Source: Leucobacter sp. Psy1 (GTDB taxonomy: Bacteria; Actinomycetota; Actinomycetes; Actinomycetales; Microbacteriaceae). From it: DNA of 64,000 nt. The stretch lies in contig NZ_CP083692.1 of assembly GCF_020096995.1 (NCBI RefSeq), positions 1,488,001 to 1,552,000 of the forward strand, written 5' to 3'. The translations under genes were made by a program, and so were the position numbers. The number at the start of each line of letters is the position of its first letter. The first letter of the stretch is position 1. The notes below the pieces were generated by a model. The model was not told where the DNA came from. It was given only the letters and a program-made list of their open reading frames with translations, and searched no databases. Below, one piece after another: positions 1 through 64,000 of the stretch.

Positions 1-391
1 TGGCGTTCGTGGTGTCGGTCACGGCGCTGATGCGGCGGATCGCCTGGCGTGACACGAGCCAGGCGGCAACGACAGCGACGACAGTGAGAGCGACCAGCAG
101 TGCACCTGCCCAGAGCTGCACGCCCGCGAGCACCTCGTCGACGACGGTGTCGTGCGTCCAGGCTGGGCCGTGCTCCTGGATGACGATGGCATCATCGTCG
201 GGCGTCTGACCTGAGACCTCTGCCGCGCTGTCGCGTTGCTCGTTGTGCACGGTGACCGCTTCTGAGAGCAGCGACCGCAGAACGACGTGCTGAGTCAGAA
301 TGAGGATCGCGCCGCCTGCCAGGAACACGGCCGCGATCATCACGGTGAGCTGTCGCCCGAAGCTCAGACGCGACCACAGACGGCGCGTCAC
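1..391 (-). CDS. Sensor histidine kinase, N-terminal part (cut by window edge)
   Basis: The visible 130 residues begin at a GTG (389-391) that overlaps the TGA of the response regulator gene by 4 nt (GTGA), so the two are translationally coupled. The reading has a basic N-terminus, a first membrane segment at about residues 14-34, a short extracytoplasmic loop of roughly 55 residues rich in Asp/Glu, a second membrane segment at about 88-112, then the start of a HAMP-like region (RQAIRRISAVTDT). This is the layout of an OmpR-pair sensor kinase. The catalytic HisKA/HATPase part lies outside the window, so kinase identity rests on topology and the partner gene. Confidence 0.8.
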   Translation of the reverse strand, partial: MTRRLWSRLSFGRQLTVMIAAVFLAGGAILILTQHVVLRSLLSEAVTVHNEQRDSAAEVSGQTPDDDAIVIQEHGPAWTHDTVVDEVLAGVQLWAGALLVALTVVAVVAAWLVSRQAIRRISAVTDTTNA

Positions 392-1056
392 TCGGCCACC
401 CGGTAGCCGAGGCCGCGAACCGTGACGATTTTCGCGGGACCGAGTTTCTTTCGGAGCGAGTGCACGACCGTTTTCACGACGGCCTCGTCGGTGGGCTGAT
501 CCTCACCCCATACCGCGTCGAAGAGTGTGATCGGCCGCACGACGTCGCCCCGGGCCCGGATCAACTCGACGAGAATCGCGAACTCTTTCGGTCGGAGGCG
601 CACCTCGCGACCGCCGCACCAGACCCGGCGTGAGCCTGGGTTGAGTCGGATTTCGCCGAACTGGTATCCGCCCTCCGAGGTCTTCAGGCGGCGCGCGATT
701 GCCCGGAGGCGCGCGAGGAGCACGTCGTAGTCGAACGGTTTCGACAGGTAGTCATCGGCGCCGAGCTCGAGGCCGGCGATCTCGTCTGAGGCGTCGGTTG
801 CTGCGGTGAGCATGAGGATGCGGACGGGGCTTCCGCGGTCGCGCAGTGTGCGCGCGACGATGTCTCCGTGAAGCACGGGGAGGTCGCGATCCAGGACCAC
901 GATCTCGTACGTGTGCTCTTCGAGGAAGGTGAGCGCACTCGCGCCGTCGTAGACGATGTCGACGAGGTAGCCGTCACCGGTCAGGCCCTGTTGGAGGAGT
1001 GCGGCCAGTCGATCCTCGTCTTCAACAACGAGGACGCGAATTCCAGTGTGCGGCAT
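388..1056 (-). CDS. OmpR/PhoB-family response regulator
   Basis: Two-component transcription factor of 222 residues. The receiver domain (about 1-118) has the acidic pair E12/D13, phospho-acceptor D56 in the stretch VVLD and the conserved lysine K107 in SKPF. The C-terminal half (about 125-222) is a winged-helix trans_reg_C domain ending in VRGLGYR, typical of OmpR/PhoB proteins. I chose the ATG at 1056 because the receiver begins there and an AAGGGG-like ribosome site precedes it; the frame stays open to 1110, giving a possible 18-residue extension. It is coupled to the downstream kinase by a GTGA overlap. The target genes are not evident. Confidence 0.9.
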   Translation of the reverse strand: MPHTGIRVLVVEDEDRLAALLQQGLTGDGYLVDIVYDGASALTFLEEHTYEIVVLDRDLPVLHGDIVARTLRDRGSPVRILMLTAATDASDEIAGLELGADDYLSKPFDYDVLLARLRAIARRLKTSEGGYQFGEIRLNPGSRRVWCGGREVRLRPKEFAILVELIRARGDVVRPITLFDAVWGEDQPTDEAVVKTVVHSLRKKLGPAKIVTVRGLGYRVAE

Positions 1057-1102
1057 GGAGGGACCCCTTCTCGTACCCCCCTCCTTGATTCTCGCACTTC
1101 CC

Positions 1103-1130
1103 GGTGACACTCAGGTGATACTGGAGTGTC
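1103..1130 (-). promoter_or_regulatory. Candidate response-regulator binding site upstream of the OmpR-type gene
   Basis: Two direct repeats GGTGACACT (1103-1111) and GGTGATACT (1114-1122) lie 11 bp apart, the helical period expected for tandem OmpR/PhoB-family binding. The same stretch also holds an inverted repeat GACACTC (1106-1112) / GAGTGTC (1124-1130). It sits 47-74 nt upstream of the regulator start, so autoregulation is a reasonable inference. The inverted repeat could instead be a weak terminator of the neighbouring NTF2-like gene. Confidence 0.4.
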
Positions 1131-1140
1131 GTCGAGTCAC

Positions 1141-1497
1141 CTAGACCGTGATCGTGAGGTGCGAGATCTTGCCCGCGTCGAGTTCGAAAAGATAACGGAG
1201 AGCGACGGCGCCACCGGGGAAGTTCCCCTCGAGCCGAATGCGAACGCTCACGTGCGCTTCGCCACTTTGGTGCTGACCGATGCGCGTGCTGATGTACTCA
1301 TACTCGCTCACGGAGCGCGTGAGCCACTGGGAGATCTCATCAATGCCTCGATACGTTTTCCCATCGTCGATGACGACTGCGTCGGGTGTGAAGTGTGCCA
1401 GCGCGTCGGTGTAGCGGTGATCCTGCTGGGCGTCGAGGTAGGTGACTACGAGCGAGGGAAGGGTGCTGGGGTCATACGGTGCGAAGTTGTTCGACAT
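1141..1497 (-). CDS. SnoaL/NTF2-like small protein
   Basis: A 118-residue cytosolic protein with the pattern of the NTF2-like superfamily: an N-terminal helix with a Tyr-Leu-Asp-Ala stretch, the segment DALAHFTPDAVVIDDGKTYRG, a helix, then beta strands ending in GKISHLTITV. Members bind small hydrophobic ligands or act as isomerases or dehydratases; no specific catalytic set can be assigned. It is divergently transcribed from an HxlR regulator with paired palindromes in the 115-nt gap, a common arrangement in which the repressor controls the NTF2-like gene. The ATG at 1497 gives the full domain. Confidence 0.75.
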   Translation of the reverse strand: MSNNFAPYDPSTLPSLVVTYLDAQQDHRYTDALAHFTPDAVVIDDGKTYRGIDEISQWLTRSVSEYEYISTRIGQHQSGEAHVSVRIRLEGNFPGGAVALRYLFELDAGKISHLTITV

Positions 1498-1523
1498 GGT
1501 TGGCCATTCTGCTCAGGTGAGTG

Positions 1524-1564
1524 ACTGCTGATTTGGCAGTAACTATGACTGCTAGAATAGCAGT
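1524..1564. promoter_or_regulatory. Tandem palindromic operators between the NTF2-like and HxlR genes
   Basis: Two 17-nt inverted repeats, ACTGCTGATTTGGCAGT (1524-1540) and ACTGCTAGAATAGCAGT (1548-1564), share the half-sites ACTGC/GCAGT and start 24 bp apart. HxlR-family regulators bind such palindromes in divergent promoters. The spacing is close to two helical turns, so two dimers could sit on one face. Binding by the adjacent HxlR protein is inferred from position. Confidence 0.65.
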
Positions 1565-1612
1565 AAGTGGCGTGCCTGAGTGTGGCACCGATGTGTGAGG
1601 TTGGAGGCGTCT

Positions 1613-2092
1613 ATGGCGGCCCGTGTTCGTGCCGAGGATCGGGAGTGTCCGCTGTCGACGGCGATGTCGTACGTCGGGGAGTGGTGGACGATGCTGATCC
1701 TGCATGACTGCTTCGACGGCTACACCCGGTTTGACCAGTTCGAGGCGAACATCGGCCTCTCTTCGAGCATGCTCACCTCTCGACTCAAGACGCTGGTCGA
1801 GAGCGGCGTCCTGGAGCGGCGCGTGTATCAGGAGCGGCCGAGGCGTCACGAGTACGTCCTCACCGATTTCGGTAGGTCGTTGCGGCCGATTCTTGTTGCG
1901 ATGGCGGCGTGGCGAAACGCGCAGCTCGCACCGGAGGAACGCGCGATGGTGCTCATTGACTCCGAGACTGGCCTTGAGGTCGAGCCCGTGGTCGTCGATC
2001 CCAGGACGGGGCAATCGGTCGCTGGCCCCCGCTACGTATTCACGTCGGGTCCCGGTGCGGGGGAGGGGATGCGCGCGCGATACGCCTCGTGA
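1613..2092 (+). CDS. HxlR-family winged-helix transcriptional regulator
   Basis: A 159-residue DNA-binding protein. The N-terminus has the family's Cys in REDRECPL, followed by the HxlR core: GEWWTMLILHDC, YTRFDQFEANIGLSSSMLTSRL (recognition helix) and ERRVYQERPRRHEYVLTDFG (wing). The C-terminal 50 residues are a dimerisation tail. The start at 1613 is supported by a TTGGAGG ribosome site (1601-1607) and places the conserved core at the usual position. HxlR proteins often sense electrophiles or quinones through the conserved cysteine. The neighbour it probably controls is the divergent NTF2-like gene. Confidence 0.88.
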   Translation: MAARVRAEDRECPLSTAMSYVGEWWTMLILHDCFDGYTRFDQFEANIGLSSSMLTSRLKTLVESGVLERRVYQERPRRHEYVLTDFGRSLRPILVAMAAWRNAQLAPEERAMVLIDSETGLEVEPVVVDPRTGQSVAGPRYVFTSGPGAGEGMRARYAS

Positions 2093-2306
2093 TGATGGGC
2101 TGCTCATCGTCGCCTGGTGACTTCGCGATGCGGCGGAACTCTTGCGCGGCTGAGATGAGCTCGGTCACTCGCTCGGCAGCGACCTCGTTCTCCAAGATGC
2201 CGTCTCTCTTGAACGTGGTGCCGACGATCGCGCCGTCCGCGATCGAAAGTTGTTCTGCGATGTTGTGTGCACGCGCACCGGTGTTCACGAAAACTGGGAC
2301 ATGACC
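2040..2306 (-). pseudogene. BtpA/SgcQ-family C-terminal remnant
   Basis: On the minus strand about 60 residues (coding roughly 2300 down to 2118) resemble the C-terminus of BtpA/SgcQ TIM-barrel proteins: PVFVNTGARAHNIAEQL, then IADGAIVGTTFKRDG and a closing helix AAERVTELISAAQEFRRIAK. An intact family member is about 250-280 residues, so the N-terminal three quarters are missing. Upstream of about 2306 the frame runs into the antisense of a different small gene, and downstream it reads antisense into the hxlR end before a stop at 2040. The missing start and truncated barrel make this a decayed gene fragment, not a functional enzyme. Confidence 0.65.
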
Positions 2307-2328
2307 GGAGGGTCGCGCAGCGTCCCTA

Positions 2329-2526
2329 TCAACCCACCAACGTGATAACGATACCCACCACGATGATGACGACAACCAAGGCGCCGAGGGAGGCCCAACT
2401 CGTCGGAAGCCAGTCATGGCCATTTGGGGTCCACAGCCACGGAGCGTGTGCCAGTATCCAACGTCGAAAGCGGCCGCTCGATTGGGCGCTGCCCGAATCG
2501 CCCTGTGACTCTCGATGACCACTCAT
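2329..2526 (-). CDS. Small membrane protein with one C-terminal transmembrane helix
   Basis: A 65-residue protein: a polar Ser/Gly/Arg-rich N-terminus, a Trp-rich middle (RRWILAHAPWLW) and a C-terminal hydrophobic helix LGALVVVIIVVGIVITLVG ending at the stop. An in-frame TTG lies at 2538, but the ATG at 2526 has a well placed GGAGG (TTGGAGGAACAC before ATG). No family recognised. It faces away from the bacteriocin-like gene across a relatively AT-rich 150-nt gap, so a role as an accessory or immunity factor of that cassette is possible but purely positional. Confidence 0.55.
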   Translation of the reverse strand: MSGHRESQGDSGSAQSSGRFRRWILAHAPWLWTPNGHDWLPTSWASLGALVVVIIVVGIVITLVG

Positions 2527-2591
2527 GTGTTCCTCCAATGACCAGTCATAGTATAGCGCATTATATCAACTAAAGTGGGCTATTTTCCTGA

Positions 2592-2618
2592 TGGCGCATC
2601 GATAGAGTTCGTGCGCCA
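2592..2618. promoter_or_regulatory. Inverted repeat in the bacteriocin promoter region
   Basis: Perfect 7-nt arms TGGCGCA (2592-2598) and TGCGCCA (2612-2618) around a 13-nt spacer lie 59 nt upstream of the bacteriocin start, in the AT-richest stretch nearby. A TATGCT-like -10 element follows at 2644-2649. It could be an operator; the long spacer and absence of a T tract argue against a terminator. Confidence 0.35.
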
Positions 2619-2676
2619 AAAACACTGCAACGTGGATCGTAATTATGCTACTGTGAGTTCCGGCGAGGGGCCAGAA

Positions 2677-3159
2677 ATGCCGTTGAACGGCGGAAAGAGG
2701 TCACTCCCCATGCTCGCGAACAAATGGACAACACTGGTCGGCGTCGCCGGCATCATCACTTCGGTGACGTTCTCGTCGCTGCCCACGGTCCCCGCATCTT
2801 GGGAAGCAGTTGGCGGGTGGTCAGAAACCGAGAACTCCGCGCCGGCTATTCAATCTCGGAGCGCTGTCGCTCCGTTCGCCAAGTCCTCAGTAAGCCATCG
2901 AGGGAAGGCCGAGACGAAGTCGATCAGGGGGACATCACATAAGCGATCACATGGGTGGACGAGTTGGAGGGGCGTGACGCACTACACGACCGCGAGGCTT
3001 GAGCACTACTGGCCGTACACGGGGGTCATCGCCTCTTCAGGTCGGCAGTGGGGTCACGGAAGATCAGAGGCGAAGACCAAGTGGGTGGCGTTCAATCCCG
3101 ATGCTGCGAGCAGCGGGTTCGGAAAGGCACACACCTATTACGGGAGAGGAAAGCGATGA
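2677..3159 (+). CDS. Lactococcin-972-family bacteriocin precursor (putative)
   Basis: A predicted secreted 160-residue protein. A basic N-terminus and hydrophobic stretch (ANKWTTLVGVAGIITSVTFSS) form a Sec-type signal peptide; a Ser/Ala/Lys-rich pro-region follows. The C-terminal 70 residues are rich in Trp, Tyr, His and Gly, have no cysteine and end in AHTYYGRGKR. The order GWTSW, then a Tyr/His stretch, HGRSEAKTKWVAF and a terminal aromatic pair matches the loose pattern of lactococcin 972 relatives, beta-sandwich peptides that target lipid II. Starts at 2677 (GAGGGG site) and 2710 (AGAGG site) are both plausible. Two permease genes and an ATPase follow directly, as in known lactococcin-972 operons. 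Confidence 0.6.
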   Translation: MPLNGGKRSLPMLANKWTTLVGVAGIITSVTFSSLPTVPASWEAVGGWSETENSAPAIQSRSAVAPFAKSSVSHRGKAETKSIRGTSHKRSHGWTSWRGVTHYTTARLEHYWPYTGVIASSGRQWGHGRSEAKTKWVAFNPDAASSGFGKAHTYYGRGKR

Positions 3160-3204
3160 GCTTCCCGGCGAAGCCCCAAGCCTCACTGCCCGGGCGGTGA
3201 GTCG

Positions 3205-4131
3205 GTGACAGCCCGTCAGCTGGTAATTCTCACGGGGCTCATGGTGGTGCTCGCCCTACTCGGGTTCGCGCTCGGAGCGTATGCGCAACAGCAGCGGTTT
3301 CTTGACCTGGAGTCGAATCGAATGCTGTCGCGGGACGCATTCCAGGTTCGCGAGGACGCGACAGCGGTGATCGACGCAGTCGATCGAGTGGGGGCGGACG
3401 CCTGGGTGCTCGGGGCAGCTGACGGGTACGACGGCGCGTGGGCGATCTCCGCGAAGGAGATCTCCCGCGTGCCGATCCCATTGCATGGTGGCCCGGGATT
3501 CTCCGGGGATGACGGCCAGGAAGCAGTAGTGGGAAGCGAGGTGGAGACCCGCACTGAAGGTGACGTGCGCACTGTTCGCGTGTTCGACCGGACCTACGAA
3601 GTCGTCGGCGACCTCGGTCTGCGCGAGGACAGCGCTCTCGCGGATCTCGTCGTAGTGCACGACACGTCGATCATCCTTGATGCGGGCGTGGAGACCGTAA
3701 CGGTGGACGGTCCCGAGGGGCGGGCGACGATCCTGGACCGATTCGGTGAGACCGTCATCGAGGTCATCCCGGCCGGCTCGTTGCACCGAACGAACATCGA
3801 CTATGTCTCTCCGCAGATACTCGGTTTCGGCGGAGCACTGACGGTCGGCGGATGGGCGACGGCGGGCATCCTCGCAGCACGCTTTTCCCTTCCAGCGATG
3901 CGCGTCAGACACCTGCGCGGGGCGCGGTGGAGACGGCTCTCAGCCGAGCAGGGTGGCACTGTGGCGGGTCTGTCGCTTGCGGCGAGTACGGTCGTCTCCG
4001 GGGCCGGTATGGCCACCGGTCACGCACTGCCGGGAATGCACATCCTCGCGACCACAGCGATCAGCGTCGCCACCGTCACGAGTGTGACGCTGCTCATGAC
4101 CCGGGGGACATCGAGGTCGCGTCATGCGTGA
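3205..4131 (+). CDS. MacB/FtsX-like half permease, first subunit
   Basis: A 308-residue integral membrane protein with FtsX/MacB topology: one N-terminal membrane helix (about 6-27), a roughly 165-residue extracytoplasmic domain, then three helices near residues 200-225, 250-272 and 278-300. GTG at 3205 is the likely start; an ATG at 3156 overlaps the bacteriocin stop but opens only 14 codons in another frame. The gene follows the bacteriocin by 45 nt and overlaps the next permease gene by 8 nt. Inferred role: one half of the ABC permease that exports the peptide or removes it for self-protection. Sequence similarity to a named family is weak. Confidence 0.65.
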   Translation: MTARQLVILTGLMVVLALLGFALGAYAQQQRFLDLESNRMLSRDAFQVREDATAVIDAVDRVGADAWVLGAADGYDGAWAISAKEISRVPIPLHGGPGFSGDDGQEAVVGSEVETRTEGDVRTVRVFDRTYEVVGDLGLREDSALADLVVVHDTSIILDAGVETVTVDGPEGRATILDRFGETVIEVIPAGSLHRTNIDYVSPQILGFGGALTVGGWATAGILAARFSLPAMRVRHLRGARWRRLSAEQGGTVAGLSLAASTVVSGAGMATGHALPGMHILATTAISVATVTSVTLLMTRGTSRSRHA

Positions 4132-5398
4132 AATAGCGTTCGACCTCAGACGCAACAGACTGCTCATGCTCGCCAAAACTGCAATATTGAGCGTCCTGGC
4201 GCTGACCTGTTTTCACGCATTGACGTTCACACTTTCGGTCTCCAGCGCCCTGCACACCGAGTTCTCGACCGACAGCGACGTCGAGATGTACTCGATCACC
4301 GACACTCTCGCGGACCCTGAGATATTCTCCGTGGCCCTCGGCGATCCGATCACGCTCACCCAGATCGGGCGGTTCCTCACCGAAATGGAGGAGAGTCAGG
4401 AGATCGAGTTCCTCTCCGCATTCGACCAGTCCGTGCCCATCATCGATTTCGCCGGAGACGAGACATTCGACTACGGGTACGGCACGGATATGCAGACGCA
4501 AGGGGAGTATGTCGATGCGGCGGGGAACACCGTGCTGAACACGAAGTCGCTCCAGATGACGGAGGCCGTCTTCGACTTCTACGGCCTCGCGGTGTCGACA
4601 GGGGAAGCGATCGACTGGAGTCGCGTAGACTACGACAGCAAGCGCCTCCCGGTGCTGCTCGGCGCGAGCTATGACGGTATCTATGCACTCGGAGACGTGC
4701 TCCGTGCAGACTTCTACCTGGAGCAATTCGAGTTCGAGGTCGTCGGCTTCCTCGAGGAGCGATCCTCGATCTACTTCCACGGAGACCGCGACACCTACCT
4801 CGACACAACCATCGTCGTCCCGTACCCCGCCGACAGCGAGGGCCTCGCGACCTCCTCCGGAGAGTTCGGCGGGATCCTCACGTTCGCCATGCTCAGCGGA
4901 GACATCGCCGCGCCTCGTGGCACCTCAGCCGACGGAGTGCTCCGCGAGCTCCACACCATCGCCGATCGCTCCGGATTCCACGACTTCACCCTGCTCAACG
5001 CGCCCGCCTATCTCGTCCAGTACGCACAGATCTCGGAGCTCCTCAATCAGAACCGCGGCCTCGTCCTGACACTGGGAGTCACGATGCTGGTGGTAGGGCT
5101 AGTCGTGATCTGGCTGCTCTCGGACGCACTGCTCGCCCGTCGACGCGAAGTCCTCGTCGTGCACGCGCTACTCGGCAGGCCGCGGGTCCGGCTCGAGCGC
5201 ACTCTGGCTCGCCGGGTCCTGACCGAACACGCCGCCGCGATCGCCGCCACGATCGCGGTCGCGTCCGCCCTGCCGAATCGTCACGCGATGCTGCAGCTCG
5301 GCGTCCTCGGCGCGCTCGTGCTCGTCGCGTGGGGCGATGTGCGCCTGCAGCGCGCGGCTCTCACCAGAACCCCGCTCCACGAAACCGAGGTGGCCTGA
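4124..5398 (+). CDS. MacB/FtsX-like half permease, second subunit
   Basis: A 424-residue membrane protein with the same plan as its upstream neighbour: an N-terminal helix (about 12-35), a larger acidic extracytoplasmic domain of about 270 residues, then three helices (about 307-330, 365-382, 388-408). Its ATG lies inside the upstream gene (8-nt overlap) and its TGA abuts the ATPase ATG (TGAATG), so the three genes are translationally coupled. The two permeases probably pair around the ATPase downstream. Characterised lactococcin-972 systems usually carry one large polytopic protein, so the split into two half-size subunits is unusual. Confidence 0.7.
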   Translation: MREIAFDLRRNRLLMLAKTAILSVLALTCFHALTFTLSVSSALHTEFSTDSDVEMYSITDTLADPEIFSVALGDPITLTQIGRFLTEMEESQEIEFLSAFDQSVPIIDFAGDETFDYGYGTDMQTQGEYVDAAGNTVLNTKSLQMTEAVFDFYGLAVSTGEAIDWSRVDYDSKRLPVLLGASYDGIYALGDVLRADFYLEQFEFEVVGFLEERSSIYFHGDRDTYLDTTIVVPYPADSEGLATSSGEFGGILTFAMLSGDIAAPRGTSADGVLRELHTIADRSGFHDFTLLNAPAYLVQYAQISELLNQNRGLVLTLGVTMLVVGLVVIWLLSDALLARRREVLVVHALLGRPRVRLERTLARRVLTEHAAAIAATIAVASALPNRHAMLQLGVLGALVLVAWGDVRLQRAALTRTPLHETEVA

Positions 5399-6064
5399 AT
5401 GACCGCGAACCAGATGCCTGACATCGAACTCCGAGATATTCGTCTCACCGTGGTTGAGCCGAACGGTGCAGAACGAACTCTGTTCGACGCCATGCGCTTC
5501 GCACCCCAGCCGTATGAACGCTCTGTGGCAATCCTCGGTCGAAGCGGGTCTGGCAAGAGCACCCTGCTCCGCGTGCTCGCCGGGTTGCACCTCGACTATT
5601 CGGGGGAGTATCACTACGCGGGAGCACCCCTCACGATCACCGAGCGCCACATGGCCGACTTCAGGCGGCAGCACGTCGGCATCGTGACGCAGAGCCCCAC
5701 CCTCCTCACCGACCGCGACGTCCTGCAGAATGTGCTCGTCGGAGAGCGCCGCAGTGCCGCATCCCGGGCCTCCGAATGCCTGGAGTGGGTAGGGCTGGCG
5801 GGGTACGAGCGCAAACGCGTGCGCCAGCTCTCCGGAGGAGAAGCCCAGCGTGTCGCTATCGCCCGAGCGTTGTTCTCCGGCCCGCAACTCCTGCTCGCCG
5901 ACGAGCCCACCGGTGCACTCGATGCCGACACCGAGACGCAGATCCTCGAACTCTTCAGTCGCACCGTCGAGCACGGATGCCGCGTCATCATGGTGACGCA
6001 CAGCGAACGAGTGGCGGACTGGTGCGATGGCAGACGGGTCGTGCGAGACCGACGACTCTGCTGA
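5399..6064 (+). CDS. ABC transporter ATP-binding protein, MacB/LolD type
   Basis: A 221-residue nucleotide-binding domain. Walker A is GRSGSGKST (about residues 47-55), the Q-loop VTQSP, the signature LSGGEAQRVAIARAL, Walker B LLLADEPTGALD and the H-loop VTHS. The phrase DEPTGALD is characteristic of the MacB/LolD/FtsE group, which works with FtsX-like permeases, matching the two genes before it. It starts directly after the upstream stop. Role: energises peptide export or producer immunity in the cassette. It converges on the AraC gene with 24 nt between stops and no clear terminator. Confidence 0.92.
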   Translation: MTANQMPDIELRDIRLTVVEPNGAERTLFDAMRFAPQPYERSVAILGRSGSGKSTLLRVLAGLHLDYSGEYHYAGAPLTITERHMADFRRQHVGIVTQSPTLLTDRDVLQNVLVGERRSAASRASECLEWVGLAGYERKRVRQLSGGEAQRVAIARALFSGPQLLLADEPTGALDADTETQILELFSRTVEHGCRVIMVTHSERVADWCDGRRVVRDRRLC

Positions 6065-6088
6065 AGGCGCGCCCGCCGCCCGACCCGC

Positions 6089-7042
6089 TCACCCCACCCG
6101 CGTCACCCGGTGCTCGCGTGGGGTGCGCCCGTACGTCGCTTTGAAGAGCTTGCTGAAGTGACTGAGGTCGGTGAACCCGGCCGACTGCGCGATCTGCAGC
6201 ACCGTGCGCCCGTGCAGGGCAGGGTCTTCGAGCGCGATCCGGCTCCGTTCGAGACGCTGCGACCGGATGTACCCGGCGACCGTGAGCCCCTCCTCCTGGA
6301 AGAGATACTGCAGTTGCCGCGTCGAGATGTAGTGGGCGCGGGCGATCGCATCGGTGCTGAGCCGCGGGTCGGGCAGGTGCGTGTCGATGTACATGCGCAC
6401 GGACTCGAACGCGACGCCCTGCTCGTCGTGCTCGGGGCTGCGCTGCAGCTCGGCTGACAGCAGCGCCGTGATGAGCTCAAAGGCACTGTGCATGATGCGC
6501 GACCCGTTCGCACCCTCGAGCTGATCGAGGTTCTCGGCCATGTGCTGCATGAACGGGCAGATCATCCGGCCGATGCCGTCGTCGCCCGCGAGACGCTGCG
6601 CTGTGACGGTGTGGATCATGCTCGCCGAGAGACCGAGCATCTCGTGCGGAAAGAGCATCACGAGGGATCGCATGGCCCCGTCGTACTCCAGCGTGTACGG
6701 CCGTGACGTGTCGTAGATGGCGGCGTCGCCCGGGTTGAGGTGCGCGCTCCGGCCGTCCTGCATGACCATGCCGGTGCCCTCAAGCTGCAGGCTGAGCTTC
6801 AAGTGATCGTTCTGGTCACGGTGGATCGCACGCGACAGCCGGTGCACACTGTGCGACGAGGCGCGGATGTCGGTGACGCAGATGCCGCCGATGGTGCGGC
6901 TGCGGAGGGTGCCGGTGAAGGTCTCCGGGCTGCCCGTCGCCAGCGTGAGCGGCACGAAACGGTTGCCCACGAGCCGCACCCAGTCCTCGAAACCCACGGA
7001 GTCCACCAACTCCACCGAGCGCCCGGGATCCTGCGTTGTCAT
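6089..7042 (-). CDS. AraC-family regulator with AraC_binding_2 (FeaR-like) sensor domain
   Basis: A 317-residue transcription factor. The N-terminal about 200 residues are a cupin-like sensor of the FeaR/NahR-associated class, with LNPGDAAIYDTSRPYTLEY as the typical core strand; the C-terminal 100 residues hold two helix-turn-helix motifs (TDAIARAHYISTRQLQYLF and IAQSAGFTDLSHFSKLFKA) and the closing GRTPREHR. It is divergent from the catabolic/TRAP operon starting at 7225, so it probably activates that operon in response to its substrate. FeaR-like regulators commonly respond to aromatic amines or acids; the ligand here is unknown. Confidence 0.88.
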   Translation of the reverse strand: MTTQDPGRSVELVDSVGFEDWVRLVGNRFVPLTLATGSPETFTGTLRSRTIGGICVTDIRASSHSVHRLSRAIHRDQNDHLKLSLQLEGTGMVMQDGRSAHLNPGDAAIYDTSRPYTLEYDGAMRSLVMLFPHEMLGLSASMIHTVTAQRLAGDDGIGRMICPFMQHMAENLDQLEGANGSRIMHSAFELITALLSAELQRSPEHDEQGVAFESVRMYIDTHLPDPRLSTDAIARAHYISTRQLQYLFQEEGLTVAGYIRSQRLERSRIALEDPALHGRTVLQIAQSAGFTDLSHFSKLFKATYGRTPREHRVTRVG

Positions 7043-7224
7043 CGGCTCGCCTCCTCGCGATCATGAACCTCGTCGTCCTTCTCGACCCAGAATAGAGGGT
7101 GTTCCGGGCGATTGCGCGAACTGCCAGTCGCGCTGCGGTCACGCACAAGTGCGGGCGCGACGGCCTCCGGCACACTGAACGGGAGGCGGCTCACCCGCCG
7201 CGCCCATCTGCAAAGGAGTAGATC

Positions 7225-7638
7225 TTGATCACTGACGATCTGTACGACACCGGCCTGCGCCAGCGACGTGACATGTTCGGCCCCGAGGGTGCCGAGAACC
7301 AGGTCGAGCACACCACGGACCTCAACCACAAGCTGCAGGAGTTCGTCACCCGCACCTGCTTCGGCGACATCTGGCAGCGCGACGGACTCGTGCTCCAGGA
7401 GCGCAGCCGCATCACCTTCGCCATGCTCATCGCCCTCGGCAGCACGCACGAGCTCCGCATCCACGCCCGCGGCGCGCTCGCCAACGGGGTCACGCCGGTC
7501 GAGCTGCGCGAGATCGCGGTGCACTCGATCCTGTACTGCGGCATCCCTGCCGCCGTCGAGGGCCTCAGGGCGCTCGAAGAGGTCTTCGCGGAGCGCGGCG
7601 TCTCCCTCGAACTCGACGGGGAGGCCGGCCGTGCGTGA
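7225..7638 (+). CDS. Carboxymuconolactone decarboxylase-family protein (PcaC-like)
   Basis: A 137-residue all-helical protein. The stretch ERSRITFAMLIALGSTHELRIHARGALANGVTPVELREIAVHSILYCGIPAA is the standard CMD core, including the conserved His and the closing GIPAA. The AhpD-type CxxC pair is absent, favouring a decarboxylase-like role over a peroxidase. An AAAGGAG site precedes the start. True PcaC converts 4-carboxymuconolactone in the protocatechuate branch, but no pcaB/pcaD neighbours exist, so the real substrate may differ. It overlaps the next gene by 8 nt and heads an operon running to the aldehyde dehydrogenase. Confidence 0.85.
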   Translation: MITDDLYDTGLRQRRDMFGPEGAENQVEHTTDLNHKLQEFVTRTCFGDIWQRDGLVLQERSRITFAMLIALGSTHELRIHARGALANGVTPVELREIAVHSILYCGIPAAVEGLRALEEVFAERGVSLELDGEAGRA

Positions 7639-8521
7639 CACCGCCAGCACCCGGGTCGGCTTCATCGGCCTCGGCACCATGGGGGAGCCGATGGCGAACA
7701 ACATCGCCGCCTCCGGATCGTTCGACCTCGCCGTCTTCGACGTCGACGCGGCGCAGACGACGGTGGTTGCCGAGCGGATCGGCGCACGGCCGGTCACGGA
7801 CATCGCCGACCTGGCGGACCGCGACATCATCCTCACCATGCTGCCGACGAGTGCCATCGTCCGCAGCGCGCTGCTCGACGACACGGGCGCACCGCGCATC
7901 CCCGCCGCACCGGGCACCCTCTTCGTCGACATGAGTTCGTCCGACCCCTCCGAGACCACCGAGACGGGCGCACGGCTTCGCGAGGCGGGCTACGCCATGG
8001 TGGATGCTCCCGTCTCCGGTGCGCGCGAGCGCGCCATCGATGGCACGCTCGCGATCATGCTCGGCGCCGACGATGACGCTGCCGCGGAGCGCGCGATCCC
8101 CGTCATCGAGACAATGAGCGCCCAGATCTTCCGCACCGGCAGGCTCGGCACCGGCCATGCGATGAAGGCGCTCAACAACTTCGTCGCCGCTGCCGCGTTC
8201 ACGGCGGCCTCGGAGGCGCTCATCGCGGGAGCAGACTTCGGCCTCGACCCCGGCGTCATGGTCGATGTGCTCAACGCCTCGACGGGCCAGAGCTTCGTCA
8301 CCACCCACGTACTGCCAGACCACGTCGTCGGCGGGCAGTACGCCAGTGGGTTCGCGCTGCCGCTCTTCACGAAGGACGTGAGAGTGGCCCAGAGCGTGCA
8401 GCGCGCCGCCGGGCGCACGTCGCCCGTCTGCGACGCCGTGACCGGTGCGATGAGCGAGGCCCTCGAGGCGCTCGGCAACGTCGATCACACCCGCGCGGTC
8501 GAGTTCTGGCGGGAGAGGTAG
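7631..8521 (+). CDS. 3-Hydroxyisobutyrate dehydrogenase-family oxidoreductase
   Basis: A 296-residue beta-hydroxyacid dehydrogenase. The N-terminal Rossmann fold has GFIGLGTMGEPMANNI; the substrate motif DAPVSGARERAIDGTLAIMLG and the catalytic-lysine region GHAMKALNNFVAAAAF follow, and the C-terminus is the helical dimer domain with FTKDVRVAQ. The family oxidises or reduces small beta-hydroxyacids (hydroxyisobutyrate, tartronate semialdehyde, gamma-hydroxybutyrate). GTG at 7631 lies in the end of the PcaC-like gene and gives the exact family N-terminus; the frame is open further upstream but that part is antisense-like coding. Placed between a CMD protein and a TRAP importer, it likely acts on the imported compound. 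Confidence 0.9.
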   Translation: MRDTASTRVGFIGLGTMGEPMANNIAASGSFDLAVFDVDAAQTTVVAERIGARPVTDIADLADRDIILTMLPTSAIVRSALLDDTGAPRIPAAPGTLFVDMSSSDPSETTETGARLREAGYAMVDAPVSGARERAIDGTLAIMLGADDDAAAERAIPVIETMSAQIFRTGRLGTGHAMKALNNFVAAAAFTAASEALIAGADFGLDPGVMVDVLNASTGQSFVTTHVLPDHVVGGQYASGFALPLFTKDVRVAQSVQRAAGRTSPVCDAVTGAMSEALEALGNVDHTRAVEFWRER

Positions 8522-8527
8522 GACGTC

Positions 8528-9061
8528 ATGACAGAGCCCCGCTCGACCTTCGACCGCGTGCTTCAGAAGTGCAGCGCCGCCCTCGGCGTCGTCGCGGCGG
8601 GCAGCCTCGTGGTGCTCATGGTGGCGACCGTCGCCGACGTGCTCGTGCGCTGGATCACCCGGTCGAGCCTGCCAGGCATGATCGAGATCGCCGAGACCGC
8701 GCTTGTCGCCTCCGTGTTCCTCGGACTCGCGTGGACCTCGATCCAGGGCGGACACGTCGCCGTCACGATCGTCACCGATCGGATGCCGCCGCGGCTCGCC
8801 CGTGCGGTCTCGACGCTCGTCTGGGCGCTGAGCGCCGGCCTCCTCGCGTGGATGTCCGTCGCTCTCTTCGTCCGCGCGGCCCAGTCGACGAGCGCGAGCG
8901 AGACCCGCTTCGGTCTGGTGCAGTGGCCGATCTGGCCGATGCGCTGGATCATCGCCGTCGGCGTCGTGCTCTGGACGGTCGTCGCGGTCGTCAACCTCGT
9001 CCGCGCACTCCGCGGACGCACCCCGTACGGCGACGAGACCGAGGCGATGCTCGATGCCTGA
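8528..9061 (+). CDS. dctQ: TRAP transporter small permease (DctQ type)
   Basis: A 177-residue protein with four membrane helices (about 18-40, 52-70, 92-112, 132-155) and the DctQ motif EIAETALVASVFLGLAWTS. The small subunit pairs with DctM in the membrane to import organic acids on a sodium gradient. It lies 6 nt after the dehydrogenase gene and 39 nt before the large permease, in the usual Q-M-P order. Confidence 0.9.
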   Translation: MTEPRSTFDRVLQKCSAALGVVAAGSLVVLMVATVADVLVRWITRSSLPGMIEIAETALVASVFLGLAWTSIQGGHVAVTIVTDRMPPRLARAVSTLVWALSAGLLAWMSVALFVRAAQSTSASETRFGLVQWPIWPMRWIIAVGVVLWTVVAVVNLVRALRGRTPYGDETEAMLDA

Positions 9062-9100
9062 GACCCGGTCGCCGCTCGTCACTTCACCCGGAGGGTTCCC

Positions 9101-10597
9101 ATGCTCCTCACGATAATTGTCCTCACCATCGTCGTCCTGCTGCTCGTTCTGCTCATGATGCGGATGCCCGTTGCACTCTCGCTCGCGCTCTCGGGAGCGC
9201 TGGGGCTCGGGATCCTCCAGGGCACCGACTACGCCTCGAACGTGATGGGCTCGGTGCCGTTCAGTGCGACAGCGAGCTTCTCGCTCACCATCATCCCGAT
9301 GTTCATTCTCATGGGCATGTTTGCCATGCGCGCGAAGATCGCGGAGCACGTCTTCGCCGTCGCCAACCACATGGTGAGCCGGTTCCCCGGCGGCCTCGGC
9401 GTCGCGACGGTCATGGCCTGCGCCGGCTTCTCCGCGGTATCCGGCTCGAGCATCGGCACCGCGGCAACCATGTCGAAGCTCTCCGTCGGGCAGATGCGGG
9501 CGTACGGGTATCCTGCCGCTCTTGCGACCGGGATCGTGGCGATCGCCGGCACGCTCGGCGTTGTGATCCCGCCCAGCACGTTCCTCGTGCTGTACTCGAT
9601 CATGACGGGGGAGTCGGTGGCGCAGGTGCTCGCCGCCGGCATCATTCCCGGCCTGCTCTCCGCCCTCGGATACATCGTCTACATTCTCGTGATGGGGCAC
9701 CGCCAGATCGTCCGACCCGAGACGACACTCGCCGAGACCGTCTCCGATGCACACGCGTACGCCGCCGTGCGCGCGGGCGGTTCGGCCAGTGCAGCCGCCG
9801 GATCCGGCAACAGCAGCGCAGGCGCCGGCAACACCGGCCCAGGCCCCGGCATCGCCGCGCCGCTGCCCGCTGGCACGCCGAACACGGAAGCGGTGCAGCA
9901 GGTCTACGGGCGTACGCTGCGCACGCTCCCGTGGCGCGGACTCTTCCGCTTGTCGCTCATCTTCCTCATCATCCTGGGCGGCATGTTCTCCGGGATCTTC
10001 ACCTCGACCGAATCGGCGGCCATCGCCGCGTTCGTCGCCCTGGTGATCCTGATCTGGGAGTTCAGGCACGACGGGCTCAGCACGATCTGGAGCAACGTGA
10101 AGGGCGCGCTGCTCGATACGGCGCAGACGACGTCGATGGTGTTCATGATCCTCGTGGGGTCGACGATCTTCTCGACTTTCCTCATCGCGGCGCACGTGCC
10201 GGACACCGTGACGACGTGGGTGGCGGGGCTCGACGTGCCGCCGCTCCTCACGATCGGGTTGCTGCTCCTCTTCCTGCTCCCGCTCGGCACGGCGCTCGAC
10301 GAGATCTCGGTGCTCATCATCACGATCCCGATCATCTACCCGATCGCGATGGAGCTCGGCTTCAACGGGATCTGGCTCGGCCTCATGATCGTGAAGCTGA
10401 CCGCGATCGGCATGGTCACACCTCCCGTCGGCATGACCTGCTTCGTGGTCGCCGGAGCGACCGGGGTGCGCACCGAGACCGTCTTCAAGGGGGTCCTGCC
10501 GCTCATGCTCATGGACCTCGCGGTCTCGGCGATCCTGTTCTTCTTCCCGGCGATCACGCTCTTCCTGCCGTCACTCGTCGCGCAGGGAGCCGGCTAG
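9101..10597 (+). CDS. dctM: TRAP transporter large permease (DctM type)
   Basis: A 498-residue protein with about 12 membrane helices. Family marks include GSSIGTAATMSKLSVGQMRAYGY, GTLGVVIPPSTFLVLY and, in the second half, GTALDEISVLIITIPIIYPI and MVTPPVGMTCFV. It carries a low-complexity cytoplasmic linker of about 45 residues (about 222-268) rich in Gly, Ala, Ser, Asn and Pro, between the two halves; most DctM proteins are about 430 residues, and this linker accounts for the excess. It forms the translocation channel with DctQ. Confidence 0.92.
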   Translation: MLLTIIVLTIVVLLLVLLMMRMPVALSLALSGALGLGILQGTDYASNVMGSVPFSATASFSLTIIPMFILMGMFAMRAKIAEHVFAVANHMVSRFPGGLGVATVMACAGFSAVSGSSIGTAATMSKLSVGQMRAYGYPAALATGIVAIAGTLGVVIPPSTFLVLYSIMTGESVAQVLAAGIIPGLLSALGYIVYILVMGHRQIVRPETTLAETVSDAHAYAAVRAGGSASAAAGSGNSSAGAGNTGPGPGIAAPLPAGTPNTEAVQQVYGRTLRTLPWRGLFRLSLIFLIILGGMFSGIFTSTESAAIAAFVALVILIWEFRHDGLSTIWSNVKGALLDTAQTTSMVFMILVGSTIFSTFLIAAHVPDTVTTWVAGLDVPPLLTIGLLLLFLLPLGTALDEISVLIITIPIIYPIAMELGFNGIWLGLMIVKLTAIGMVTPPVGMTCFVVAGATGVRTETVFKGVLPLMLMDLAVSAILFFFPAITLFLPSLVAQGAG

Positions 10598-10703
10598 GCA
10601 AGCGCGTGCAGCCGAACAACACCGGGGCGTGCGCGAACTGCTGACCGACGTGCGCCCCTCACCAACCACGCGGCCGTGAGGCTGCAGAACAATCAGAAAT
10701 AGA

Positions 10704-10721
10704 CGCCTCGACGCCGAGGCG
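10704..10721 (+). other. Intercistronic hairpin between dctM and dctP
   Basis: The arms CGCCTCG (10704-10710) and CGAGGCG (10715-10721) pair around a 4-nt loop in the 144-nt gap between the permease and binding-protein genes. There is no T tract. Such hairpins often stabilise 3' ends or attenuate readthrough, letting the binding protein accumulate at a different level. A GAAAGGA site follows just before the dctP start. Confidence 0.4.
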
Positions 10722-10741
10722 GATCATCAGAAAGGACAACG

Positions 10742-11893
10742 ATGTTCTCGACATCTCATCGCCGGACTCGCGGCGGCCTCCGCACGAGCGGACTCGCCAT
10801 CGTCGCCGTCGCCGGCCTGGCCCTCACCGGATGCGCCGGCATCAACAACGCTTCGGGATCGGGTGACGCCGGCGGCGAAACCGTCACCTGGACGCTCGTC
10901 ACGGGCGCGCAGGCCGACACCCCGAACGCCGCAGTGCAGGACTGGTTCATGGACCGGGTGGAGGAGGAGACCGACGGTCGTCTCTCATTCGAGCGGACAG
11001 CCACGGAATCGCTCTGCAAGGCGCCCGAGGTCGCCGATTGCGTGCGCGACGGACGCGCGCAGATCGGGGTGACGGTGCCCGACTACACGCCGCAGTACTT
11101 CCCGTCCACGAGCATGGTGAGCATCCCGTTCCTGAGCCAGAACGCACAGGCGGCGATGCAGTCCATCTACGATCTGCACGAGAACTACGCGCCCGCGCAG
11201 GAGATCATGGAGCGCAACGGACTGCACCACGTCGCCACGTGGCCCGTCGGCCGCTTCCTGCTCGGCGGGCACGACCCGATCACGAGCACCGACCAGTTCC
11301 AGGGTGCGCAGGTGCGCGTCTCTGGCCCGATCATTCAGCAGGCGATCGGCGACGAGGGGGCGAACATCGTGGCGGTGACCGCTCCGGAGACCTACGAGTC
11401 GGTCGAGCGCGGGGTCGTCTCCGCGATCGGCGGCGCCATCGACTTCCCCGTGAACTACGGCCTGATGGAGCTGCTGCCCGAGTGGACCGACCCAGGCGTG
11501 GGGCAGTACTCGACCTTCGGCATGTGGGTGAACGCCGGCGCGTACGAGGATCTGCCAGACGACCTGCGCGAAGCACTCGATCGGGTGACCGAGGAGCTCA
11601 ACACGGGCGAGGGGATCGCCGCGTTCAACGAGGTCGCCGCGGGTCAGTGCGAGCAGATGCTCGAGGCCCCGACGGTGCGCTCGCTCAACGCGTGGGACGA
11701 GGAGCAGACCGCCGAGTGGCGCGACTCCCTCGGCGACACGGGCGAGCAGATGTGGGTCGATCTCGCCACGGAGCAGGGCCTCGACGACGCGCAGGGCGTG
11801 CTCGACGAGTACAAGGCCGGGCTCGAGACCTACGACGACGTCGCATACGACGACGCCACCGTTGCCTGCGTGACCTCCTTCGCCGACCGCTGA
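10742..11893 (+). CDS. dctP: TRAP transporter substrate-binding lipoprotein (DctP type)
   Basis: A 383-residue secreted receptor. The signal peptide ends in a lipobox LTGC (cysteine near residue 31), so it is a surface lipoprotein as expected in a Gram-positive cell. The DctP fold shows in WFMDRVEEETDGRLSFE, GRAQIGVTVPDYTP and the ligand-arginine region GAQVRVSGPIIQQAI. The Ser/Gly-rich segment after the lipobox is a tether. Its ligand is probably a carboxylate that feeds the flanking dehydrogenases; an aromatic or branched acid would fit the neighbourhood. Confidence 0.9.
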   Translation: MFSTSHRRTRGGLRTSGLAIVAVAGLALTGCAGINNASGSGDAGGETVTWTLVTGAQADTPNAAVQDWFMDRVEEETDGRLSFERTATESLCKAPEVADCVRDGRAQIGVTVPDYTPQYFPSTSMVSIPFLSQNAQAAMQSIYDLHENYAPAQEIMERNGLHHVATWPVGRFLLGGHDPITSTDQFQGAQVRVSGPIIQQAIGDEGANIVAVTAPETYESVERGVVSAIGGAIDFPVNYGLMELLPEWTDPGVGQYSTFGMWVNAGAYEDLPDDLREALDRVTEELNTGEGIAAFNEVAAGQCEQMLEAPTVRSLNAWDEEQTAEWRDSLGDTGEQMWVDLATEQGLDDAQGVLDEYKAGLETYDDVAYDDATVACVTSFADR

Positions 11894-11943
11894 GCCGCGC
11901 ACGCGCACCCCGAACCGAGACCAGAGGATCAGGAACCACCGTC

Positions 11944-13392
11944 ATGACGACCACCGAATCACCGACCACAGCAGCACCCACCACAACGCCGCCGAGCAAC
12001 CCACTGATCGACGCCATCACCGTCGATCCCGAGCAGGGCCGGGCGATCCAGGACGCCTCGAGCGGTGAGACGATCGGGTACGCCCCGGTTCACACGGTCG
12101 CCGACCTCGACGCGGCGGTCGGAGCCGCCCGTGCGGCGCAGACCGGCTGGGCCGCGCTCGGCCACGAGGAGCGCTCGCGCATCCTTCACCTCGCCGCAGA
12201 CGAGATCGACGCTCACGCCGAGGAGCTCGCCCGCATCATCGCGAGCGAGCAGGGCAAACCCCTGAACGGCGCGGGGGCCCGCTTCGAAGCCGCCGGGTGC
12301 GCCGTATGGGTGCGCAACGCCGCCGACACTGTCATCGAACCCGAGCTGCTGTTCGAAGCCGAGGGCACCCGGTCCGAGCTCCACTACGTGCCGCTCGGCG
12401 TGGTCGCCGCAATCGGCCCGTGGAATTGGCCGGCGCTCATCGGTATCTGGCAGATCGCGCCGTCCCTCCGCATGGGGAACGCGGTGGTCGTCAAGCCGAG
12501 CAGCTCGACGCCGCTGAGCGTGCTCGCGGTCGTCGAGCTCATGAACCGGCACCTCCCTGACGACGTGCTGACCGTCGTGTCTGGCAACCGGGAGGTCGGT
12601 GCGCGGATCGCCGGGCACCCCCGCATCGACAAGGTCATGTTCACCGGCTCCACCGAGACCGGCCGCGAGATCGTGCGGAACTCCGCCGACAACCTCGCGC
12701 GCCTGACTCTGGAGCTCGGCGGCAACGACCCGGGCATCGTGCTCCCCGGCGCGAAAGCGTCGGAGATCGCCGAGGCGCTCTTCTGGGGCATCTTCATCAA
12801 CACCGGGCAGACCTGCGCCGCATTGAAGCGGCTCTACGTCCACGAGTCGGTGCACGACGACGTGGTCGCGGCTCTGGTCTCACTCGCGGAGTCCGTGCCG
12901 ATGGGGCCCGGTGCCGACGAGGAGAATCTGCTCGGCCCGCTGACGACCCCGCAGCAGTTCGACATCGTCAGCAGGCTCGTCGACGATGCGCGGCAACGCG
13001 GCGCGACCGTCGTCACCGGTGGCGAGGCGGCGCCAGAGCTCGGCCCGCGCTTCTACCGCACGACCATCGTGACGGACATCAGCGATGGCGCCGACCTCGT
13101 CGAGGAGGAGCAGTTCGGCCCCGTCATCCCGGTGATCCGCTACACCGACCTCGACGATGCGGTGGCCCGCGCGAACGCCTCCGACCAGGGCCTCGGAGCT
13201 TCGGTGTGGGGCGATCCAGCCGAGGCGCGTCGTGTTGCCGACCGCCTGGAGGCCGGCACCGTCTGGATCAACCAGCACGGCACCCTCAATCCCATGGTGC
13301 CGTTCGGCGGTGTCAAGGCGTCGGGGTACGGCCTCGAGTTCGGCGCGCACGGCCTCAAGTCGGTGGCGGCGCCGAAGGTGATCACGGTCTAA
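11944..13392 (+). CDS. NAD(P)-dependent aldehyde dehydrogenase
   Basis: A 482-residue ALDH-superfamily enzyme. The catalytic cysteine is in NTGQTCAALKR, the general-base glutamate in LELGGNDP, the cofactor lysine in VVKPSSSTP and the Rossmann glycine in FTGSTETGREI. It starts with a Thr/Pro-rich 20-residue tail at ATG 11944; upstream the frame stays open but reads through the dctP region. It is last in the TRAP operon and its stop overlaps the convergent LysR stop by 3 nt. It probably oxidises an aldehyde made from the imported substrate or by the adjacent P450. Confidence 0.92.
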   Translation: MTTTESPTTAAPTTTPPSNPLIDAITVDPEQGRAIQDASSGETIGYAPVHTVADLDAAVGAARAAQTGWAALGHEERSRILHLAADEIDAHAEELARIIASEQGKPLNGAGARFEAAGCAVWVRNAADTVIEPELLFEAEGTRSELHYVPLGVVAAIGPWNWPALIGIWQIAPSLRMGNAVVVKPSSSTPLSVLAVVELMNRHLPDDVLTVVSGNREVGARIAGHPRIDKVMFTGSTETGREIVRNSADNLARLTLELGGNDPGIVLPGAKASEIAEALFWGIFINTGQTCAALKRLYVHESVHDDVVAALVSLAESVPMGPGADEENLLGPLTTPQQFDIVSRLVDDARQRGATVVTGGEAAPELGPRFYRTTIVTDISDGADLVEEEQFGPVIPVIRYTDLDDAVARANASDQGLGASVWGDPAEARRVADRLEAGTVWINQHGTLNPMVPFGGVKASGYGLEFGAHGLKSVAAPKVITV

Positions 13393-14312
13393 GCCGCACC
13401 CCAGTCCAGTCCCCGCGCGAACCCGATGAGTGCTCGGGTGCGCGCGGGGACCGGCCGGTTCGGGGCCCAGATCATGTCGATCGCGACCGGCCTGACGGGC
13501 GGTTGGATGGGCTTCGCGACGAGCGGGAGCCCCTCGTAGCTCCGCGGATTCGCGACGCGCGAGACGAGGATCCCGTACCCGAGTCCGCGTGCGACGAGCG
13601 TGCGGACCACCTCGTAGCTCGAGGTGCGGTGCCGCACCCGCGGAGTGAGCCCCTGCGCGGCGAAGACCGAGAGGGTGTGCTCGCTCGACGGGGGAGCGTC
13701 GAGGAGGATGAGGTCGTCGTCCACGAGGTCGGCGAGCCTGACCGTGTCGCGATCCGCGAGCGGGTGATCGGCGGCCAGCACCACGTGCGCGGGGAATGCC
13801 GCGAGCTGCACCCGCTCGGTCTCGGGCGATACGAGCATGTCGTAGACGAACGCGACGTCGACACGTCCCTCCGCGATGTCGTCGGCGAGCTGATCTTGCG
13901 TCGCCTCACGGATCGTGAGATCGACCTGCGGGTGCTCGGCACCGAACTCTCGGAGCAGTCGCGGCAGCACGGTCGGGGCGAGAGTCGGGTAGCACCCGAT
14001 CACGATGGGCCCAGAGAGCGTGTCGGTGCCGCCGACGGCGCGGGCGAGTTCGTCGGCCTCGGCGAGCATGCGCCGAGCGTGGGCCACGACCCGATCGCCG
14101 CTCGGGGTGAGCGTGAGGCCGTGCGCGCGCCGGCGGACGCACAGCTGCTCCCGCATGGCCGTCTCGAGCTCGGTGATCGCGTCGGAGAGCGCCGAGGGTG
14201 AAACGTTGAGCCGGGTCGCGGCTCCCGCAACCGTCCCGGAGTCAGCCGCCGCGACGAGGTAGGCCAGCTGCTTCAGAGTGAACGCGGGGACGGGGCGGGC
14301 GACGATGCTCAT
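13389..14312 (-). CDS. LysR-family transcriptional regulator
   Basis: A LysR protein of 307 residues from the ATG at 14312 (a TTG at 14327 would add five). The N-terminal HTH reads LKQLAYLVAAADSGTVAGAATRLNVSPSALSDAI; the effector domain starts near residue 90 with GPIVIGCYPTLAP and contains the usual beta-alpha repeats. GGAG lies very close to the ATG, so the TTG start cannot be excluded. It is divergent from the P450 fusion gene with a 112-nt gap and is the obvious candidate for its control. Confidence 0.88.
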   Translation of the reverse strand: MSIVARPVPAFTLKQLAYLVAAADSGTVAGAATRLNVSPSALSDAITELETAMREQLCVRRRAHGLTLTPSGDRVVAHARRMLAEADELARAVGGTDTLSGPIVIGCYPTLAPTVLPRLLREFGAEHPQVDLTIREATQDQLADDIAEGRVDVAFVYDMLVSPETERVQLAAFPAHVVLAADHPLADRDTVRLADLVDDDLILLDAPPSSEHTLSVFAAQGLTPRVRHRTSSYEVVRTLVARGLGYGILVSRVANPRSYEGLPLVAKPIQPPVRPVAIDMIWAPNRPVPARTRALIGFARGLDWGAA

Positions 14313-14321
14313 ATCTCCATT

Positions 14322-14341
14322 ATTCAACGTTTCCGATGAAT
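14322..14341. promoter_or_regulatory. Candidate LysR operator between lysR and the P450 gene
   Basis: An inverted repeat ATTCA (14322-14326) and TGAAT (14337-14341) with a 10-nt spacer lies right upstream of the regulator, in a short AT-richer gap. Position suits LysR autoregulation, but the arms are short and such a match can occur by chance. Confidence 0.3.
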
Positions 14342-14424
14342 CAGAACGACTAATTCCGCTTTTCTATCCGTTTGCCACGCTCCATACTCGGATCAACACC
14401 AATGGAGTTGTGAGGAAGACCACG

Positions 14425-17418
14425 ATGAGTACCGAAGCACCGATCGCCGACTGGGTGACGATTCCCGATCTGTACCGCGATCCGTTCCCGATCTACGAAC
14501 GCCTCCGCGCCGAGGGCGGCGTCCACTGGGTGCCGAGCGTCAACCGCTACCTCGTCACCTCGTACGCGGCGGTCCACGAGACCGAGCTCGACCAGGAGGT
14601 CTTCTCGGCCGACGAGGAGGGCTCGCTGCAGATCCGGGCGATGGGGCATTCGATGCTCCGCCGCGACGACCCGGAGCACTACATCGAGCGCAAGGCCTGG
14701 CAGCCGGCCCTCCGCCCGGGAGCGGTGCAGCGGGTGTGGAAGGCGAAGTTCCAGCGCAACGCCGAGCGATACCTTGAGGAACTCATCGCGAAGGGCCCCG
14801 GAGCCGATCTCGTCTGGGACTTCGCGGCGCCCTTCGCGGCAGAGAGCCTGCGAGAGCTCATCGGCCTCCACAACGCGACCCAACAGGATCTGCAGCGCTG
14901 GTCGCAGACCATGATCGATGCGACCGGCAACTACGCCGACGACCCCGAGGTGTGGGCGCTCGGCAAGCAGTCGTTCGACGAGGTGGACGTCGCGCTCGAC
15001 GAGATGCTCACCTGGCACGCCGCGAACCCCAACGAGTCGCTGCTCTCCCAACTGCTGCAGATTCCCGACTACCGGATGCCGCTCGAGCGGATCCGCGCGA
15101 ACGTCAAGATGACGATCGGCGGCGGCCTGAACGAACCCCGAGATGCCCTGGGTGTGGCGGCGTGGGGACTCCTCTCGCATCCGGAGCAGCGGGCGGCGGT
15201 CGAGGCAGATCCCACCCTCTGGAACGCGGCGTTCGACGAGACGATCCGCTGGGTCGCCCCCATCGGCCTGTACTCGCGCCAGGTGAAGCGCGACACGGAA
15301 CTCGCCGGTGTCCGGCTGCCTGCAGGCGCGCGGCTCGGGATCTGCATCCTCTCGGCGAACCGGGATGAGCGGGTGTGGGAGGATCCGGATCGCTTCGACG
15401 TGCGCCGGGAAGTGAAGCCGCACCTCGCGTTCGGCAAGGGCGTGCACGTGTGCCTGGGGGCCTGGGCGGCGCGCGCCGAGGTCGCTGAGGTCGCCCTCCC
15501 GCTGCTGTTCTCCTCGCTCGAGGGACTCGCGCTCACGGATGAGGATCCGGCGGAGATCGGCGGCTGGGTGTTCCGTGGCATGACGAAGCTGCCGGTCACC
15601 TGGACGGGCCGCCGTACCGGTGCGACGGGATCGCCGGCTGCGCAGGCGGCGCCCGCTCCGCGCATCGCGATCGTCGGATCGGGGCCGTCCGGCTGCTTCT
15701 CGGCGCAGGCGCTGCGCCGCACGTTCCCGGCGTCGCCGATCGAGGTCTTCGACGAACTGCCGACGCCCTACGGTCTCGTCCGCTACGGCGTGGCCGCCGA
15801 TCACCAGGGCACGAAAGCCGTCGCCCGCCAGTTCGATCGGCTCTTCAGCGCCGAGGATGTGCGTTTCCGCGGCAATGTCCGCCTCGGAGCGGACGTCACC
15901 CTGCGCGAACTGGAGGACGCGTACGACATCGTCGTGCTCGCGACGGGACTGCACGCTGATGCGCCGCTCACCGTCCCGGGAGCGGAGCCGGGAAGTCAGC
16001 TGAGTCGGGTGCGCGGGGCGGGCGAGGTGACCCGTTTTCTCAACGGGTACCCCGACGCGGCTGAGCCGGAGCCGCTCGGGGAGCGGGTCGTCATCGTGGG
16101 CCACGGCAACGTCGCGATGGATCTCGCGCGCATCATCGCCCGCGACGCGGCGGGCTTCGCGGGTTCAGACATCGACGACGCCGCGCACCGGCGGTTCACC
16201 GAGCGGGTGCAGACGATCCACCTGCTCGGGCGAAGCGGCGCGCCAGAGGCGAAGTTCGACCCCGTGATGGTGCGCGAGCTCGCCGGACTGCCGGGGGTGG
16301 CGCACCGAGTGCACGGTGCGGGTGAGCTCCCGAGCGATGGACGCGACGCCCGCGTCGACGCGGTGCGCGAGCTGACCCGATCCGAGGTCGTCGATCCGCG
16401 CGTCACTATCGAGTGGTGGTTCGGTGCGACGCCGCTGGCGATCACGGGTGTGGACGCGGTCACGGCCGTCGAGGTGCGCTGCGCGGACGGCGACGAGCGG
16501 CTCCCAGCAGACGATGTCATCACCGCGATCGGTTTCACGGGCGAAGCGGATGCCTCGCGTGAGCTGCAGCCGGGAGCGCACCCCGACGGACGCATCGCGG
16601 CGGGGCTCTACACGGCGGGCTGGTTGCGGCGCGGCCCGCGCGGCACGATCCCCGATCAGCGCACCGACGCGAGAGAGCTCGCGCAGAAGATCGTCGCCGA
16701 TCTGCAGTCGGGCGCGGTGACGACGACGGCTCCGGGACTGCCGCCGCTTGCGACGGAGATCGGTTTCGAGGGGTGGCGACGCATTGATCTTCGCGAGCGC
16801 CTGACGGCGGCGCCGGGCCGCGAGCGAACGAAGCTCGCGACTCGCGCGGCGCAGCTCGAGGCTGCAGCGGATGCGACCCTGGAGCTGCCGCCGCTGCCTG
16901 ACGACGCGGTGGGAGCCAACGGCGACGGCTTCAGCCCCGGCATCGGCACGACGGTGCTCTTCGGCACGGAGTCGGGCGGTGCAGAACTCGTCGCGGAGGA
17001 GCTGCGACGGCTCTTCAGCGATGACGCCGATGTCGAGGTGCGCGACCTCGGCGAGACGAGTGTTGGCGACCTCGACGCCGAGCGCCTGCACCTGCTCGTG
17101 TGTTCGACTTACGGTGACGGCGAGGTGCCCACGGCCGCCAGGCCGTTCCTCGCCGAGCTCGGTGCAGAGCAGCCCGACCTCGCGGGGCTCCGGTTCGCGG
17201 TGTTCGGCATGGGGGACCGCAGCTACGACCGCACGTACTCGCGCGGCAGCGAGCTCATCGCCGAGGCGTTGCGGGCGTGCGGGGCGGCCCAAGTGGGGGA
17301 GTACGGTCGGCACGACGCGGGCGGCCCGATCCCGGCGGCCGAGGCGGCGCGCGAGTGGGTGACGGGGGTGTTCGCGGCGCTGCCCTCACCGGAGCTGCCG
17401 TCGCCGGCACGCGGCTGA
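14425..17418 (+). CDS. Self-contained cytochrome P450 / adrenodoxin-reductase-like / flavodoxin fusion
   Basis: A 997-residue three-domain monooxygenase. Residues 1-395 are a P450: ExxR at E272-R275, heme ligand Cys343 in FGKGVHVCLGAW, and an I-helix reading GGGLNEPRD (232-240) without the usual acid-alcohol pair. The ending GGWVFRGMTKLPVTW and the I-helix Glu-Pro resemble CYP255/GcoA aryl-ether demethylases. Residues 412-800 are an FAD/NADPH ferredoxin reductase of adrenodoxin-reductase type (IVGSGPSG; GHGNVAMDLARI). Residues 841-997 are a flavodoxin (FGTESGGAEL, STYGDGEVP, FGMGDRSYD). Electrons would pass NADPH-FAD-FMN-heme. A clear GAGGAAG site supports this start. A Pro/Ala linker joins the first two domains. 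Confidence 0.9.
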   Translation: MSTEAPIADWVTIPDLYRDPFPIYERLRAEGGVHWVPSVNRYLVTSYAAVHETELDQEVFSADEEGSLQIRAMGHSMLRRDDPEHYIERKAWQPALRPGAVQRVWKAKFQRNAERYLEELIAKGPGADLVWDFAAPFAAESLRELIGLHNATQQDLQRWSQTMIDATGNYADDPEVWALGKQSFDEVDVALDEMLTWHAANPNESLLSQLLQIPDYRMPLERIRANVKMTIGGGLNEPRDALGVAAWGLLSHPEQRAAVEADPTLWNAAFDETIRWVAPIGLYSRQVKRDTELAGVRLPAGARLGICILSANRDERVWEDPDRFDVRREVKPHLAFGKGVHVCLGAWAARAEVAEVALPLLFSSLEGLALTDEDPAEIGGWVFRGMTKLPVTWTGRRTGATGSPAAQAAPAPRIAIVGSGPSGCFSAQALRRTFPASPIEVFDELPTPYGLVRYGVAADHQGTKAVARQFDRLFSAEDVRFRGNVRLGADVTLRELEDAYDIVVLATGLHADAPLTVPGAEPGSQLSRVRGAGEVTRFLNGYPDAAEPEPLGERVVIVGHGNVAMDLARIIARDAAGFAGSDIDDAAHRRFTERVQTIHLLGRSGAPEAKFDPVMVRELAGLPGVAHRVHGAGELPSDGRDARVDAVRELTRSEVVDPRVTIEWWFGATPLAITGVDAVTAVEVRCADGDERLPADDVITAIGFTGEADASRELQPGAHPDGRIAAGLYTAGWLRRGPRGTIPDQRTDARELAQKIVADLQSGAVTTTAPGLPPLATEIGFEGWRRIDLRERLTAAPGRERTKLATRAAQLEAAADATLELPPLPDDAVGANGDGFSPGIGTTVLFGTESGGAELVAEELRRLFSDDADVEVRDLGETSVGDLDAERLHLLVCSTYGDGEVPTAARPFLAELGAEQPDLAGLRFAVFGMGDRSYDRTYSRGSELIAEALRACGAAQVGEYGRHDAGGPIPAAEAAREWVTGVFAALPSPELPSPARG

Positions 17419-17427
17419 GCGGGAGTC

Positions 17428-17910
17428 TTACTCGGCGGCATCCCGTGGCGTGTCGAACGACCACTCGTCGGCGACCCGCCCGGCCACGTCATCCCATGAG
17501 CCGGAACGCCAGACGAAGCGGGCAACGGCGCAGGTCGGCATGTGGTCGATTCCGCCGCCCGAGAGTGTGGCGGCGAGGTCGGAGAGTCCTGGATCGTGCG
17601 CCACGACCATGACCGCGGCGGCGCCCGTCACCGCGGCCTTCTCGAACAGCGTTGCTGCGGGCGCGAGGTACAGGTCGGGGTCGAGTTTCGGCGCGACGCC
17701 GAGCGTGTCGCCGAAGATCTGCGCGGTAGTGCGGGCTCGCACGGCGGTGCTCGAGAGGAGCCGCTCGATCCCGACAACTGATGCGGCGAGCCGCTCGGCC
17801 ATGCGGGGCGCATCGCGGAGCCCCCGGTCGTTCAGTGTGCGATCGTGATCGGCCAGGCCGGGGTCGCCCCAGTCCGACTTCCCGTGGCGTATGAGTACGA
17901 GCTGAATCAT
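17428..17910 (-). CDS. sixA: SixA-like phosphohistidine phosphatase
   Basis: A 160-residue histidine phosphatase. The RHG catalytic motif is at the N-terminus (VLIRHGKSDWGD), with ALNDRG-like LNDRGLRDAP, SSTAVRARTTAQI and the second catalytic histidine in VVAHDPGLSDLA. SixA enzymes dephosphorylate HPt domains or phosphocarrier histidines. Its ATG overlaps the stop of the HD-domain gene by 4 nt, so the two are co-translated; it converges on the P450 gene with 9 nt between them. Confidence 0.85.
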   Translation of the reverse strand: MIQLVLIRHGKSDWGDPGLADHDRTLNDRGLRDAPRMAERLAASVVGIERLLSSTAVRARTTAQIFGDTLGVAPKLDPDLYLAPAATLFEKAAVTGAAAVMVVAHDPGLSDLAATLSGGGIDHMPTCAVARFVWRSGSWDDVAGRVADEWSFDTPRDAAE

Positions 17911-18848
17911 GAGGCCTCCCGGTGCGCGTATGTTCCCCGGAGTGACGCGATCTCGGCCGCGAGGTTCACCCGCGCTCGCGCCTCCCACAGCTGCTGTGCC
18001 GCTGGGCTCCGGTAGATCGTCGGCTGGTCCAGATATCGGCTCAGGATCGCGCTGCGTCCCGCCGCGAAATCGGCGTCGGCGACGTGCGCGTACTCCTGCC
18101 GCACGGCCCGCGTGTAGTCGCCGTAGCGCTGCGGTGATGCGGCGAAGATCGAGAGGTCGGCGTCGAGCAGGTGGGTGAGCGACGAGCTGGCCGCCCCCAC
18201 GTCGGCCCCAGGGGTCGTCGCGACGACGTGCTCGCCGACGGCCGTGATGAGTCCGGGCGACACCTCGAGTGCGGTGAGCTCCCGCACGGCGAGGTCGGCG
18301 GAGTCCTGCTCGTCGGTGGGCGTGCCCCGATAGACGGCGTCGTGGAACCACGCGGCGAGCAGAGTCACCGGCGACACCTGCTCACCACCGAGCCCGATCT
18401 GGTTGAGGGCGAACAGCACATCCTCGAGGTGCCGCTCGGTGTGGTACGCGCGGTGGGGCTCGTTCCAGCGGGTGAGCAGGTCGTCGCCGAGGCGGAGCCA
18501 GGCAGGGCCGGCACCGCCGACGTGCTGCCCGAGGTCGGCCCACTCCGACACCAGGTACTCGCGCCGGCGCACCGGCTGCATGGCGGGCTTGTCGACCTGC
18601 CGCACACGGAGACCCGAGTCTCGGAGTCCGTGCACCACTTCCTTCGCGGTGACGGGGCGCGCACCGAGCGCGACGGCATCGTCGTAGCGTGCAGCGGGCA
18701 CGTCGTAGTGATCGAGGTCGAAGCCGCGACGCGGCACCCCGAGTCGGGCGGCGAACGCGTGCAGCTCGGCGTAATCGGTGTCGGAGACGAGGTGACTCCA
18801 GAGTGTGCCGTGCGCCGGCCACGCGGGCGGGTCGATGAGAATCGCCAT
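17907..18848 (-). CDS. DUF4031 plus HD-domain protein
   Basis: A 313-residue protein of two parts. Residues 1-85 (MAILIDPPAWPAHGTLWSHL onward) are DUF4031, a small domain found mainly in Actinomycetota. Residues about 105-300 are an HD-type phosphohydrolase-like region with HRAYHTERHLEDVL, LAAWFHDAVY and a later acidic helix DADLSIF, resembling the metal-dependent HD predicted hydrolases of about 200 residues. The substrate is unknown, possibly a nucleotide. It is coupled to sixA by an ATGA overlap. Confidence 0.8.
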   Translation of the reverse strand: MAILIDPPAWPAHGTLWSHLVSDTDYAELHAFAARLGVPRRGFDLDHYDVPAARYDDAVALGARPVTAKEVVHGLRDSGLRVRQVDKPAMQPVRRREYLVSEWADLGQHVGGAGPAWLRLGDDLLTRWNEPHRAYHTERHLEDVLFALNQIGLGGEQVSPVTLLAAWFHDAVYRGTPTDEQDSADLAVRELTALEVSPGLITAVGEHVVATTPGADVGAASSSLTHLLDADLSIFAASPQRYGDYTRAVRQEYAHVADADFAAGRSAILSRYLDQPTIYRSPAAQQLWEARARVNLAAEIASLRGTYAHREAS

Positions 18849-18888
18849 AGGGATCAGCGTACTCCCGCGCTCGACACTGCCGCGCCCC

Positions 18889-19587
18889 TCAGATTCGCGC
18901 GATCTCCTGCCGGGGGCGCACCGCTACGTCGGTGAGGTGGACGTCGGCCGGCGCGTCGACGACGAAGCGAACCGTTGCTGCGACCGAGGCGGGCTGGATG
19001 TATCGCTCCGGCTGGTACTGATCCGCGGGGATCATGCTGCGCAGCATGTCGGTGTCCGTCTGCCCTGGCGCGACGGTGGCAACCCGGATCCGGTGCGGCT
19101 CCTCATCGATCCGGAGCACGTCGGCGACCGCCTTCAGCGCGTGCTTCGAAGCGCAGTAGATGACGCTGCCTGGCACAGGCCGCGTGCTTGCACCCGACCC
19201 GATGAAGACGACGGTGCCAGCGGAGGCGCGCAGCAGCGGCAGTGCGTGACGGGTCAGCACGGACGGTGCCGTGACGTTCACGGCGAGGGTCCGGCTCCAG
19301 TCGTTCTCCGTCGCCTCGGCCACGGAGAACTTCGGGCCGATCGCGGCGGCGTGCACCAGCACGTCGAGTCGGTCCAGCTCGCCGATGCGTCGCTCGAACT
19401 CGGCCGCGTCCGCGCTGACGTCGAGCTGCCACGGCTCCGCGCCGGTCTCCAGGGCGACGGCGTCGAGGCGCTCGGCGTTCCTGCCGACCGCGATGACCCG
19501 GTGGGTGCGAGCGAGATCACGCGTGATCTCCCGGCCCATGCCGTTCGAGGCTCCGGTGACGAGGGCGACGGGTCGTGCGTCAGACAT
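18889..19587 (-). CDS. Short-chain dehydrogenase/reductase
   Basis: A 232-residue classical SDR. The cofactor motif is TGASNGMGREI, the catalytic triad is Ser in VFIGSGAS, and Tyr/Lys in YCASKHAL; the NNAG-like site reads VHAAAIG. Basic residues in VGRNAERL after strand 2 suggest NADP preference. It begins inside the end of the large FAD-binding gene (8-nt overlap) and probably works with it in one pathway; no substrate can be assigned. Confidence 0.9.
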   Translation of the reverse strand: MSDARPVALVTGASNGMGREITRDLARTHRVIAVGRNAERLDAVALETGAEPWQLDVSADAAEFERRIGELDRLDVLVHAAAIGPKFSVAEATENDWSRTLAVNVTAPSVLTRHALPLLRASAGTVVFIGSGASTRPVPGSVIYCASKHALKAVADVLRIDEEPHRIRVATVAPGQTDTDMLRSMIPADQYQPERYIQPASVAATVRFVVDAPADVHLTDVAVRPRQEIARI

Positions 19588-21670
19588 GCAGGGCTCCCTG
19601 GAGGTCGGTGGGCGCGGGGGCGCCGGGGTGGCGGGCCGCGGTCGCGATCCGGATCGCGCTGCGCGCCACCCGGTCGGTCTCGCGGAGCATCGGCGGGTCG
19701 GTTCCGGGCATCGGGCTGATGATCATGCCGTGCAGCTGCTCATCGATCGGGATCCCGGCGACGTGGATCGCGCCGTCGCGTGCACCGTCCGCGCCGATGA
19801 GCAGTCCCGTCGAAGGATCGATCTCGAACCCGCCCGTACGTGTCGTCGCGTCGGGCTCGCGCGAGGGCACCGTGAAGACCCTGGCGCGCCCCGACTCGAG
19901 CAGGCGCTCGGCCATGGGGTCAGCGGTCTCGGCGAGGTCGTGGAAGTGCATCCACGCGTCGATGAGCACGCGGCTGTGGAGCGCGGATCCCGGCACCGCG
20001 AGCGACTCGGCCCGGAACCCTGACGCGTCGATCTCGACCTGCGCTCGGGGTCCGATGAAGTGCACGAGTCCTGCGTCGACGAGCGCGAGCAGCTGCCGGT
20101 TGCGGAACGCCGGTGGCCCCGATCCGGCCATGCCGCCGACGGCCATGAGCGTCGCGAACCCGGTGCGCCGGGATTCGGCATCGAAGCCGCCGTTCGCGCC
20201 GATCGCTCCAGCGGCACCGCGCGCCGCGCTGATCGACCAGAGCCCTGCCTTCACGGCGCTGTCCCACCCGAGCTCGGCCTCGCGCAGGTCGGCGGTGGTG
20301 CGCGCGACGACCCAGGCGTCGAACTCGGCGGGGGAGTCGAACTCCCGGTGCACCGGCTGCATCTCGCCCGGCAGGTCGAAGCGATCGGCGGGGTCGGCGA
20401 TGAATGGCGCGACGGCGTCCTCGATGCGGATCGCGGTCGCCGTGAGGTCATCGCCCGCACGGCCCGCATGTGACCCGGCCCCGGTTCCGAGCAGCTCGGC
20501 GAGCGCGCCCTCGATCGCGGTGCGCACGTCGGCGAGCGGCGCGCCGTCGAACGCTTCGGGGCGTGTGCGGTGCAGCACGGTTGCGTGGTCGAGGTACGCG
20601 TCGGCGACGATCCGGGGCCAGACCTCTCGATTGAAGTCGATCGGGCGGGGTCGGTCTGCCCAGTCGCCGCCGCGCAGGAACCGCTGCTCGGGAGCAGGGG
20701 GCAGCGAGCCGTACAGCGTCTTCGCGCGGAACGGCACCCCGCGGTGCGACGTGGCGTGCAGCACGGGCTCCTCGCCGGAGGGCACGTAGCGGAGGCCGGA
20801 ATCGGCCTCCGGATCCGGAACGAACTGCCCGCCCCGCTCGATCGTGAGCAGCGACATGGTGTCGAAGAAGCCCATGCCGAGGCCGCGGATGATGACGTGC
20901 TCGCCGGCGCGAACCTCGGAGAGGTCTTGATCGACGGGACTCGCGGGGCGGACCCAGGTCAGCTCGGGCCGGTCGGCGAGCGTGCGGGAGAAGACGGTCT
21001 CGACCGGGGTCTCGGTTCGCGGCATCCAGCCGGTGGCGAGGATGACCGAGTCCGCGATGACGTGGCGTCCGTCAGCGAGCGTGATGCGCTCCCGCCCGGT
21101 GTCGGCGCCCGTCGTCACGCGCTCGATCTCGACGGCTCGCGAGCGGTGGCGGACGAGTTCCGTGCTGGCGGGCAGCTGCGCCACGGCTCGGGCGAAACAC
21201 CAGGCGAGGTACTCGCCGTACAGTGCCCGACTCGGGTGCGACTCGGGGCGGGTCTCCTCGAGCTCGGCACGGTAGTCGGCCGCGAGACCCGGCCTGACCG
21301 GGAATGCGTGGAACGCGGCCGCCCGAGCCTCGGGAATTCGCGAGACGACCGCGGCGGTATCGGGGGAGGGGAACGCGCCGTCCAGCGCCAGAATGCTCCA
21401 CTCGTACAGCGTCGGCCCCTCGATGACAGGGCCTGCGACGGTGCTCGACGGTTCGGTGAACAGCGTCACGGCGTCGGACAGCGTGTTCATGCAGAGCTCG
21501 CGGGTCTGATCGGTGCGCCAGATTGCCCCGGCGCCGTCGGGCGCATCGTCGATGACGTGGAGTTCGAAGTCGGCATCGGCCGGCGCGTTGGCACCGAGAC
21601 GTTCGATCAGTGAGGCGCCGCGGGGCCCGGCGCCGATGATCGCGATGGATGGGCGGGAGTCGACGGGCAT
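19580..21670 (-). CDS. Large FAD/NAD(P)-binding protein (NAD_binding_9 type)
   Basis: A 696-residue flavoprotein from the ATG at 21670. The N-terminal dinucleotide motif is IAIIGAGPRGASLIERL, typical of the NAD_binding_9 family of about 600-700 residues; a second glycine-rich site occurs in VIIRGLGMGFFDTM. No membrane helix or signal peptide is seen. GGAGGG abuts the start codon with almost no spacing, so the true start is not certain, though the motif so near the N-terminus fixes it within a few codons. It is the first gene of a two-gene unit with the SDR and is divergent from the ABC operon, suggesting shared metabolism. Confidence 0.8.
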   Translation of the reverse strand: MPVDSRPSIAIIGAGPRGASLIERLGANAPADADFELHVIDDAPDGAGAIWRTDQTRELCMNTLSDAVTLFTEPSSTVAGPVIEGPTLYEWSILALDGAFPSPDTAAVVSRIPEARAAAFHAFPVRPGLAADYRAELEETRPESHPSRALYGEYLAWCFARAVAQLPASTELVRHRSRAVEIERVTTGADTGRERITLADGRHVIADSVILATGWMPRTETPVETVFSRTLADRPELTWVRPASPVDQDLSEVRAGEHVIIRGLGMGFFDTMSLLTIERGGQFVPDPEADSGLRYVPSGEEPVLHATSHRGVPFRAKTLYGSLPPAPEQRFLRGGDWADRPRPIDFNREVWPRIVADAYLDHATVLHRTRPEAFDGAPLADVRTAIEGALAELLGTGAGSHAGRAGDDLTATAIRIEDAVAPFIADPADRFDLPGEMQPVHREFDSPAEFDAWVVARTTADLREAELGWDSAVKAGLWSISAARGAAGAIGANGGFDAESRRTGFATLMAVGGMAGSGPPAFRNRQLLALVDAGLVHFIGPRAQVEIDASGFRAESLAVPGSALHSRVLIDAWMHFHDLAETADPMAERLLESGRARVFTVPSREPDATTRTGGFEIDPSTGLLIGADGARDGAIHVAGIPIDEQLHGMIISPMPGTDPPMLRETDRVARSAIRIATAARHPGAPAPTDLQGALHV

Positions 21671-21795
21671 CCCTCCGTTATAGACCGGAGGCTCGTGCGG
21701 GGTGGAGTCGGATGACTGAATGTGACGCTCCCGTGCTAGCGGATCGGGGTGGAATGAGTGGCGAAGGCGAGTGTGAAGCCGTATGACACGCAGGA

Positions 21796-21823
21796 TTTCA
21801 CGAAACCTTATGCGACATATAAG
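21796..21823 (+). promoter_or_regulatory. Candidate promoter for the dipeptide-type ABC operon
   Basis: TTTCAC (21796-21801) and TATAAG (21818-21823) are separated by 16 nt within an unusually AT-rich patch upstream of the binding-protein gene. The pair CTTAT/ATAAG around the -10 also forms a small inverted repeat that could be an operator. Support is from sequence pattern only. Confidence 0.35.
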
Positions 21824-21875
21824 AATAGCCTGCGTGCACCTGGAACGCACACATCGCACTCGGAGGAGAATCCCC

Positions 21876-23507
21876 ATGAAGAAACGCCGGCTTGCCTGGA
21901 TCGGTGCCATTGCGGCGACTGCAATCGCACTCACGGGTTGCTCGGGTGGTGGAGGATCCGAGGGCGAGGGCGAGGGCGGCACCCTGACCTACCTCGAGCC
22001 GCAGACGTGGATCACGCTGTACCCGCCGGCCGGCGGGTTCTACCCGAACGGCGGGGTGCTGAATCAGATCACCGACCGCCTTCTGTACCAGAACCCCGAG
22101 ACCCTCGAGCTCGAGCCGTGGATCGCGGAGGAGCTGCCCGAGGTGAACGAGGATGCGACGGAGTACACGTTCACGCTCCGCGAGGGCGTCACCTACTCCG
22201 ACGGGACCCCGCTCGACGCCGAGAACGTCGTGAAGAACTTCGACCTGTTCGGGAAGGGCGACCCCGATCGCGCCCTCCCGGTCTCCGAAGCGATCAACAA
22301 CTACGACCACGGCGAGGTCGTCGACGAGCGCACCGTGAAGTTCTTCTTCAACGACTCGTCACCGGGATTCGCGCAGGCCGTCTCGACGATCAACTCGGGT
22401 CTCGTCTCGAACGACACTCTCGATCGCACGAGCGAGGAGTTCGGCCCGGGCAACGCCGCCGACATCATCGGCTCGGGGCCGTTCGTGGTCGCCGATGAGG
22501 AGATCGGCAGCGAGCTCAACCTCACGACGCGCGAGGACTACGACTGGGCTCCGCCGTCGCGCGAGCACCAGGGTGCGGCGCAGATCGACGGCGTCGACTT
22601 CGTCGTGGCCGGCGAGGCGAGCGTGCGCGTCGGCACCGTGACCTCGGGTCAGGCGGACATCGCGCGCACCATTCCCGCGCCTGACGAGGGCCAGTTCGAG
22701 GCCGACGGGCTCGAGCTCGTCGCGGCGGCGACCAACGGTGTGAACAACGGTCTCAATCTCCGTTTCGGTCACCCGCTGCTCCAGGACATCAAGGTGCGGC
22801 AGGCGATCATCGCAGGCGTGGACCGTCAGGAGATCATCGACACGCTCTTCACCGACAGCTACCCGCTCGCGACCGGAGTTCTCGCGAAGACCGCACTCGG
22901 CTACACCGACACCTCGTCGGCGTACGAGTACGACCCCGACCGGGCGAACGAGCTGCTCGACGAGGCGGGCTGGGAGACCGGGTCCGACGGAATCCGCGAG
23001 AAGGACGGCGAGCGCCTGGTGCTCACCTTCAACGAGGCGCTGCCGCAGCCGCGCTCGAAGGAGGTCGTGACGCTCATCCAGGAGCAGCTCGCCAAGGTGG
23101 GCATCGGCGTCGAGATCTTCCCGGGCGACCAGGTCGCGCAGGATGAGGCGCAGCGCAGCCTCGACACGATCCAGGTCTTCCACTCGATGGTCGGCCGCGC
23201 CGACTTCGACGTGCTCAAGTCGCAGTACTTCTCGGGCAACCGCAACGCGCTCGTGAACCTGAACCCCGACACCGACGAGATCTTCGACCAGGAGCTCGAC
23301 GACCAGCTCGCCGAGATCGCGTCCGTGCCGACCACGGAGGAGCGCGAGGCGGCCTCGGCGGCGGCCCAGAAGCGCCTGACGGATCAGGCCTACGTGCTCC
23401 CGCTCTTCGAGGAGCCCCAGGTGTACGGTCTGCGCAGTGAGGTGCAGGGCTTCATGACCGAGTCCATCGGCAGGCCCTCGTTCTACGAAGTCACGCTCGG
23501 GCAGTGA
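21876..23507 (+). CDS. Oligopeptide-type ABC substrate-binding lipoprotein (KPN_01854-like)
   Basis: A 543-residue SBP_bac_5 receptor. The signal peptide ends in lipobox LTGC (cysteine near residue 22), followed by an acidic Gly tether. The family core is seen in TLREGVTYSDGTPLDAENVVKNFDLF and SYPLATG. Overall pattern and gene partners resemble the KPN_01854 subfamily (TIGR04028), whose loci often encode carboxymuconolactone-decarboxylase-like proteins. The strong CGGAGGAGA site fixes the ATG at 21876. It probably delivers a non-peptide ligand to the permeases downstream. Confidence 0.9.
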   Translation: MKKRRLAWIGAIAATAIALTGCSGGGGSEGEGEGGTLTYLEPQTWITLYPPAGGFYPNGGVLNQITDRLLYQNPETLELEPWIAEELPEVNEDATEYTFTLREGVTYSDGTPLDAENVVKNFDLFGKGDPDRALPVSEAINNYDHGEVVDERTVKFFFNDSSPGFAQAVSTINSGLVSNDTLDRTSEEFGPGNAADIIGSGPFVVADEEIGSELNLTTREDYDWAPPSREHQGAAQIDGVDFVVAGEASVRVGTVTSGQADIARTIPAPDEGQFEADGLELVAAATNGVNNGLNLRFGHPLLQDIKVRQAIIAGVDRQEIIDTLFTDSYPLATGVLAKTALGYTDTSSAYEYDPDRANELLDEAGWETGSDGIREKDGERLVLTFNEALPQPRSKEVVTLIQEQLAKVGIGVEIFPGDQVAQDEAQRSLDTIQVFHSMVGRADFDVLKSQYFSGNRNALVNLNPDTDEIFDQELDDQLAEIASVPTTEEREAASAAAQKRLTDQAYVLPLFEEPQVYGLRSEVQGFMTESIGRPSFYEVTLGQ

Positions 23508-24583
23508 CTCCGCTCGCCCTGTTGCGTCGTGTAGGCCAGGCAGTCCTCGTACTGTTCCTGGCCTACACGGCTGCGTACATCCTTCTCGCGGCGCTGCCTG
23601 GCGACGCGATCATGGCGCGCTACGGGGCGCCGGAGCTCGGACTCACGAACGAGCAGATCGCGGAGATCCGGGCGTCGTACGGCGTCGATCGGCCGCTCGT
23701 GCTCCGCTACCTCGATTCCATCTGGGCGTTCGTGCGCGGGGACTTCGGCTACTCCGTGCAGAGCGGGGCGAAGGTATCCGATCTGCTCGCCGAGTCCCTG
23801 CCCTCAAGCCTCACGCTGGCGGCGGTGGCCCTGGTCGGCTCGGTGTTCCTCGCCGTCGTCATCGCGTTCACCGCGAGCTACGGCAAGGGCGTGTGGCTGC
23901 GCCGTCTCTTCCGGAACATCCCGCCGTTCTTCATCTCGCTGCCGGTCTTCTGGGTCGGCATCATGCTCATCCAGGTCGTCTCGTTCCAGCTCGGGCTGAT
24001 CCCGGTGATCGGCGCGAGCGAGGTCGAGTCGCTCGTGCTGCCGGCATTGACGCTCATGGTGCCGATCGCGGCACCGCTCGCCCAGGTCTTCCTGCGCAGC
24101 ATCGACGAGGTGCGAGAGCAGCCGTTCGTCGCCGTCGCGAAGGCGCGAGGGGCGAGCACGAGCTGGCTGCTCTGGCGCAACGTCGCCCCGAACGCGCTAC
24201 TGCCGGTCATGACGATGGCTGGCCTGCTCTTCGGCGAGCTGATCGGCGGCGCGATCGTCACAGAGGCCGTGTTCGGTCGCACGGGCGTCGGCAACCTCAC
24301 GGCGCAGGCCGTGGCGAACCGCGATACGCCCGTGCTGCTCGCGGTCGTGGTCATCGCGACGGTCATGTTCGTGACGATCAACCTCATCGTCGACCTGCTG
24401 TACCCCGTGCTCGACGCGCGCCTCCGCCAGCGGAGCGGCGGGGGTTCCGGATCCGCGGTCCCCGTCATCGCCACCGCAGCAGAGGCGGGCCCGACCGCCG
24501 CTGACACCGGTGCCACCGCCACCCAGGCCGGCCCGCACATCGGCCCGCACACCGGCCCGCACAACGAAGGGGGACCGCGATGA
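23504..24583 (+). CDS. ABC permease, DppB type, with His/Pro repeat tail
   Basis: A 359-residue inner permease with six helices. The EAA-type coupling loop reads AVAKARGASTSWLLWRNVAPNALLPV; the N-terminus (LLAALPGDAIMARYG) is typical of DppB/OppB. Start GTG at 23504 overlaps the binding-protein stop (GTGA). The C-terminal 45 residues are an Ala/Thr-rich tail ending in three GPH units, absent from standard DppB proteins. Confidence 0.92.
   Translation: MTPLALLRRVGQAVLVLFLAYTAAYILLAALPGDAIMARYGAPELGLTNEQIAEIRASYGVDRPLVLRYLDSIWAFVRGDFGYSVQSGAKVSDLLAESLPSSLTLAAVALVGSVFLAVVIAFTASYGKGVWLRRLFRNIPPFFISLPVFWVGIMLIQVVSFQLGLIPVIGASEVESLVLPALTLMVPIAAPLAQVFLRSIDEVREQPFVAVAKARGASTSWLLWRNVAPNALLPVMTMAGLLFGELIGGAIVTEAVFGRTGVGNLTAQAVANRDTPVLLAVVVIATVMFVTINLIVDLLYPVLDARLRQRSGGGSGSAVPVIATAAEAGPTAADTGATATQAGPHIGPHTGPHNEGGPR
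24530..24565 (+). repeat. Three 12-bp in-frame repeats in the permease C-terminus
   Basis: GGCCCGCACATC, GGCCCGCACACC and GGCCCGCACAAC follow one another at 24530, 24542 and 24554, differing only at the end of each unit. They encode the His-containing GPH repeats of the cytoplasmic tail. The near-identity suggests recent slippage expansion. Confidence 0.85.
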
Positions 24584-25464
24584 CCGCCGTCGATCTCACG
24601 CGCGGCTCACGGGCCTCGGGCTCGGGGTTCGACTCGCGGCTCGCCCGCGTGTGGCGCGCTGTGCGCCGTCCCGGTGTGCTCGTGCCGCTGCTGGTGCTCA
24701 TCATCGCCCTGCTCTGGGCGGTCGCTCCAAGCCTGTTCACCTCGCTCAGCCCGACCGAGACCGTCGGGCCCGCGCTGCAGGGCCCGAGCGCGCAGCACTG
24801 GTTCGGTACCGATGCGACGGGCCGTGATCTCTTCTCCCGCGTCGTCTACGGCGCATCAGAGTCGATCTCGGCCGCCGTGCTGGCGGTGCTCGTCGGCCTG
24901 GTGTTCGGTTCGCTCATCGGCGTCATCGCCGGCGCGGTGGGTGGCGGCGTCGACGAGGCGCTCATGCGGTTCGTGGATGTGCTCCTCGCGATCCCGACGC
25001 TGCTGCTCTCGCTCAGCATCGTGATCCTGCTCGGCTTCGGCACCGCCAATGCGGCAATCGCCGTGGGTGTCACCTCGATCGCGGTCTTCGCGCGGCTGTC
25101 GCGCTCCCAGGTCGTGAGCGTCCGCGCGAGCGAGTATGTCGAGGCAGCCTACGGCTCGGGCGGTACCTTCTGGACCGTGCTGGGCCGCCACGTCCTGCCG
25201 AACTCCCTCACGCCGGTGATCGCGCTTGCGGCACTGCAGCTCGGATCCGCGATCCTGCAGATCTCGACGCTCGGCTTCCTGGGCTACGGTGCACCGCCGC
25301 CGACGCCGGAGTGGGGATTGCTCATCGCCGAGGGACGCAATTACGTGGCGACCGCCTGGTGGCTCACGACCCTCCCAGGACTCGTCGTGGTGATCATCGT
25401 GCTCTCCACGAACCGCCTGAGCCAGGCCATCGGATCGGACGACCGCAGCGGAGGCAGACGATGA
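24580..25464 (+). CDS. ABC permease, DppC type
   Basis: A 294-residue permease with a basic N-terminal tail, one isolated helix (about 28-48), the DppC signature GPSAQHWFGTDATGRDLFSR and the coupling loop YVEAAYGSGGTFWTVLGRHVLPNSLTPV before the last helices. It starts within the stop of the upstream permease gene (ATGA) and its stop overlaps the start of the ATPase gene. It forms the channel with the DppB-type subunit. Confidence 0.93.
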   Translation: MTAVDLTRGSRASGSGFDSRLARVWRAVRRPGVLVPLLVLIIALLWAVAPSLFTSLSPTETVGPALQGPSAQHWFGTDATGRDLFSRVVYGASESISAAVLAVLVGLVFGSLIGVIAGAVGGGVDEALMRFVDVLLAIPTLLLSLSIVILLGFGTANAAIAVGVTSIAVFARLSRSQVVSVRASEYVEAAYGSGGTFWTVLGRHVLPNSLTPVIALAALQLGSAILQISTLGFLGYGAPPPTPEWGLLIAEGRNYVATAWWLTTLPGLVVVIIVLSTNRLSQAIGSDDRSGGRR

Positions 25465-27152
25465 ACGCCGGCACGACGGGAGCCGCGCAGCCGCTCCTCA
25501 GCATCCGCGACCTTGCGGTCCAGTACCGCACCGGCCGCGGTGCCGTCGACGCGGTCCGCGGCGTGAGTTTCGACGTCGCACCAGGCGAGGTCACGGCGGT
25601 GGTGGGCGAGTCAGGATCGGGCAAGACCACCATCGCCCAGTCCGCGATCGGCCTGCTCGCCTCCAACGGCACCATCGCCGGCGGCAGCATCACCCTCAAC
25701 GAGCGACGGCTCGGCACCACGGAGCTCGTCGGGCTGCCCGAACGGCGCTGGCGCGACCTCCGCGGACTCTGCATCGGACTGATCCCTCAGGATCCGGGCA
25801 ACTCCCTCAACCCCGTGCAGTCCATCGGCAAGTCGATCAGCGAGTCGCTCCGCATCCACGGCCGCCCGAGCCGCGACGAGGTGCGCGACCGCGTGCACGC
25901 CCTGCTCGAGCAGGTCGGCATCGACGACCCGATCAAGCGGGCGAAGCAGTACCCGCACGAGTTCTCCGGTGGCATGCGGCAGCGCGTGCTCATCGCGGCG
26001 GCGATCGCGAACAGCCCCGAGCTGATCATCGCCGATGAACCGACGTCGGCACTCGACGTCACGGTGCAGCGGACCGTGCTCGACCTGCTGGATCGCCTGC
26101 GCGAGGAGACCGGCACGAGCATCCTCTTCATCACGCACGACCTCGCCGTCGCGGCGGATCGCGCCGACACCGTCGTGGTCATGCGCGGCGGTGAGGTGCA
26201 GGAGACGGGGCCGAGCGCCCGGGTGCTCGCGCGCCCACAGTCCGCCTACACGCAGCAGCTCATGCAGGACGCGCCTTCATTCGGTCACGCGAGAGTGCGG
26301 GAGCGCGCCGCCTCGCCCTCTGGCTCCGATGCTGCGCCGTCTGACTCCGATGCGGCGGCCGCCGCTCCTCTCCTGGAGGTCAGGGGTCTGCGGCAGGAAT
26401 TCGGGCGTGGCCCCGACCCCTTCGTCGCGGTCGACGACGTCTCGTTCACGGTTCCGCGGGGCACGACGCACGCGATCGTCGGCGAGTCGGGGTCGGGCAA
26501 GACCACGACGGGTCGCGCCATCGCGGGCTTCTCGCGGCCGACGTCCGGATCGATCCGCGTCGACGACCTCGAAGTGACGGGCCTCAAGGGGCGCGAGCTC
26601 CGGGAGTTCCGACGGAAGACCCAGATGGTCTACCAGAACCCGTACGGCTCGCTCGATCCGCGGCAGACGCTCGGTCAGACGCTCGCGGAACCGCTCCGCA
26701 ACTTCGGCATCGGATCGCGCAGCGCACGTTCGGCGCGCGTCGCCGAGGTCCTCCAGCGCGTGGCGCTTCCCGTCGAGTACGCGCATCGCCGACCGCGAGA
26801 GCTCTCGGGTGGCCAGCGGCAGCGCGTCGCGATCGCGCGAGCGCTCATCCTCGAGCCAGAGCTCGTCGTGCTCGACGAGGCCGTCTCGGCGCTCGATGTG
26901 ACGGTGCAGGCCCAGATCTTGCGCCTGCTCGCCGAGCTGCAGACCGAGCTGGGTCTCACGTACGTGTTCATCTCCCACGACCTCGCCGTCGTCAGGCAGA
27001 TCTCCGACACCGTGTCGGTGCTGCAGCGCGGACGTCAGGTCGAGCACGGCGAGACCGAGCGCGTCTTCACCCGCGCGGAGCACCCCTACACGCAACGCCT
27101 CATCGACGCGATCCCCGGACGCTCGCTCGCATCGGGCCACTGGGTCATCTGA
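25461..27152 (+). CDS. Fused dipeptide-type ABC ATPase (DppD-DppF in one chain)
   Basis: A 563-residue protein with two complete nucleotide-binding domains. First domain (about 12-275): Walker A GESGSGKTT, signature FSGGMRQRVLIAAAI, Walker B LIIADEPTSALD. Second (about 300-555): Walker A GESGSGKTT, signature LSGGQRQRVAIARAL, Walker B LVVLDEAVSALD, with the DppF-like MVYQNPYGSLDPRQT. The linker is Ser/Asp/Ala-rich. In the second Walker B, Ala replaces the usual Pro of DEP, which is common in this subfamily. ATG 25461 overlaps the permease stop. Confidence 0.93.
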   Translation: MNAGTTGAAQPLLSIRDLAVQYRTGRGAVDAVRGVSFDVAPGEVTAVVGESGSGKTTIAQSAIGLLASNGTIAGGSITLNERRLGTTELVGLPERRWRDLRGLCIGLIPQDPGNSLNPVQSIGKSISESLRIHGRPSRDEVRDRVHALLEQVGIDDPIKRAKQYPHEFSGGMRQRVLIAAAIANSPELIIADEPTSALDVTVQRTVLDLLDRLREETGTSILFITHDLAVAADRADTVVVMRGGEVQETGPSARVLARPQSAYTQQLMQDAPSFGHARVRERAASPSGSDAAPSDSDAAAAAPLLEVRGLRQEFGRGPDPFVAVDDVSFTVPRGTTHAIVGESGSGKTTTGRAIAGFSRPTSGSIRVDDLEVTGLKGRELREFRRKTQMVYQNPYGSLDPRQTLGQTLAEPLRNFGIGSRSARSARVAEVLQRVALPVEYAHRRPRELSGGQRQRVAIARALILEPELVVLDEAVSALDVTVQAQILRLLAELQTELGLTYVFISHDLAVVRQISDTVSVLQRGRQVEHGETERVFTRAEHPYTQRLIDAIPGRSLASGHWVI

Positions 27153-27233
27153 GCGCGTCGCCACCTCGCACGTTCACCGAACACCGCCACCCGCCGTCGT
27201 CTCCCGACATCGCCACCCGACAAGGAGCACCTC

Positions 27234-28592
27234 ATGACCAGCACGGACGCAGCCTCGACCGAGACAGCGGTCGACACCGACATCATCGATGCCCTCGCCG
27301 GGATCGGCGCGGGTGATGCGCTCGACACCGCAAGGCGGCGTCGTCATGACGCCCGCGAGCATGCGCAGGGTTCGTTCGCCGCGCTGTTCGTGCCCGATGA
27401 CACGGCGGAGGTGTCGCTCGCCGAGCGTGCGGCCGTGGCCCTGTTCGTCGCGAGACTGCACGGACAGGAGGCGGCCATCGCCTTCTACGGTGCACTCCTG
27501 CGCGAGACCGGCCGCGATCTCGGGGCCGGAGCTGGGGATGCGCTCGAGCCGCTCATCGTGGCGGAGGCCGCGCGTGCGTCAGGCGAGGGTCCTTTCGGAG
27601 CGTTCCGCGCGGAGAATGCGCCCGAGAGCACATCGGGGCCCGAGTATCGGGTCTCCTCGGTCGATGCCGCCTACGCCCTCGGGGACCGGCTCGCGGCGGC
27701 GCTCGAGCACGCGCACCTGCTGGTGCTGCACCCGCGCGACGCGAGCCGCGAGGCACTCGGATCGCTCCTCGACGCCGGCTGGAGCACCACCGGGGTCGTC
27801 ACGCTATCGCAGCTCATCTCGTTCCTGACCTTCCAGCTGCGGGTCGTGCACGGGCTCGGGGCGGTGGGCGCTGCCGGTGCCGTGGCGACCTCGGACCGGG
27901 CGGAGGAGTTTGCCAGGCTTGCCGCTTCCGTTGCACGCGCCGCCGAGGGCCGGGTCGTCGCCGCGGGCGGATCCGCGACGACACCGCCGGTGCCGGCCAC
28001 CGAGACGCTGCCGCAGCCGCCGCGCGTCACCGAACCCGCGCGTTTCACCCAGGATCAGCTCGGCTGGAAGCCGTGGCTTGAACCGCTGGCGGCTGCGGAC
28101 TTCACGGAGCGTCACTACACGGCGCTCGTCGAGCGCGAGCGCGTGCACATGCCGTACTTCCGGCTGCTCGCGCGCGACCCTGAAGCGCTGCTCGAGCGGA
28201 CGCTGACCGACCTCGACATCTTCCATAACCCCGACGCCGGCCTGCCGCGCGGGGAGCGCGAGCTCGCTGCCGCGGCCGCATCGCGATTCAACGGGTGCGT
28301 CTTCTGCGCGTCGGTCCACGCGCGCGCCGCGAGCGAGAACGAGCTCTCGCGCGACGACGTGCAGCGTCTCCTCGACGAGGGCGTGTCGGCACGGATCTCA
28401 CCGCGGCTCGATGCGCTGGTCGACGCGACGGTCGCGCTGACGGCCACGCCGATCCGGTTCGATGCCACCCACCTCGAGGCCCTGCGTGCGGTGGGGCTCG
28501 ATGAACTCTCGCAGCTCGACGCGATCCAGGCCGGAGCCTTCTTCAACTGGGCCAATCGACTCATGCTGTCGCTGGGGGAGCCGAGCATCTGA
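27234..28592 (+). CDS. CMD / alkylhydroperoxidase (AhpD-like) two-domain fusion
   Basis: A 452-residue cytosolic protein. The N-terminal half (about 15-240) resembles CMD-domain proteins of the Avi_7170 type: LAERAAVALFVARLHGQEAAIAFYGALL. The C-terminal half (about 268-452) is an AhpD domain with the redox motif NGCVFCASVHARAA, C355 and C358 plus H362, like the Avi_7169 type. These two are normally separate neighbouring genes; here a Pro/Thr-rich linker joins them. It follows the ABC ATPase by 81 nt with an AAGGAG site, so it is likely the last gene of that operon, handling a peroxide- or quinone-like product of the imported compound. Confidence 0.85.
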   Translation: MTSTDAASTETAVDTDIIDALAGIGAGDALDTARRRRHDAREHAQGSFAALFVPDDTAEVSLAERAAVALFVARLHGQEAAIAFYGALLRETGRDLGAGAGDALEPLIVAEAARASGEGPFGAFRAENAPESTSGPEYRVSSVDAAYALGDRLAAALEHAHLLVLHPRDASREALGSLLDAGWSTTGVVTLSQLISFLTFQLRVVHGLGAVGAAGAVATSDRAEEFARLAASVARAAEGRVVAAGGSATTPPVPATETLPQPPRVTEPARFTQDQLGWKPWLEPLAAADFTERHYTALVERERVHMPYFRLLARDPEALLERTLTDLDIFHNPDAGLPRGERELAAAAASRFNGCVFCASVHARAASENELSRDDVQRLLDEGVSARISPRLDALVDATVALTATPIRFDATHLEALRAVGLDELSQLDAIQAGAFFNWANRLMLSLGEPSI

Positions 28593-28605
28593 GAGTTCGG
28601 CCGGC

Positions 28606-29160
28606 TCAGCGCCTCGATGCGTAGCGGGTCGCCACCGCGCCCGAGGCGAACTCCGTCCTCCCGAGCGGTTCGAGGTCGAGTGGCTCGGTGAGGCCGCCGA
28701 AGAGGTACGGGCCGTGTCCGGCGATGCGCGGGTGAACGATGAACTCGTACTCGTCGATGAGGTCGTGGGCGGCCAAGAGGGTCGGCAGCGTGACGCCGCC
28801 GACGTAGATCCCGGTCCCCGGCTCGTCCTTGAGCGCTCTGACGGCCACGATGATGTCAGTTGCGGTGCCGGTAATGAGCTCGGCATTCCAGTCGACGGCG
28901 TCGAGCGTGTTGGAGACCACGTGCTTGCGTGCAGCATCGATCGTGCGGGCGAACGGCTGCGTCCAATCAGGCATCTCATCCGACGCCGGCGGTCGCCAGG
29001 CGCTCTCCATGAGCTGGTAGGTGACCCGTCCGAAGAGCAGTGCGTCCGCCCGTGCGATCGTCGCCTCGGCGTGCTGATGCATCTCGACGTTCGGAACGAT
29101 CGCCGTGTGATCGACGCAGCCGTCCTGGGTGACGTTGATGGAGTATCTGAGCGGGCGCAT
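28606..29160 (-). CDS. Dihydrofolate reductase-like (RibD C-terminal) protein
   Basis: A 184-residue protein of the RibD_C/DHFR fold. Marks are RYSINVTQDGCVDH at the N-terminus, ADALLFGRVTYQLMESAW, KHVVSNTLDAVDW and the cofactor segment GIYVGGVTLPTLLAAHDLIDEYEFIVHP. Such stand-alone proteins, often called YyaP/YwjB-like, lack the deaminase half of RibD; their substrates are mostly unknown. It converges on the CMD-AhpD gene. Confidence 0.9.
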   Translation of the reverse strand: MRPLRYSINVTQDGCVDHTAIVPNVEMHQHAEATIARADALLFGRVTYQLMESAWRPPASDEMPDWTQPFARTIDAARKHVVSNTLDAVDWNAELITGTATDIIVAVRALKDEPGTGIYVGGVTLPTLLAAHDLIDEYEFIVHPRIAGHGPYLFGGLTEPLDLEPLGRTEFASGAVATRYASRR

Positions 29161-29276
29161 GCGTCATCATAACTCGCGTTCTGGCGTCAGCGCATCGGGC
29201 TATGTCGTTGTCCATATCACTGTGCCAGGGTGGGCGGTGGTGCGAATACATTCGGCGATACTCGCAGGTGTCTGGA

Positions 29277-29441
29277 TTAGAGAAAGAGCTGGTCGATTGC
29301 TGGAACGCCGATTCCCGTCGCCCCTTCTCTGAAGAAGAGAATGTATGCCGCGATGCCGAGCATCACCACTACGACGGCGAGTGCGGACAGGGCCTGCTTG
29401 TTCTGCGCATCCACCCGTGCATTGTGATTATCGATGCGCAC
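29277..29441 (-). CDS. Possible small membrane protein
   Basis: A GTG-started frame of 54 codons with a polar N-terminus (RIDNHNARVDAQNKQ), one strongly hydrophobic helix (ALSALAVVVVMLGIAAYILFF) and a short polar tail. The frame remains open upstream but with composition unlike a protein. No ribosome site stands out, and no family is recognised. The sharply delimited helix is the only support. Confidence 0.35.
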   Translation of the reverse strand: MRIDNHNARVDAQNKQALSALAVVVVMLGIAAYILFFREGATGIGVPAIDQLFL

Positions 29442-29622
29442 TTCAACCGGACACTTCGTCCCGGCGCGATGGCGAGTAGTTGGGCAGCTGTCCTGATATT
29501 GACACACGTTGCTTACTGTATGGTTCGATTCGCTCTTGGGGAAGCTGTGGGGGGCTACGTAGCTGCCGGACGGGGCTTTCGTGACGCAAGACTTCGCCAT
29601 CTGTGGAACTTCTCGAAAAGAG

Positions 29623-29638
29623 TCGAACGTGTATTCGA
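29623..29638. promoter_or_regulatory. LexA/SOS-type box
   Basis: TCGAACGTGTATTCGA (16 nt) departs by one base from the actinobacterial SOS palindrome pattern TCGAAC-N4-GTTCGA. It ends 19 nt before the ATG of the DUF222-HNH gene. The related 13E12-repeat genes of Mycobacterium tuberculosis are known LexA targets, which supports the call. Confidence 0.65.
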
Positions 29639-29657
29639 ATTATGGGATAATGGAGGC

Positions 29658-31214
29658 ATGCAGCAGACGCCCCAGTCGCATCACCGGACGGCCCGCCACG
29701 GCGAGGCTGGCCCGGTCGGCGAGGTGGGCGGGCGGGCTGGGCGTGATCGCGATCAGGGGTTCGCGCCGCCCCGTCGCGCGCCCCGGGGAAGGGAACCGCG
29801 ACTGCCGTTCTCCGATGCGACAGCTCGGGCTGCGCTGGCGGAGATCGTCGAAGGGCTCCAGTCGATTCGTGCGACCCGAGACCGGCTTGATGCGGAGGAA
29901 GCGAGGCTTCTCGAGTGGGCTAGTCGTCTCGCAGACGCCGAGGCTGCGCAGATGTCGAGCGGAAACGAACACGAGATCGCGCATCGCACGGCCAATGCCG
30001 AACTCGCGGCCGCGGTACAACTGAGCGATCGCACCGTCGAGCGGCGAGTGGCGCAGTCCGTCAGTCTGGTGCGCGATTTCCCTGGAGTGCACGAAGCGCT
30101 CGCGAATGGTCGAGTCGATCGGCCTCGGGCAGTGGCCATCTGCGAAGCCGGTGGGATCGTGCCCCAGGGGCAACGTCGAGAGCGATATGAAGAGGAAGCG
30201 CTCAGGTATGCGGAGGCGGAATCTGTCAACCGCGTCAGGCCGCACGTCGCGCAGCTCGCCGAGCGCTTCACTGACCGATCGATCGACGAGCGGCACACCG
30301 AAGCCCACGAGGGTCGCGGTGTCACCGTGACTCCGCTCTCCGACGGTATGGCTCTCCTGCAAGCGGTCCTCTCGGCTCGTGACGCAAAGACGGTTCACGC
30401 CCGCCTGACGCAGTGCGCGCGTGAACTGCGCGTGACGCAATTCGCCGCTCATGAAGCAGGGGAGGCGCTCCCTCAGGATCCCCGAACCGTCGATCAACGA
30501 CGCGCCGACGCCCTCGTCGAGATCGTCGCGGGTTGGAACCCGAGTGAGCTGGAAACGCGCCCCGACCCGCCGTTTCAGGCCAAAGTGCAAGTCACGGTAC
30601 CGGTGTCGAAGCTTCACGGGGTTGGCGCCCCCGCCGACTCGGGCGTGCCCGTGGCCCGCGACGCCTCGGCGGACGCTGGCGTCCTCGCCGGATTCGGGCC
30701 GATCGATACGGAGAGCGCTCGCTGGTTCGCGGCGATCGCCGATCACTGGGACATTCTGAAGGTCGACGACGAGCGGGGTGAGGTCCTCGAGGTGGAGCGG
30801 TACCGGCCCTCGGAGCGCATGCGACGACGACTCGCGGCTCGAGACCTGCACTGCCGGTTCCCCGGGTGCCGTGTTCCCGCCGTGGGATGCGACCTCGACC
30901 ACACCGTCGACGCCGCACTCGGCGGCCGCACCGCCACCGACAACCTCGCCCACCTCTGTCGCTGGCATCACACCCTGAAGCATCACTCCCCATGGCGAGT
31001 GGAGCAACGCCCAGGTGGGGTGCTCGAGTGGACCAGCCCCACCGGCCGCACATACCAGGATCGACCGGCGAGTCGCGTGCGCTTCCGTCGCGCGGGGCGA
31101 GACTCGGAAGAGGACTCCTGCATCGACGCCGGCGTACGCAAGCGAGCACGGGCGAGAATGCGGTCGCTCTCGGAGTCTGCGCGTCACGGGAACCAAGACC
31201 CGCACCCGTTCTGA
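29658..31214 (+). CDS. DUF222 (13E12-repeat type) HNH endonuclease-like protein
   Basis: A 518-residue protein. After a basic Gly/Arg/Pro-rich N-terminus, residues about 50-330 form the helical DUF222 domain (ATRDRLDAEEARLLEWASRL; the ASPxxxRRRV-like SDRTVERRVAQS). The C-terminal HNH domain is HCRFPGCRVPAVGCDLDHTV with NLAHLCRWHHTLKHH about 20 residues later, giving the metal-binding Cys and His residues. This family is multi-copy in many actinobacteria and of unclear function, perhaps linked to mobile DNA or DNA damage. Start ATG 29658 has an ATGGAGGC site just upstream and an SOS-type box before that. Confidence 0.88.
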   Translation: MQQTPQSHHRTARHGEAGPVGEVGGRAGRDRDQGFAPPRRAPRGREPRLPFSDATARAALAEIVEGLQSIRATRDRLDAEEARLLEWASRLADAEAAQMSSGNEHEIAHRTANAELAAAVQLSDRTVERRVAQSVSLVRDFPGVHEALANGRVDRPRAVAICEAGGIVPQGQRRERYEEEALRYAEAESVNRVRPHVAQLAERFTDRSIDERHTEAHEGRGVTVTPLSDGMALLQAVLSARDAKTVHARLTQCARELRVTQFAAHEAGEALPQDPRTVDQRRADALVEIVAGWNPSELETRPDPPFQAKVQVTVPVSKLHGVGAPADSGVPVARDASADAGVLAGFGPIDTESARWFAAIADHWDILKVDDERGEVLEVERYRPSERMRRRLAARDLHCRFPGCRVPAVGCDLDHTVDAALGGRTATDNLAHLCRWHHTLKHHSPWRVEQRPGGVLEWTSPTGRTYQDRPASRVRFRRAGRDSEEDSCIDAGVRKRARARMRSLSESARHGNQDPHPF

Positions 31215-31271
31215 GGCACGAGTCTGCCCGCCCGCGACGGAATGTCTCGCGTCTGCCGGCCCCGCCTCCTT

Positions 31272-31354
31272 GGCCCAGCTGGGGTCCGCACCTGGCCAGC
31301 TGGGGCCCGCACCTGCCCGGTTGGAGCCCGGGCCTGGCCAGCTACGCCCGCACC
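31272..31354. repeat. Four degenerate 19-22-nt tandem units downstream of the HNH gene
   Basis: Units start at 31272, 31294, 31315 and 31336 around the shared theme GGCCAGCTGGGGCCCGCACCT; the third is most diverged and the fourth is short. They lie in the 207-nt gap between the HNH gene and yeeE. GC-only content with internal GCTGG/CCAGC symmetry could fold on RNA; function unknown. Confidence 0.6.
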
Positions 31355-31421
31355 ACTCATTCGCTGTAATAATGGGTCACATTGCTTGAAGTTGGGTGTG
31401 GGGTGCTGATTGCCTGGCACG

Positions 31422-32504
31422 ATGATTCTTTCCGGCCTCCTCCTCGGAACCGTGCTCGGCTTCGTCTTCCAGCGCGGACGCTTCTGCGTCACCGGCGCGT
31501 TCCGCGACATCTTCACCCTTCGCAGCACGCGCTGGCTCACCGCCTTCATGGTGGTCGTCGCGGTGCAATCGATCGGCGTCTTCGCGCTCGACCTGTTCGG
31601 AGTGATCTCGCTGCAGAGCGGCACCTTCCCGTGGCTCGGCACGATCCTCGGCGGCTTCATCTTCGGATTCGCGATCGTGCTCGCAGGCGGGTGCGCCACC
31701 GGCACCTACTACCGCGCTGGTGAGGGACTGGTCGGATCCTGGCTCGCCCTCATCTTCTACATCGCCGGGGCCGCCGCCTTCCGCTTCGGCCCGCTCGCCG
31801 GGACCACCGACGCGGTGCGGTCAGTGGAGACGGCCAACGGGAGCTTCCACGAGACCCTCGGGGTGAACCCGTGGATCCTGGTGCTGCTGCTGGGCGTCGG
31901 CGTCGGGATCGCCGTTCTGCGTCACCTCGCCCGCGAGCGCCGTGTGACCAAAGTCCGACTTCCCGCATCGAAGACCGGGCTCGCCCACCTGCTCACGGAG
32001 AAGCCGTGGCACCCCTTCGTCACCGCCGTCATCATCGGACTCATCGCCACCGCAGCGTGGCCGCTCTCTTGGGCCACGGGGCGGGAGTCGGGTCTCGGCA
32101 TCACCGGCCCGTCCGCGAACATCGGCGTCTTCCTCGGAAACGGCGACATGCAGCTCGTCGACTGGGGAGTGATGCTGGTCCTCGGGCTCCTGATCGGCTC
32201 CTTCATCGCGGCGAAGGCGTCCGGCGAATTCAAGATTCGCGTACCCGACGCACGGACCGCCGTTCGCTCGATCATCGGCGGAACACTCATGGGGTGGGGT
32301 GCCGCATGGGCCGGCGGGTGCACCATCGGCAACGCCATGGTGAACACCGCGACGTTCAGCTTCCAAGGGTGGACCGCCCTCGTCTTCATGATCATCGGAA
32401 CGGGTGTCGCGACCCGCATCTTCATCATGAACCACCAGCGTGCGGGTGGCAGCGCCCGACCGCTCACGACTCCGGCGCCGACGCCAGCCGCGGTATCCGG
32501 CTGA
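31422..32504 (+). CDS. YeeE/YedE-family (TsuA-like) sulfur-compound transporter
   Basis: A 360-residue membrane protein with about nine helices. Conserved cysteines lie in QRGRFCVTGAF, LAGGCATGTYYRAGEG and AGGCTIGNAMVNTA, the sites that relay thiosulfate in TsuA. The family imports thiosulfate or moves reduced sulfur across the membrane. ATG 31422 matches the usual N-terminus MILSGLLLG; a TTG at 31410 would add four residues. It is followed 47 nt later by a TusA-like gene, the common partner for delivering persulfide sulfur. Confidence 0.9.
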   Translation: MILSGLLLGTVLGFVFQRGRFCVTGAFRDIFTLRSTRWLTAFMVVVAVQSIGVFALDLFGVISLQSGTFPWLGTILGGFIFGFAIVLAGGCATGTYYRAGEGLVGSWLALIFYIAGAAAFRFGPLAGTTDAVRSVETANGSFHETLGVNPWILVLLLGVGVGIAVLRHLARERRVTKVRLPASKTGLAHLLTEKPWHPFVTAVIIGLIATAAWPLSWATGRESGLGITGPSANIGVFLGNGDMQLVDWGVMLVLGLLIGSFIAAKASGEFKIRVPDARTAVRSIIGGTLMGWGAAWAGGCTIGNAMVNTATFSFQGWTALVFMIIGTGVATRIFIMNHQRAGGSARPLTTPAPTPAAVSG

Positions 32505-32551
32505 ACTCGCCGAACCGGTTCACACCCATCCACCTCGAAAGGAACCTCACC

Positions 32552-32779
32552 ATGACCAAACACATCCTCGAAACCGTCGGCCAGGTCTGCCCCTTCCCGC
32601 TCGTGGAAGCCAAGCGAGCGATTGCGGAGATCCCGGTCGGCGACGAGCTCGTCATCGACTTCGACTGCACCCAGGCGACCGACTCGCTGCCCCAGTGGGC
32701 CGCGGAGAACGGGTACCCCGTCACCGAGTTCGTGAAGCGCGGCCCGGCCGAGTGGTCGATCACCGTGCAGAGGGTCTAG
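32552..32779 (+). CDS. TusA-like sulfur carrier protein
   Basis: A 75-residue protein of the SirA/TusA fold. The active cysteine C13 is in the motif VCPFPLVEAKRAI (CPxP), followed by DELVIDFDCTQATDSLPQWAAENGY. TusA proteins receive persulfide sulfur and pass it on for thiouridine, molybdopterin or other syntheses. A GAAAGGA site precedes the start. The YeeE neighbour points to a transport-coupled sulfur relay. Confidence 0.92.
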   Translation: MTKHILETVGQVCPFPLVEAKRAIAEIPVGDELVIDFDCTQATDSLPQWAAENGYPVTEFVKRGPAEWSITVQRV

Positions 32780-32900
32780 AGGCTGGCCCCTCGTCGCCAC
32801 TGATCGCAGGTCGATGTCTACAGACGATCTTGACCTCCGATGCGGTCGTGGCAGACTGATCCCCTCGCGACGCGCGGGACAGCGGATCAAAGGAGACCCA

Positions 32901-34493
32901 GTGTTCAGAAGCCCCTATCCGGACGTGCACATTCCCCACGAGAGCGTCTACGAGTATCTGTTCGGATCGCTCGAACCGGAGGATGCCGGTCGGGTCGCGT
33001 TGATCGACCCGGCTACCGGGAACGAGACGACCTTCGGCGAACTGCGCGGACAGGTCGACGGGTTCGCGGGAGCTCTGGCGGCCCGGGATGTCGGCGTGGG
33101 GTCGGTGGTCGCCGTGCTCTGCCCGAACGTGCCGGCGTTCGCGACGGTGTTCCACGGGGTGCTTCGGGCCGGTGCGACCATCACAACCATCAACTCGCTC
33201 TACACCGCCCATGAAATCGGCGAGCAGATCACCAGCGCCTCGGCGAGCTGGTTGGTGACGGTGGGGCCGCTGCTGCCGCAGGCGGCCGAAGCTGCAGCGG
33301 CGGTCGGGCTGCCCGCTGAGCGCATCATCGTGCTCGACGGGGTCGACGGGTACCCGAGCCTGCGAGAACTGCTCGCCGAACGGTACCCGGCACCCGAGGT
33401 CGAGTTCGATCCGGCTGAGCACCTCGCAGTACTGCCGTACTCGTCGGGAACCACCGGTGTTCCGAAGGGCGTCATGCTCACGCACCGCAACCTGGTCGCG
33501 AACGTGGCGCAGTGCCGTGAACTCATCGTGCTGTCGCCAGAGGACCGGGTGCTCGCGGTGCTGCCGTTCTTCCACATCTACGGCATGACCGTGCTCTTGA
33601 ATCTCGCGCTCCGCCAGCGCGCGAGTCTGGTGACGATGCCGAAATTCGACCTGCAAGCGTACCTGTCGCACATTCAGACCTACGGCTGCACGTTCCTGTT
33701 CGTCGCCCCGCCGATCGCGGTGGCGTTGGCGAAGCACCCGCTCGTCGACGAGTTCGACATCTCGTCGGTGCACACCGTCCTGTCGGGGGCGGCCCCGCTC
33801 GACGGTGCGACCGCCGAAGCCGCGGCGAAACGACTGCACACCCGGGTGATTCAGGGATACGGCATGAGCGAACTCAGCCCGGTGTCGCACGCCACTCCGG
33901 CCGATCGCGCGGACATCCCGGCCAGCTCGATCGGTGTGATCGTTCCGAACATCACCTGCAAGCTCATCGACATCGACTCCGGGGAGGAGATTCTCGGCGT
34001 CGAAGAGGGCGAGGATCAATCGCGTCCTGGCGAGCTCTGGGTGGCAGGACCCAACGTGATGACCGGCTACCTCAACAACGCCGAGGCCACCACTGAGACA
34101 CTCGATGCGGAGGGATACCTCCACACCGGCGACATCGCGATCGTGCACAGCGGAGGGTACTTCTCGATCGTCGACCGGATGAAGGAGCTTATCAAGTACA
34201 AGGGCTACCAGATCGCGCCAGCGGAACTGGAAGCGCTGCTCCTCAGCCACCCGGGGATCCGCGACGCCGCGGTGATCGGCGTGCTGGACGACGACCAGCA
34301 GGAGATCCCTAAAGCCTTCATCGTTGCAGCGGAGGGCGCGGAGCTCAGTGCAGACGATGTGATGTCGTACGTCGCGGAGCACGTGGCGCCGCACAAGAAG
34401 GTCAGGCGCGTCGAGTTCATCGACGAGATTCCGAAGTCGGCCGCCGGGAAGATCCTGCGGAAGGACCTCCGGTCGCGGGACGCCGCTCGCTGA
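32901..34493 (+). CDS. AMP-forming acyl-/4-coumarate-CoA ligase family enzyme
   Basis: A 530-residue ANL-superfamily ligase. The phosphate-binding loop is YSSGTTGVPKGV, A5 region QGYGMSELSPV, the hinge TGDIAI...GYFSIVDRMKELIKYKGYQIAPAE and the catalytic C-terminal lysine SAAGKILRKDL. The pattern of 4-coumarate:CoA ligases and related aryl or fatty acyl ligases is clear; substrate is not. GTG 32901 has an AAAGGAG site 6 nt before it. An in-frame upstream ATG at 32814 would overlap no real domain. It stands alone between the tusA and ArsR genes. Confidence 0.9.
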   Translation: MFRSPYPDVHIPHESVYEYLFGSLEPEDAGRVALIDPATGNETTFGELRGQVDGFAGALAARDVGVGSVVAVLCPNVPAFATVFHGVLRAGATITTINSLYTAHEIGEQITSASASWLVTVGPLLPQAAEAAAAVGLPAERIIVLDGVDGYPSLRELLAERYPAPEVEFDPAEHLAVLPYSSGTTGVPKGVMLTHRNLVANVAQCRELIVLSPEDRVLAVLPFFHIYGMTVLLNLALRQRASLVTMPKFDLQAYLSHIQTYGCTFLFVAPPIAVALAKHPLVDEFDISSVHTVLSGAAPLDGATAEAAAKRLHTRVIQGYGMSELSPVSHATPADRADIPASSIGVIVPNITCKLIDIDSGEEILGVEEGEDQSRPGELWVAGPNVMTGYLNNAEATTETLDAEGYLHTGDIAIVHSGGYFSIVDRMKELIKYKGYQIAPAELEALLLSHPGIRDAAVIGVLDDDQQEIPKAFIVAAEGAELSADDVMSYVAEHVAPHKKVRRVEFIDEIPKSAAGKILRKDLRSRDAAR

Positions 34494-34537
34494 CGTCGAC
34501 GCCAGCGGGGCCGAGAATGTCGACGTGCCGTCCGATA

Positions 34538-34551
34538 TGATGACTTCATCA
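34538..34551. promoter_or_regulatory. Candidate ArsR operator
   Basis: TGATGACTTCATCA has 6-nt inverted arms around CT; an overlapping pair GACTT/AAGTC (34542-34555) gives a second, shifted dyad. It lies 58 nt upstream of the ArsR GTG, in the only AT-richer stretch of that gap. Autoregulation is inferred from position. Confidence 0.45.
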
Positions 34552-34608
34552 AGTCGTTGAATCGCACGGGTGCGCCGTGGCGACCACGGCCGGCGGGAGG
34601 AGTGGACG

Positions 34609-34980
34609 GTGCTCGGTTTGACAGAGCGGCCCCTGTACGAGATCAAGGCGAACCTTTTCAAGGGGCTCGCGCATCCGTATCGCATCCGTGTGCTGGAGAT
34701 CCTCGCGGGCGGCGAGGAAGTGCCGGTGGCGACGCTGCTGGCGGAAACGGGACTCGAGGCATCCCACCTCTCGCAACACCTCTCGGTACTGCGACGTCAC
34801 CGCCTGGTCGCATCGGAGCGACGAGCGAGCACCGTTTACTACCGGCTGGCGTTCCCCGAGGTCGCCGATCTCCTGCGTGTGGCGCGGGCCCTACTGACCG
34901 ACATCCTCGAGTCGTCTCGCGGGCAGCTCGCCACCGTCGACGAGCTGCCCGCGATCGCGGTCGGGCCGGAGCACCGGTGA
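34609..34980 (+). CDS. ArsR-family transcriptional regulator
   Basis: A 123-residue winged-helix repressor. The recognition part is LLAETGLEASHLSQHLSVLRRHRLVASERRASTVYYRL. The typical ArsR metal ligands ELCVCDL are absent; the region reads GGEEVPVATLLAETGL, so metal sensing by the alpha-3 site is unlikely. GTG 34609 has a GGAGG site 8 nt upstream. Its stop overlaps the SulP start (GTGA), so regulator and transporter form one operon. Confidence 0.88.
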   Translation: MLGLTERPLYEIKANLFKGLAHPYRIRVLEILAGGEEVPVATLLAETGLEASHLSQHLSVLRRHRLVASERRASTVYYRLAFPEVADLLRVARALLTDILESSRGQLATVDELPAIAVGPEHR

Positions 34981-36641
34981 GGCGGCTCGCCGCCGCCACC
35001 GCGACGCTGCTGCCGAGCCGCGCCGACTATGCGGGGCTGCGGCGGACGTGGCGCGGTGACGTCGCAGCGGGTGTCACGGTCGGGATCGTCGCCCTGCCTC
35101 TGGCGCTCGCGTTCGGCGTCAGCTCGGGAGTGGGAGCGGAGGCGGGTCTCATCACCGCGATCGTCGCGGGGCTCGTCGCCGCGATCTTCGGCGGTTCGAA
35201 CGTGCAGGTCTCCGGACCGACCGGCGCGATGGTGGTGGTGCTCGCCCCGATCGTGGCGCAGCACGGCGCGGGTGCGGTCGCGATCGTCAGCGTCATGGCG
35301 GGGATCATCGTGCTGATCGGCGGTGTCCTCAGGCTCGGGCGCACCGTGAGCGTGATCCCGTGGCCCGTGATCGAGGGGTTCACGGTCGGCATCGGCATCA
35401 TCATCTTCCTGCAGCAGGTGCCCGCTGCGGTCGGGGTCACCGGGTCCGGATCCGGGCACAGCACCAACGCACTCGTCGCCGCCCTGCAGGCCGTCTCGGA
35501 AGCTTCCTGGCCCGCAGCGCTCCTCCCGATCGCCGCGGTGCTCGTCGTCGCCGCGACCATGCTGGTGCTGGCACGGGTCGACGGGCGAATTCCGGGGTCG
35601 TTCATCGCGATCGTCGTGGTGACCCTCGCGGTCGTGGTCTCCGGCGCGCCGCTCGCACTGATCGGTACGCTGCCGAGCGAGCTGCCTCCGCCCAGCGTTC
35701 CGGCATTGGACCCCGGCACTGTGACGCAGTTGATCGGGCCGGCGTTCGCGGTGGCGGCCCTGGCGGCGATCGAGTCGCTGCTCTCCGCCCGCGTCGCCGG
35801 TTCACTGGCGAACACCGGTCCCGTGAACGGTGACCGCGAACTCGTCGGGCAGGGACTCGCCTCGATCGCCTCCGGATTCTTCGGCGGCATGCCGGCGACC
35901 GGCGCCATCGCCCGCACGGCAGTGAACGTGCGATCCGGGGGTCGGACGCGGGTCGCCGCGATCGTGCACGCCCTCGCTCTGCTGGGCGTGGTCGCGATCG
36001 CCGCCGATGTCGTGTCGCTGATCCCGCTCGCCGCGCTGTCAGGCGTGCTCATGGTGACTGCGGCGCGCATGGTCTCGCTGTCGGTCGTGCGCCGGATCCT
36101 GCGCTCCACTTGGGCGGACGCGGGCGTGTTCATCATCACGGCGGTCATCACCGTGAGCTTCGACCTGATCCTCGCGGTCGGCATCGGCATCGCCGTCGCC
36201 GCCTTCTTCGCGTTGCGGGCGCTCAGCCGGACGAGCGGGGTGCTGCGCGAACGGCTGCCAGGCGCGCCGGTGCCCGGTGACGAGCGGATCGCCCTGTTCA
36301 AGATCGTGGGCGCCCTCTTCTTCGGAGCGGCTGACCGGATCGTCGAACAGATCGAGGCGCACCGCGGCGTCGACGTCGTGATCCTCCGCCTCTCGCAGCT
36401 CCAGGTGATCGACGCCACGGGTGGTCACACCCTCGGCGAGGTGGTCGCAGCGCTCGAGCGGCGAGGCGTGACGGTGATCATCAAGGGGGTGCAGGATCAG
36501 CACCTGCCGATCCTCGAACGCATGGGCGTGATCGATGCGCTCAGACACCCGCAGCATCTCTTCGCCGAACTCACTCCCGCGGTCGCTCATGCCCGCTCGC
36601 ATATCGCGCGTGCGGCGGCGGCAGAGCGCGTCGTATCCTGA
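34977..36641 (+). CDS. SulP-family anion transporter with STAS domain
   Basis: A 554-residue transporter. Residues 1-430 contain 11-14 helices with family marks GIVALPLALAFGVSSGVG, SGPTGAMVVVLAPIV and GGMPATGAIARTAVNVRSGGRTR. Residues about 435-530 are a cytoplasmic STAS domain (VVILRLSQLQVIDATGGHTLGEVV). SulP members move sulfate, bicarbonate or carboxylates; ArsR-linked ones include putative bicarbonate carriers. It starts within the stop of the ArsR gene. Confidence 0.92.
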   Translation: MRRLAAATATLLPSRADYAGLRRTWRGDVAAGVTVGIVALPLALAFGVSSGVGAEAGLITAIVAGLVAAIFGGSNVQVSGPTGAMVVVLAPIVAQHGAGAVAIVSVMAGIIVLIGGVLRLGRTVSVIPWPVIEGFTVGIGIIIFLQQVPAAVGVTGSGSGHSTNALVAALQAVSEASWPAALLPIAAVLVVAATMLVLARVDGRIPGSFIAIVVVTLAVVVSGAPLALIGTLPSELPPPSVPALDPGTVTQLIGPAFAVAALAAIESLLSARVAGSLANTGPVNGDRELVGQGLASIASGFFGGMPATGAIARTAVNVRSGGRTRVAAIVHALALLGVVAIAADVVSLIPLAALSGVLMVTAARMVSLSVVRRILRSTWADAGVFIITAVITVSFDLILAVGIGIAVAAFFALRALSRTSGVLRERLPGAPVPGDERIALFKIVGALFFGAADRIVEQIEAHRGVDVVILRLSQLQVIDATGGHTLGEVVAALERRGVTVIIKGVQDQHLPILERMGVIDALRHPQHLFAELTPAVAHARSHIARAAAAERVVS

Positions 36642-36645
36642 GCGC

Positions 36646-37587
36646 ATGAGAGTGGGAGCCGTGCCGAGACACCTCCGCATCGCACTGGCGTGGACGGCGG
36701 GGTTCAACCTCGCGTCAGCGCTGGTCGGAATGGCGGGGCTCACGTTCGGCGGCGGGATGGGGATTCCGCTGGAGTGGATCGCCGGTACGGTCTTCACCTC
36801 CTACGTCTGGCCGGGCATCATTCTCGGATGCTTCGTCGGCGGCACCCAGGCACTCGCGTGCGTGGGGCAGTGGCGCCGATTCCATCTCGCTTGGGGACTG
36901 CACGCCACAGCGGGTCTGACGATGATGATCTGGATCTTCATCGAGATCGCGATCATGCTCGTCTGGTCTCCGCTGCACGGCATCTACTTCGCGACGGGTC
37001 TCGTGCAGACCGTGCTCGCGATCCTCGCGCTCGGCGCCTGGCCGCGCCCGTTCTTCGCGCGCGAGCCGGGACGCAGTACGTGCACGCAAGCGCGGCCGTC
37101 GCAGGATTCTCGGGGCGAGATTGCGGTGCGGGAGGCGGCCGCGGACGACGCCGCGCGGCTCGGCGGCCTGCTCGCCGACTTCAATGCGGAGTTTGAGACG
37201 CCCACGCCGTCAGCTGCCGAGCTCGCGTCGCAATTCCGTTCGATTCTGGCTGAGCGCTCCGTGATCGCGCTGCTCGCCGAGGGGCGGGACGGCGGGCGGC
37301 CCGTCGGATTCGCGCTGCTCACGCTCCGACCGACCCCGTACTTCGACGGACCGCTCGCGCAACTCGAGGAACTGTATGTGGTCCCGGCGCTCCGCGACCG
37401 AGGCATCGGCACGGCGCTGCTCGTCGCCGCGGTCGAGGGAGTGCGCGCTCGCGGGTCTCGCGAAATGCACATCGGGGTGGACGAGATTGACACCGACACC
37501 CGTCGCTTCTACGAGCGGCACGGTTTCGTGGACCGGGATCCGGGGCAGGATTCCCGGATGCTGCTGTATCTGCGTGAGCTGGACTGA
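36646..37587 (+). CDS. Integral membrane domain fused to a GNAT acetyltransferase
   Basis: A 313-residue fusion. Residues 1-140 hold four helices (about 10-32, 45-65, 83-103, 110-130). After a Pro/Arg linker, residues 160-313 form a GNAT domain with the acetyl-CoA motif LYVVPALRDRGIGTALL and the C-terminal TRRFYERHGFVDR. GNAT proteins usually are soluble; anchoring to an unknown small membrane domain is rare. Either half could be a separate gene joined by fusion, as the frame is intact throughout and no frameshift is seen. Substrate unknown. Confidence 0.8.
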   Translation: MRVGAVPRHLRIALAWTAGFNLASALVGMAGLTFGGGMGIPLEWIAGTVFTSYVWPGIILGCFVGGTQALACVGQWRRFHLAWGLHATAGLTMMIWIFIEIAIMLVWSPLHGIYFATGLVQTVLAILALGAWPRPFFAREPGRSTCTQARPSQDSRGEIAVREAAADDAARLGGLLADFNAEFETPTPSAAELASQFRSILAERSVIALLAEGRDGGRPVGFALLTLRPTPYFDGPLAQLEELYVVPALRDRGIGTALLVAAVEGVRARGSREMHIGVDEIDTDTRRFYERHGFVDRDPGQDSRMLLYLRELD

Positions 37588-37726
37588 GACGATCATCGTC
37601 TGCCAGCCCCACCCCACTCCTGGGCGTTCCGGTCTCGATGTCCGTGGGGAGGATATCGCTTTCCTCGACGTGCAGCACGGCGGCACGAGCGGCCCCGCGG
37701 TGTTCAGCTGAGCGGTACCCTGAAGC

Positions 37727-39070
37727 ATGGCTCAGACACAGGTTGACCGAGAGTTCGACACCGTCGTGATCGGCGCGGGCGTCGCCGGACTGACGGCGGC
37801 GAGACTGCTCGCTCGAGCGGGGCAGCGCGTCGTCGTCCTCGAGGCGCGCGATCGGATCGGCGGTCGACTGCACACGGAACGCGCGGGCGGCTCCGCCACC
37901 GATCTCGGGGCGTCATGGATCCACGGGGTCGACAACAACCCGCTCGCCGACGCTGTGGAGGCGTTCGGCCTCCGGACGCTCGAGTTCACGGTCGGGAGCT
38001 ATCAGCCGGACGGGCGTCCGATCGCGTACTACGGCCCCGAGGGGCAACGGCTCGACCCGTTCGAGAGCCAGGCATTCGCCGCCGACGTGCACGCTTTCGA
38101 TGAGGTGCTGGCGGGTGCGGTCGCGCGGGCCGAAGCCGGGAGCTCCTACAGCGACGCCCTGGAGGCGGCGCTGCGTGAACTCGCCTGGGACGCTGAGCGC
38201 GCCGAGCGCGTGCGGGAGTTCGTCCGCCACCGCTCCGAAGAGCAGTACGGGGTGAGCGCTGACCTGCTCGACGCCCACGGTCTCGACGACGACGCCATCG
38301 AGGGTGATGAAGTCGTCTTCCCCGACGGGTACGACGAGCTCGCTACCCGACTGGCTGACGGTATCGACGTCAGGCTCCTCCGCGAGGTGCGGTGCGTCGA
38401 GTGGCATGAGGGCGGTGCGACGGTCCACACGGACGGTGAGACGTTCGTCGTTGCGCGCGCGATCGTGACGGTGCCGGTCGGCGTGCTGCGATCCGGCGAC
38501 TTCGCATTCGAGCCACCGTTGCCCGAGCAGCACCGCGCCGCACTCGAGGGACTCGAGATGAACGCGTTCGAAAAGGTCTTCCTCCGGTTCCCCGAGCGGT
38601 TCTGGGATGCGAGTGTCTCCGTGATCCGGCGCCAGGGGTCCGCAGGGGAGTGGTGGCATTCCTGGTACGACCTCACCGAGGCGCACGGCGCCCCGACACT
38701 GCTGACCTTCGCCGCTGGGCCCGCGGCGATCGCGACCCGTGCCTGGAGCGACGCTCGCATCGCCGACTCCGTGCTCGCCGCGCTGCGTGAGCTGTACGGG
38801 GACGCGGTCGCGGATCCGGAATCGATCACCGTGACCCGGTGGCAGGATGACCCGTTCGCCCGCGGGGCCTATGCCTACAAGGCGGTGGGCGCGCGGACCG
38901 AGGATCGCGAGACGCTCGCGGACCCCCTGGGCTCTGGCGCCCTGCACCTCTCCGGCGAGGCGACATGGGCGGAGGATCCGGCGACGGTCACCGGCGCGCT
39001 CTGCTCAGGGCATCGAGTCGCCGAGCGCGTGCTCGGGCGCGAGGTGCGCTTCGCCGAGCTCTGGGAGTGA
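37727..39070 (+). CDS. Flavin monoamine oxidase-family protein
   Basis: A 447-residue FAD-dependent amine oxidase. The N-terminal dinucleotide motif is VIGAGVAGLTAARLLARAG with VLEARDRIGGR; the substrate region DLGASWIHG and the C-terminal LSGEATWAEDPATVTGAL (FAD contact) are typical of polyamine or tryptophan-type oxidases. It lacks a signal peptide. It stands 139 nt after the GNAT fusion, apparently alone. Confidence 0.9.
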   Translation: MAQTQVDREFDTVVIGAGVAGLTAARLLARAGQRVVVLEARDRIGGRLHTERAGGSATDLGASWIHGVDNNPLADAVEAFGLRTLEFTVGSYQPDGRPIAYYGPEGQRLDPFESQAFAADVHAFDEVLAGAVARAEAGSSYSDALEAALRELAWDAERAERVREFVRHRSEEQYGVSADLLDAHGLDDDAIEGDEVVFPDGYDELATRLADGIDVRLLREVRCVEWHEGGATVHTDGETFVVARAIVTVPVGVLRSGDFAFEPPLPEQHRAALEGLEMNAFEKVFLRFPERFWDASVSVIRRQGSAGEWWHSWYDLTEAHGAPTLLTFAAGPAAIATRAWSDARIADSVLAALRELYGDAVADPESITVTRWQDDPFARGAYAYKAVGARTEDRETLADPLGSGALHLSGEATWAEDPATVTGALCSGHRVAERVLGREVRFAELWE

Positions 39071-39129
39071 GGTCGGGGCCTGTGCTGTCGCGCTGACCTG
39101 ACGGTGCCAGGGGAGCATATGCTGGGACC

Positions 39130-39516
39130 ATGATCATCGCCGGACTGGTGCTGACCGGGCTCGCCGCCCTGGTGCACGTCTACATCTTCTTCCTCGAATC
39201 GTTCGCCTGGACCTCGCCGCGCGGGCGGGCGACGTTCGGTACAACGGAGGCGGAGGCCGCGGCGACGCGCGAACTCGCCTTCAACCAGGGGTTCTACAAC
39301 CTGTTCCTCGCGATCGCGGTCTTCGCCGGGATCGTCGCGTTCATCGTCGGGAGCACCGCCGTCGGAGCAGCACTCGTGTTCGTCGGTGCGGGGTCGATGG
39401 TCGCCGCGAGCCTGGTCCTGCTGCTCTCGAGCCCCGAGAAGCGCGGGGCGGCCCTCAAGCAGGGCGTGATCCCTGCCCTCGGCGTCATCGCGCTCGCGGT
39501 CGGTCTCGCGGTGTGA
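39130..39516 (+). CDS. DUF1304 membrane protein
   Basis: A 128-residue integral membrane protein with four helices. Marks of DUF1304 are ALVHVYIFFLESFAWTSPRGRATFG and AFNQGFYNLFLAIAVFAG. The family is widespread and its function unknown. A strong symmetrical terminator lies 7 nt after the stop. Confidence 0.92.
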   Translation: MIIAGLVLTGLAALVHVYIFFLESFAWTSPRGRATFGTTEAEAAATRELAFNQGFYNLFLAIAVFAGIVAFIVGSTAVGAALVFVGAGSMVAASLVLLLSSPEKRGAALKQGVIPALGVIALAVGLAV

Positions 39517-39523
39517 GGTGACG

Positions 39524-39570
39524 CACGAACGCCCGGGTCGCCCGCGCTCAGCGGGGCCCGGGCGTTCGTG
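39524..39570. terminator. Bidirectional intrinsic-type terminator
   Basis: A perfect 14-bp stem, CACGAACGCCCGGG (39524-39537) with CCCGGGCGTTCGTG (39557-39570), and a 19-nt loop lies between convergent genes DUF1304 and ridA. Only short T runs flank it, as is common in high-GC actinobacteria. Confidence 0.8.
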
Positions 39571-39575
39571 TGTGG

Positions 39576-39962
39576 TTATGCGCTGACGCGCGCGACGAGG
39601 TCGATCTCGACGAGGATGTTCGCGAGCTGCGACCCCACCGTCGTGCGGACCGGGTACGGCTCCGAGAAGAACTCGCGGTACGCCGTGTTGAACTCGTCGA
39701 AGTTCGCGAGGTCGGAGAGGTGTACCGTCACCTTCAGTGCGTCGTCGAGGGTGGCGCCGTGCTGGGAGAGCACTGCCTGCACGTTGCGGAGGGTCTGACG
39801 GGTCTGATCCGCCACGTTGTCCGCCTTCTCACCGGTCTGTGGATCCTGGGGGCCGAAGCCCGCAGTGAAGAGCAGGTCGCCGCTCAGGATCCCCTGGCTG
39901 TAGGGGCCCGCCGGCTGGGGGGCGTCGCTCGTGTGGATCGCCTGCTTGGTCACGTTGGTCAT
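39576..39962 (-). CDS. ridA: RidA-family enamine/imine deaminase
   Basis: A 128-residue YjgF/RidA protein. It has the family marks GPYSQGILSGDLLFTAGFGPQDPQTGE and the ending RTTVGSQLANILVEIDLVARV; the conserved arginine (in YPVRT) that defines deaminase activity is present. RidA hydrolyses the 2-aminoacrylate-like imines released by PLP dehydratases. Placement next to the D-amino acid genes downstream suits that role. Confidence 0.9.
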   Translation of the reverse strand: MTNVTKQAIHTSDAPQPAGPYSQGILSGDLLFTAGFGPQDPQTGEKADNVADQTRQTLRNVQAVLSQHGATLDDALKVTVHLSDLANFDEFNTAYREFFSEPYPVRTTVGSQLANILVEIDLVARVSA

Positions 39963-40027
39963 GTGTTCTCCCTCTCGTGGTGACTGGATGGTGGATGGTC
40001 AGGTCGGGTCTGTGTGGTCGGGTCTGA

Positions 40028-41623
40028 TCAGCTCAGCGGTGGCAGGTGGCGCGCGTCAGCGCGGATCCCGCCTCCCGGGCGGGCACCCGTGAGCTGTCCG
40101 TTCGCGAGCACGGGCCGGCCGGCGACGAGCACGTCGTCGATGCCCACGGCGAGCCCCCTCGGCTCCGCGTAGGTCGCCGTGTCGCGCACGTGTTCGGGGT
40201 CGATGATCGCGATGTCGGCGATGCTGCCGGGTCGGAGTCTACCGCGGTCGCCGAGGTGGAACCGATCCGCCGGCCCCGTGGACAGGTGATGCGCGGCCTC
40301 GGCCCAGGTCAGGAACTCGCGTTCCCTGACGTAGGTCGCGAGGTACGTCGCGAAGGTGCCGCGAGCCCGCGGGTGCGGGTGGGAGCCGATGAAGATCCCG
40401 TCGGATCCGCCGAGGTGCGCGGGGTGGGCGATGAGGCGCCCGAGATCCTCGACGGGCCGCTGATCCCGCACCGCCATGATGGCGTTCGCGTTCAGACGCG
40501 AAGCGGCGAGCACGTCGAGAGCCGCATCGATGGCGTCGGTGGCGCGCGCCTCTGCGATCTCTGCGAGGGTCTTTCCGTGCGCCCAGGCCCACTCCGCGGC
40601 GACGGTGTGCGCGACCGTGATGAGTTCTGGCCACTCGGGCCCCAGGCTCGGATTCAGTGCCACGCGGGGGAACCACTCGCGTCGCAGGCGTTCACGCTCG
40701 GCGGGATCCTGCAGGGCCGCGACGGTGTCGTCGACCGGCGCGACGTTCCACTCGGGAGGGAGCATCGTCATGCCGAGGATCGAGCAGCCGCGCGTGTAGG
40801 GGTAGGCGTCGAAGGTGGCGCTCACCCCGCGCTCGGCGAGCCAGGACATGAGGCGCCAGGCCTCATCCGCTGAGGTGTGGAAGTGCGAGATGTGCACGGG
40901 CACGCCGGCGGTGAGGCCGATGCGGGCCACCTCGTCGACGCCGAACTCCGCGTTGTCCTCGTAGCCGCCCCGCATGTGCGTGACGTAGGGGAGTTGCGCA
41001 TCCGACAGCGGCGCGCAGAGCGCTGCGATCTCCTCGGCATCGGCGAACAGGCCGGGAACGTAGTCCAGGCCCGTCGACAAACCGACGGCGCCATCGGCGA
41101 TGCCCGCGCGCACGAGTTCCGCCATGCGTGCGCGTTCGTCGGCGGTGGCGGGGCGCTGGGCGGAGCCCATGACCTCGTGGCGCACGGTGCCCGCCGGGAT
41201 CACGTAGGCGACGCCCAACGGGATCTCGCCGTCGTAGGTGCGGAGCAGGTCTGCGACGCTGGACCCCCGATACGTCGGGTGCGGCCCGTTGATGGCGGCG
41301 AAGTACTCGGTCGCGTACCGGCCATCGCCAGGCGCGTACGAGACGCCGTCCTGCCCGCCGATGACCGTCGTGATTCCCTGGCGGAGGAGCGCGAGTTGCA
41401 CTTCGGGGTCGAAGACCGCGCCCTCGGCGTGCGCGTGCGCGTCGATGAATCCCGGCATCACGAGCCGCCCGGACGCGTCGATCACGGTGAGGTCGTCGCC
41501 CGTGGCCGAGAGGTCTGCGGAGATCGCCGCGATCCGCTCGCCCTCGACGAGCACGTCCGCCCGCACGGGAGCGGTGGACTCGCCGTCGACGACGAGTCCA
41601 CCGCTGATGAGTACCCGAGTCAC
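40028..41623 (-). CDS. N-acyl-D-amino-acid deacylase family amidohydrolase
   Basis: A 531-residue metallo-amidohydrolase. The metal motif is HAHAEG (HxH) in PGFIDAHAHAEG, with GVSYAPG, GLSTGLDYVPG, HISHFHTSADEA and late GSDGIFIGSHPHPRARGTF. These are hallmarks of D-aminoacylases, which remove acyl groups from N-acyl-D-amino acids; D-glutamate and D-glucosaminate versions are known or suspected. GTG 41623 overlaps the transporter stop (GTGA). It forms a transport-plus-deacylation pair with the MFS gene. Confidence 0.88.
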   Translation of the reverse strand: MTRVLISGGLVVDGESTAPVRADVLVEGERIAAISADLSATGDDLTVIDASGRLVMPGFIDAHAHAEGAVFDPEVQLALLRQGITTVIGGQDGVSYAPGDGRYATEYFAAINGPHPTYRGSSVADLLRTYDGEIPLGVAYVIPAGTVRHEVMGSAQRPATADERARMAELVRAGIADGAVGLSTGLDYVPGLFADAEEIAALCAPLSDAQLPYVTHMRGGYEDNAEFGVDEVARIGLTAGVPVHISHFHTSADEAWRLMSWLAERGVSATFDAYPYTRGCSILGMTMLPPEWNVAPVDDTVAALQDPAERERLRREWFPRVALNPSLGPEWPELITVAHTVAAEWAWAHGKTLAEIAEARATDAIDAALDVLAASRLNANAIMAVRDQRPVEDLGRLIAHPAHLGGSDGIFIGSHPHPRARGTFATYLATYVREREFLTWAEAAHHLSTGPADRFHLGDRGRLRPGSIADIAIIDPEHVRDTATYAEPRGLAVGIDDVLVAGRPVLANGQLTGARPGGGIRADARHLPPLS

Positions 41624-42966
41624 TTGCCGTCCAGCTTCAGCTCGTGGATGCGGCCCGCGTTCTCGGTCGCCGGGCGAATCGTCGCCGCCGCGGTGGTGAC
41701 AGCGCCGATGATGCAGATCACGCCGGCGTACAGCGCCATCGGCCAGAATGCGCCGCTCGCCCAGCCGACCAGCGCTGTAGCGATGAGGGGCGCCAGTCCG
41801 CCGCCGAGGGTGTTCGACAGCTGGTAGCCGATGTTCACGCCGGTGATGCGCTGCTCGACGTCGAACATCTCGGTGAGCATGGTGTGGAGGGTGCCCTGCA
41901 TGGCGATGCCGGGAATCACGAAGCCGATGATCATGCCGAGCCAGATGAGCCACTGGTTGTGGGTCTCATAGAGCATGAATGCCGGCCAGATGAGGATCGC
42001 GAAGCCGATGCAGCCGGCGATGTACACGGTGCGCCGTCCGAGCTTGTCGGAGAGCGCGCCGTAGGCCGGCGCGACGAAGATCTGCAGGAACCCGACGATC
42101 ATGGTGCCGATGAAGCCCACCTGCGCCGGAGTGCCCGATGCCACGATGAACGCGAGCCCGTACGTGAGCACCAGGTAGCCCGCGATCGACTGGGGGAGGC
42201 CGATGAGGATTCCGAGGATGGTGTTCTTCGGGTGCCGGAACACCTCGATGAGCGGCGACTTCGGCTTCACGCCCTGCACCTGCAGGGTCTTCGTGTGCGT
42301 CTTGAACTCCTCGGACTCCTCGAGCTTGCTGCGGAGCAGGATCGCGATGATCGCGAGCACGAGGGCGAACCAGAAGGGAATGCGCCAGCCCCACGTCATG
42401 AAGAACGACTCGGGGCCTGCACCGAGCGCGGACATGGCGCCGGCCGAGGCGAGGTTCGCGATACCGGCGCCCGAGATGAGGAACGCGCCGAAGAGACCGC
42501 GCCGCTTCGGCGGTGCGTGCTCGACGACGATCGTGGCGGCTCCGCCCATCTCGCCGCCGACGAACAGGCCCTGGAACGAGCGCAGCACGATGAGGAGGAT
42601 CGGGGCGGTCGCGCCGATCATCGCCTCGGGCGGGATGAGGCCGATCGCCGCGGTGGTGAGGCCCATTCCGATGACGGTGATGAGCAGCGCCGGCTTCCGG
42701 CCCATGCGGTCACCGATGTAACCGAAGACGATGCCGCCGAGCGGGCGGAAGAAGAAGCCGACGGCAAAGGTGCCGAAGGAGTAGATCTGCGCCAGGAACG
42801 GATCGTTGGAGGCGAAGAAGATCGCGGGGAACACGGCGGCCGCCGCGAGACCGTAGAGGTAGTAGTCGAAGTACTCCATGAGGGTGCCGATGGACCCTCC
42901 GGCGACCGCGCGCTTCTGCTGCTTCGTGAGGGCGGGCTTCTTCTCCGCCTGCCGCGCACCGCTCAT
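41620..42966 (-). CDS. MFS transporter, metabolite:H+ symporter type
   Basis: A 448-residue transporter with 12 helices. The MHS signature is GSIGTLMEYFDYYLYGLAAAAVFPAIFF with FGYIGDRMGRKPALL in the first loop and GRRTVYIAG in the second half. Relatives import shikimate, proline or alpha-ketoglutarate. ATG 42966 has a GGAG site 8 nt upstream. It opens the two-gene unit with the deacylase, so the substrate is probably an N-acylated acid. Confidence 0.9.
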   Translation of the reverse strand: MSGARQAEKKPALTKQQKRAVAGGSIGTLMEYFDYYLYGLAAAAVFPAIFFASNDPFLAQIYSFGTFAVGFFFRPLGGIVFGYIGDRMGRKPALLITVIGMGLTTAAIGLIPPEAMIGATAPILLIVLRSFQGLFVGGEMGGAATIVVEHAPPKRRGLFGAFLISGAGIANLASAGAMSALGAGPESFFMTWGWRIPFWFALVLAIIAILLRSKLEESEEFKTHTKTLQVQGVKPKSPLIEVFRHPKNTILGILIGLPQSIAGYLVLTYGLAFIVASGTPAQVGFIGTMIVGFLQIFVAPAYGALSDKLGRRTVYIAGCIGFAILIWPAFMLYETHNQWLIWLGMIIGFVIPGIAMQGTLHTMLTEMFDVEQRITGVNIGYQLSNTLGGGLAPLIATALVGWASGAFWPMALYAGVICIIGAVTTAAATIRPATENAGRIHELKLDGK

Positions 42967-43152
42967 GCGAGCGACTCCGTTCGACGTGACGCAGTGCGTG
43001 TTCGTGTGATCTTCACCGGGGCCTCCTCGGGTGACCGCTGCGATGCGGCCGAACTGACTCAGGGGTGGGCGCCGGTCTGCAGCGACCGGCAGCAACAAGC
43101 TAGCACGAGATTAACAGGGTTTCTAGATGCTTGCCAGAAATTATGGATACAG

Positions 43153-43174
43153 ATTGTGAGTGGCATGACACAAT
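43153..43174. promoter_or_regulatory. Candidate operator of the YheO/DauR-type regulator
   Basis: ATTGTG (43153-43158) and CACAAT (43169-43174) form an inverted repeat with a 10-nt spacer, 28-49 nt before the regulator start and in the promoter region shared with the divergent MFS gene. Control of both directions is inferred. Confidence 0.45.
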
Positions 43175-43201
43175 GAAGAGTCAGACAGATCGGAGAGCCC
43201 A

Positions 43202-43885
43202 GTGACCAGCCTGATGCCCGCGAGCGACACCACTTTCGCCGATATCGAGGAGGCCCATCGCACCCTCGAGCCGGTGATGCACGCCATCGCCGGTGTCGTC
43301 GGCGACCACTGCGAGATCGTGCTTCACGACCTCAGCGCAGGCGACTTGGACCACTCGGTCTACGCGATCGTCAACGGTCACGTGAGCGGCAGAAGTGTCG
43401 GCGGCCCGTCGACGAACCTGGGCGTCGAGGTGCTCCGCGACCCGGATGCCGACCACAACGCGTTCGGTTACCGCGGCCGTACGTCGGACGGTCGAGAGCT
43501 CATCAGCTCGTCGGTGTACTACCGGAACCCCGAGGGGCGCATCATCGCCGCCTTCTGCATCAACCTCGACCTGACGCCGATGCAGACCGCGGCGAACGCC
43601 ATCGCCGCACTGCTGCCAGGCGCGGAGACAGCGGTGAGCGCGGTCCCGCACGAGCTCGTCGGCCCCGACGTCTCCAGTGTGCTCGACGACATGATCTCCG
43701 AAGCGATCGCCATGGTGGGCAAACCGGCGCCTGGCATGAGCAAGGCGGATCGCATCGAGGTGCTGCGCCTGCTCGAGGCGCGCGGTGCCTTCCACATCAA
43801 GCGGGCGGCCGACAAGGTTTCTGCGCGCCTCGGGGTCTCCAGGGTCACCGTTTACGGGTACCTCGACGAGGTGCGTCGCGGATAG
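43202..43885 (+). CDS. YheO/DauR-family PAS-HTH transcriptional regulator
   Basis: A 227-residue regulator. The N-terminal YheO-like PAS domain (about 15-130) contains VGDHCEIVLHDL and the later LISSSVYYRNPEGRIIAAFCINLDLT; the C-terminus (about 175-225) is the conserved HTH ADKVSARLGVSRVTVYGYLDE. DauR of Pseudomonas aeruginosa in this family controls D-arginine use. GTG 43202 has a CGGAGAG site. It is flanked by the MFS-deacylase unit and the PLP-lyase/aldolase/kinase unit, which suits control of D-amino acid metabolism. Confidence 0.88.
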   Translation: MTSLMPASDTTFADIEEAHRTLEPVMHAIAGVVGDHCEIVLHDLSAGDLDHSVYAIVNGHVSGRSVGGPSTNLGVEVLRDPDADHNAFGYRGRTSDGRELISSSVYYRNPEGRIIAAFCINLDLTPMQTAANAIAALLPGAETAVSAVPHELVGPDVSSVLDDMISEAIAMVGKPAPGMSKADRIEVLRLLEARGAFHIKRAADKVSARLGVSRVTVYGYLDEVRRG

Positions 43886-43899
43886 GTGCGCGGAGCGCG

Positions 43900-45120
43900 T
43901 CAGAAGAACGTCTCCACGGCCTCCGTCACCACTCCGTCGCGGTCGGCGATCGGCACGAGTCGCCACTTGTCGAACGCCGTGCAGGGGTGGGAGAGGCCGA
44001 GTTTCACGACGTCACCGATCCTGACCGATGCGTCGCCCTTCCAGCGCAGGAACGTGTGCTGGTCGTTGAGGGCCGTGATCTCGGCGTCGATCTCGCGCTG
44101 GGTGCCGCCGAGCTCGGCCGAGGCTCCGATGACGACCGGGAGTCCCTCGTCGAACGGGATGTCCCGCTTGCCGGCGTCGAGAAGCGCGAGACCGGGTTCC
44201 GGCTGCGACACGACACGCGCGTACGCGAACATCGCCGGGATGAGCGGCACATCGTCCCCGGTGTCGCGCGAAGCGTCGAGCGGTGAGATACCGCGGTAGA
44301 AACCGCTGTCGTGCACGAGGTAGGCGCCAGAGCGGAGGATGGCGCGCGCATCGTCGACCCTGCCGAGACTGTCGGCGACGAGGTCGAAGAACGCGCTCCC
44401 TCCCGCGGTCACCCACGGCGTCCCGCTCACGAGCGGACGCACCCGGTCCACGAGTGCCGCGAGGCGGTCGCAGTAAGTGCTGACGGCGGCGAGACCCTCG
44501 GGGGATCGATCGTGCGCGAGCGCGCCCTCGTACCCTGAGACGCCGCGCAGCGTGAGGCGATCCGACGCGGCGACCCGCTCGGCGATCGTGACGGCGTCAT
44601 TCTCGTCCCTGGCACCGGTCCGGCCTCCGGTAGCACCGAGCTCGACCAGCACACCGATCCGGCAGCCGCTCGGCAGAATGCGTTCCATGCGCTCGACCGT
44701 CGCGACCGAGTCAACCCAGCAGACGAGCTCCTGATCAGGGTGCGCATCGAGCCAGGCGGAGAGCCGGAGCAGGAGTTGCGGATCGGTGCAGCCATTCGCG
44801 ATTTGCACCGTCGGCACTCTGGCGCGCAGTGCGACATCGGCCTGCCAGCCCGTCGCCACCGTGATGCCGGTCGCGCCGGCCGCGAGTTGCCTCCGCCAGA
44901 GTTCGGGGGCCATGGTCGTCTTGCCGTGGGGCATGAGCTCGAGACCGCGACGTGCGGTCCACGCGGCCATGGCATCCAGGTTGTGCTGCAGCGCCTCCGC
45001 CTCGAGCACGAAGAGCGGGGTCGAGAACTCGGCGATCGGAACGCCAAGGTGGTCGATCGCACGACCGGCGAGGTCGAGTGGGAAAGACTTGTCGTCTGGT
45101 GTGACGGTGCGCGCGGTCAT
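43900..45120 (-). CDS. D-serine/D-threonine-type PLP lyase (alanine racemase N-fold)
   Basis: A 406-residue fold-type III PLP enzyme. The cofactor lysine K67 is in LELMPHGKTTMAPELW; the C-terminal metal site is LGLSHPCTAFDKW, with the His-x-Cys pair. The family includes D-serine dehydratase, D-threonine aldolase and, by function, D-glucosaminate ammonia-lyase. It overlaps the aldolase gene by 4 nt (ATGA), in an operon with KDG kinase, so dehydration of D-glucosaminate to 2-keto-3-deoxygluconate is a plausible job. Confidence 0.85.
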   Translation of the reverse strand: MTARTVTPDDKSFPLDLAGRAIDHLGVPIAEFSTPLFVLEAEALQHNLDAMAAWTARRGLELMPHGKTTMAPELWRRQLAAGATGITVATGWQADVALRARVPTVQIANGCTDPQLLLRLSAWLDAHPDQELVCWVDSVATVERMERILPSGCRIGVLVELGATGGRTGARDENDAVTIAERVAASDRLTLRGVSGYEGALAHDRSPEGLAAVSTYCDRLAALVDRVRPLVSGTPWVTAGGSAFFDLVADSLGRVDDARAILRSGAYLVHDSGFYRGISPLDASRDTGDDVPLIPAMFAYARVVSQPEPGLALLDAGKRDIPFDEGLPVVIGASAELGGTQREIDAEITALNDQHTFLRWKGDASVRIGDVVKLGLSHPCTAFDKWRLVPIADRDGVVTEAVETFF

Positions 45121-45737
45121 CGGGGCATCACCTCTGCGAGTCGTGCGAGTTCTTCAGGGTCGGCGAGTGCGGAGCCGACGGCGACGACACGCACTCCGGC
45201 GGCGAGGAACTGGGGTGCGTTCCTGGCGTTCATGCCGCCCGTGGCGATGAAGTTGATGTCGGGGAAGGGGCCTCGCATCGTCGTGAACCACTCGGTACCG
45301 AGCACCGAAGCGGGGAACGCCTTGAGCCAGCGGAGCCCGGCCAGGCGTGCGAGCTGCACCTCGGTCGCGGTGGCGACGCCGGGCAGCGACGGCATGCCGG
45401 CCGCCTCGCTGGCACGGACCACGTCGATATCGAACCCCGGACTGACGGTGAACGCGGCTCCCGCCTCGGCGGCGAGCTGCACGGTCTCATCGTCGATGAT
45501 GGTTCCGGCGCCGACCTGCTTCCCGCGTTCGCGCCCGGCGGCGACGACCGCGGCGAGGGCGTCGCGATCCTCATCGGACTGAATGGGGACCTCGACGGCA
45601 TCGATGCCGAGATCCCAGGCGACGCCGGCGAGTTCGAGGCTGCGCTCGACGCCCATGCCGCGCAGGATCGCCATGATGGGCGCCCGCGCGAACGCCTCCG
45701 TGAACCATTCGTCGCTTGCTGAGGGGGAATCGATCAT
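45117..45737 (-). CDS. KDPG/KHG aldolase family
   Basis: A 206-residue class I aldolase. The Schiff-base lysine is K139 in WLKAFPAS, the general acid-base glutamate E49 in DAVEVPIQS, and the phosphate site GAGTIIDD and ATGGMN. The enzyme cleaves 2-keto-3-deoxy-6-phosphogluconate to pyruvate and glyceraldehyde-3-phosphate. It sits between the kinase and the PLP lyase with 4-nt overlaps on both sides. Confidence 0.9.
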   Translation of the reverse strand: MIDSPSASDEWFTEAFARAPIMAILRGMGVERSLELAGVAWDLGIDAVEVPIQSDEDRDALAAVVAAGRERGKQVGAGTIIDDETVQLAAEAGAAFTVSPGFDIDVVRASEAAGMPSLPGVATATEVQLARLAGLRWLKAFPASVLGTEWFTTMRGPFPDINFIATGGMNARNAPQFLAAGVRVVAVGSALADPEELARLAEVMPR

Positions 45738-46702
45738 GATCGTGCGCTTCCTTCCGTGGCGGTCGGGGTGCCGGCCGAGTCTGAGGTCGGCAGGTGGTTC
45801 GTGGGTACGTCGTGCGTGCTGGAGAGGGCTCGCGCGGCGCAGGCGTGGCCCCGTGCAACGCGTGCCGCGGCGTCGTCACCGGCGAGGAATCCGTCGAGCC
45901 AGCCCGCCGCGAACGCGTCACCGGCGCCAACGGCCTCGACGACGTCGACACGAAGCGCTGGGACGGTGGTGGTGCCCGCGGACGAGAACTCGACAGCCTC
46001 GATATCGGCGTCCTTGACAACGAGGTGCGGGGCGGCGGAGAAGACGCTGCGTACGTCGGCGGCCGTGGTCGTCCCCCAGAGTGTCTCCGCTTCATCGCGC
46101 CCGACGAGCACGATGTCGGCGCGGAGCGCGGTCTCGCGAATCACCTCGGCGGCGACGGCGAGGCTCGGCCAGAGCGCCGGCCGGTGATTCACGTCGAAGC
46201 TGATGAGCGCGCCTGCGGCTCGTGCCTCGTCGATAGCTGCGTGGACGAGTGCGCGACAGGAATCGGACAGAGCCAGGGTGATGCCCGAGAGGTGGAGTAC
46301 CCCGACCTCGGTCCAATCGATGCCGGTGAGGTCGTCGGGGGAGAGGCGGGAAGCCGCGGAGCCGCGGCGGTAGTAGGTCACGCCGTTGCCCGGGTCCTTG
46401 ACGTACAGGCCGGTCGGGGCCGAGGGGTCCAGTCGCACCCGCTCGGTTGCGACGCCGTGCGCGGCGATCCTGGACAGTGTTCTCCGGCCGAGTGCATCAT
46501 CGCCCAGTGCGCTGAACCACTCCGCGCGACGGCCGGCCGAGGCGAGGTGCGACGCGACGTTCGATTCGGCGCCGCCCGCCTCCACCCGGAAGTCGTCCGC
46601 GCGCTCGACCGGTACGGCGGAGGCCGGCACCACGAGGGCCATCGTCTCTCCGATGCACAGGACATCGATGGGTCGGGGGTTGTCGGGATCGCATCCTCGC
46701 AC
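45734..46702 (-). CDS. PfkB-family sugar kinase, probable 2-keto-3-deoxygluconate kinase
   Basis: A 322-residue ribokinase-fold kinase. Start motif IGETMALVVPASAVP is typical of KDG kinases; sugar site GGAESNVASHLASAGRRAEW, and the anion-hole/catalytic motif VEAVGAGDAFAAGWLDG is intact. GTG 46702 follows an AGGTG-like site. Phosphorylation of KDG would feed the aldolase gene coupled to it by ATGA overlap. A well-formed promoter lies 32-60 nt upstream. Confidence 0.9.
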   Translation of the reverse strand: MRGCDPDNPRPIDVLCIGETMALVVPASAVPVERADDFRVEAGGAESNVASHLASAGRRAEWFSALGDDALGRRTLSRIAAHGVATERVRLDPSAPTGLYVKDPGNGVTYYRRGSAASRLSPDDLTGIDWTEVGVLHLSGITLALSDSCRALVHAAIDEARAAGALISFDVNHRPALWPSLAVAAEVIRETALRADIVLVGRDEAETLWGTTTAADVRSVFSAAPHLVVKDADIEAVEFSSAGTTTVPALRVDVVEAVGAGDAFAAGWLDGFLAGDDAAARVARGHACAARALSSTHDVPTNHLPTSDSAGTPTATEGSARS

Positions 46703-46733
46703 CAGTCACCTCGGTTCGCTTGTCTGAACTCAA

Positions 46734-46762
46734 ATTATCGAGGCTTGACGAAAATAATGCAA
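46734..46762 (-). promoter_or_regulatory. Promoter of the kinase-aldolase-lyase operon
   Basis: On the minus strand TTGCAT (46762-46757), a 17-nt spacer and GATAAT (46739-46734) form a good sigma-70-type promoter 32-60 nt upstream of the kinase start. The nearby ATTAT/ATAAT pair could be an operator. Confidence 0.55.
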
Positions 46763-46772
46763 GCGTGCGCCC

Positions 46773-46803
46773 TTGACCCTCACATCGTGAGAGGCTGTGT
46801 AAT
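46773..46803 (+). promoter_or_regulatory. MerR-type promoter with 19-bp spacer and operator
   Basis: TTGACC (46773-46778) and TGTAAT (46798-46803) are separated by 19 bp, and the spacer begins with the dyad CTCAC-ATC-GTGAG (46779-46791). An over-long spacer carrying a palindrome is the signature of MerR-family activators. It lies 47 nt before the HEAT-repeat gene that is co-transcribed with the MerR gene. Confidence 0.75.
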
Positions 46804-46849
46804 CGAGGGTGCACCGCGCGTACCGCGGCACACAGCATCGGAGGCTCCC

Positions 46850-47512
46850 ATGACACAGAATCAGGCATCAGCCCTCGCCGCCGCGTTCACGGCACCTGAC
46901 TCGTCGACCCGTCTGCAAGCAGCGCTCGACGCCGGATCCCGCCCCGACGACGCGTTCGTCGCGGTACTGCTCGCGCAGTGCGCCGTCGAACCCGACTTCT
47001 TCGTCCGCGACATGCTGACCTGGGCCCTGGTCAGGCACGATCCGTCAGTCACGTTCGACCTGCTGCTGTCGGAACTGCGCCGGCCGGAACCCCAGGCCAG
47101 GAGTCAGGCCCTCCACACGCTGTCGAAGATCGGGGACCCGCGAGCCTATCCCGAGATCACGGCCTCACTGCTGCTCGACGAGGACGACGAGGTGGCCAGG
47201 GCCGCCTGGCGCGCCGCCGCCGGACTGGTGCCGGGGAGCGCGGACGCGGCGACCCTCGCCGAAACGCTGGCCACGCAGTTCGCGAGGGGCGGCGACGAGG
47301 TGCGTCGCAGTCTCAGTCGTGCGTTCGTCGAGCTCGGCGATGCTGCCGCACCCGCCATCGCTCGAGCGCGGCGCGATGCCGATCCCGAGGTGCGCGCGCA
47401 CGCGATCGCCACGGCACGCCTGCGAGAAGACCCCGAGGCCGGTTTCACCGACCTCATCGCCGAGGCGCGACGTGCGGTCGCGCTGGACGCGGCACCCCGG
47501 CAGAGTGGATGA
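46850..47512 (+). CDS. HEAT-repeat protein in the MerR operon
   Basis: A 220-residue all-helical protein of about five HEAT/PBS-type repeats, for example RRPEPQARSQALHTLSKIGDPRAYPEI and DADPEVRAHAIATARL. No catalytic residues are seen. It lies between a MerR-type promoter and the MerR regulator, which itself ends in HEAT repeats, suggesting interaction or shared ligand. A GGAGGCTCCC site precedes the ATG at 46850; the frame is open upstream but only as antisense of the kinase. Confidence 0.8.
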   Translation: MTQNQASALAAAFTAPDSSTRLQAALDAGSRPDDAFVAVLLAQCAVEPDFFVRDMLTWALVRHDPSVTFDLLLSELRRPEPQARSQALHTLSKIGDPRAYPEITASLLLDEDDEVARAAWRAAAGLVPGSADAATLAETLATQFARGGDEVRRSLSRAFVELGDAAAPAIARARRDADPEVRAHAIATARLREDPEAGFTDLIAEARRAVALDAAPRQSG

Positions 47513-47521
47513 GGGCGGGCG

Positions 47522-48538
47522 ATGCTGATCGGCGAAGTCGCGAAGCGGTCGGGGGTGAGCGTCAGAATACTGCGGCACTACGACTCGCTCGGCCTGGTGT
47601 GCCCTGCGGGGCGCACGGCTGGCGGGTATCGCGAATACGTCGCAGCTGATGTGCATCGGCTGTTCGCGGTGGAGAGCCTCAGGACGCTGGGGCTCAGTCT
47701 GCACGAGATCGGCGAGGCGCTGGACGCGTCGGATTTCACGCCGGTCGCGATGATCGACGAGCTCGTACTCCGGACGCGGGAGCGCATGCTGCGCGAGGGC
47801 GAACTGCTCGAGCGTCTCGAGCGTGTGCGTGCGGGAGAGCCGGGGGACTGGGACCAGGTGCTGAGTGCCGTCGAACTGCTCCGCGGTCTCGGCGCAGGCG
47901 ATGCGTCACTCCGGCAGCATCTGGCGCATCGATTGGGCAGCGACCTGCACGGCCTCAGGCACCTGGATGTACTGGTCGAAGCGGTCTTGAGCGAGCAGGA
48001 CCTGAATACCGCCGGCGCACTCGACTGGGCCCTCGCGCAGGCGGGCGATGACGCGGTACCGGCGCTCACCGACGCGCTCGGGGACCCCGCCGCCTCGAGG
48101 CGCCAGAGGGCGGTTCTGGCTCTGCGCAAGATCGCGACCCCCGTGGCTCGGCGCGCTCTGGCGTCGATGATCGAGCACGAGGATCCGTTCGTCCGGGGCT
48201 GGGCGGCCATTGTCGGCGGTGAGGATGGAGAGGCGCGCACTCTCGCCCCGCTCATCAGCCTGGTGGTCAGCGGGGATCGCGACGTCGAGGCGTCCGAGGC
48301 GCTCGGCCTTCTCGCGCGCGACCCTGAACAGCAGGGGCGCGTGGTGCGCGCGATAGAGGGGGCCCTCGACGGCTCGGACGCCGATGCTCGTTTGCGGCTG
48401 ACCCAGGCGATCGCGGAGATCCCAGGAGACGATGCGCTGGATCTGCTCGCGCGCCTCTCCGCGGATCCGGAGCGCCGAGTCGCGCTCACCGCAGAGTATC
48501 TCCGTGGAGAGCGGGCGCCTCAGCAGGGGCCCCGCTGA
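47522..48538 (+). CDS. MerR-family regulator with C-terminal HEAT repeats
   Basis: A 338-residue regulator. Residues 1-75 are the MerR winged HTH: MLIGEVAKRSGVSVRILRHYD, LGLV and TAGGYREY. A helix of about 40 residues for dimerisation follows, then HEAT-like repeats to the end (about 130-330), such as SRRQRAVLALRKIATPVARRAL and DADARLRLTQAIAEIP. Usual MerR effector domains are 60-150 residues, so this one is unusually long. It lies 9 nt after the HEAT gene and probably controls the shared promoter. Confidence 0.87.
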   Translation: MLIGEVAKRSGVSVRILRHYDSLGLVCPAGRTAGGYREYVAADVHRLFAVESLRTLGLSLHEIGEALDASDFTPVAMIDELVLRTRERMLREGELLERLERVRAGEPGDWDQVLSAVELLRGLGAGDASLRQHLAHRLGSDLHGLRHLDVLVEAVLSEQDLNTAGALDWALAQAGDDAVPALTDALGDPAASRRQRAVLALRKIATPVARRALASMIEHEDPFVRGWAAIVGGEDGEARTLAPLISLVVSGDRDVEASEALGLLARDPEQQGRVVRAIEGALDGSDADARLRLTQAIAEIPGDDALDLLARLSADPERRVALTAEYLRGERAPQQGPR

Positions 48539-48887
48539 CCACGCTCTGAACGGACTGTCGTTCTCACGGCGCCCTGTCAAGGGGGCGGCTCACACGCAAT
48601 CTTTATTCGTTCGTTATCGGTTCGGCTGTTGATCCCATCGCAGAACGCGGCTGAAACCCGGCCCGATCCCAGTTGGCGTAAGGGATCCGCGCCGATGCGA
48701 TGCGGTGCGGACGGCCGCGGTCCCCGATGTGTGCGCCTCGCGACGAGGTGGCAGAATCGCGCGGAACACCCTGCACAGGTGGAGATGCCTCCGCTCGCTC
48801 GCTACCGTTAGGGATCACGATTCACTCGACACCGCTCTCGATCCACCGTCACGCCTCACGAACGGAAGACCTCGCAGTCACCACGCC
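48539..48887. other. Intergenic region before the osmoprotectant operon
   Basis: A 349-nt gap. An imperfect hairpin GCGCCCT (48569-48575) / AGGGGGCG (48580-48587) followed by a short AT patch may terminate the merR transcript. The rest should hold the opuC promoter, but no convincing -35/-10 pair or riboswitch-like structure was recognised. Confidence 0.5.
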
Positions 48888-49981
<1,094 letters not shown>

Positions 49982-49985
<4 letters not shown>

Positions 49986-50629
49986 ACTTCGACTGGGTCG
50001 TCTCGAACGCGAACCAGATCTGGAGCCTGACACTCACCCACATCTGGCTGACGCTCCTGCCCACCGCGATCGGTCTGCTGATCGCCGTTCCGCTCGGGTA
50101 CGTCGCCCATCACTGGCGGCGGGCATACCTGCCGATCGTGGGCGGGACGAGCCTCTTCTTCACGCTGCCGTCGCTCGCGCTCTTCATCCTGCTGCCGCAG
50201 TTTCTCGGTACCCGGATCCTCGACCCGATCAACGTCGTCGTCGCTCTGGTCATCTACAGCGTTGCGTTGCTCACGCGGGTCGTGGCCGACGGGCTCAGCG
50301 CCGTGCCGACGGAGTCCGTCCAGGCGGCCGAGGGGATGGGCTTCAAGCGGTCGGAGACCTTCTTCAAGGTCCAGCTGCCCATCGCAGTCCCGGCGATCCT
50401 CAGCGGGCTCCGGGTGGTCGTGGTGACCAACATCTCGATCACGACGATGGCGGCGATCATCGGCGTCGAGCAGCTCGGCACGCTGTTCACGCTCGGGTTC
50501 ACGAGAAACCTTCTCGTGCCCATCGTCACGGGTCTCGTGATCTGCCTCCTGCTCGCACTCCTGCTCGATCGTCTCCTGGTGCTGCTCGGCCGCATCCTGA
50601 CGCCGTGGGCCCGGAAGGGAGCGCTCTGA
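49982..50629 (+). CDS. opuCB: Osmoprotectant ABC permease (OpuCB type)
   Basis: A 215-residue permease with five or six helices. It starts with GTG overlapping the ATPase stop. The coupling loop reads VQAAEGMGFKRSETFFKVQLPIAVPAILSGL. In OpuC-type systems two short permeases flank the channel; this is the first. Its stop overlaps the next start (TGATG). Confidence 0.9.
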
Positions 50630-51330
50630 TGGACGTCTTCTCCTGGCTCACCGATCCGGCCAACTGGTCGGGGAGCGGGTCGATCCCGTTCCAGACCGTC
50701 ACCCACCTCTGGTACTCCGCCGTCACGGTGCTGATCGCCGCCGCGATCGCGGTGCCCCTCGGCGTCTTCATCGGGCACACCGGCAAGGGCGAGAGCCTCA
50801 TCATGGGATCGGTGAACGCCATGCGCGCGCTCCCCACGATCGGCCTTCTGATCCTCCTCGTGCTCATCTTCGCCCCGATCCTCGCGAATCGTCTGGCCTT
50901 CGTGATCCCGGCTCTCATAGTGCTGGTGCTGCTCGCGGTACCGCCGATTCTCAGCGGGGTCGCGAGCGGGATCCGCGCGATCGACCGGTCGGCGATCGAC
51001 GCGGCTCGAGGCATGGGGTACTCGACGTGGCAGATCGTCTGGAAGATCGAGCTTCCCTGCGCGCTGCCCCTCGCGCTGTCTGGAGTGCGCGCATCGACGC
51101 TGCAGGTGGTGTCGACGGCAACCGTCGCCGCATTCGTCTCGCTGCAGGGCCTCGGCAGATTCATCATCGACGGGCGCGCAGGCAACAACTACGCCGAGAT
51201 GGCAGGTGGCGCGATCCTGCTCATCGTCCTCGCGATCGTGCTCGAGGGCGTGTTCGCCCTCGTCGCCCGCCTCAGCATCTCGCCAGGGCTCACCCCTGGC
51301 GTTCCGACCACGACAAGGAGAAACTCATGA
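50629..51330 (+). CDS. opuCD: Osmoprotectant ABC permease (OpuCD type)
   Basis: A 233-residue permease of the same family as its neighbour, with coupling loop IDAARGMGYSTWQIVWKIELPCALPL and LSGVRASTLQVVSTATVAAFVSL. Around six helices. Its stop overlaps the start of the binding-protein gene by 4 nt (ATGA). Confidence 0.9.
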   Translation: MDVFSWLTDPANWSGSGSIPFQTVTHLWYSAVTVLIAAAIAVPLGVFIGHTGKGESLIMGSVNAMRALPTIGLLILLVLIFAPILANRLAFVIPALIVLVLLAVPPILSGVASGIRAIDRSAIDAARGMGYSTWQIVWKIELPCALPLALSGVRASTLQVVSTATVAAFVSLQGLGRFIIDGRAGNNYAEMAGGAILLIVLAIVLEGVFALVARLSISPGLTPGVPTTTRRNS

Positions 51331-52259
51331 ACACGAAGATGAAAGGACTGACCGCCGGACTGGCGATCAGCGCGCTCCTCGGGCTGACCGCGTGCGGCGG
51401 CGGGGGAGATCCGCTCGCGAACGACGGAGGCGACTCGGGCGGTTCTGGCGAGTCGATCACGGTCGGCTCGGCCGATTTCGCCGAGAGCCAGCTGCTTGCC
51501 ACCATCTACTCCCAGGCCCTGAGCGGCGCGGGGATGGAGGTTCAGGAGCAGTTGAACATTGGCAGCCGCGAGGTCTACATCACAGCCCTCGAGGACGGCT
51601 CGATCGACCTCATTCCCGAGTACAACGGCTACCTGCTCGAAGAGCTCGACCCCGAAGCCGACACGTCTGACCGTGACGCGATCGCCGGGCAGCTCGAGGA
51701 GACGCTTCCCGATGGGCTGATGGCTCTGGACCCCGCGAGCGCCGAGAACACCAACACGCTCGTCGTGACCCAGGAGTTCTCCGAGAAGCACGGCGGTCTC
51801 GAGACGATCTCCGACCTCGTCGAGGCCGACGACGGATCCTTCACCCTCGCCGGTCCGCCCGAGTGGAAGACGCGCCCCAACACTGGTCTCCCCGCGATCG
51901 AGGAGTCTTACGGCGACGACTTCTCGGATCGCTACGAGACCCTCGACGGCGGTGGACCGCTCTCGCTGTCCGCCGTGGTCAACGGTCAGGTCGATGTGGC
52001 GATGCTCTTCAGCAGCGATCCGGCGATCGCCGAGAACGACCTGGTGGCGCTCGAGGATGATCAGGTGATCTTCCCGCCGGCGAACATCATCCCGCTCATC
52101 AGCTCGGACAAGGCTTCCGATGAGGTGGTCGACGTACTGAACGAGGTGACTGCCGCGCTGACGATCGAGGACCTCATGGAGATGAACGGCCGCGTGAATG
52201 CGGGCGACGACCTTGGCCAGATCGCGAGCGACTGGCTCGAATCGGTCGACCTGGCATAG
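51327..52259 (+). CDS. opuCC: Glycine-betaine/choline-type binding lipoprotein (OpuCC type)
   Basis: A 310-residue OpuAC-family receptor. The signal peptide ends in lipobox LTAC (cysteine near residue 23) with a Gly/Asp tether. The binding fold reads ITVGSADFAESQLLATIYSQAL, IDLIPEYNGYLLEEL and FTLAGPPEW. It likely recognises betaines, carnitine or choline. An AAGGAG site and ATGA overlap fix the start. Confidence 0.92.
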   Translation: MNTKMKGLTAGLAISALLGLTACGGGGDPLANDGGDSGGSGESITVGSADFAESQLLATIYSQALSGAGMEVQEQLNIGSREVYITALEDGSIDLIPEYNGYLLEELDPEADTSDRDAIAGQLEETLPDGLMALDPASAENTNTLVVTQEFSEKHGGLETISDLVEADDGSFTLAGPPEWKTRPNTGLPAIEESYGDDFSDRYETLDGGGPLSLSAVVNGQVDVAMLFSSDPAIAENDLVALEDDQVIFPPANIIPLISSDKASDEVVDVLNEVTAALTIEDLMEMNGRVNAGDDLGQIASDWLESVDLA

Positions 52260-52294
52260 TCTGCGGGTCTTCACGATCGCGAATGACGTGATCG

Positions 52295-52330
52295 CCGAGA
52301 GGGGCGTCGGAGTTTCGGCGTCCCTCTCGG
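52295..52330 (+). terminator. Terminator of the osmoprotectant operon
   Basis: CCGAGAGGGGCGTC (52295-52308) pairs with the complementary run ending CCCTCTCGG at 52330, a 14-bp stem with two G-U pairs, 36 nt after the opuCC stop. There is no strong T tract. Confidence 0.65.
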
Positions 52331-52382
52331 TGTACCCACAGGTGTGAGGGGTTCCCGCAACGACCTGTCGGCGATATATTGC

Positions 52383-52401
52383 TGAGTATCGTTCGTACTC
52401 A
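52383..52401. promoter_or_regulatory. PadR operator
   Basis: TGAGTATCGTTCGTACTCA is a perfect 6-nt inverted repeat (TGAGTA/TACTCA) with 7-nt spacer, 17 nt upstream of the padR start and just after a TATATT-like -10. PadR proteins bind such dyads over their own promoter. Confidence 0.65.
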
Positions 52402-52417
52402 ACCTCTGGAGGTCATC

Positions 52418-52951
52418 ATGAACGGTCACTTCACATCACGCGGTTTCGGCGAAACCGGATTCTGGGACGCCATGGAGCACCTGCGCAGCGGCTTCGAGCA
52501 GCGCGTCGCAGGCCCGCGCATGGCGCGAGGCGAGGTCCGCGCGGCCGTGCTCGCACTTCTCGCGGAGCGCCCCATGCACGGGTATCAGATCATCCGGGAG
52601 ATCGAGCAGCGCAGCGGTGGCGCCTGGAAGCCGAGCCCCGGCTCCGTGTACCCGACACTGCAGCTCCTCGCGGACGAGGGGCTCATCACCGCCGAGGAAC
52701 TGTCGGGACGGAAGACGTACACCCTGACGGAGGAGGGCCGAGCCGAAGCCGATGCAGCGGACCGGGCTCCCTGGGAGACGGCGGCTCCGAAGGATCGTCC
52801 GTCCGGAGGCCGTTTGCCGAAGGCCGGGTACGAGCTCGCGCAGGCGGCGGCCCAGGTGCAGCGGAGCGGCACGTCGGAGCAGATCGACGCTGCGGTCGAA
52901 GTGCTCGCCGAGGCGCGGCGGAAGCTCTACGCGATGCTCGCCGAGAGCTGA
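52418..52951 (+). CDS. PadR-family transcriptional regulator
   Basis: A 177-residue PadR protein. A 35-residue His/Gly/Arg-rich N-terminal extension precedes the winged HTH: RGEVRAAVLALLAERPMHGYQIIREIEQ, SPGSVYPTLQLLADEGLI and GRKTYTLTEEGR. The C-terminal part is a dimerisation helix. The TCTGGAGG site fixes the start at 52418. It is followed 1 nt later by the UbiB-like kinase gene, so it probably controls that operon through the palindrome upstream. Confidence 0.9.
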   Translation: MNGHFTSRGFGETGFWDAMEHLRSGFEQRVAGPRMARGEVRAAVLALLAERPMHGYQIIREIEQRSGGAWKPSPGSVYPTLQLLADEGLITAEELSGRKTYTLTEEGRAEADAADRAPWETAAPKDRPSGGRLPKAGYELAQAAAQVQRSGTSEQIDAAVEVLAEARRKLYAMLAES

Positions 52952-52952
52952 C

Positions 52953-54620
52953 GTGACGGCCCACCGGAGGCGCTACCGGCGGATCCTGAGGTTTGCCGCG
53001 CGGTATCTGGCGCAGACGTGGTGGTACGAGATCGCGCTCCCGAAGTTCGGGCTGGCGCGCCTCGCGGAGCGGACACGGACCCGGCGCATGCAACGGATCG
53101 CCGAGCGCTTCCACGCCCTCGCGATCGAGCTCGGTGGACTCATGATCAAGGTCGGCCAGTTCCTCTCCTCCCGGCTCGATGTCCTCCCGCCCGAGATCAC
53201 CGCGGAACTCGAGGGTCTGCAGGACGAGGTACCTCCTGTCGCGTTCGCCGAGATCCGGGAGCTCGCCGAGCGGGAGCTCGGGATCCCACTCGCTCGTGCA
53301 TTCGCCTCGGTCGATGAGCGCCCCGTCGCGGCGGCGTCGCTCGGTCAGGCGCACCGTGCAGTGCTCGCGCACAGCCTTGCCGAGGAGACGGGCATCACCG
53401 CAGTCGTGCTGAAGGTGCAGCGACCGGGGATCGACGCGATCGTGGACGTCGACCTCGCCGCGCTCCGGCGAGTCGGCGGGTGGCTGAGCCGCGTGCGGCT
53501 CGTCTCCGATCGTGTTGACGCCCCGCAGCTCGTCGAGGAGTTCGCGCAGACGAGTCTCGAGGAGATCGACTACCTCGCTGAAGCCGCGCACGGTGAGCGC
53601 TTCGCCGAGCTGTTCAGCGGCGACGATCGGGTTTCCACGCCGGACATCGTCTGGGAGCGCACCTCGCGCCGGGTGCTCACGCTCTCGGATGTGAGTGCGA
53701 TCAAGATCACGGACGTCGACGCCCTGCGCGTCGCAGGGATCGATCCGCAGGAGGTGTCCCAGCGCTTCGCCGACGTGATGTTCGACCAGCTGTTCACCTT
53801 CGGGTACTTCCACGCCGACCCCCACCCGGGAAACATCTTCGTAGCGCCGCGGGACGACGGCACCTGGTCCCTCGCGTTCATCGACTTCGGCATGATGGGG
53901 TCGGTCCCAGATGAGATCCGGCGCGGGCTGCGGGCACTGATGATCGCGGTCGCCTCTCGCAACAGCAGAGGGGTGGTCGCCGCCGTCGAGGAGGTCGGGG
54001 TGCTTCTGCCGTCGGCCGATACCCGAGAGCTCGAACGCGCGATGACGGCACTCTTCTCGCGCTTCGGCGGCATGGGATTCGCCGAGCTCCGGGAGGTGGA
54101 TCCGCGCGAGTTCCGGGACTTCGGACTCGAGTTCCGCGACGTGATCCGGTCGCTCCCGTTCCAGCTCCCCGAGAACTTCCTGCTCATCGTGCGGGCGATG
54201 TCACTCACCTCGGGAGTGTGCACCTCGATCGATCCGGCCTTCAACCTCTGGGACGCCGTGGAACCCTACGCGTCGCAGTTGCTGCGCGAGGAACGCGGCA
54301 ACCTGGCGCGCGAAGTCACCGACAATGCAGTGACGGCGCTCGGGACCCTCGCCGCCATGCCGCGCAGGGTCGACGCGTTTCTGACCGACGTGGACGAGGG
54401 GCGCCTCACCTTCGACACCTCAGGAGTGGAGCGGCGGATCGCGCGTCTCGAGCAGGTCGGACGCCGGGTGGTGTCGGCCGTGCTGTTCCTCGCCCTGCTC
54501 GTCGGCGGAATCCTGCTCATGCCCGATCATCCGCTGCCCGGGGGTGCGTTACTCGTCGCGGCCGTCCCGTTCCTCGCGCACGCGCTCCTCGCCGGCGCCC
54601 TCGGGCGCCCGCCGCGATGA
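52953..54620 (+). CDS. ABC1/UbiB-family (AarF-like) atypical kinase
   Basis: A 555-residue protein. The KxGQ motif is LMIKVGQFLSSR, the ATP-binding lysine lies in TAVVLKVQRPGID, the catalytic HADPHPGN and IDFGMMG motifs are intact. The C-terminus has two membrane helices (about 505-545). UbiB-like proteins support isoprenoid quinone or lipid metabolism; actinobacteria use menaquinone, so a role in quinone or membrane lipid biology is likely. GTG 52953 lies just after the padR stop. Confidence 0.88.
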   Translation: MTAHRRRYRRILRFAARYLAQTWWYEIALPKFGLARLAERTRTRRMQRIAERFHALAIELGGLMIKVGQFLSSRLDVLPPEITAELEGLQDEVPPVAFAEIRELAERELGIPLARAFASVDERPVAAASLGQAHRAVLAHSLAEETGITAVVLKVQRPGIDAIVDVDLAALRRVGGWLSRVRLVSDRVDAPQLVEEFAQTSLEEIDYLAEAAHGERFAELFSGDDRVSTPDIVWERTSRRVLTLSDVSAIKITDVDALRVAGIDPQEVSQRFADVMFDQLFTFGYFHADPHPGNIFVAPRDDGTWSLAFIDFGMMGSVPDEIRRGLRALMIAVASRNSRGVVAAVEEVGVLLPSADTRELERAMTALFSRFGGMGFAELREVDPREFRDFGLEFRDVIRSLPFQLPENFLLIVRAMSLTSGVCTSIDPAFNLWDAVEPYASQLLREERGNLAREVTDNAVTALGTLAAMPRRVDAFLTDVDEGRLTFDTSGVERRIARLEQVGRRVVSAVLFLALLVGGILLMPDHPLPGGALLVAAVPFLAHALLAGALGRPPR

Positions 54621-54740
54621 CGGAGCTACGGAGACATCTGAGGTCGTCATCGGCCCAGCCTACTGTTGCTGCAGCGCTTGCTCTGGGAGGATCGAGCCAT
54701 GGGGCAGAGCATGGGTGAGCAAGAGCACGCAGGGGGAGAC

Positions 54741-55583
54741 ATGACCGGTCGGCACGGGCAGCGGGAGCCGCGCAGCACGTTGCTCGTCGGAGCGGGAAAA
54801 GTCGGCACGCGCCTCGGGCGTCGGCTCGTGGAACGCGGTGGACGGATCTTCGCCCTCAGGCGTGATCCGAGCGCGCTGCCATCGACTTTCACGCCGATCG
54901 CGGCGGACCTCACAGCGCCGGTCGAGATCGCGCTTCCCGAAGTCGACGCCATGGTGATCACGCTCACACCCGGTACGCCAGCCCCCGTGCTCGAGGAGAG
55001 CGCGTACCTCGCGGCGCTCCGTCACCTGGCAGCAGCGCTTCCCGTGGTCCCGCCGCGAGTGACGTTCGTTTCATCGACGGGTGTGTTCGAAGGGCGCCCG
55101 GTAGGGGAAGAACGCTCCGAAGACGACCTGCCTCAGCCGGAGACCGATCGCGGCAAGCTGCTCCTCGCCGGCGAGCGCACCGCGGCTGACCTCTTCGCTG
55201 CCGACGTGGTGCGTCCGGCAGGGATCTACGGCCCGGGGCGCGAGTTCCTCATCCGGAAGGTGCTGACCGGGGAACCGATCGCGATGCGGAAGGGCACGAA
55301 CCGCATCCACGAGTCCGATCTCGTGACCCTCCTCGAGATGCTGATCGCCGAGGACGGTCCGAGACCGGGGCTCGTGCACGCCGTCGACCGCGCTCCGGCG
55401 CCCATGGGCGACGTGGTGGCGTGTATCGCGGACCTCCTCGGTGTCGCGCTCCCGCCGGCCCTCGAACCCGATCCTGGCGGGGGAGCGATCCTCCGCGGGC
55501 GCATCGAAGAGTTCACCGGGGCTCTCCAATTCCCCACGTACGTGGAGGGGTACACCGAGATCATCTCGAAGCGGGCCGGCTGA
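54741..55583 (+). CDS. NAD-dependent epimerase/dehydratase-like protein
   Basis: A 280-residue atypical SDR related to YeeZ/ SDR-a5-type proteins. The Rossmann motif is LLVGAGKVGTRLGRRLVERG, and the middle reads TFVSSTGVFEG and VVRPAGIYGPGRE. The usual YxxxK tyrosine pair of true epimerases is not evident, so catalysis is doubtful. The GGGGGAG site supports the ATG at 54741; an ATG at 54699 with GGGAGG is an alternative. Confidence 0.8.
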   Translation: MTGRHGQREPRSTLLVGAGKVGTRLGRRLVERGGRIFALRRDPSALPSTFTPIAADLTAPVEIALPEVDAMVITLTPGTPAPVLEESAYLAALRHLAAALPVVPPRVTFVSSTGVFEGRPVGEERSEDDLPQPETDRGKLLLAGERTAADLFAADVVRPAGIYGPGREFLIRKVLTGEPIAMRKGTNRIHESDLVTLLEMLIAEDGPRPGLVHAVDRAPAPMGDVVACIADLLGVALPPALEPDPGGGAILRGRIEEFTGALQFPTYVEGYTEIISKRAG

Positions 55584-55592
55584 GGCGCGCGG

Positions 55593-56909
55593 CTACCGCT
55601 CCCAGCGATCGAGCCGCATCTGAGCCGTCGCCTCATGCGCGGCCATGCCCTCCGACCTCGAGATCGTTGCGGTCGCCGGGGCGACCAGCGGCGTCGCTTC
55701 GCGTTCTACGCGCTGGTAGGTGAGCGGCTTGAGGAAGCGCGCGACGGAGAGGCCTGCGCTGTGCTTGGCGCCGCCAGCGGTCGGGAGGGTGTGGTTCGTA
55801 CCCGCCATGCCCTTGTCTGAGTATGCGACCGTGCTCCATTCGCCGAGGAACACCGACCCGTAGTTGCGGAGCCGGTCGTGGTACCAGGCGTCGTCGGCTG
55901 TGAGGATCTCGAGGTGCTCCGGGGCCAGATCGTCCATGAGCGCGACGGCGACCTCGGGGGAGTCCGCCACCGTGACCGACCCGTGGTCCCGCCACGCCGG
56001 CCCGCAGATGTCCGCGGTCGCCAGCGTCTCGAGCTGCCGTTCCACCTCGACGATCACCGCGGCCGCGTGGTCCGCGTCGGTCGTGACGAGAGCCGCGGGG
56101 GAGTTGGTGCCGTGCTCCGCTTGCCCGAGCAGGTCGGCCGCGACGATGGCCGGGTCAGCGCCGGCGTCCGAAAGGACGGCGACCTCTGACGGGCCGGCCG
56201 GCAGATCGATCGCGACCCGGCCGAACAACTGTCGCTTCGCCTCGGCGACGTATGCGTTCCCTGCGCCCACGAGCATGTCTGCTGGGAGGTCATCGATGAG
56301 GCCGAACGCCAGTGCGGCGAGCGCCTGCACCCCTCCGAGAACGAAGACGCGGTCGACACCCGACACATGGGCCGTGTAGAGCACGGCGTCGTTCGCGCCG
56401 CCATCGGGCTGGGGCGGTGTGCACGCCGCCACGTGCGGAACTCCGGCTGCCTTCGCGACGCCGACCGTCATGAACGCGCTGGCCGTCAGCGGGAATCTTC
56501 CGGCAGGGAGATAGGCTCCGACGCGACCCACCGGTACGTATCGGACGCCGGTGTGGAGGCCGGGTTCGAGCTCGACATCGAAATCGACGAGGCCTTCGCG
56601 CTGCCGTTTCGCGAACGCCTGCGTTCGCTCAGCGCCGAGTTCGATCGCCTCGCGAAGCTCGGGTGCGAGACGATCGCCGCTCTTCGCGACCCGGTCTGTC
56701 GAGAGCGCGAAGTCACCACCGGTCCAGCCGTCGAGGTCCCTGGCATACTCCAACACCGCGTCGAGGCCTCGCCGCTCGATGTCGATGAGCATGAGTGAGA
56801 CCGTCTCGACGACGCGGGGATCCCGCTGCGCCGCAGGGGTATCGAGAGGTGTCTTGAGTCGCGTGAAACGACCGTCGTACTGGGCGAGGAGGGCGGGAGT
56901 GAACTGCAT
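55593..56909 (-). CDS. Histidinol-dehydrogenase-family paralogue, likely non-histidine substrate
   Basis: A 438-residue HisD-fold enzyme. The zinc and catalytic residues of HisD are kept: Q and H in LLGQAEHGTNSPA, the general bases in LAPEHLEI, Asp before GTNHTLPTAGGAKHSAG and the C-terminal His in EGMAAHEATAQ. Several surrounding motifs differ from biosynthetic HisD (SDKGMAGTNH instead of a GDYASGTNH type), as in HpsN, a sulfopropanediol dehydrogenase. No his genes are nearby; partners are an APC permease and a LysR regulator. No strong ribosome site precedes the ATG. A catabolic dehydrogenase is more likely than histidine synthesis. Confidence 0.85.
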   Translation of the reverse strand: MQFTPALLAQYDGRFTRLKTPLDTPAAQRDPRVVETVSLMLIDIERRGLDAVLEYARDLDGWTGGDFALSTDRVAKSGDRLAPELREAIELGAERTQAFAKRQREGLVDFDVELEPGLHTGVRYVPVGRVGAYLPAGRFPLTASAFMTVGVAKAAGVPHVAACTPPQPDGGANDAVLYTAHVSGVDRVFVLGGVQALAALAFGLIDDLPADMLVGAGNAYVAEAKRQLFGRVAIDLPAGPSEVAVLSDAGADPAIVAADLLGQAEHGTNSPAALVTTDADHAAAVIVEVERQLETLATADICGPAWRDHGSVTVADSPEVAVALMDDLAPEHLEILTADDAWYHDRLRNYGSVFLGEWSTVAYSDKGMAGTNHTLPTAGGAKHSAGLSVARFLKPLTYQRVEREATPLVAPATATISRSEGMAAHEATAQMRLDRWER

Positions 56910-56967
56910 ATGGTCATGCTAGGAATTGATCGGACCCACGCACAATGGGGCGAAGATCTTGAGAACA

Positions 56968-56984
56968 CATAGGGTGAAGCTATG
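56968..56984. promoter_or_regulatory. LysR box, copy 1
   Basis: CATAGGGTGAAGCTATG is an inverted repeat (CATAG/CTATG, ATAG-N7-CTAT type) overlapping the start codon of the lysR gene. An identical copy lies before the APC permease. Typical LysR sites are T-N11-A; this fits. It lies between lysR and the divergent HisD-like gene. Confidence 0.75.
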
Positions 56985-57923
56985 ACACTGACGCAGCTGC
57001 GCGCGTTCATCGCGGCGATTGAGGATGGTTCGTTCACCGGAGCGGCAACGCGCCTCGGTATCGCCCAGCCGACCGTGTCGTCGCTGATCCGGAAGCTCGA
57101 AGAGCACCACGGCTTGCCACTCTTCATTCGCACGGGGCGCCGGCTCGAACTCACCGCAGCCGGGGCGGAGCTCGCGGGGTGGGCGCGCCAGATCGTCGAG
57201 TCGGCGGATCGCGCAGATGAGGCACTCATCGAACTGCGTGGTCTCGAACGCGGGTCCATCGCTCTCGGCGTGCTGCGGAACGCGAACTTCTACTTCCTCC
57301 CGGACGTCGTCGAAGCGTTCCATCGACGTCGCCCGCAGGTGCAAGTGCGACTCTTCGGTCAGAACTCGTTCGAGGTCGTCGAAGGGGTGAAAGCGGGGCG
57401 ATTCGAGGCGGGCATCGTCGTGCTCCCCGTGCCGGACGAGGAGCTCGAGGTCTTTCCCCTGCTGCGAGACGAAGTGCTGTGGGCCAGCGCCGATCCGGCT
57501 CGGGTCTCCTCGCCGGTCACGATCGAGCAGATCGCGCAGGGTCCCTCGGTGCTCTATGACGCCAGCCATAGCTGGAACGACCCGACGCGGCGGCAGCTCA
57601 GCGAGCGCGCTCAGGAGCGCGGGCTGCGGATCGAACCCATCGTCGAGGTGGAGTACCTCGAGGCGGCGCTCGAACTCGTGCGCCGGGGTATCGGCGACAC
57701 CATGGTGTCTAGTGCCGTCGCCCAGAGCGGTGCGTTCCCCGAGGGGATCCACACCGCTCCGTTCGCCGAGCCTCTCTACGACACCATTGCCTTCATCCGC
57801 CGGGCCAATAGTGTTATGCCTCCGGCGATCCTCGAGGTCGTGGATCTCGTGGGCAAGGTACTCCGTGATCGGGCTTCCGCTGCTACGGTCAGCGTCGCTC
57901 GCGTCGCTCCCGAAGAGTATTGA
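56982..57923 (+). CDS. LysR-family regulator of the HisD-like/permease unit
   Basis: A 313-residue LysR protein. The HTH is LTQLRAFIAAIEDGSFTGAATRLGIAQPTVSSLIRKLE; effector domain from about 88. The ATG lies inside a 17-nt palindrome duplicated before the permease gene, suggesting autoregulation plus control of the dehydrogenase and permease. Its 3' end overlaps that of the permease gene by 35 nt. Confidence 0.9.
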   Translation: MTLTQLRAFIAAIEDGSFTGAATRLGIAQPTVSSLIRKLEEHHGLPLFIRTGRRLELTAAGAELAGWARQIVESADRADEALIELRGLERGSIALGVLRNANFYFLPDVVEAFHRRRPQVQVRLFGQNSFEVVEGVKAGRFEAGIVVLPVPDEELEVFPLLRDEVLWASADPARVSSPVTIEQIAQGPSVLYDASHSWNDPTRRQLSERAQERGLRIEPIVEVEYLEAALELVRRGIGDTMVSSAVAQSGAFPEGIHTAPFAEPLYDTIAFIRRANSVMPPAILEVVDLVGKVLRDRASAATVSVARVAPEEY

Positions 57924-59322
57924 GCAGAATCGCCTCCGTCCGCACGCCGGCCTCGATCCCGCGCGGGATCCTGAGGAGGAACACCATGCCAATCGCCCAC
58001 CACAGCAGACAGAGGATATAGGACATGGGGTCGATGCTCGCGGGCATACCCGGCACGTAGAGGGTCAAGAGGCCGAACGTCAGAATCGCTCCGAGCACCC
58101 CGAACATGACGCCGACTTTGCCCTTCCCCGAACGGAACGGACGTTCCATCTGGGGCTCGCGCCGGCGAAGCATCAGGAACACGATGCAGACCAGGAAGTA
58201 CGTCACGACGATGCTCGGTGATCCCGAATCCACGAGCCAACCGAGCATTCCCGTGCCGAAGAACGGTGCCGCGACGGAGAGCGCTCCAATGAAGAGGATC
58301 GCGTTGCTCGGGGTGTTGAACCGGGGGTGCAACTTGCCGAACCAGCGCGGCAGCATGCCGGAATGACCCATGGCGTACATGAGACGGGACGCGCCGATCA
58401 GGAGGGCGATCCACGAGGTCAGGATTCCGGCGATTCCTCCGGCGAGGAGGACGTTCGCCATGAACTGGCTGTTCCAGAGTGCGCCCATGGCGTCCGCAGT
58501 GGCGAGATCGCTCGCGGCGAGCGCCTCGCGACTCATGGCGGAGGAAGAGGTGAAGATCACCAAGACGTACCAGATCGTGGCGATGAACACGGATACCACG
58601 ATCAAGCGTCCGATGCGGCGCGGACTCATGTTGAGTTCTTCCGAGGCTTGCGGGATCACGTCGAACCCGACGAACAGGAAGGGCACGACGACGAGCACGG
58701 TGAACAGGCCTGCGGAGTCTGTGAAGAACGGCTCCATGTTGCTGACCGACCCGTTCATGAAGCTGCCGGTCGCGAGCAGGACGCCGACAACGACGAGGAA
58801 TAGGACGACGAAGGTCTGGACGACCCCGGCGACCTTGATGCCGATGTAGTTGATCGCAGTGATGATGACGGCTGACACGGCGCCGATGAGCGCCCAGGTG
58901 AGTGCGACTTCCGATCCGAATATGGAATACATGGGATTGTCGAGAATCTCCGGCCAGATGTAGGAAATCGTGCGGGGGAGTGCAACTGCCTCGAACGCGA
59001 CGATGCTGATGTATCCGCCGGTGATGCCCCAGGAGCCGACGAACGCCCAGCGCGGACCCATGCCCCGCATGAGGTAATGGTGCTCGCCACCCGCTTTCGG
59101 CATCGCCGAGGTGAGTTCCGCGTAGAGGTAAGCGACCAGCGCCATGATGAGTCCGCCGCCTCCCATGGCGATCGCTGCGCCGAGGGTGCCGGCATCCTCA
59201 AGCCACCCTCCCGAGAGCACGACCCAGCCGAACCCGATCATGGCGCCGAAACCCAGCGCGTACGAATCGAAGGCGTTCAGGGCTTTCTTGAATCCGGGGC
59301 CGTTCTGATCGGAAGTCTGCAT
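57889..59322 (-). CDS. APC-superfamily amino acid/amine permease
   Basis: A 477-residue transporter of 12 helices. The N-terminal region YALGFGAMIGFGWVVLSGGWLEDAG is the APC substrate helix, and AYLYAELTSAMPKAGGEHHYLMRGMG is typical of the family. It likely imports an amine or amino acid that the HisD-like enzyme oxidises. ATG 59322 has an AAAGGA site 7 nt upstream. The gene is convergent and overlapping with lysR. Confidence 0.9.
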   Translation of the reverse strand: MQTSDQNGPGFKKALNAFDSYALGFGAMIGFGWVVLSGGWLEDAGTLGAAIAMGGGGLIMALVAYLYAELTSAMPKAGGEHHYLMRGMGPRWAFVGSWGITGGYISIVAFEAVALPRTISYIWPEILDNPMYSIFGSEVALTWALIGAVSAVIITAINYIGIKVAGVVQTFVVLFLVVVGVLLATGSFMNGSVSNMEPFFTDSAGLFTVLVVVPFLFVGFDVIPQASEELNMSPRRIGRLIVVSVFIATIWYVLVIFTSSSAMSREALAASDLATADAMGALWNSQFMANVLLAGGIAGILTSWIALLIGASRLMYAMGHSGMLPRWFGKLHPRFNTPSNAILFIGALSVAAPFFGTGMLGWLVDSGSPSIVVTYFLVCIVFLMLRRREPQMERPFRSGKGKVGVMFGVLGAILTFGLLTLYVPGMPASIDPMSYILCLLWWAIGMVFLLRIPRGIEAGVRTEAILLNTLRERRERR

Positions 59323-59409
59323 GGGCTGTCCTTTCACCGGGTGACGGGAGTTCTCCACACGGTATTGCAGCTCCCGGATCGGGACAATGGTGCGGAGCGG
59401 GGGAGAGTG

Positions 59410-59426
59410 CATAGGGTGAAGCTATG
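59410..59426. promoter_or_regulatory. LysR box, copy 2
   Basis: The same 17-nt sequence CATAGGGTGAAGCTATG, 88 nt upstream of the permease start, with flanks unlike those of copy 1. The exact match at two promoters of one gene group points to one regulator. Confidence 0.75.
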
Positions 59427-59485
59427 CCGACCGCCGGTTTCCGGTTGTTCGGGCCTGGTTCTGCTCGACCTGGCAGACTGGGAGG

Positions 59486-60457
59486 GTGGCAGAAACGCAA
59501 AGCGGCCGGGTGGCCGTCTATCTCGACTTCGATAACGTCGTGCTCTCCTGGTATGACCGGGTGCACGGCCGCAACGCCTACTCCCGCGACCGCCAGCGCA
59601 TCGCCAATGAGCCGGACAACGCCGAGGTCGCCTCGCGACTCCAGGCCGCCGTCGTCGATGTCGGCGCGATCATCGACTACGCTTCATCGTTCGGCACGCT
59701 CGTGCTCACGCGCGCGTACGCCGACTGGTCCGCCCCGGTCAACGCGGAGTATCGTTCGCAGCTCGTCGCGCGTGCCGTCGACCTGGTGCAGCTCTTCCCG
59801 GCAGCGGCGTATGCGAAGAACGGTGCCGATATCCGTCTCGCGGTCGATGCGGTGGAGGACATGTTCCGTCTCGACGATCTCAGTCACGTCGTGATCGTCG
59901 CCGGAGACTCCGACTACGTACCGCTCGCGCAGCGGTGCAAGCGGCTCGGCAGGTACGTCGTGGGCATCGGGGTGGCCGGCTCGACGGCGAAGGCGCTGAC
60001 CGCGGCGTGCGACGAGTTCGCATCATACGATTCGTTGCCGGGGGTTGAGCGCCCGGAGCGCGAGGCGACGGCGAAGCCGGATCGGCAGCGCAAGCGCGAG
60101 ACGAGCTCTCGTGAGGCCGCGGCCGTCAGCCGGTCCGAGGCGCCGGTCGCCGCGCGCCGTGAGCAGATCGCCTCAGACGCCGCCGATGATGAGCGCGCCG
60201 AAGCGGGCGAGGATCCGGAGATCGCCGTCACGGGTCTGCTGATCCGCGCGCTCTGGCTCGGACAGGCGAAAGACGACTCGGGGTGGCTCTACAGCTCCGC
60301 CGTCAAACAGCAGATGCGACGCATGGATCCGTCGTTCAACGAGAAGGCACTGGGGTTCAGCTCGTTCTCCGACTTCCTGAACTCTCGCTCCGACGTCGCC
60401 GAACTGGAGGAGGAAGGGCACGAACGCCTCGTGCGTCTCCGTGAACAGCCCGAGTGA
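59486..60457 (+). CDS. NYN-domain nuclease-like protein with C-terminal LOTUS (OST-HTH) domain
   Basis: A 323-residue protein. The N-terminal NYN/PIN-like domain (about 8-175) has the acidic residues YLDFDNVVLSW, KNGADIRLAVDAVE and VIVAGDSDYVPLAQRCKRLG. After a charged low-complexity linker, residues about 245-320 form an OST-HTH/LOTUS domain (DPEIAVTGLLIRAL and SFNEKALGFSSFSDFL), an RNA-binding fold. Such proteins are probable RNA-processing enzymes. GTG 59486 is directly preceded by GGGAGG with little spacing, so the start is provisional. Confidence 0.85.
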   Translation: MAETQSGRVAVYLDFDNVVLSWYDRVHGRNAYSRDRQRIANEPDNAEVASRLQAAVVDVGAIIDYASSFGTLVLTRAYADWSAPVNAEYRSQLVARAVDLVQLFPAAAYAKNGADIRLAVDAVEDMFRLDDLSHVVIVAGDSDYVPLAQRCKRLGRYVVGIGVAGSTAKALTAACDEFASYDSLPGVERPEREATAKPDRQRKRETSSREAAAVSRSEAPVAARREQIASDAADDERAEAGEDPEIAVTGLLIRALWLGQAKDDSGWLYSSAVKQQMRRMDPSFNEKALGFSSFSDFLNSRSDVAELEEEGHERLVRLREQPE

Positions 60458-60461
60458 GGCG

Positions 60462-60815
60462 TTACGCGTCGCGTAGGATCTTCTCCATCGACTTGCCGCG
60501 TGCCAACTCGTCGATGAGCTTGTCGAGATAGCGGATCTCCTGCATCAGGGGATCCTCGATCTCCTCGACCCTGACCCCGCAGACGACGCCGGTGATGCGT
60601 CGCCGCGCCGGGTTCAGAGCGGGAGCGCGACCGAAGAAGTCGGTGAAGTCGGTGCCCTCCTCGAAGTGGCGGTTCAACTCGTCCTGCGAGTAGCCGCTCA
60701 GCCAGCGGAAGATCTCGTCGACCTCGGCGCGCGTGCGCCCTTTGCGCTCCGCCTTCGCGATGTAGAGCGGGTAGACGCTCGCGACGCTCGCCGCGAAGAT
60801 GTTGTACTTGGCCAT
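60462..60815 (-). CDS. DUF2200 protein
   Basis: A 117-residue protein. The family opening [41 protein letters not shown] and the charged C-terminus are DUF2200. Function unknown. ATG 60815 is preceded by a weak GGGAAC site; the frame is open further upstream but with antisense-like composition. Confidence 0.88.
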
Positions 60816-60855
60816 GAGTTCCCGATCGTCGAGGTGCCGATGCGGGTAGCGTAGC

Positions 60856-61617
60856 TCATCCGGAGATATCCGCCGGATCGGCGGGCGGGACGCCGGCTTC
60901 GCGCGCCAGGAGTGCAGCCTGCAGTCGGGAGCGTACGCCGAGCTTCGCGAGCAGGCGGGTGATGTGCGACTTGACAGTGCCCTGGCGTATGCCGAGGCGC
61001 TCGCTGATCGCGGCGTTCGAGTGCCCGGCCCCGATCTCGCCGAGCACCTGCCACTCGCGCTTCGTGAGGAGCACGCCGTTGATCGTCCTGGCCCGTCCTC
61101 CGGATCGGCGCCCCCTTCCACCTGCGCGCGCGCCTCGGGGAGGCGCCTTCAGCGCCGAGAACACGCGGTCGGTCACTTCGGGAGCGAGCGCCCCAGCGCC
61201 AACGGAGACCTGTCGCACGGCGGAGATCAGGCTCGGCGCGTCCGTGGACTTCAGCACGAATCCTCTGGCGCCCGCGCGGATCGCGCCGAACAGCGCCTCG
61301 TCATCGTCGAAGGTCGTGAGCACGAGCACCTTGAGCCCGGAGCGGTGCAGCGTGCGGGTCGCCTGCTCACCCGTCATGCCGGGCATGCGGAGGTCCATGA
61401 GCACGACGTCGGGGCGCAGTTCCATCGCGCGTTCGACCGCCTCAGTCCCGCTCTGAGCCTCGCCGATCACCGTGATGTCGGGAGTGGCCTCGAGAATCAT
61501 GCCAAGGCCCGCGCGCACCGCGGCATGGTCATCGACGATGAGGACGGTGACGGAAGGAGCCCCCTCGGCCGGCGGCGAGAGATCGAGCGTGGGGGAAGAC
61601 TGTTGCGGAACACACAT
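60856..61617 (-). CDS. NarL/LuxR-family response regulator (no adjacent kinase)
   Basis: A 253-residue response regulator. Receiver: acidic pair in LIVDD, phospho-acceptor D75 in [10 protein letters not shown], lysine in VLKSTDAP. The HTH is [24 protein letters not shown] and the recognition part [14 protein letters not shown]. An Arg/Gly-rich linker of about 25 residues separates the two. No histidine kinase is adjacent, so its partner is encoded elsewhere. Confidence 0.88.
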
Positions 61618-61698
61618 ACGCTGAATCTTTCCACCCGCTGGAGCGGCGCGCGTCCCCCCTCGGTGCCATTCTCATGTGCACGAAAGTCGCAAGGCGTC

Positions 61699-62283
61699 TC
61701 AGGCGGAACGGAGCTCCCGCACCGCCGACGCCACCGTGCGCTCGATGAAGGCCTCGTCGATGGGCAGGCCGAGCGGCACGAGCAGACGTGAGAGCAGTGG
61801 GCCCGTGAGGAGGTCGCAGGCGTACTCGTCGTCGCCGCCTGCCGGGAGGTCGCCCCGATCCCGCGCGGTGGCGAAGACCTCGCGGAGCCGATCCCGACGG
61901 GGGCGCACCAGCTTGTTCACGTAGAGATCGCGGATCGCTTCGTTGGTCCGAGCCATGTCGAAGAGCGCAGGGAGGTTATGCCTGACGAGAGGCGAGTTGA
62001 ACACCTCGACCTCGTGCTGCTGGAAGATGCGCAGGTCCGCCTCCAGATCGCCTGAGTCGCCGACCGAGACGTCGCCAAAGCGTTCAATGATGACGGTGAC
62101 GGCGAGCTCGGCCAGGTTGGCGTAGCGCCGGTAAAATGCCGGCGCGGTGGTGTTCGCGGCCGACGTGATCGAGTCGACGCTGAGCTCGGAGAAGCCGCGC
62201 TCCTCCATCATGGTCTTGGCTGCTTCGAGGAGCTTCTTGCTGATCTGTGTGTCGAACGGGCGACCACCGCTTGTCGGGCTCAT
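61699..62283 (-). CDS. TetR-family regulator
   Basis: A 194-residue TetR protein. The HTH reads AAKTMMEERGFSELSVDSITSAANTTAPAFYRRYANLAEL; the C-terminal ligand domain is helical with a Gly/Asp-rich bend. A perfect 12-nt palindrome lies 4 nt upstream of the start, an autoregulatory operator. Ligand and targets unknown. Confidence 0.9.
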   Translation of the reverse strand: MSPTSGGRPFDTQISKKLLEAAKTMMEERGFSELSVDSITSAANTTAPAFYRRYANLAELAVTVIIERFGDVSVGDSGDLEADLRIFQQHEVEVFNSPLVRHNLPALFDMARTNEAIRDLYVNKLVRPRRDRLREVFATARDRGDLPAGGDDEYACDLLTGPLLSRLLVPLGLPIDEAFIERTVASAVRELRSA

Positions 62284-62286
62284 TCG

Positions 62287-62298
62287 GATAACGTTATC
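62287..62298. promoter_or_regulatory. TetR operator
   Basis: GATAACGTTATC, a perfect 12-nt palindrome, lies 4 nt before the tetR start codon in an AT-rich strip. Its position suits steric self-repression. Confidence 0.65.
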
Positions 62299-62574
62299 AG
62301 GTCAAAATAATGTCCCGCTATGGGTTGCGCTCCAGCGCGAAACGTGGTTCGGAGGAGCGCTACTGCGCGAACAGCGCCGCACTCCGAACACCGCCGCGGC
62401 GTCGGCGCGAGCATGGCACGGAAGTCCCGACAGCCCGTGCGAAAGCGCGCCCGGGCGGCAGTGTGCGTCGACGTGTAGCGGATCTCATCGTCCTCCCGCA
62501 ACCCCTCACACGTCGCATACGCGTCGGGTACGGTGGAGGAGAACGTTGTGCACTACCAACCGAGGAGGTATGAC

Positions 62575-62772
62575 ATGTCAGCAGACGACAAAGCCGACAA
62601 CAAGGCCGAGAAGTTCGGCGGCAAGATCAAGGAAGCCGTCGGCAAGGTGACCGGTGACAAGGAGACCGAGGCGGAGGGCGCCACGCAGGCGAAGAAGGCC
62701 GACGTCAAGGACACCGTGAACGACGCTACCGACTCGGTCAAGGGCGCATTCAAGGGAGCGAAGGAGGAGTAG
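62575..62772 (+). CDS. CsbD-family stress protein
   Basis: A 65-residue, very hydrophilic protein rich in Lys, Asp, Glu and Ala: KIKEAVGKVTGDKETEAEG is the CsbD core. The family is induced by general stress; function unclear. A strong GAGGAGG site (62562-62568) fixes the start at 62575, 6 nt later. Confidence 0.92.
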   Translation: MSADDKADNKAEKFGGKIKEAVGKVTGDKETEAEGATQAKKADVKDTVNDATDSVKGAFKGAKEE

Positions 62773-62793
62773 TTTTCGGACTCCTCTGCACCG

Positions 62794-62821
62794 GGGCCGG
62801 ATCGAGTCATCGATCCGGCCC
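62794..62821. terminator. Bidirectional terminator between csbD-like and GNAT genes
   Basis: A perfect 12-bp stem GGGCCGGATCGA (62794-62805), loop GTCA and TCGATCCGGCCC (62810-62821) lies between convergent genes. Confidence 0.85.
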
Positions 62822-62836
62822 TTGCTGTGTACCCCG

Positions 62837-63403
62837 CTACTTCGGGGGACGCTGCCCGTCTCGCTCGGGGACCGGAGGTCCGGCGGGGAAGTCGCGCCGC
62901 GTCAGGTCCATGAGCAGGCCGTCCTCGAGCGCGCCGCCCGGACGCACCTGGTAGTCGCGGAGCACGCCGACGCGCTGGAAGCCCAGTCGCTCGTAGCTGC
63001 GGATGGCTCCAGAGTTGTGAACGTTCGGGTCGAGGGTGATCCGGGTCATCCCCTCGGCGAACTCTCGCCCGATCGCGATCGCGAGCGCCTCCTCGCCGAT
63101 CCGGCGTCCGCGCACGTCGGTGCTGATGAAGATGTGCATCACGGTCGTCGGGTACTCGGGGTCGTCCCCGCGGAACACGCACAGCACGCCGACCGTTCGA
63201 CCGTCGACCTCGATGATGCGCGTCGTCTCCGGCCGGTCGATGAACTCGCTCCGCACCCGCTCCACGTCGTAGCCGACCCACCACTCGGCCACCTCGGGCT
63301 CGGAGAGGATCGATGCCAGCGGCACGGCATCGCCGTCAAGCGGGTCCCTGAGGGTCACGAGCGGTCCGTGCAGCGGTGATGAGGTATTTGAATCAGGTGC
63401 CAT
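62837..63403 (-). CDS. GNAT acetyltransferase, AAC(6')-like
   Basis: A 188-residue acetyltransferase. The opening LVTLRDPLDGDAVPLASILSEPEVAEWW, middle HIFISTDVRGRRIGEEALAIAIG (acetyl-CoA loop) and DPNVHNSGAIRSYERLGFQRVGVLRDY match the GNAT family that includes AAC(6') aminoglycoside enzymes and ribosomal N-acetyltransferases. Substrate unknown; resistance is not implied. ATG 63403 has a GGAG site 9 nt upstream. Confidence 0.85.
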   Translation of the reverse strand: MAPDSNTSSPLHGPLVTLRDPLDGDAVPLASILSEPEVAEWWVGYDVERVRSEFIDRPETTRIIEVDGRTVGVLCVFRGDDPEYPTTVMHIFISTDVRGRRIGEEALAIAIGREFAEGMTRITLDPNVHNSGAIRSYERLGFQRVGVLRDYQVRPGGALEDGLLMDLTRRDFPAGPPVPERDGQRPPK

Positions 63404-63450
63404 GCTGACATTCTCCACCTATTCCGGGTGCGGGGGTGGAGGATGGGTGC

Positions 63451-63963
63451 ATGAACTCCATCGACATCCTCCTCGACCTCGCCGCGCGTCCGCTCGAGGC
63501 GGCCCGCGCGCTCCATCCGCAACTCACCGCCGAGCTGCTGAACGCGCACCCGCATCACGACAACTCGGTCGCCTGGCTGCTGTGGCACGCGGCGCGCGAG
63601 ATCGACGCCCAGGTGTCGCATCTGTCAGGTGACGAGCCGGTCTGGACCGCGCAGGCTTTCGACAGTCGGTTCGAGTTCTCGGCCGAAGCGAACGACATGG
63701 GTTACGGTCACTCGCCGCGTCGCGCGCGGGAGATCGTGACGGCGGACGCCGGACTGCTCTTCGCGCACCTGGAGGCGGCCGTCGAGGCGCAGCGCGCCTA
63801 CATCGGTGGGCTGGATCCAGCGGAGCTCGACGCTGTCATCGACGACTCGTGGGATCCGCCGGTGACGCGCGGTGCGCGTCTCATCAGCATCTCGGCCGAC
63901 GCCGTCGCCCATCTCGGTCAGGCCTCCTACATCGTCGGCATGGACGAGGACGCCTTCGAATGA
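63451..63963 (+). CDS. DinB/mycothiol-transferase-like protein
   Basis: A 170-residue helical protein of the DinB_2/DUF664 type. The core is LHPQLTAELLNAHPHHDNSVAWLLWHAAREIDAQVSHLSG with histidines that bind a metal; the last metal histidine is likely in AVAHLGQASYI. Family enzymes use mycothiol, the actinobacterial thiol. GGAGG 8 nt before the ATG fixes the start. Confidence 0.85.
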   Translation: MNSIDILLDLAARPLEAARALHPQLTAELLNAHPHHDNSVAWLLWHAAREIDAQVSHLSGDEPVWTAQAFDSRFEFSAEANDMGYGHSPRRAREIVTADAGLLFAHLEAAVEAQRAYIGGLDPAELDAVIDDSWDPPVTRGARLISISADAVAHLGQASYIVGMDEDAFE

Positions 63964-63992
63964 CGGGGCGGGCACTGCGGCCCGCCCCGTCA
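63961..63992 (+). terminator. Terminator overlapping a stop codon
   Basis: A perfect 13-bp stem TGACGGGGCGGGC (63961-63973) and GCCCGCCCCGTCA (63980-63992) with a 6-nt loop begins at the TGA of the DinB-like gene, so the stop codon is part of the stem. Confidence 0.8.
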
Positions 63993-64000
63993 CTCCTCCG

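Follow-up and report, generated by a model that had tools for sequence, protein, structure and literature searches.

A single gene in the window, a 64,000-nucleotide stretch of the Leucobacter sp. Psy1 genome, encodes a cytochrome P450, an adrenodoxin-reductase-type (AdR) domain and a flavodoxin (Fld) in one chain. The explanation that we consider quite probable from sequence comparison is that the product would be a self-sufficient P450 of an unnamed layout, that it would O-demethylate methoxy-aromatic acids and that it would have originated in Micrococcales through a swap of ferredoxin for flavodoxin and fusion. We hold it moderately likely that such fusions make up an unclassified self-sufficient class, born once in Micrococcales by chain exchange and fusion, with the regulator and the P450 motifs left unchanged.

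Table 1. Features of the fusion locus (window positions; aa, residues of the fusion protein).
Feature	Position	Strand	Remarks
LysR-type regulator, divergent	13389..14327	-	homologue at 27/28 fused and 9/9 ferredoxin-type genome_contigs loci
Divergent promoter region, 97 bases	14328..14424	.	search for a LysR box found just one 6-bp inverted repeat
P450-AdR-Fld fusion gene	14425..17418	+	one frame, 997 aa plus stop
P450 domain, aa 1-395, CYP1232A-like	14425..15609	+	61.9% identity to PDB 6g71
Haem Cys343 of P450 domain	15451-15453	+	with ExxR E272/R275 and I-helix GGGLNEP
Linker 1, aa 394-411	15604..15657	+	length 16-44 aa in 27 relatives
FAD/NAD(P)H reductase domain, adrenodoxin-reductase fold, aa about 412-814	15658..16866	+	GSGPSG, GHGNVAMD, GRS604
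Linker 2, aa 815-842	16867..16950	+	length 22-34 aa in 27 relatives
Flavodoxin domain, aa about 843-985	16951..17379	+	nearest solved sequence is cindoxin 4oxx

The fusion protein and known P450 systems

The initial annotation described one unbroken 997-residue frame with a P450, an AdR-type reductase and a flavodoxin, and this is what the plus strand encodes at 14425-17418. The haem-cysteine motif around C343, the GSGPSG and GHGNVAMD motifs of the reductase and the flavodoxin domain that it listed are all present, and the motifs are conserved in relatives: cofactor motifs are invariant across 27 complete fusions, whereas both linkers vary in length. Each of the three domains evolves under purifying selection, with dN/dS values relative to the L. 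tardus copy of 0.054 (P450), 0.119 (AdR) and 0.105 (Fld); the values for the two linkers, 0.40 and 0.76, are rough figures since the linkers are short. No Fer2 domain was matched in the protein at E 0.001, a Flavodoxin_1 domain being found there instead. AdR and P450 chains take up the list of structures nearest to the fusion, which is therefore uninformative on the flavodoxin part.

The reductase domain matches FprA and AdR. Alignments place an R-R pair of bovine AdR and FprA at residues 603-604 of the fusion, and the second arginine of this pair helps bind the 2'-phosphate of NADPH. R-S occupies the position in all 31 fused rows and, among 29 rows of separate reductases, in 22, XplB (L060) included; R-G is found in two separate rows (L061, L074), and five Gordonia rows, which lack an adjacent flavodoxin gene, keep R-R. 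Given the R-S motif and the assay of XplB with NADH recorded in the available part of PMC8081977, NADPH is not to be assumed as the coenzyme of the fusion reductase.

According to the accessible text of a 2024 review of P450 classes I-X, a full reductase chain is carried only by classes VII and VIII, and one partner by classes V and VI (PMC11173547); the accessible text of a 2025 paper names fusion for classes VII and VIII (PMC12126322). Reviews, as far as their available portions go, count two main one-chain classes, CYP102 and CYP116B, plus P450chc, which has the order Fd-FAD-P450 (PMC9687028). The P450-AdR-Fld layout fits none of the classes, nor P450chc, as these sources describe them in the portions available (PMC11173547, PMC9687028). 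The earlier suggestion of a new self-sufficient class is supported in part; the order belongs to a recurrent, widespread clade, apparently of single origin, and is no single oddity.

As in CYP102 (P450 BM3, class VIII), the P450 comes first in one chain that also carries FAD and FMN. The reductase of CYP102 is of the CPR type, with an FMN domain followed by an FNR-type FAD domain, whereas the FAD domain of the fusion matches FprA/AdR and stands before the flavodoxin. CYP116B (class VII) and P450chc also join P450 and redox domains in one chain but, by the excerpts available, use a [2Fe-2S] domain (PMC11173547 and PMC9687028, respectively); the fusion has neither the FMN reductase plus [2Fe-2S] domain of the former nor the domain order of the latter. 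The class VI pair of Gordonia KTR9 plasmid pGKT2 resembles the fusion in its AdR-type R-S reductase, XplB, and in the joining of flavodoxin to P450 in XplA; unlike in the fusion, this flavodoxin precedes the P450 in the chain and XplB is a separate gene. The P450 of P450cin (class III) presumably belongs to another family. The route from FAD reductase through FMN flavodoxin to P450 is common to P450cin and the fusion, which by sequence has the AdR-type reductase and flavodoxin donors of class III, and cindoxin is nearest to the fused flavodoxin; P450cin, cindoxin reductase and cindoxin are, however, three separate proteins in the available text of PMC9687028, and the fusion is one frame.

The structure nearest to the P450 domain is PDB 6g71, titled CYP1232A24 from Arthrobacter (61.9% identity over 391 columns). 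Over 55% P450 identity denotes the same subfamily in CYP nomenclature, which places the domain in CYP1232A. CYP1232A24 is sister to the fused clade or among it, and the part of PMC9687028 that we could access describes flavodoxin and flavodoxin reductase genes in the clusters of the Arthrobacter P450s of Klenk 2019, that of CYP1232A24 included; here, the partners are separate genes as described, and the P450 has 405 residues as deposited. No description of a P450-AdR-Fld protein and no use of the word CYP1232 were found in the open-access papers searched, outside which most subscription papers lie. By the usual numbering in CYP nomenclature, the "24" of CYP1232A24 suggests that many members of the subfamily are already named, perhaps with fused ones among them.

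Distribution and origin of the fusion

Complete fusions recur in Leucobacter, Brevibacterium, Microbacterium, Gulosibacter, Zimmermannella, Pseudoglutamicibacter and other Micrococcales. The genome collections searched overlap, and counts from different ones are not additive. A scan of genome_contigs gave 49 loci, 26 of them with all three domains in one ORF (in the six genera just named, an Agrococcus MAG and a Subtercola MAG); two further fused loci are cut by the contig end (L028) or carry a frame break (L029). The remaining loci consist of nine with a stand-alone P450, from Arthrobacter, Paeniglutamicibacter, Glutamicibacter and a Micrococcaceae MAG; five from Rhodobacterales, where AdR and Fld are a pair of genes; and seven with AdR or Fld matches only. 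Within Leucobacter, 13 of 37 genomes match in one piece over almost the whole fusion length; three (G005, G007, G036) match in pieces, yet inside one open frame, and the locus of G028 has a frame break. Near-full-length matches were found in 10 of 396 genomes of an even sample of the order, host included (the copy of G232 has an internal stop), and in the host alone (E 1e-90) among 396 genomes of a phylum sample.

A close P450 is present in 70 of 395 Micrococcaceae genomes. The best 30 of these 70 loci comprise 16 with P450 and AdR in one frame and 14 with a P450 adjoining a ferredoxin gene; longer fetches of the 16 revealed the flavodoxin in the same frame in 15, the 16th ending with its contig. 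The 40 weaker genomes were judged by frame length and not by neighbours. Eight plasmid records cover at least 80% of the query, and all four regions inspected have separate genes. Stand-alone AdR-Fld two-domain fusions were considered as an intermediate and rejected, since the DNA reads as separate neighbouring genes. Neither the best 30 Micrococcaceae loci nor the 49 genome_contigs loci include a CYP1232-type P450 with unfused AdR and Fld genes as neighbours.

Fused members form one clade in the P450 tree (32 rows, support 100/99; P450s under 40% identity left out), in the AdR tree (31 rows, 100/99) and in the Fld tree (31 rows, 99/96). The trees were midpoint-rooted for drawing and built without L001-L008, L077 and L079 (row copies or same-genus copies) and without rows covering less than 60% of the domain. 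In a larger P450 tree with 6g71 and more Micrococcaceae (71 rows after removal of identical ones; L078, L081 and the fused copy of L067 omitted), support was 91/80 for the fused members (45 rows), 100/98 for these plus 6g71 and 99/95 for a ferredoxin-type Micrococcaceae clade (19 rows). Joining 6g71 to the ferredoxin clade was rejected in a topology test (p 0.006); placing it among the Micrococcaceae fusions was not (p 0.33). With the latter value and the 91/80 support, 6g71 could be either a later split of the fusion or a stage between ferredoxin-type P450s and the fusion.

The simplest reading of the domain trees would be a single fusion event, coincident with or after the exchange of the ferredoxin chain for a flavodoxin chain. 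A Micrococcales P450 with separate [2Fe-2S] ferredoxin and reductase would have taken up the flavodoxin chain and been fused to it, a direction suggested by the fact that more distant relatives are also of the ferredoxin type.

Redox partners and self-sufficiency

The partner genes of the stand-alone relatives are of the ferredoxin type, which is reported here as new. A [2Fe-2S] ferredoxin gene adjoins all 16 relatives with P450 identity of at least 40%, including two Leucobacter paralogues and four plasmids of Rhodococcus, Agrobacterium and Sinorhizobium; a ferredoxin reductase gene adjoins 14, the exceptions being L035 (contig end) and L081. The partners at L034 are a Fer2 protein and a Pyr_redox_2/Reductase_C protein closest to HcaD, below the cut-off of that model. 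In annotated plasmid records, P450, 2Fe-2S protein and FAD-dependent oxidoreductase genes are consecutive and adjoin a LysR gene. The fused clade seems to have exchanged the ferredoxin chain for a flavodoxin chain joined to the P450 while keeping the LysR regulator.

Lysine 338, five residues before the haem cysteine, occurs in every one of the 45 fused rows and in 6g71 (46/46), and in none of 25 ferredoxin-type rows. As a general flavodoxin-docking mark it was rejected: among 15 loci with other P450s near AdR/Fld genes, the 12 with a haem-loop pattern have G (9), L (2) or V (1) at this site, L060 being counted by XplA, while L058, L062 and L065 gave no match to the pattern.

Both types of electron supply lie side by side in one genome, G016, where the neighbour of the fusion is a paralogue P450 of the ferredoxin type (45%) that has a ferredoxin and a reductase of its own (L067:2416-9470). 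In Leucobacter genomes and two others of the order (L062-L065, L069-L073, L075, L076), a second, divergent P450, 27-29% identical to the window P450, has separate AdR and flavodoxin genes as neighbours. Rhodococcus pyridinivorans plasmid pA carries consecutive P450, FAD reductase and flavodoxin genes in the order of the fusion (L058:2923-5944), the P450 being distant (24%). Most of the AdR/flavodoxin gene pairs of Rhodobacterales at L044, L046-L049, L086 and L087 are preceded by an aldehyde dehydrogenase gene; no P450 relative was detected in the stretches around them.

The chain holds a P450 together with all redox domains, as a self-sufficient P450 does. NAD(P)H would reduce the FAD of the middle domain, which would hand electrons singly to the FMN of the C-terminal flavodoxin; flexible linkers would let this domain approach the N-terminal P450 from its proximal side and reduce the haem.

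Indirect support for self-sufficiency comes from the host genome. Flanked by the divergent LysR gene and opposite-strand genes, the fusion gene has no neighbour on its own strand and no partner gene beside it at the window locus, and its Flavodoxin_1 domain is the only one in the genome. A ferredoxin of the stand-alone type was not found in the host by a query that matches three of three control genomes. Of the 17 Leucobacter genomes with a fusion, 14 were searched (all but G007, G028 and G036), and this ferredoxin is present in four and absent from 10 of them. The host has six weak matches to the L034 reductase and five Fer2 domains, which are of kinds other than that ferredoxin; one of them is located some 0.8 kb away from a second P450 match. 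This region (G000:C1:2853418-2855861), the only other Pfam p450 match of the host, is flanked by an HpaD-like dioxygenase match and a Fer2 domain and is possibly a GcoAB-like set.

Several other explanations have to be weighed. An artefact of sequencing or frame, with two proteins made in nature, is an extremely improbable explanation of the fusion. The frame is indeed interrupted between P450 and reductase at L029:9150-9300 and L078:2990-3200, the latter perhaps through assembly, since the linker end of L078 resembles what we take to be a transposase sequencing adapter; however, the one-frame counts given above for genome_contigs (26/28) and Micrococcaceae (15/16) speak against an artefact, contig ends accounting for L028 and for the 16th Micrococcaceae locus. 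We regard it as very unlikely that the fused reductase is dispensable or serves another acceptor while outside ferredoxins or flavodoxins feed the P450. The five Fer2 domains of the host and the four ferredoxin-bearing Leucobacter genomes would suit such a scheme, but purifying selection acts on all three domains, the host has neither that ferredoxin nor another Flavodoxin_1, and in two of the four genomes (G016 and G005) the ferredoxin adjoins a separate ferredoxin-type paralogue P450. Electrons might also pass mainly between the chains of a dimer, fusion setting stoichiometry and local concentration. The short and variable linkers fit this arrangement, as does the dimeric action of P450 BM3 stated in the available text of PMC9687028; a structure model gives no trusted domain geometry, and we consider the arrangement unlikely.

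Putative substrate and implications

The substrate is likely a methoxy-aromatic acid. CYP1232A24 reportedly takes part in papaverine breakdown by demethylating homovanillic acid to 3,4-dihydroxyphenylacetate, and demethylation of methoxy-aromatic acids is presumably a trait of the subfamily. After CYP1232A24, the structures nearest to the P450 domain are GcoA and SyoA, at 25-29% identity; the I-helix reads Q-E-P in GcoA versus N-E-P in the fusion, and GcoB, the partner of GcoA, is to our understanding of another type than the fusion reductase. Several P450 motifs are largely common to fused and ferredoxin-type members, and the Rhodococcus ferredoxin-type relatives adjoin fumarylacetoacetate hydrolase and carboxymuconolactone decarboxylase genes; L082 also adjoins a gene annotated as protocatechuate 3,4-dioxygenase. 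The P450 would convert a small methoxylated aromatic acid of the homovanillate type to a catechol and formaldehyde, with expression under the divergent LysR regulator.

Neighbours other than the LysR gene are too poorly conserved to fix the substrate. A metabolite/H+ symporter lies near a number of loci, near but below the TIGR00883 cut-off in the three checked. TRAP transporter, hydroxyacid dehydrogenase and aldehyde dehydrogenase genes precede the LysR gene in the window (7268-13392, plus strand); a near-identical set is present in L. tardus and L. chironomi, and in L. celer without the hydroxyacid dehydrogenase, which falls outside that locus. Near-identical TRAP and aldehyde dehydrogenase genes occur at three other fused loci only (L009, L010, L027). 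HpaD, matched in 51 of 60 relatives, was rejected as a substrate test because it is over the cut-off in 35 of 37 Leucobacter genomes as well as in the host, and its presence says nothing on the substrate.

It is conceivable, if doubtful, that the self-sufficient enzyme hydroxylates or oxidises some other substrate. The rarity of the upstream TRAP and aldehyde dehydrogenase genes among fused loci and the uninformative HpaD result leave room for this, but the 62% identity to CYP1232A24, the O-demethylase activity of the next structural neighbours, GcoA and SyoA, and the P450 motifs common to ferredoxin-type relatives in aromatic clusters point to methoxy-aromatic acids.

Self-sufficient P450s are prized catalysts. 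If the explanation favoured here, a self-sufficient methoxy-aromatic O-demethylase, is true, an AdR-flavodoxin chain would extend their range by another reductase fold and another order of domains, probably for lignin-type aromatics. Since the ferredoxin-using sisters are about 60% identical, the change of redox partner can be tested by swaps and point mutants, and the surviving sisters would represent a natural before-and-after pair for redox-partner switching.
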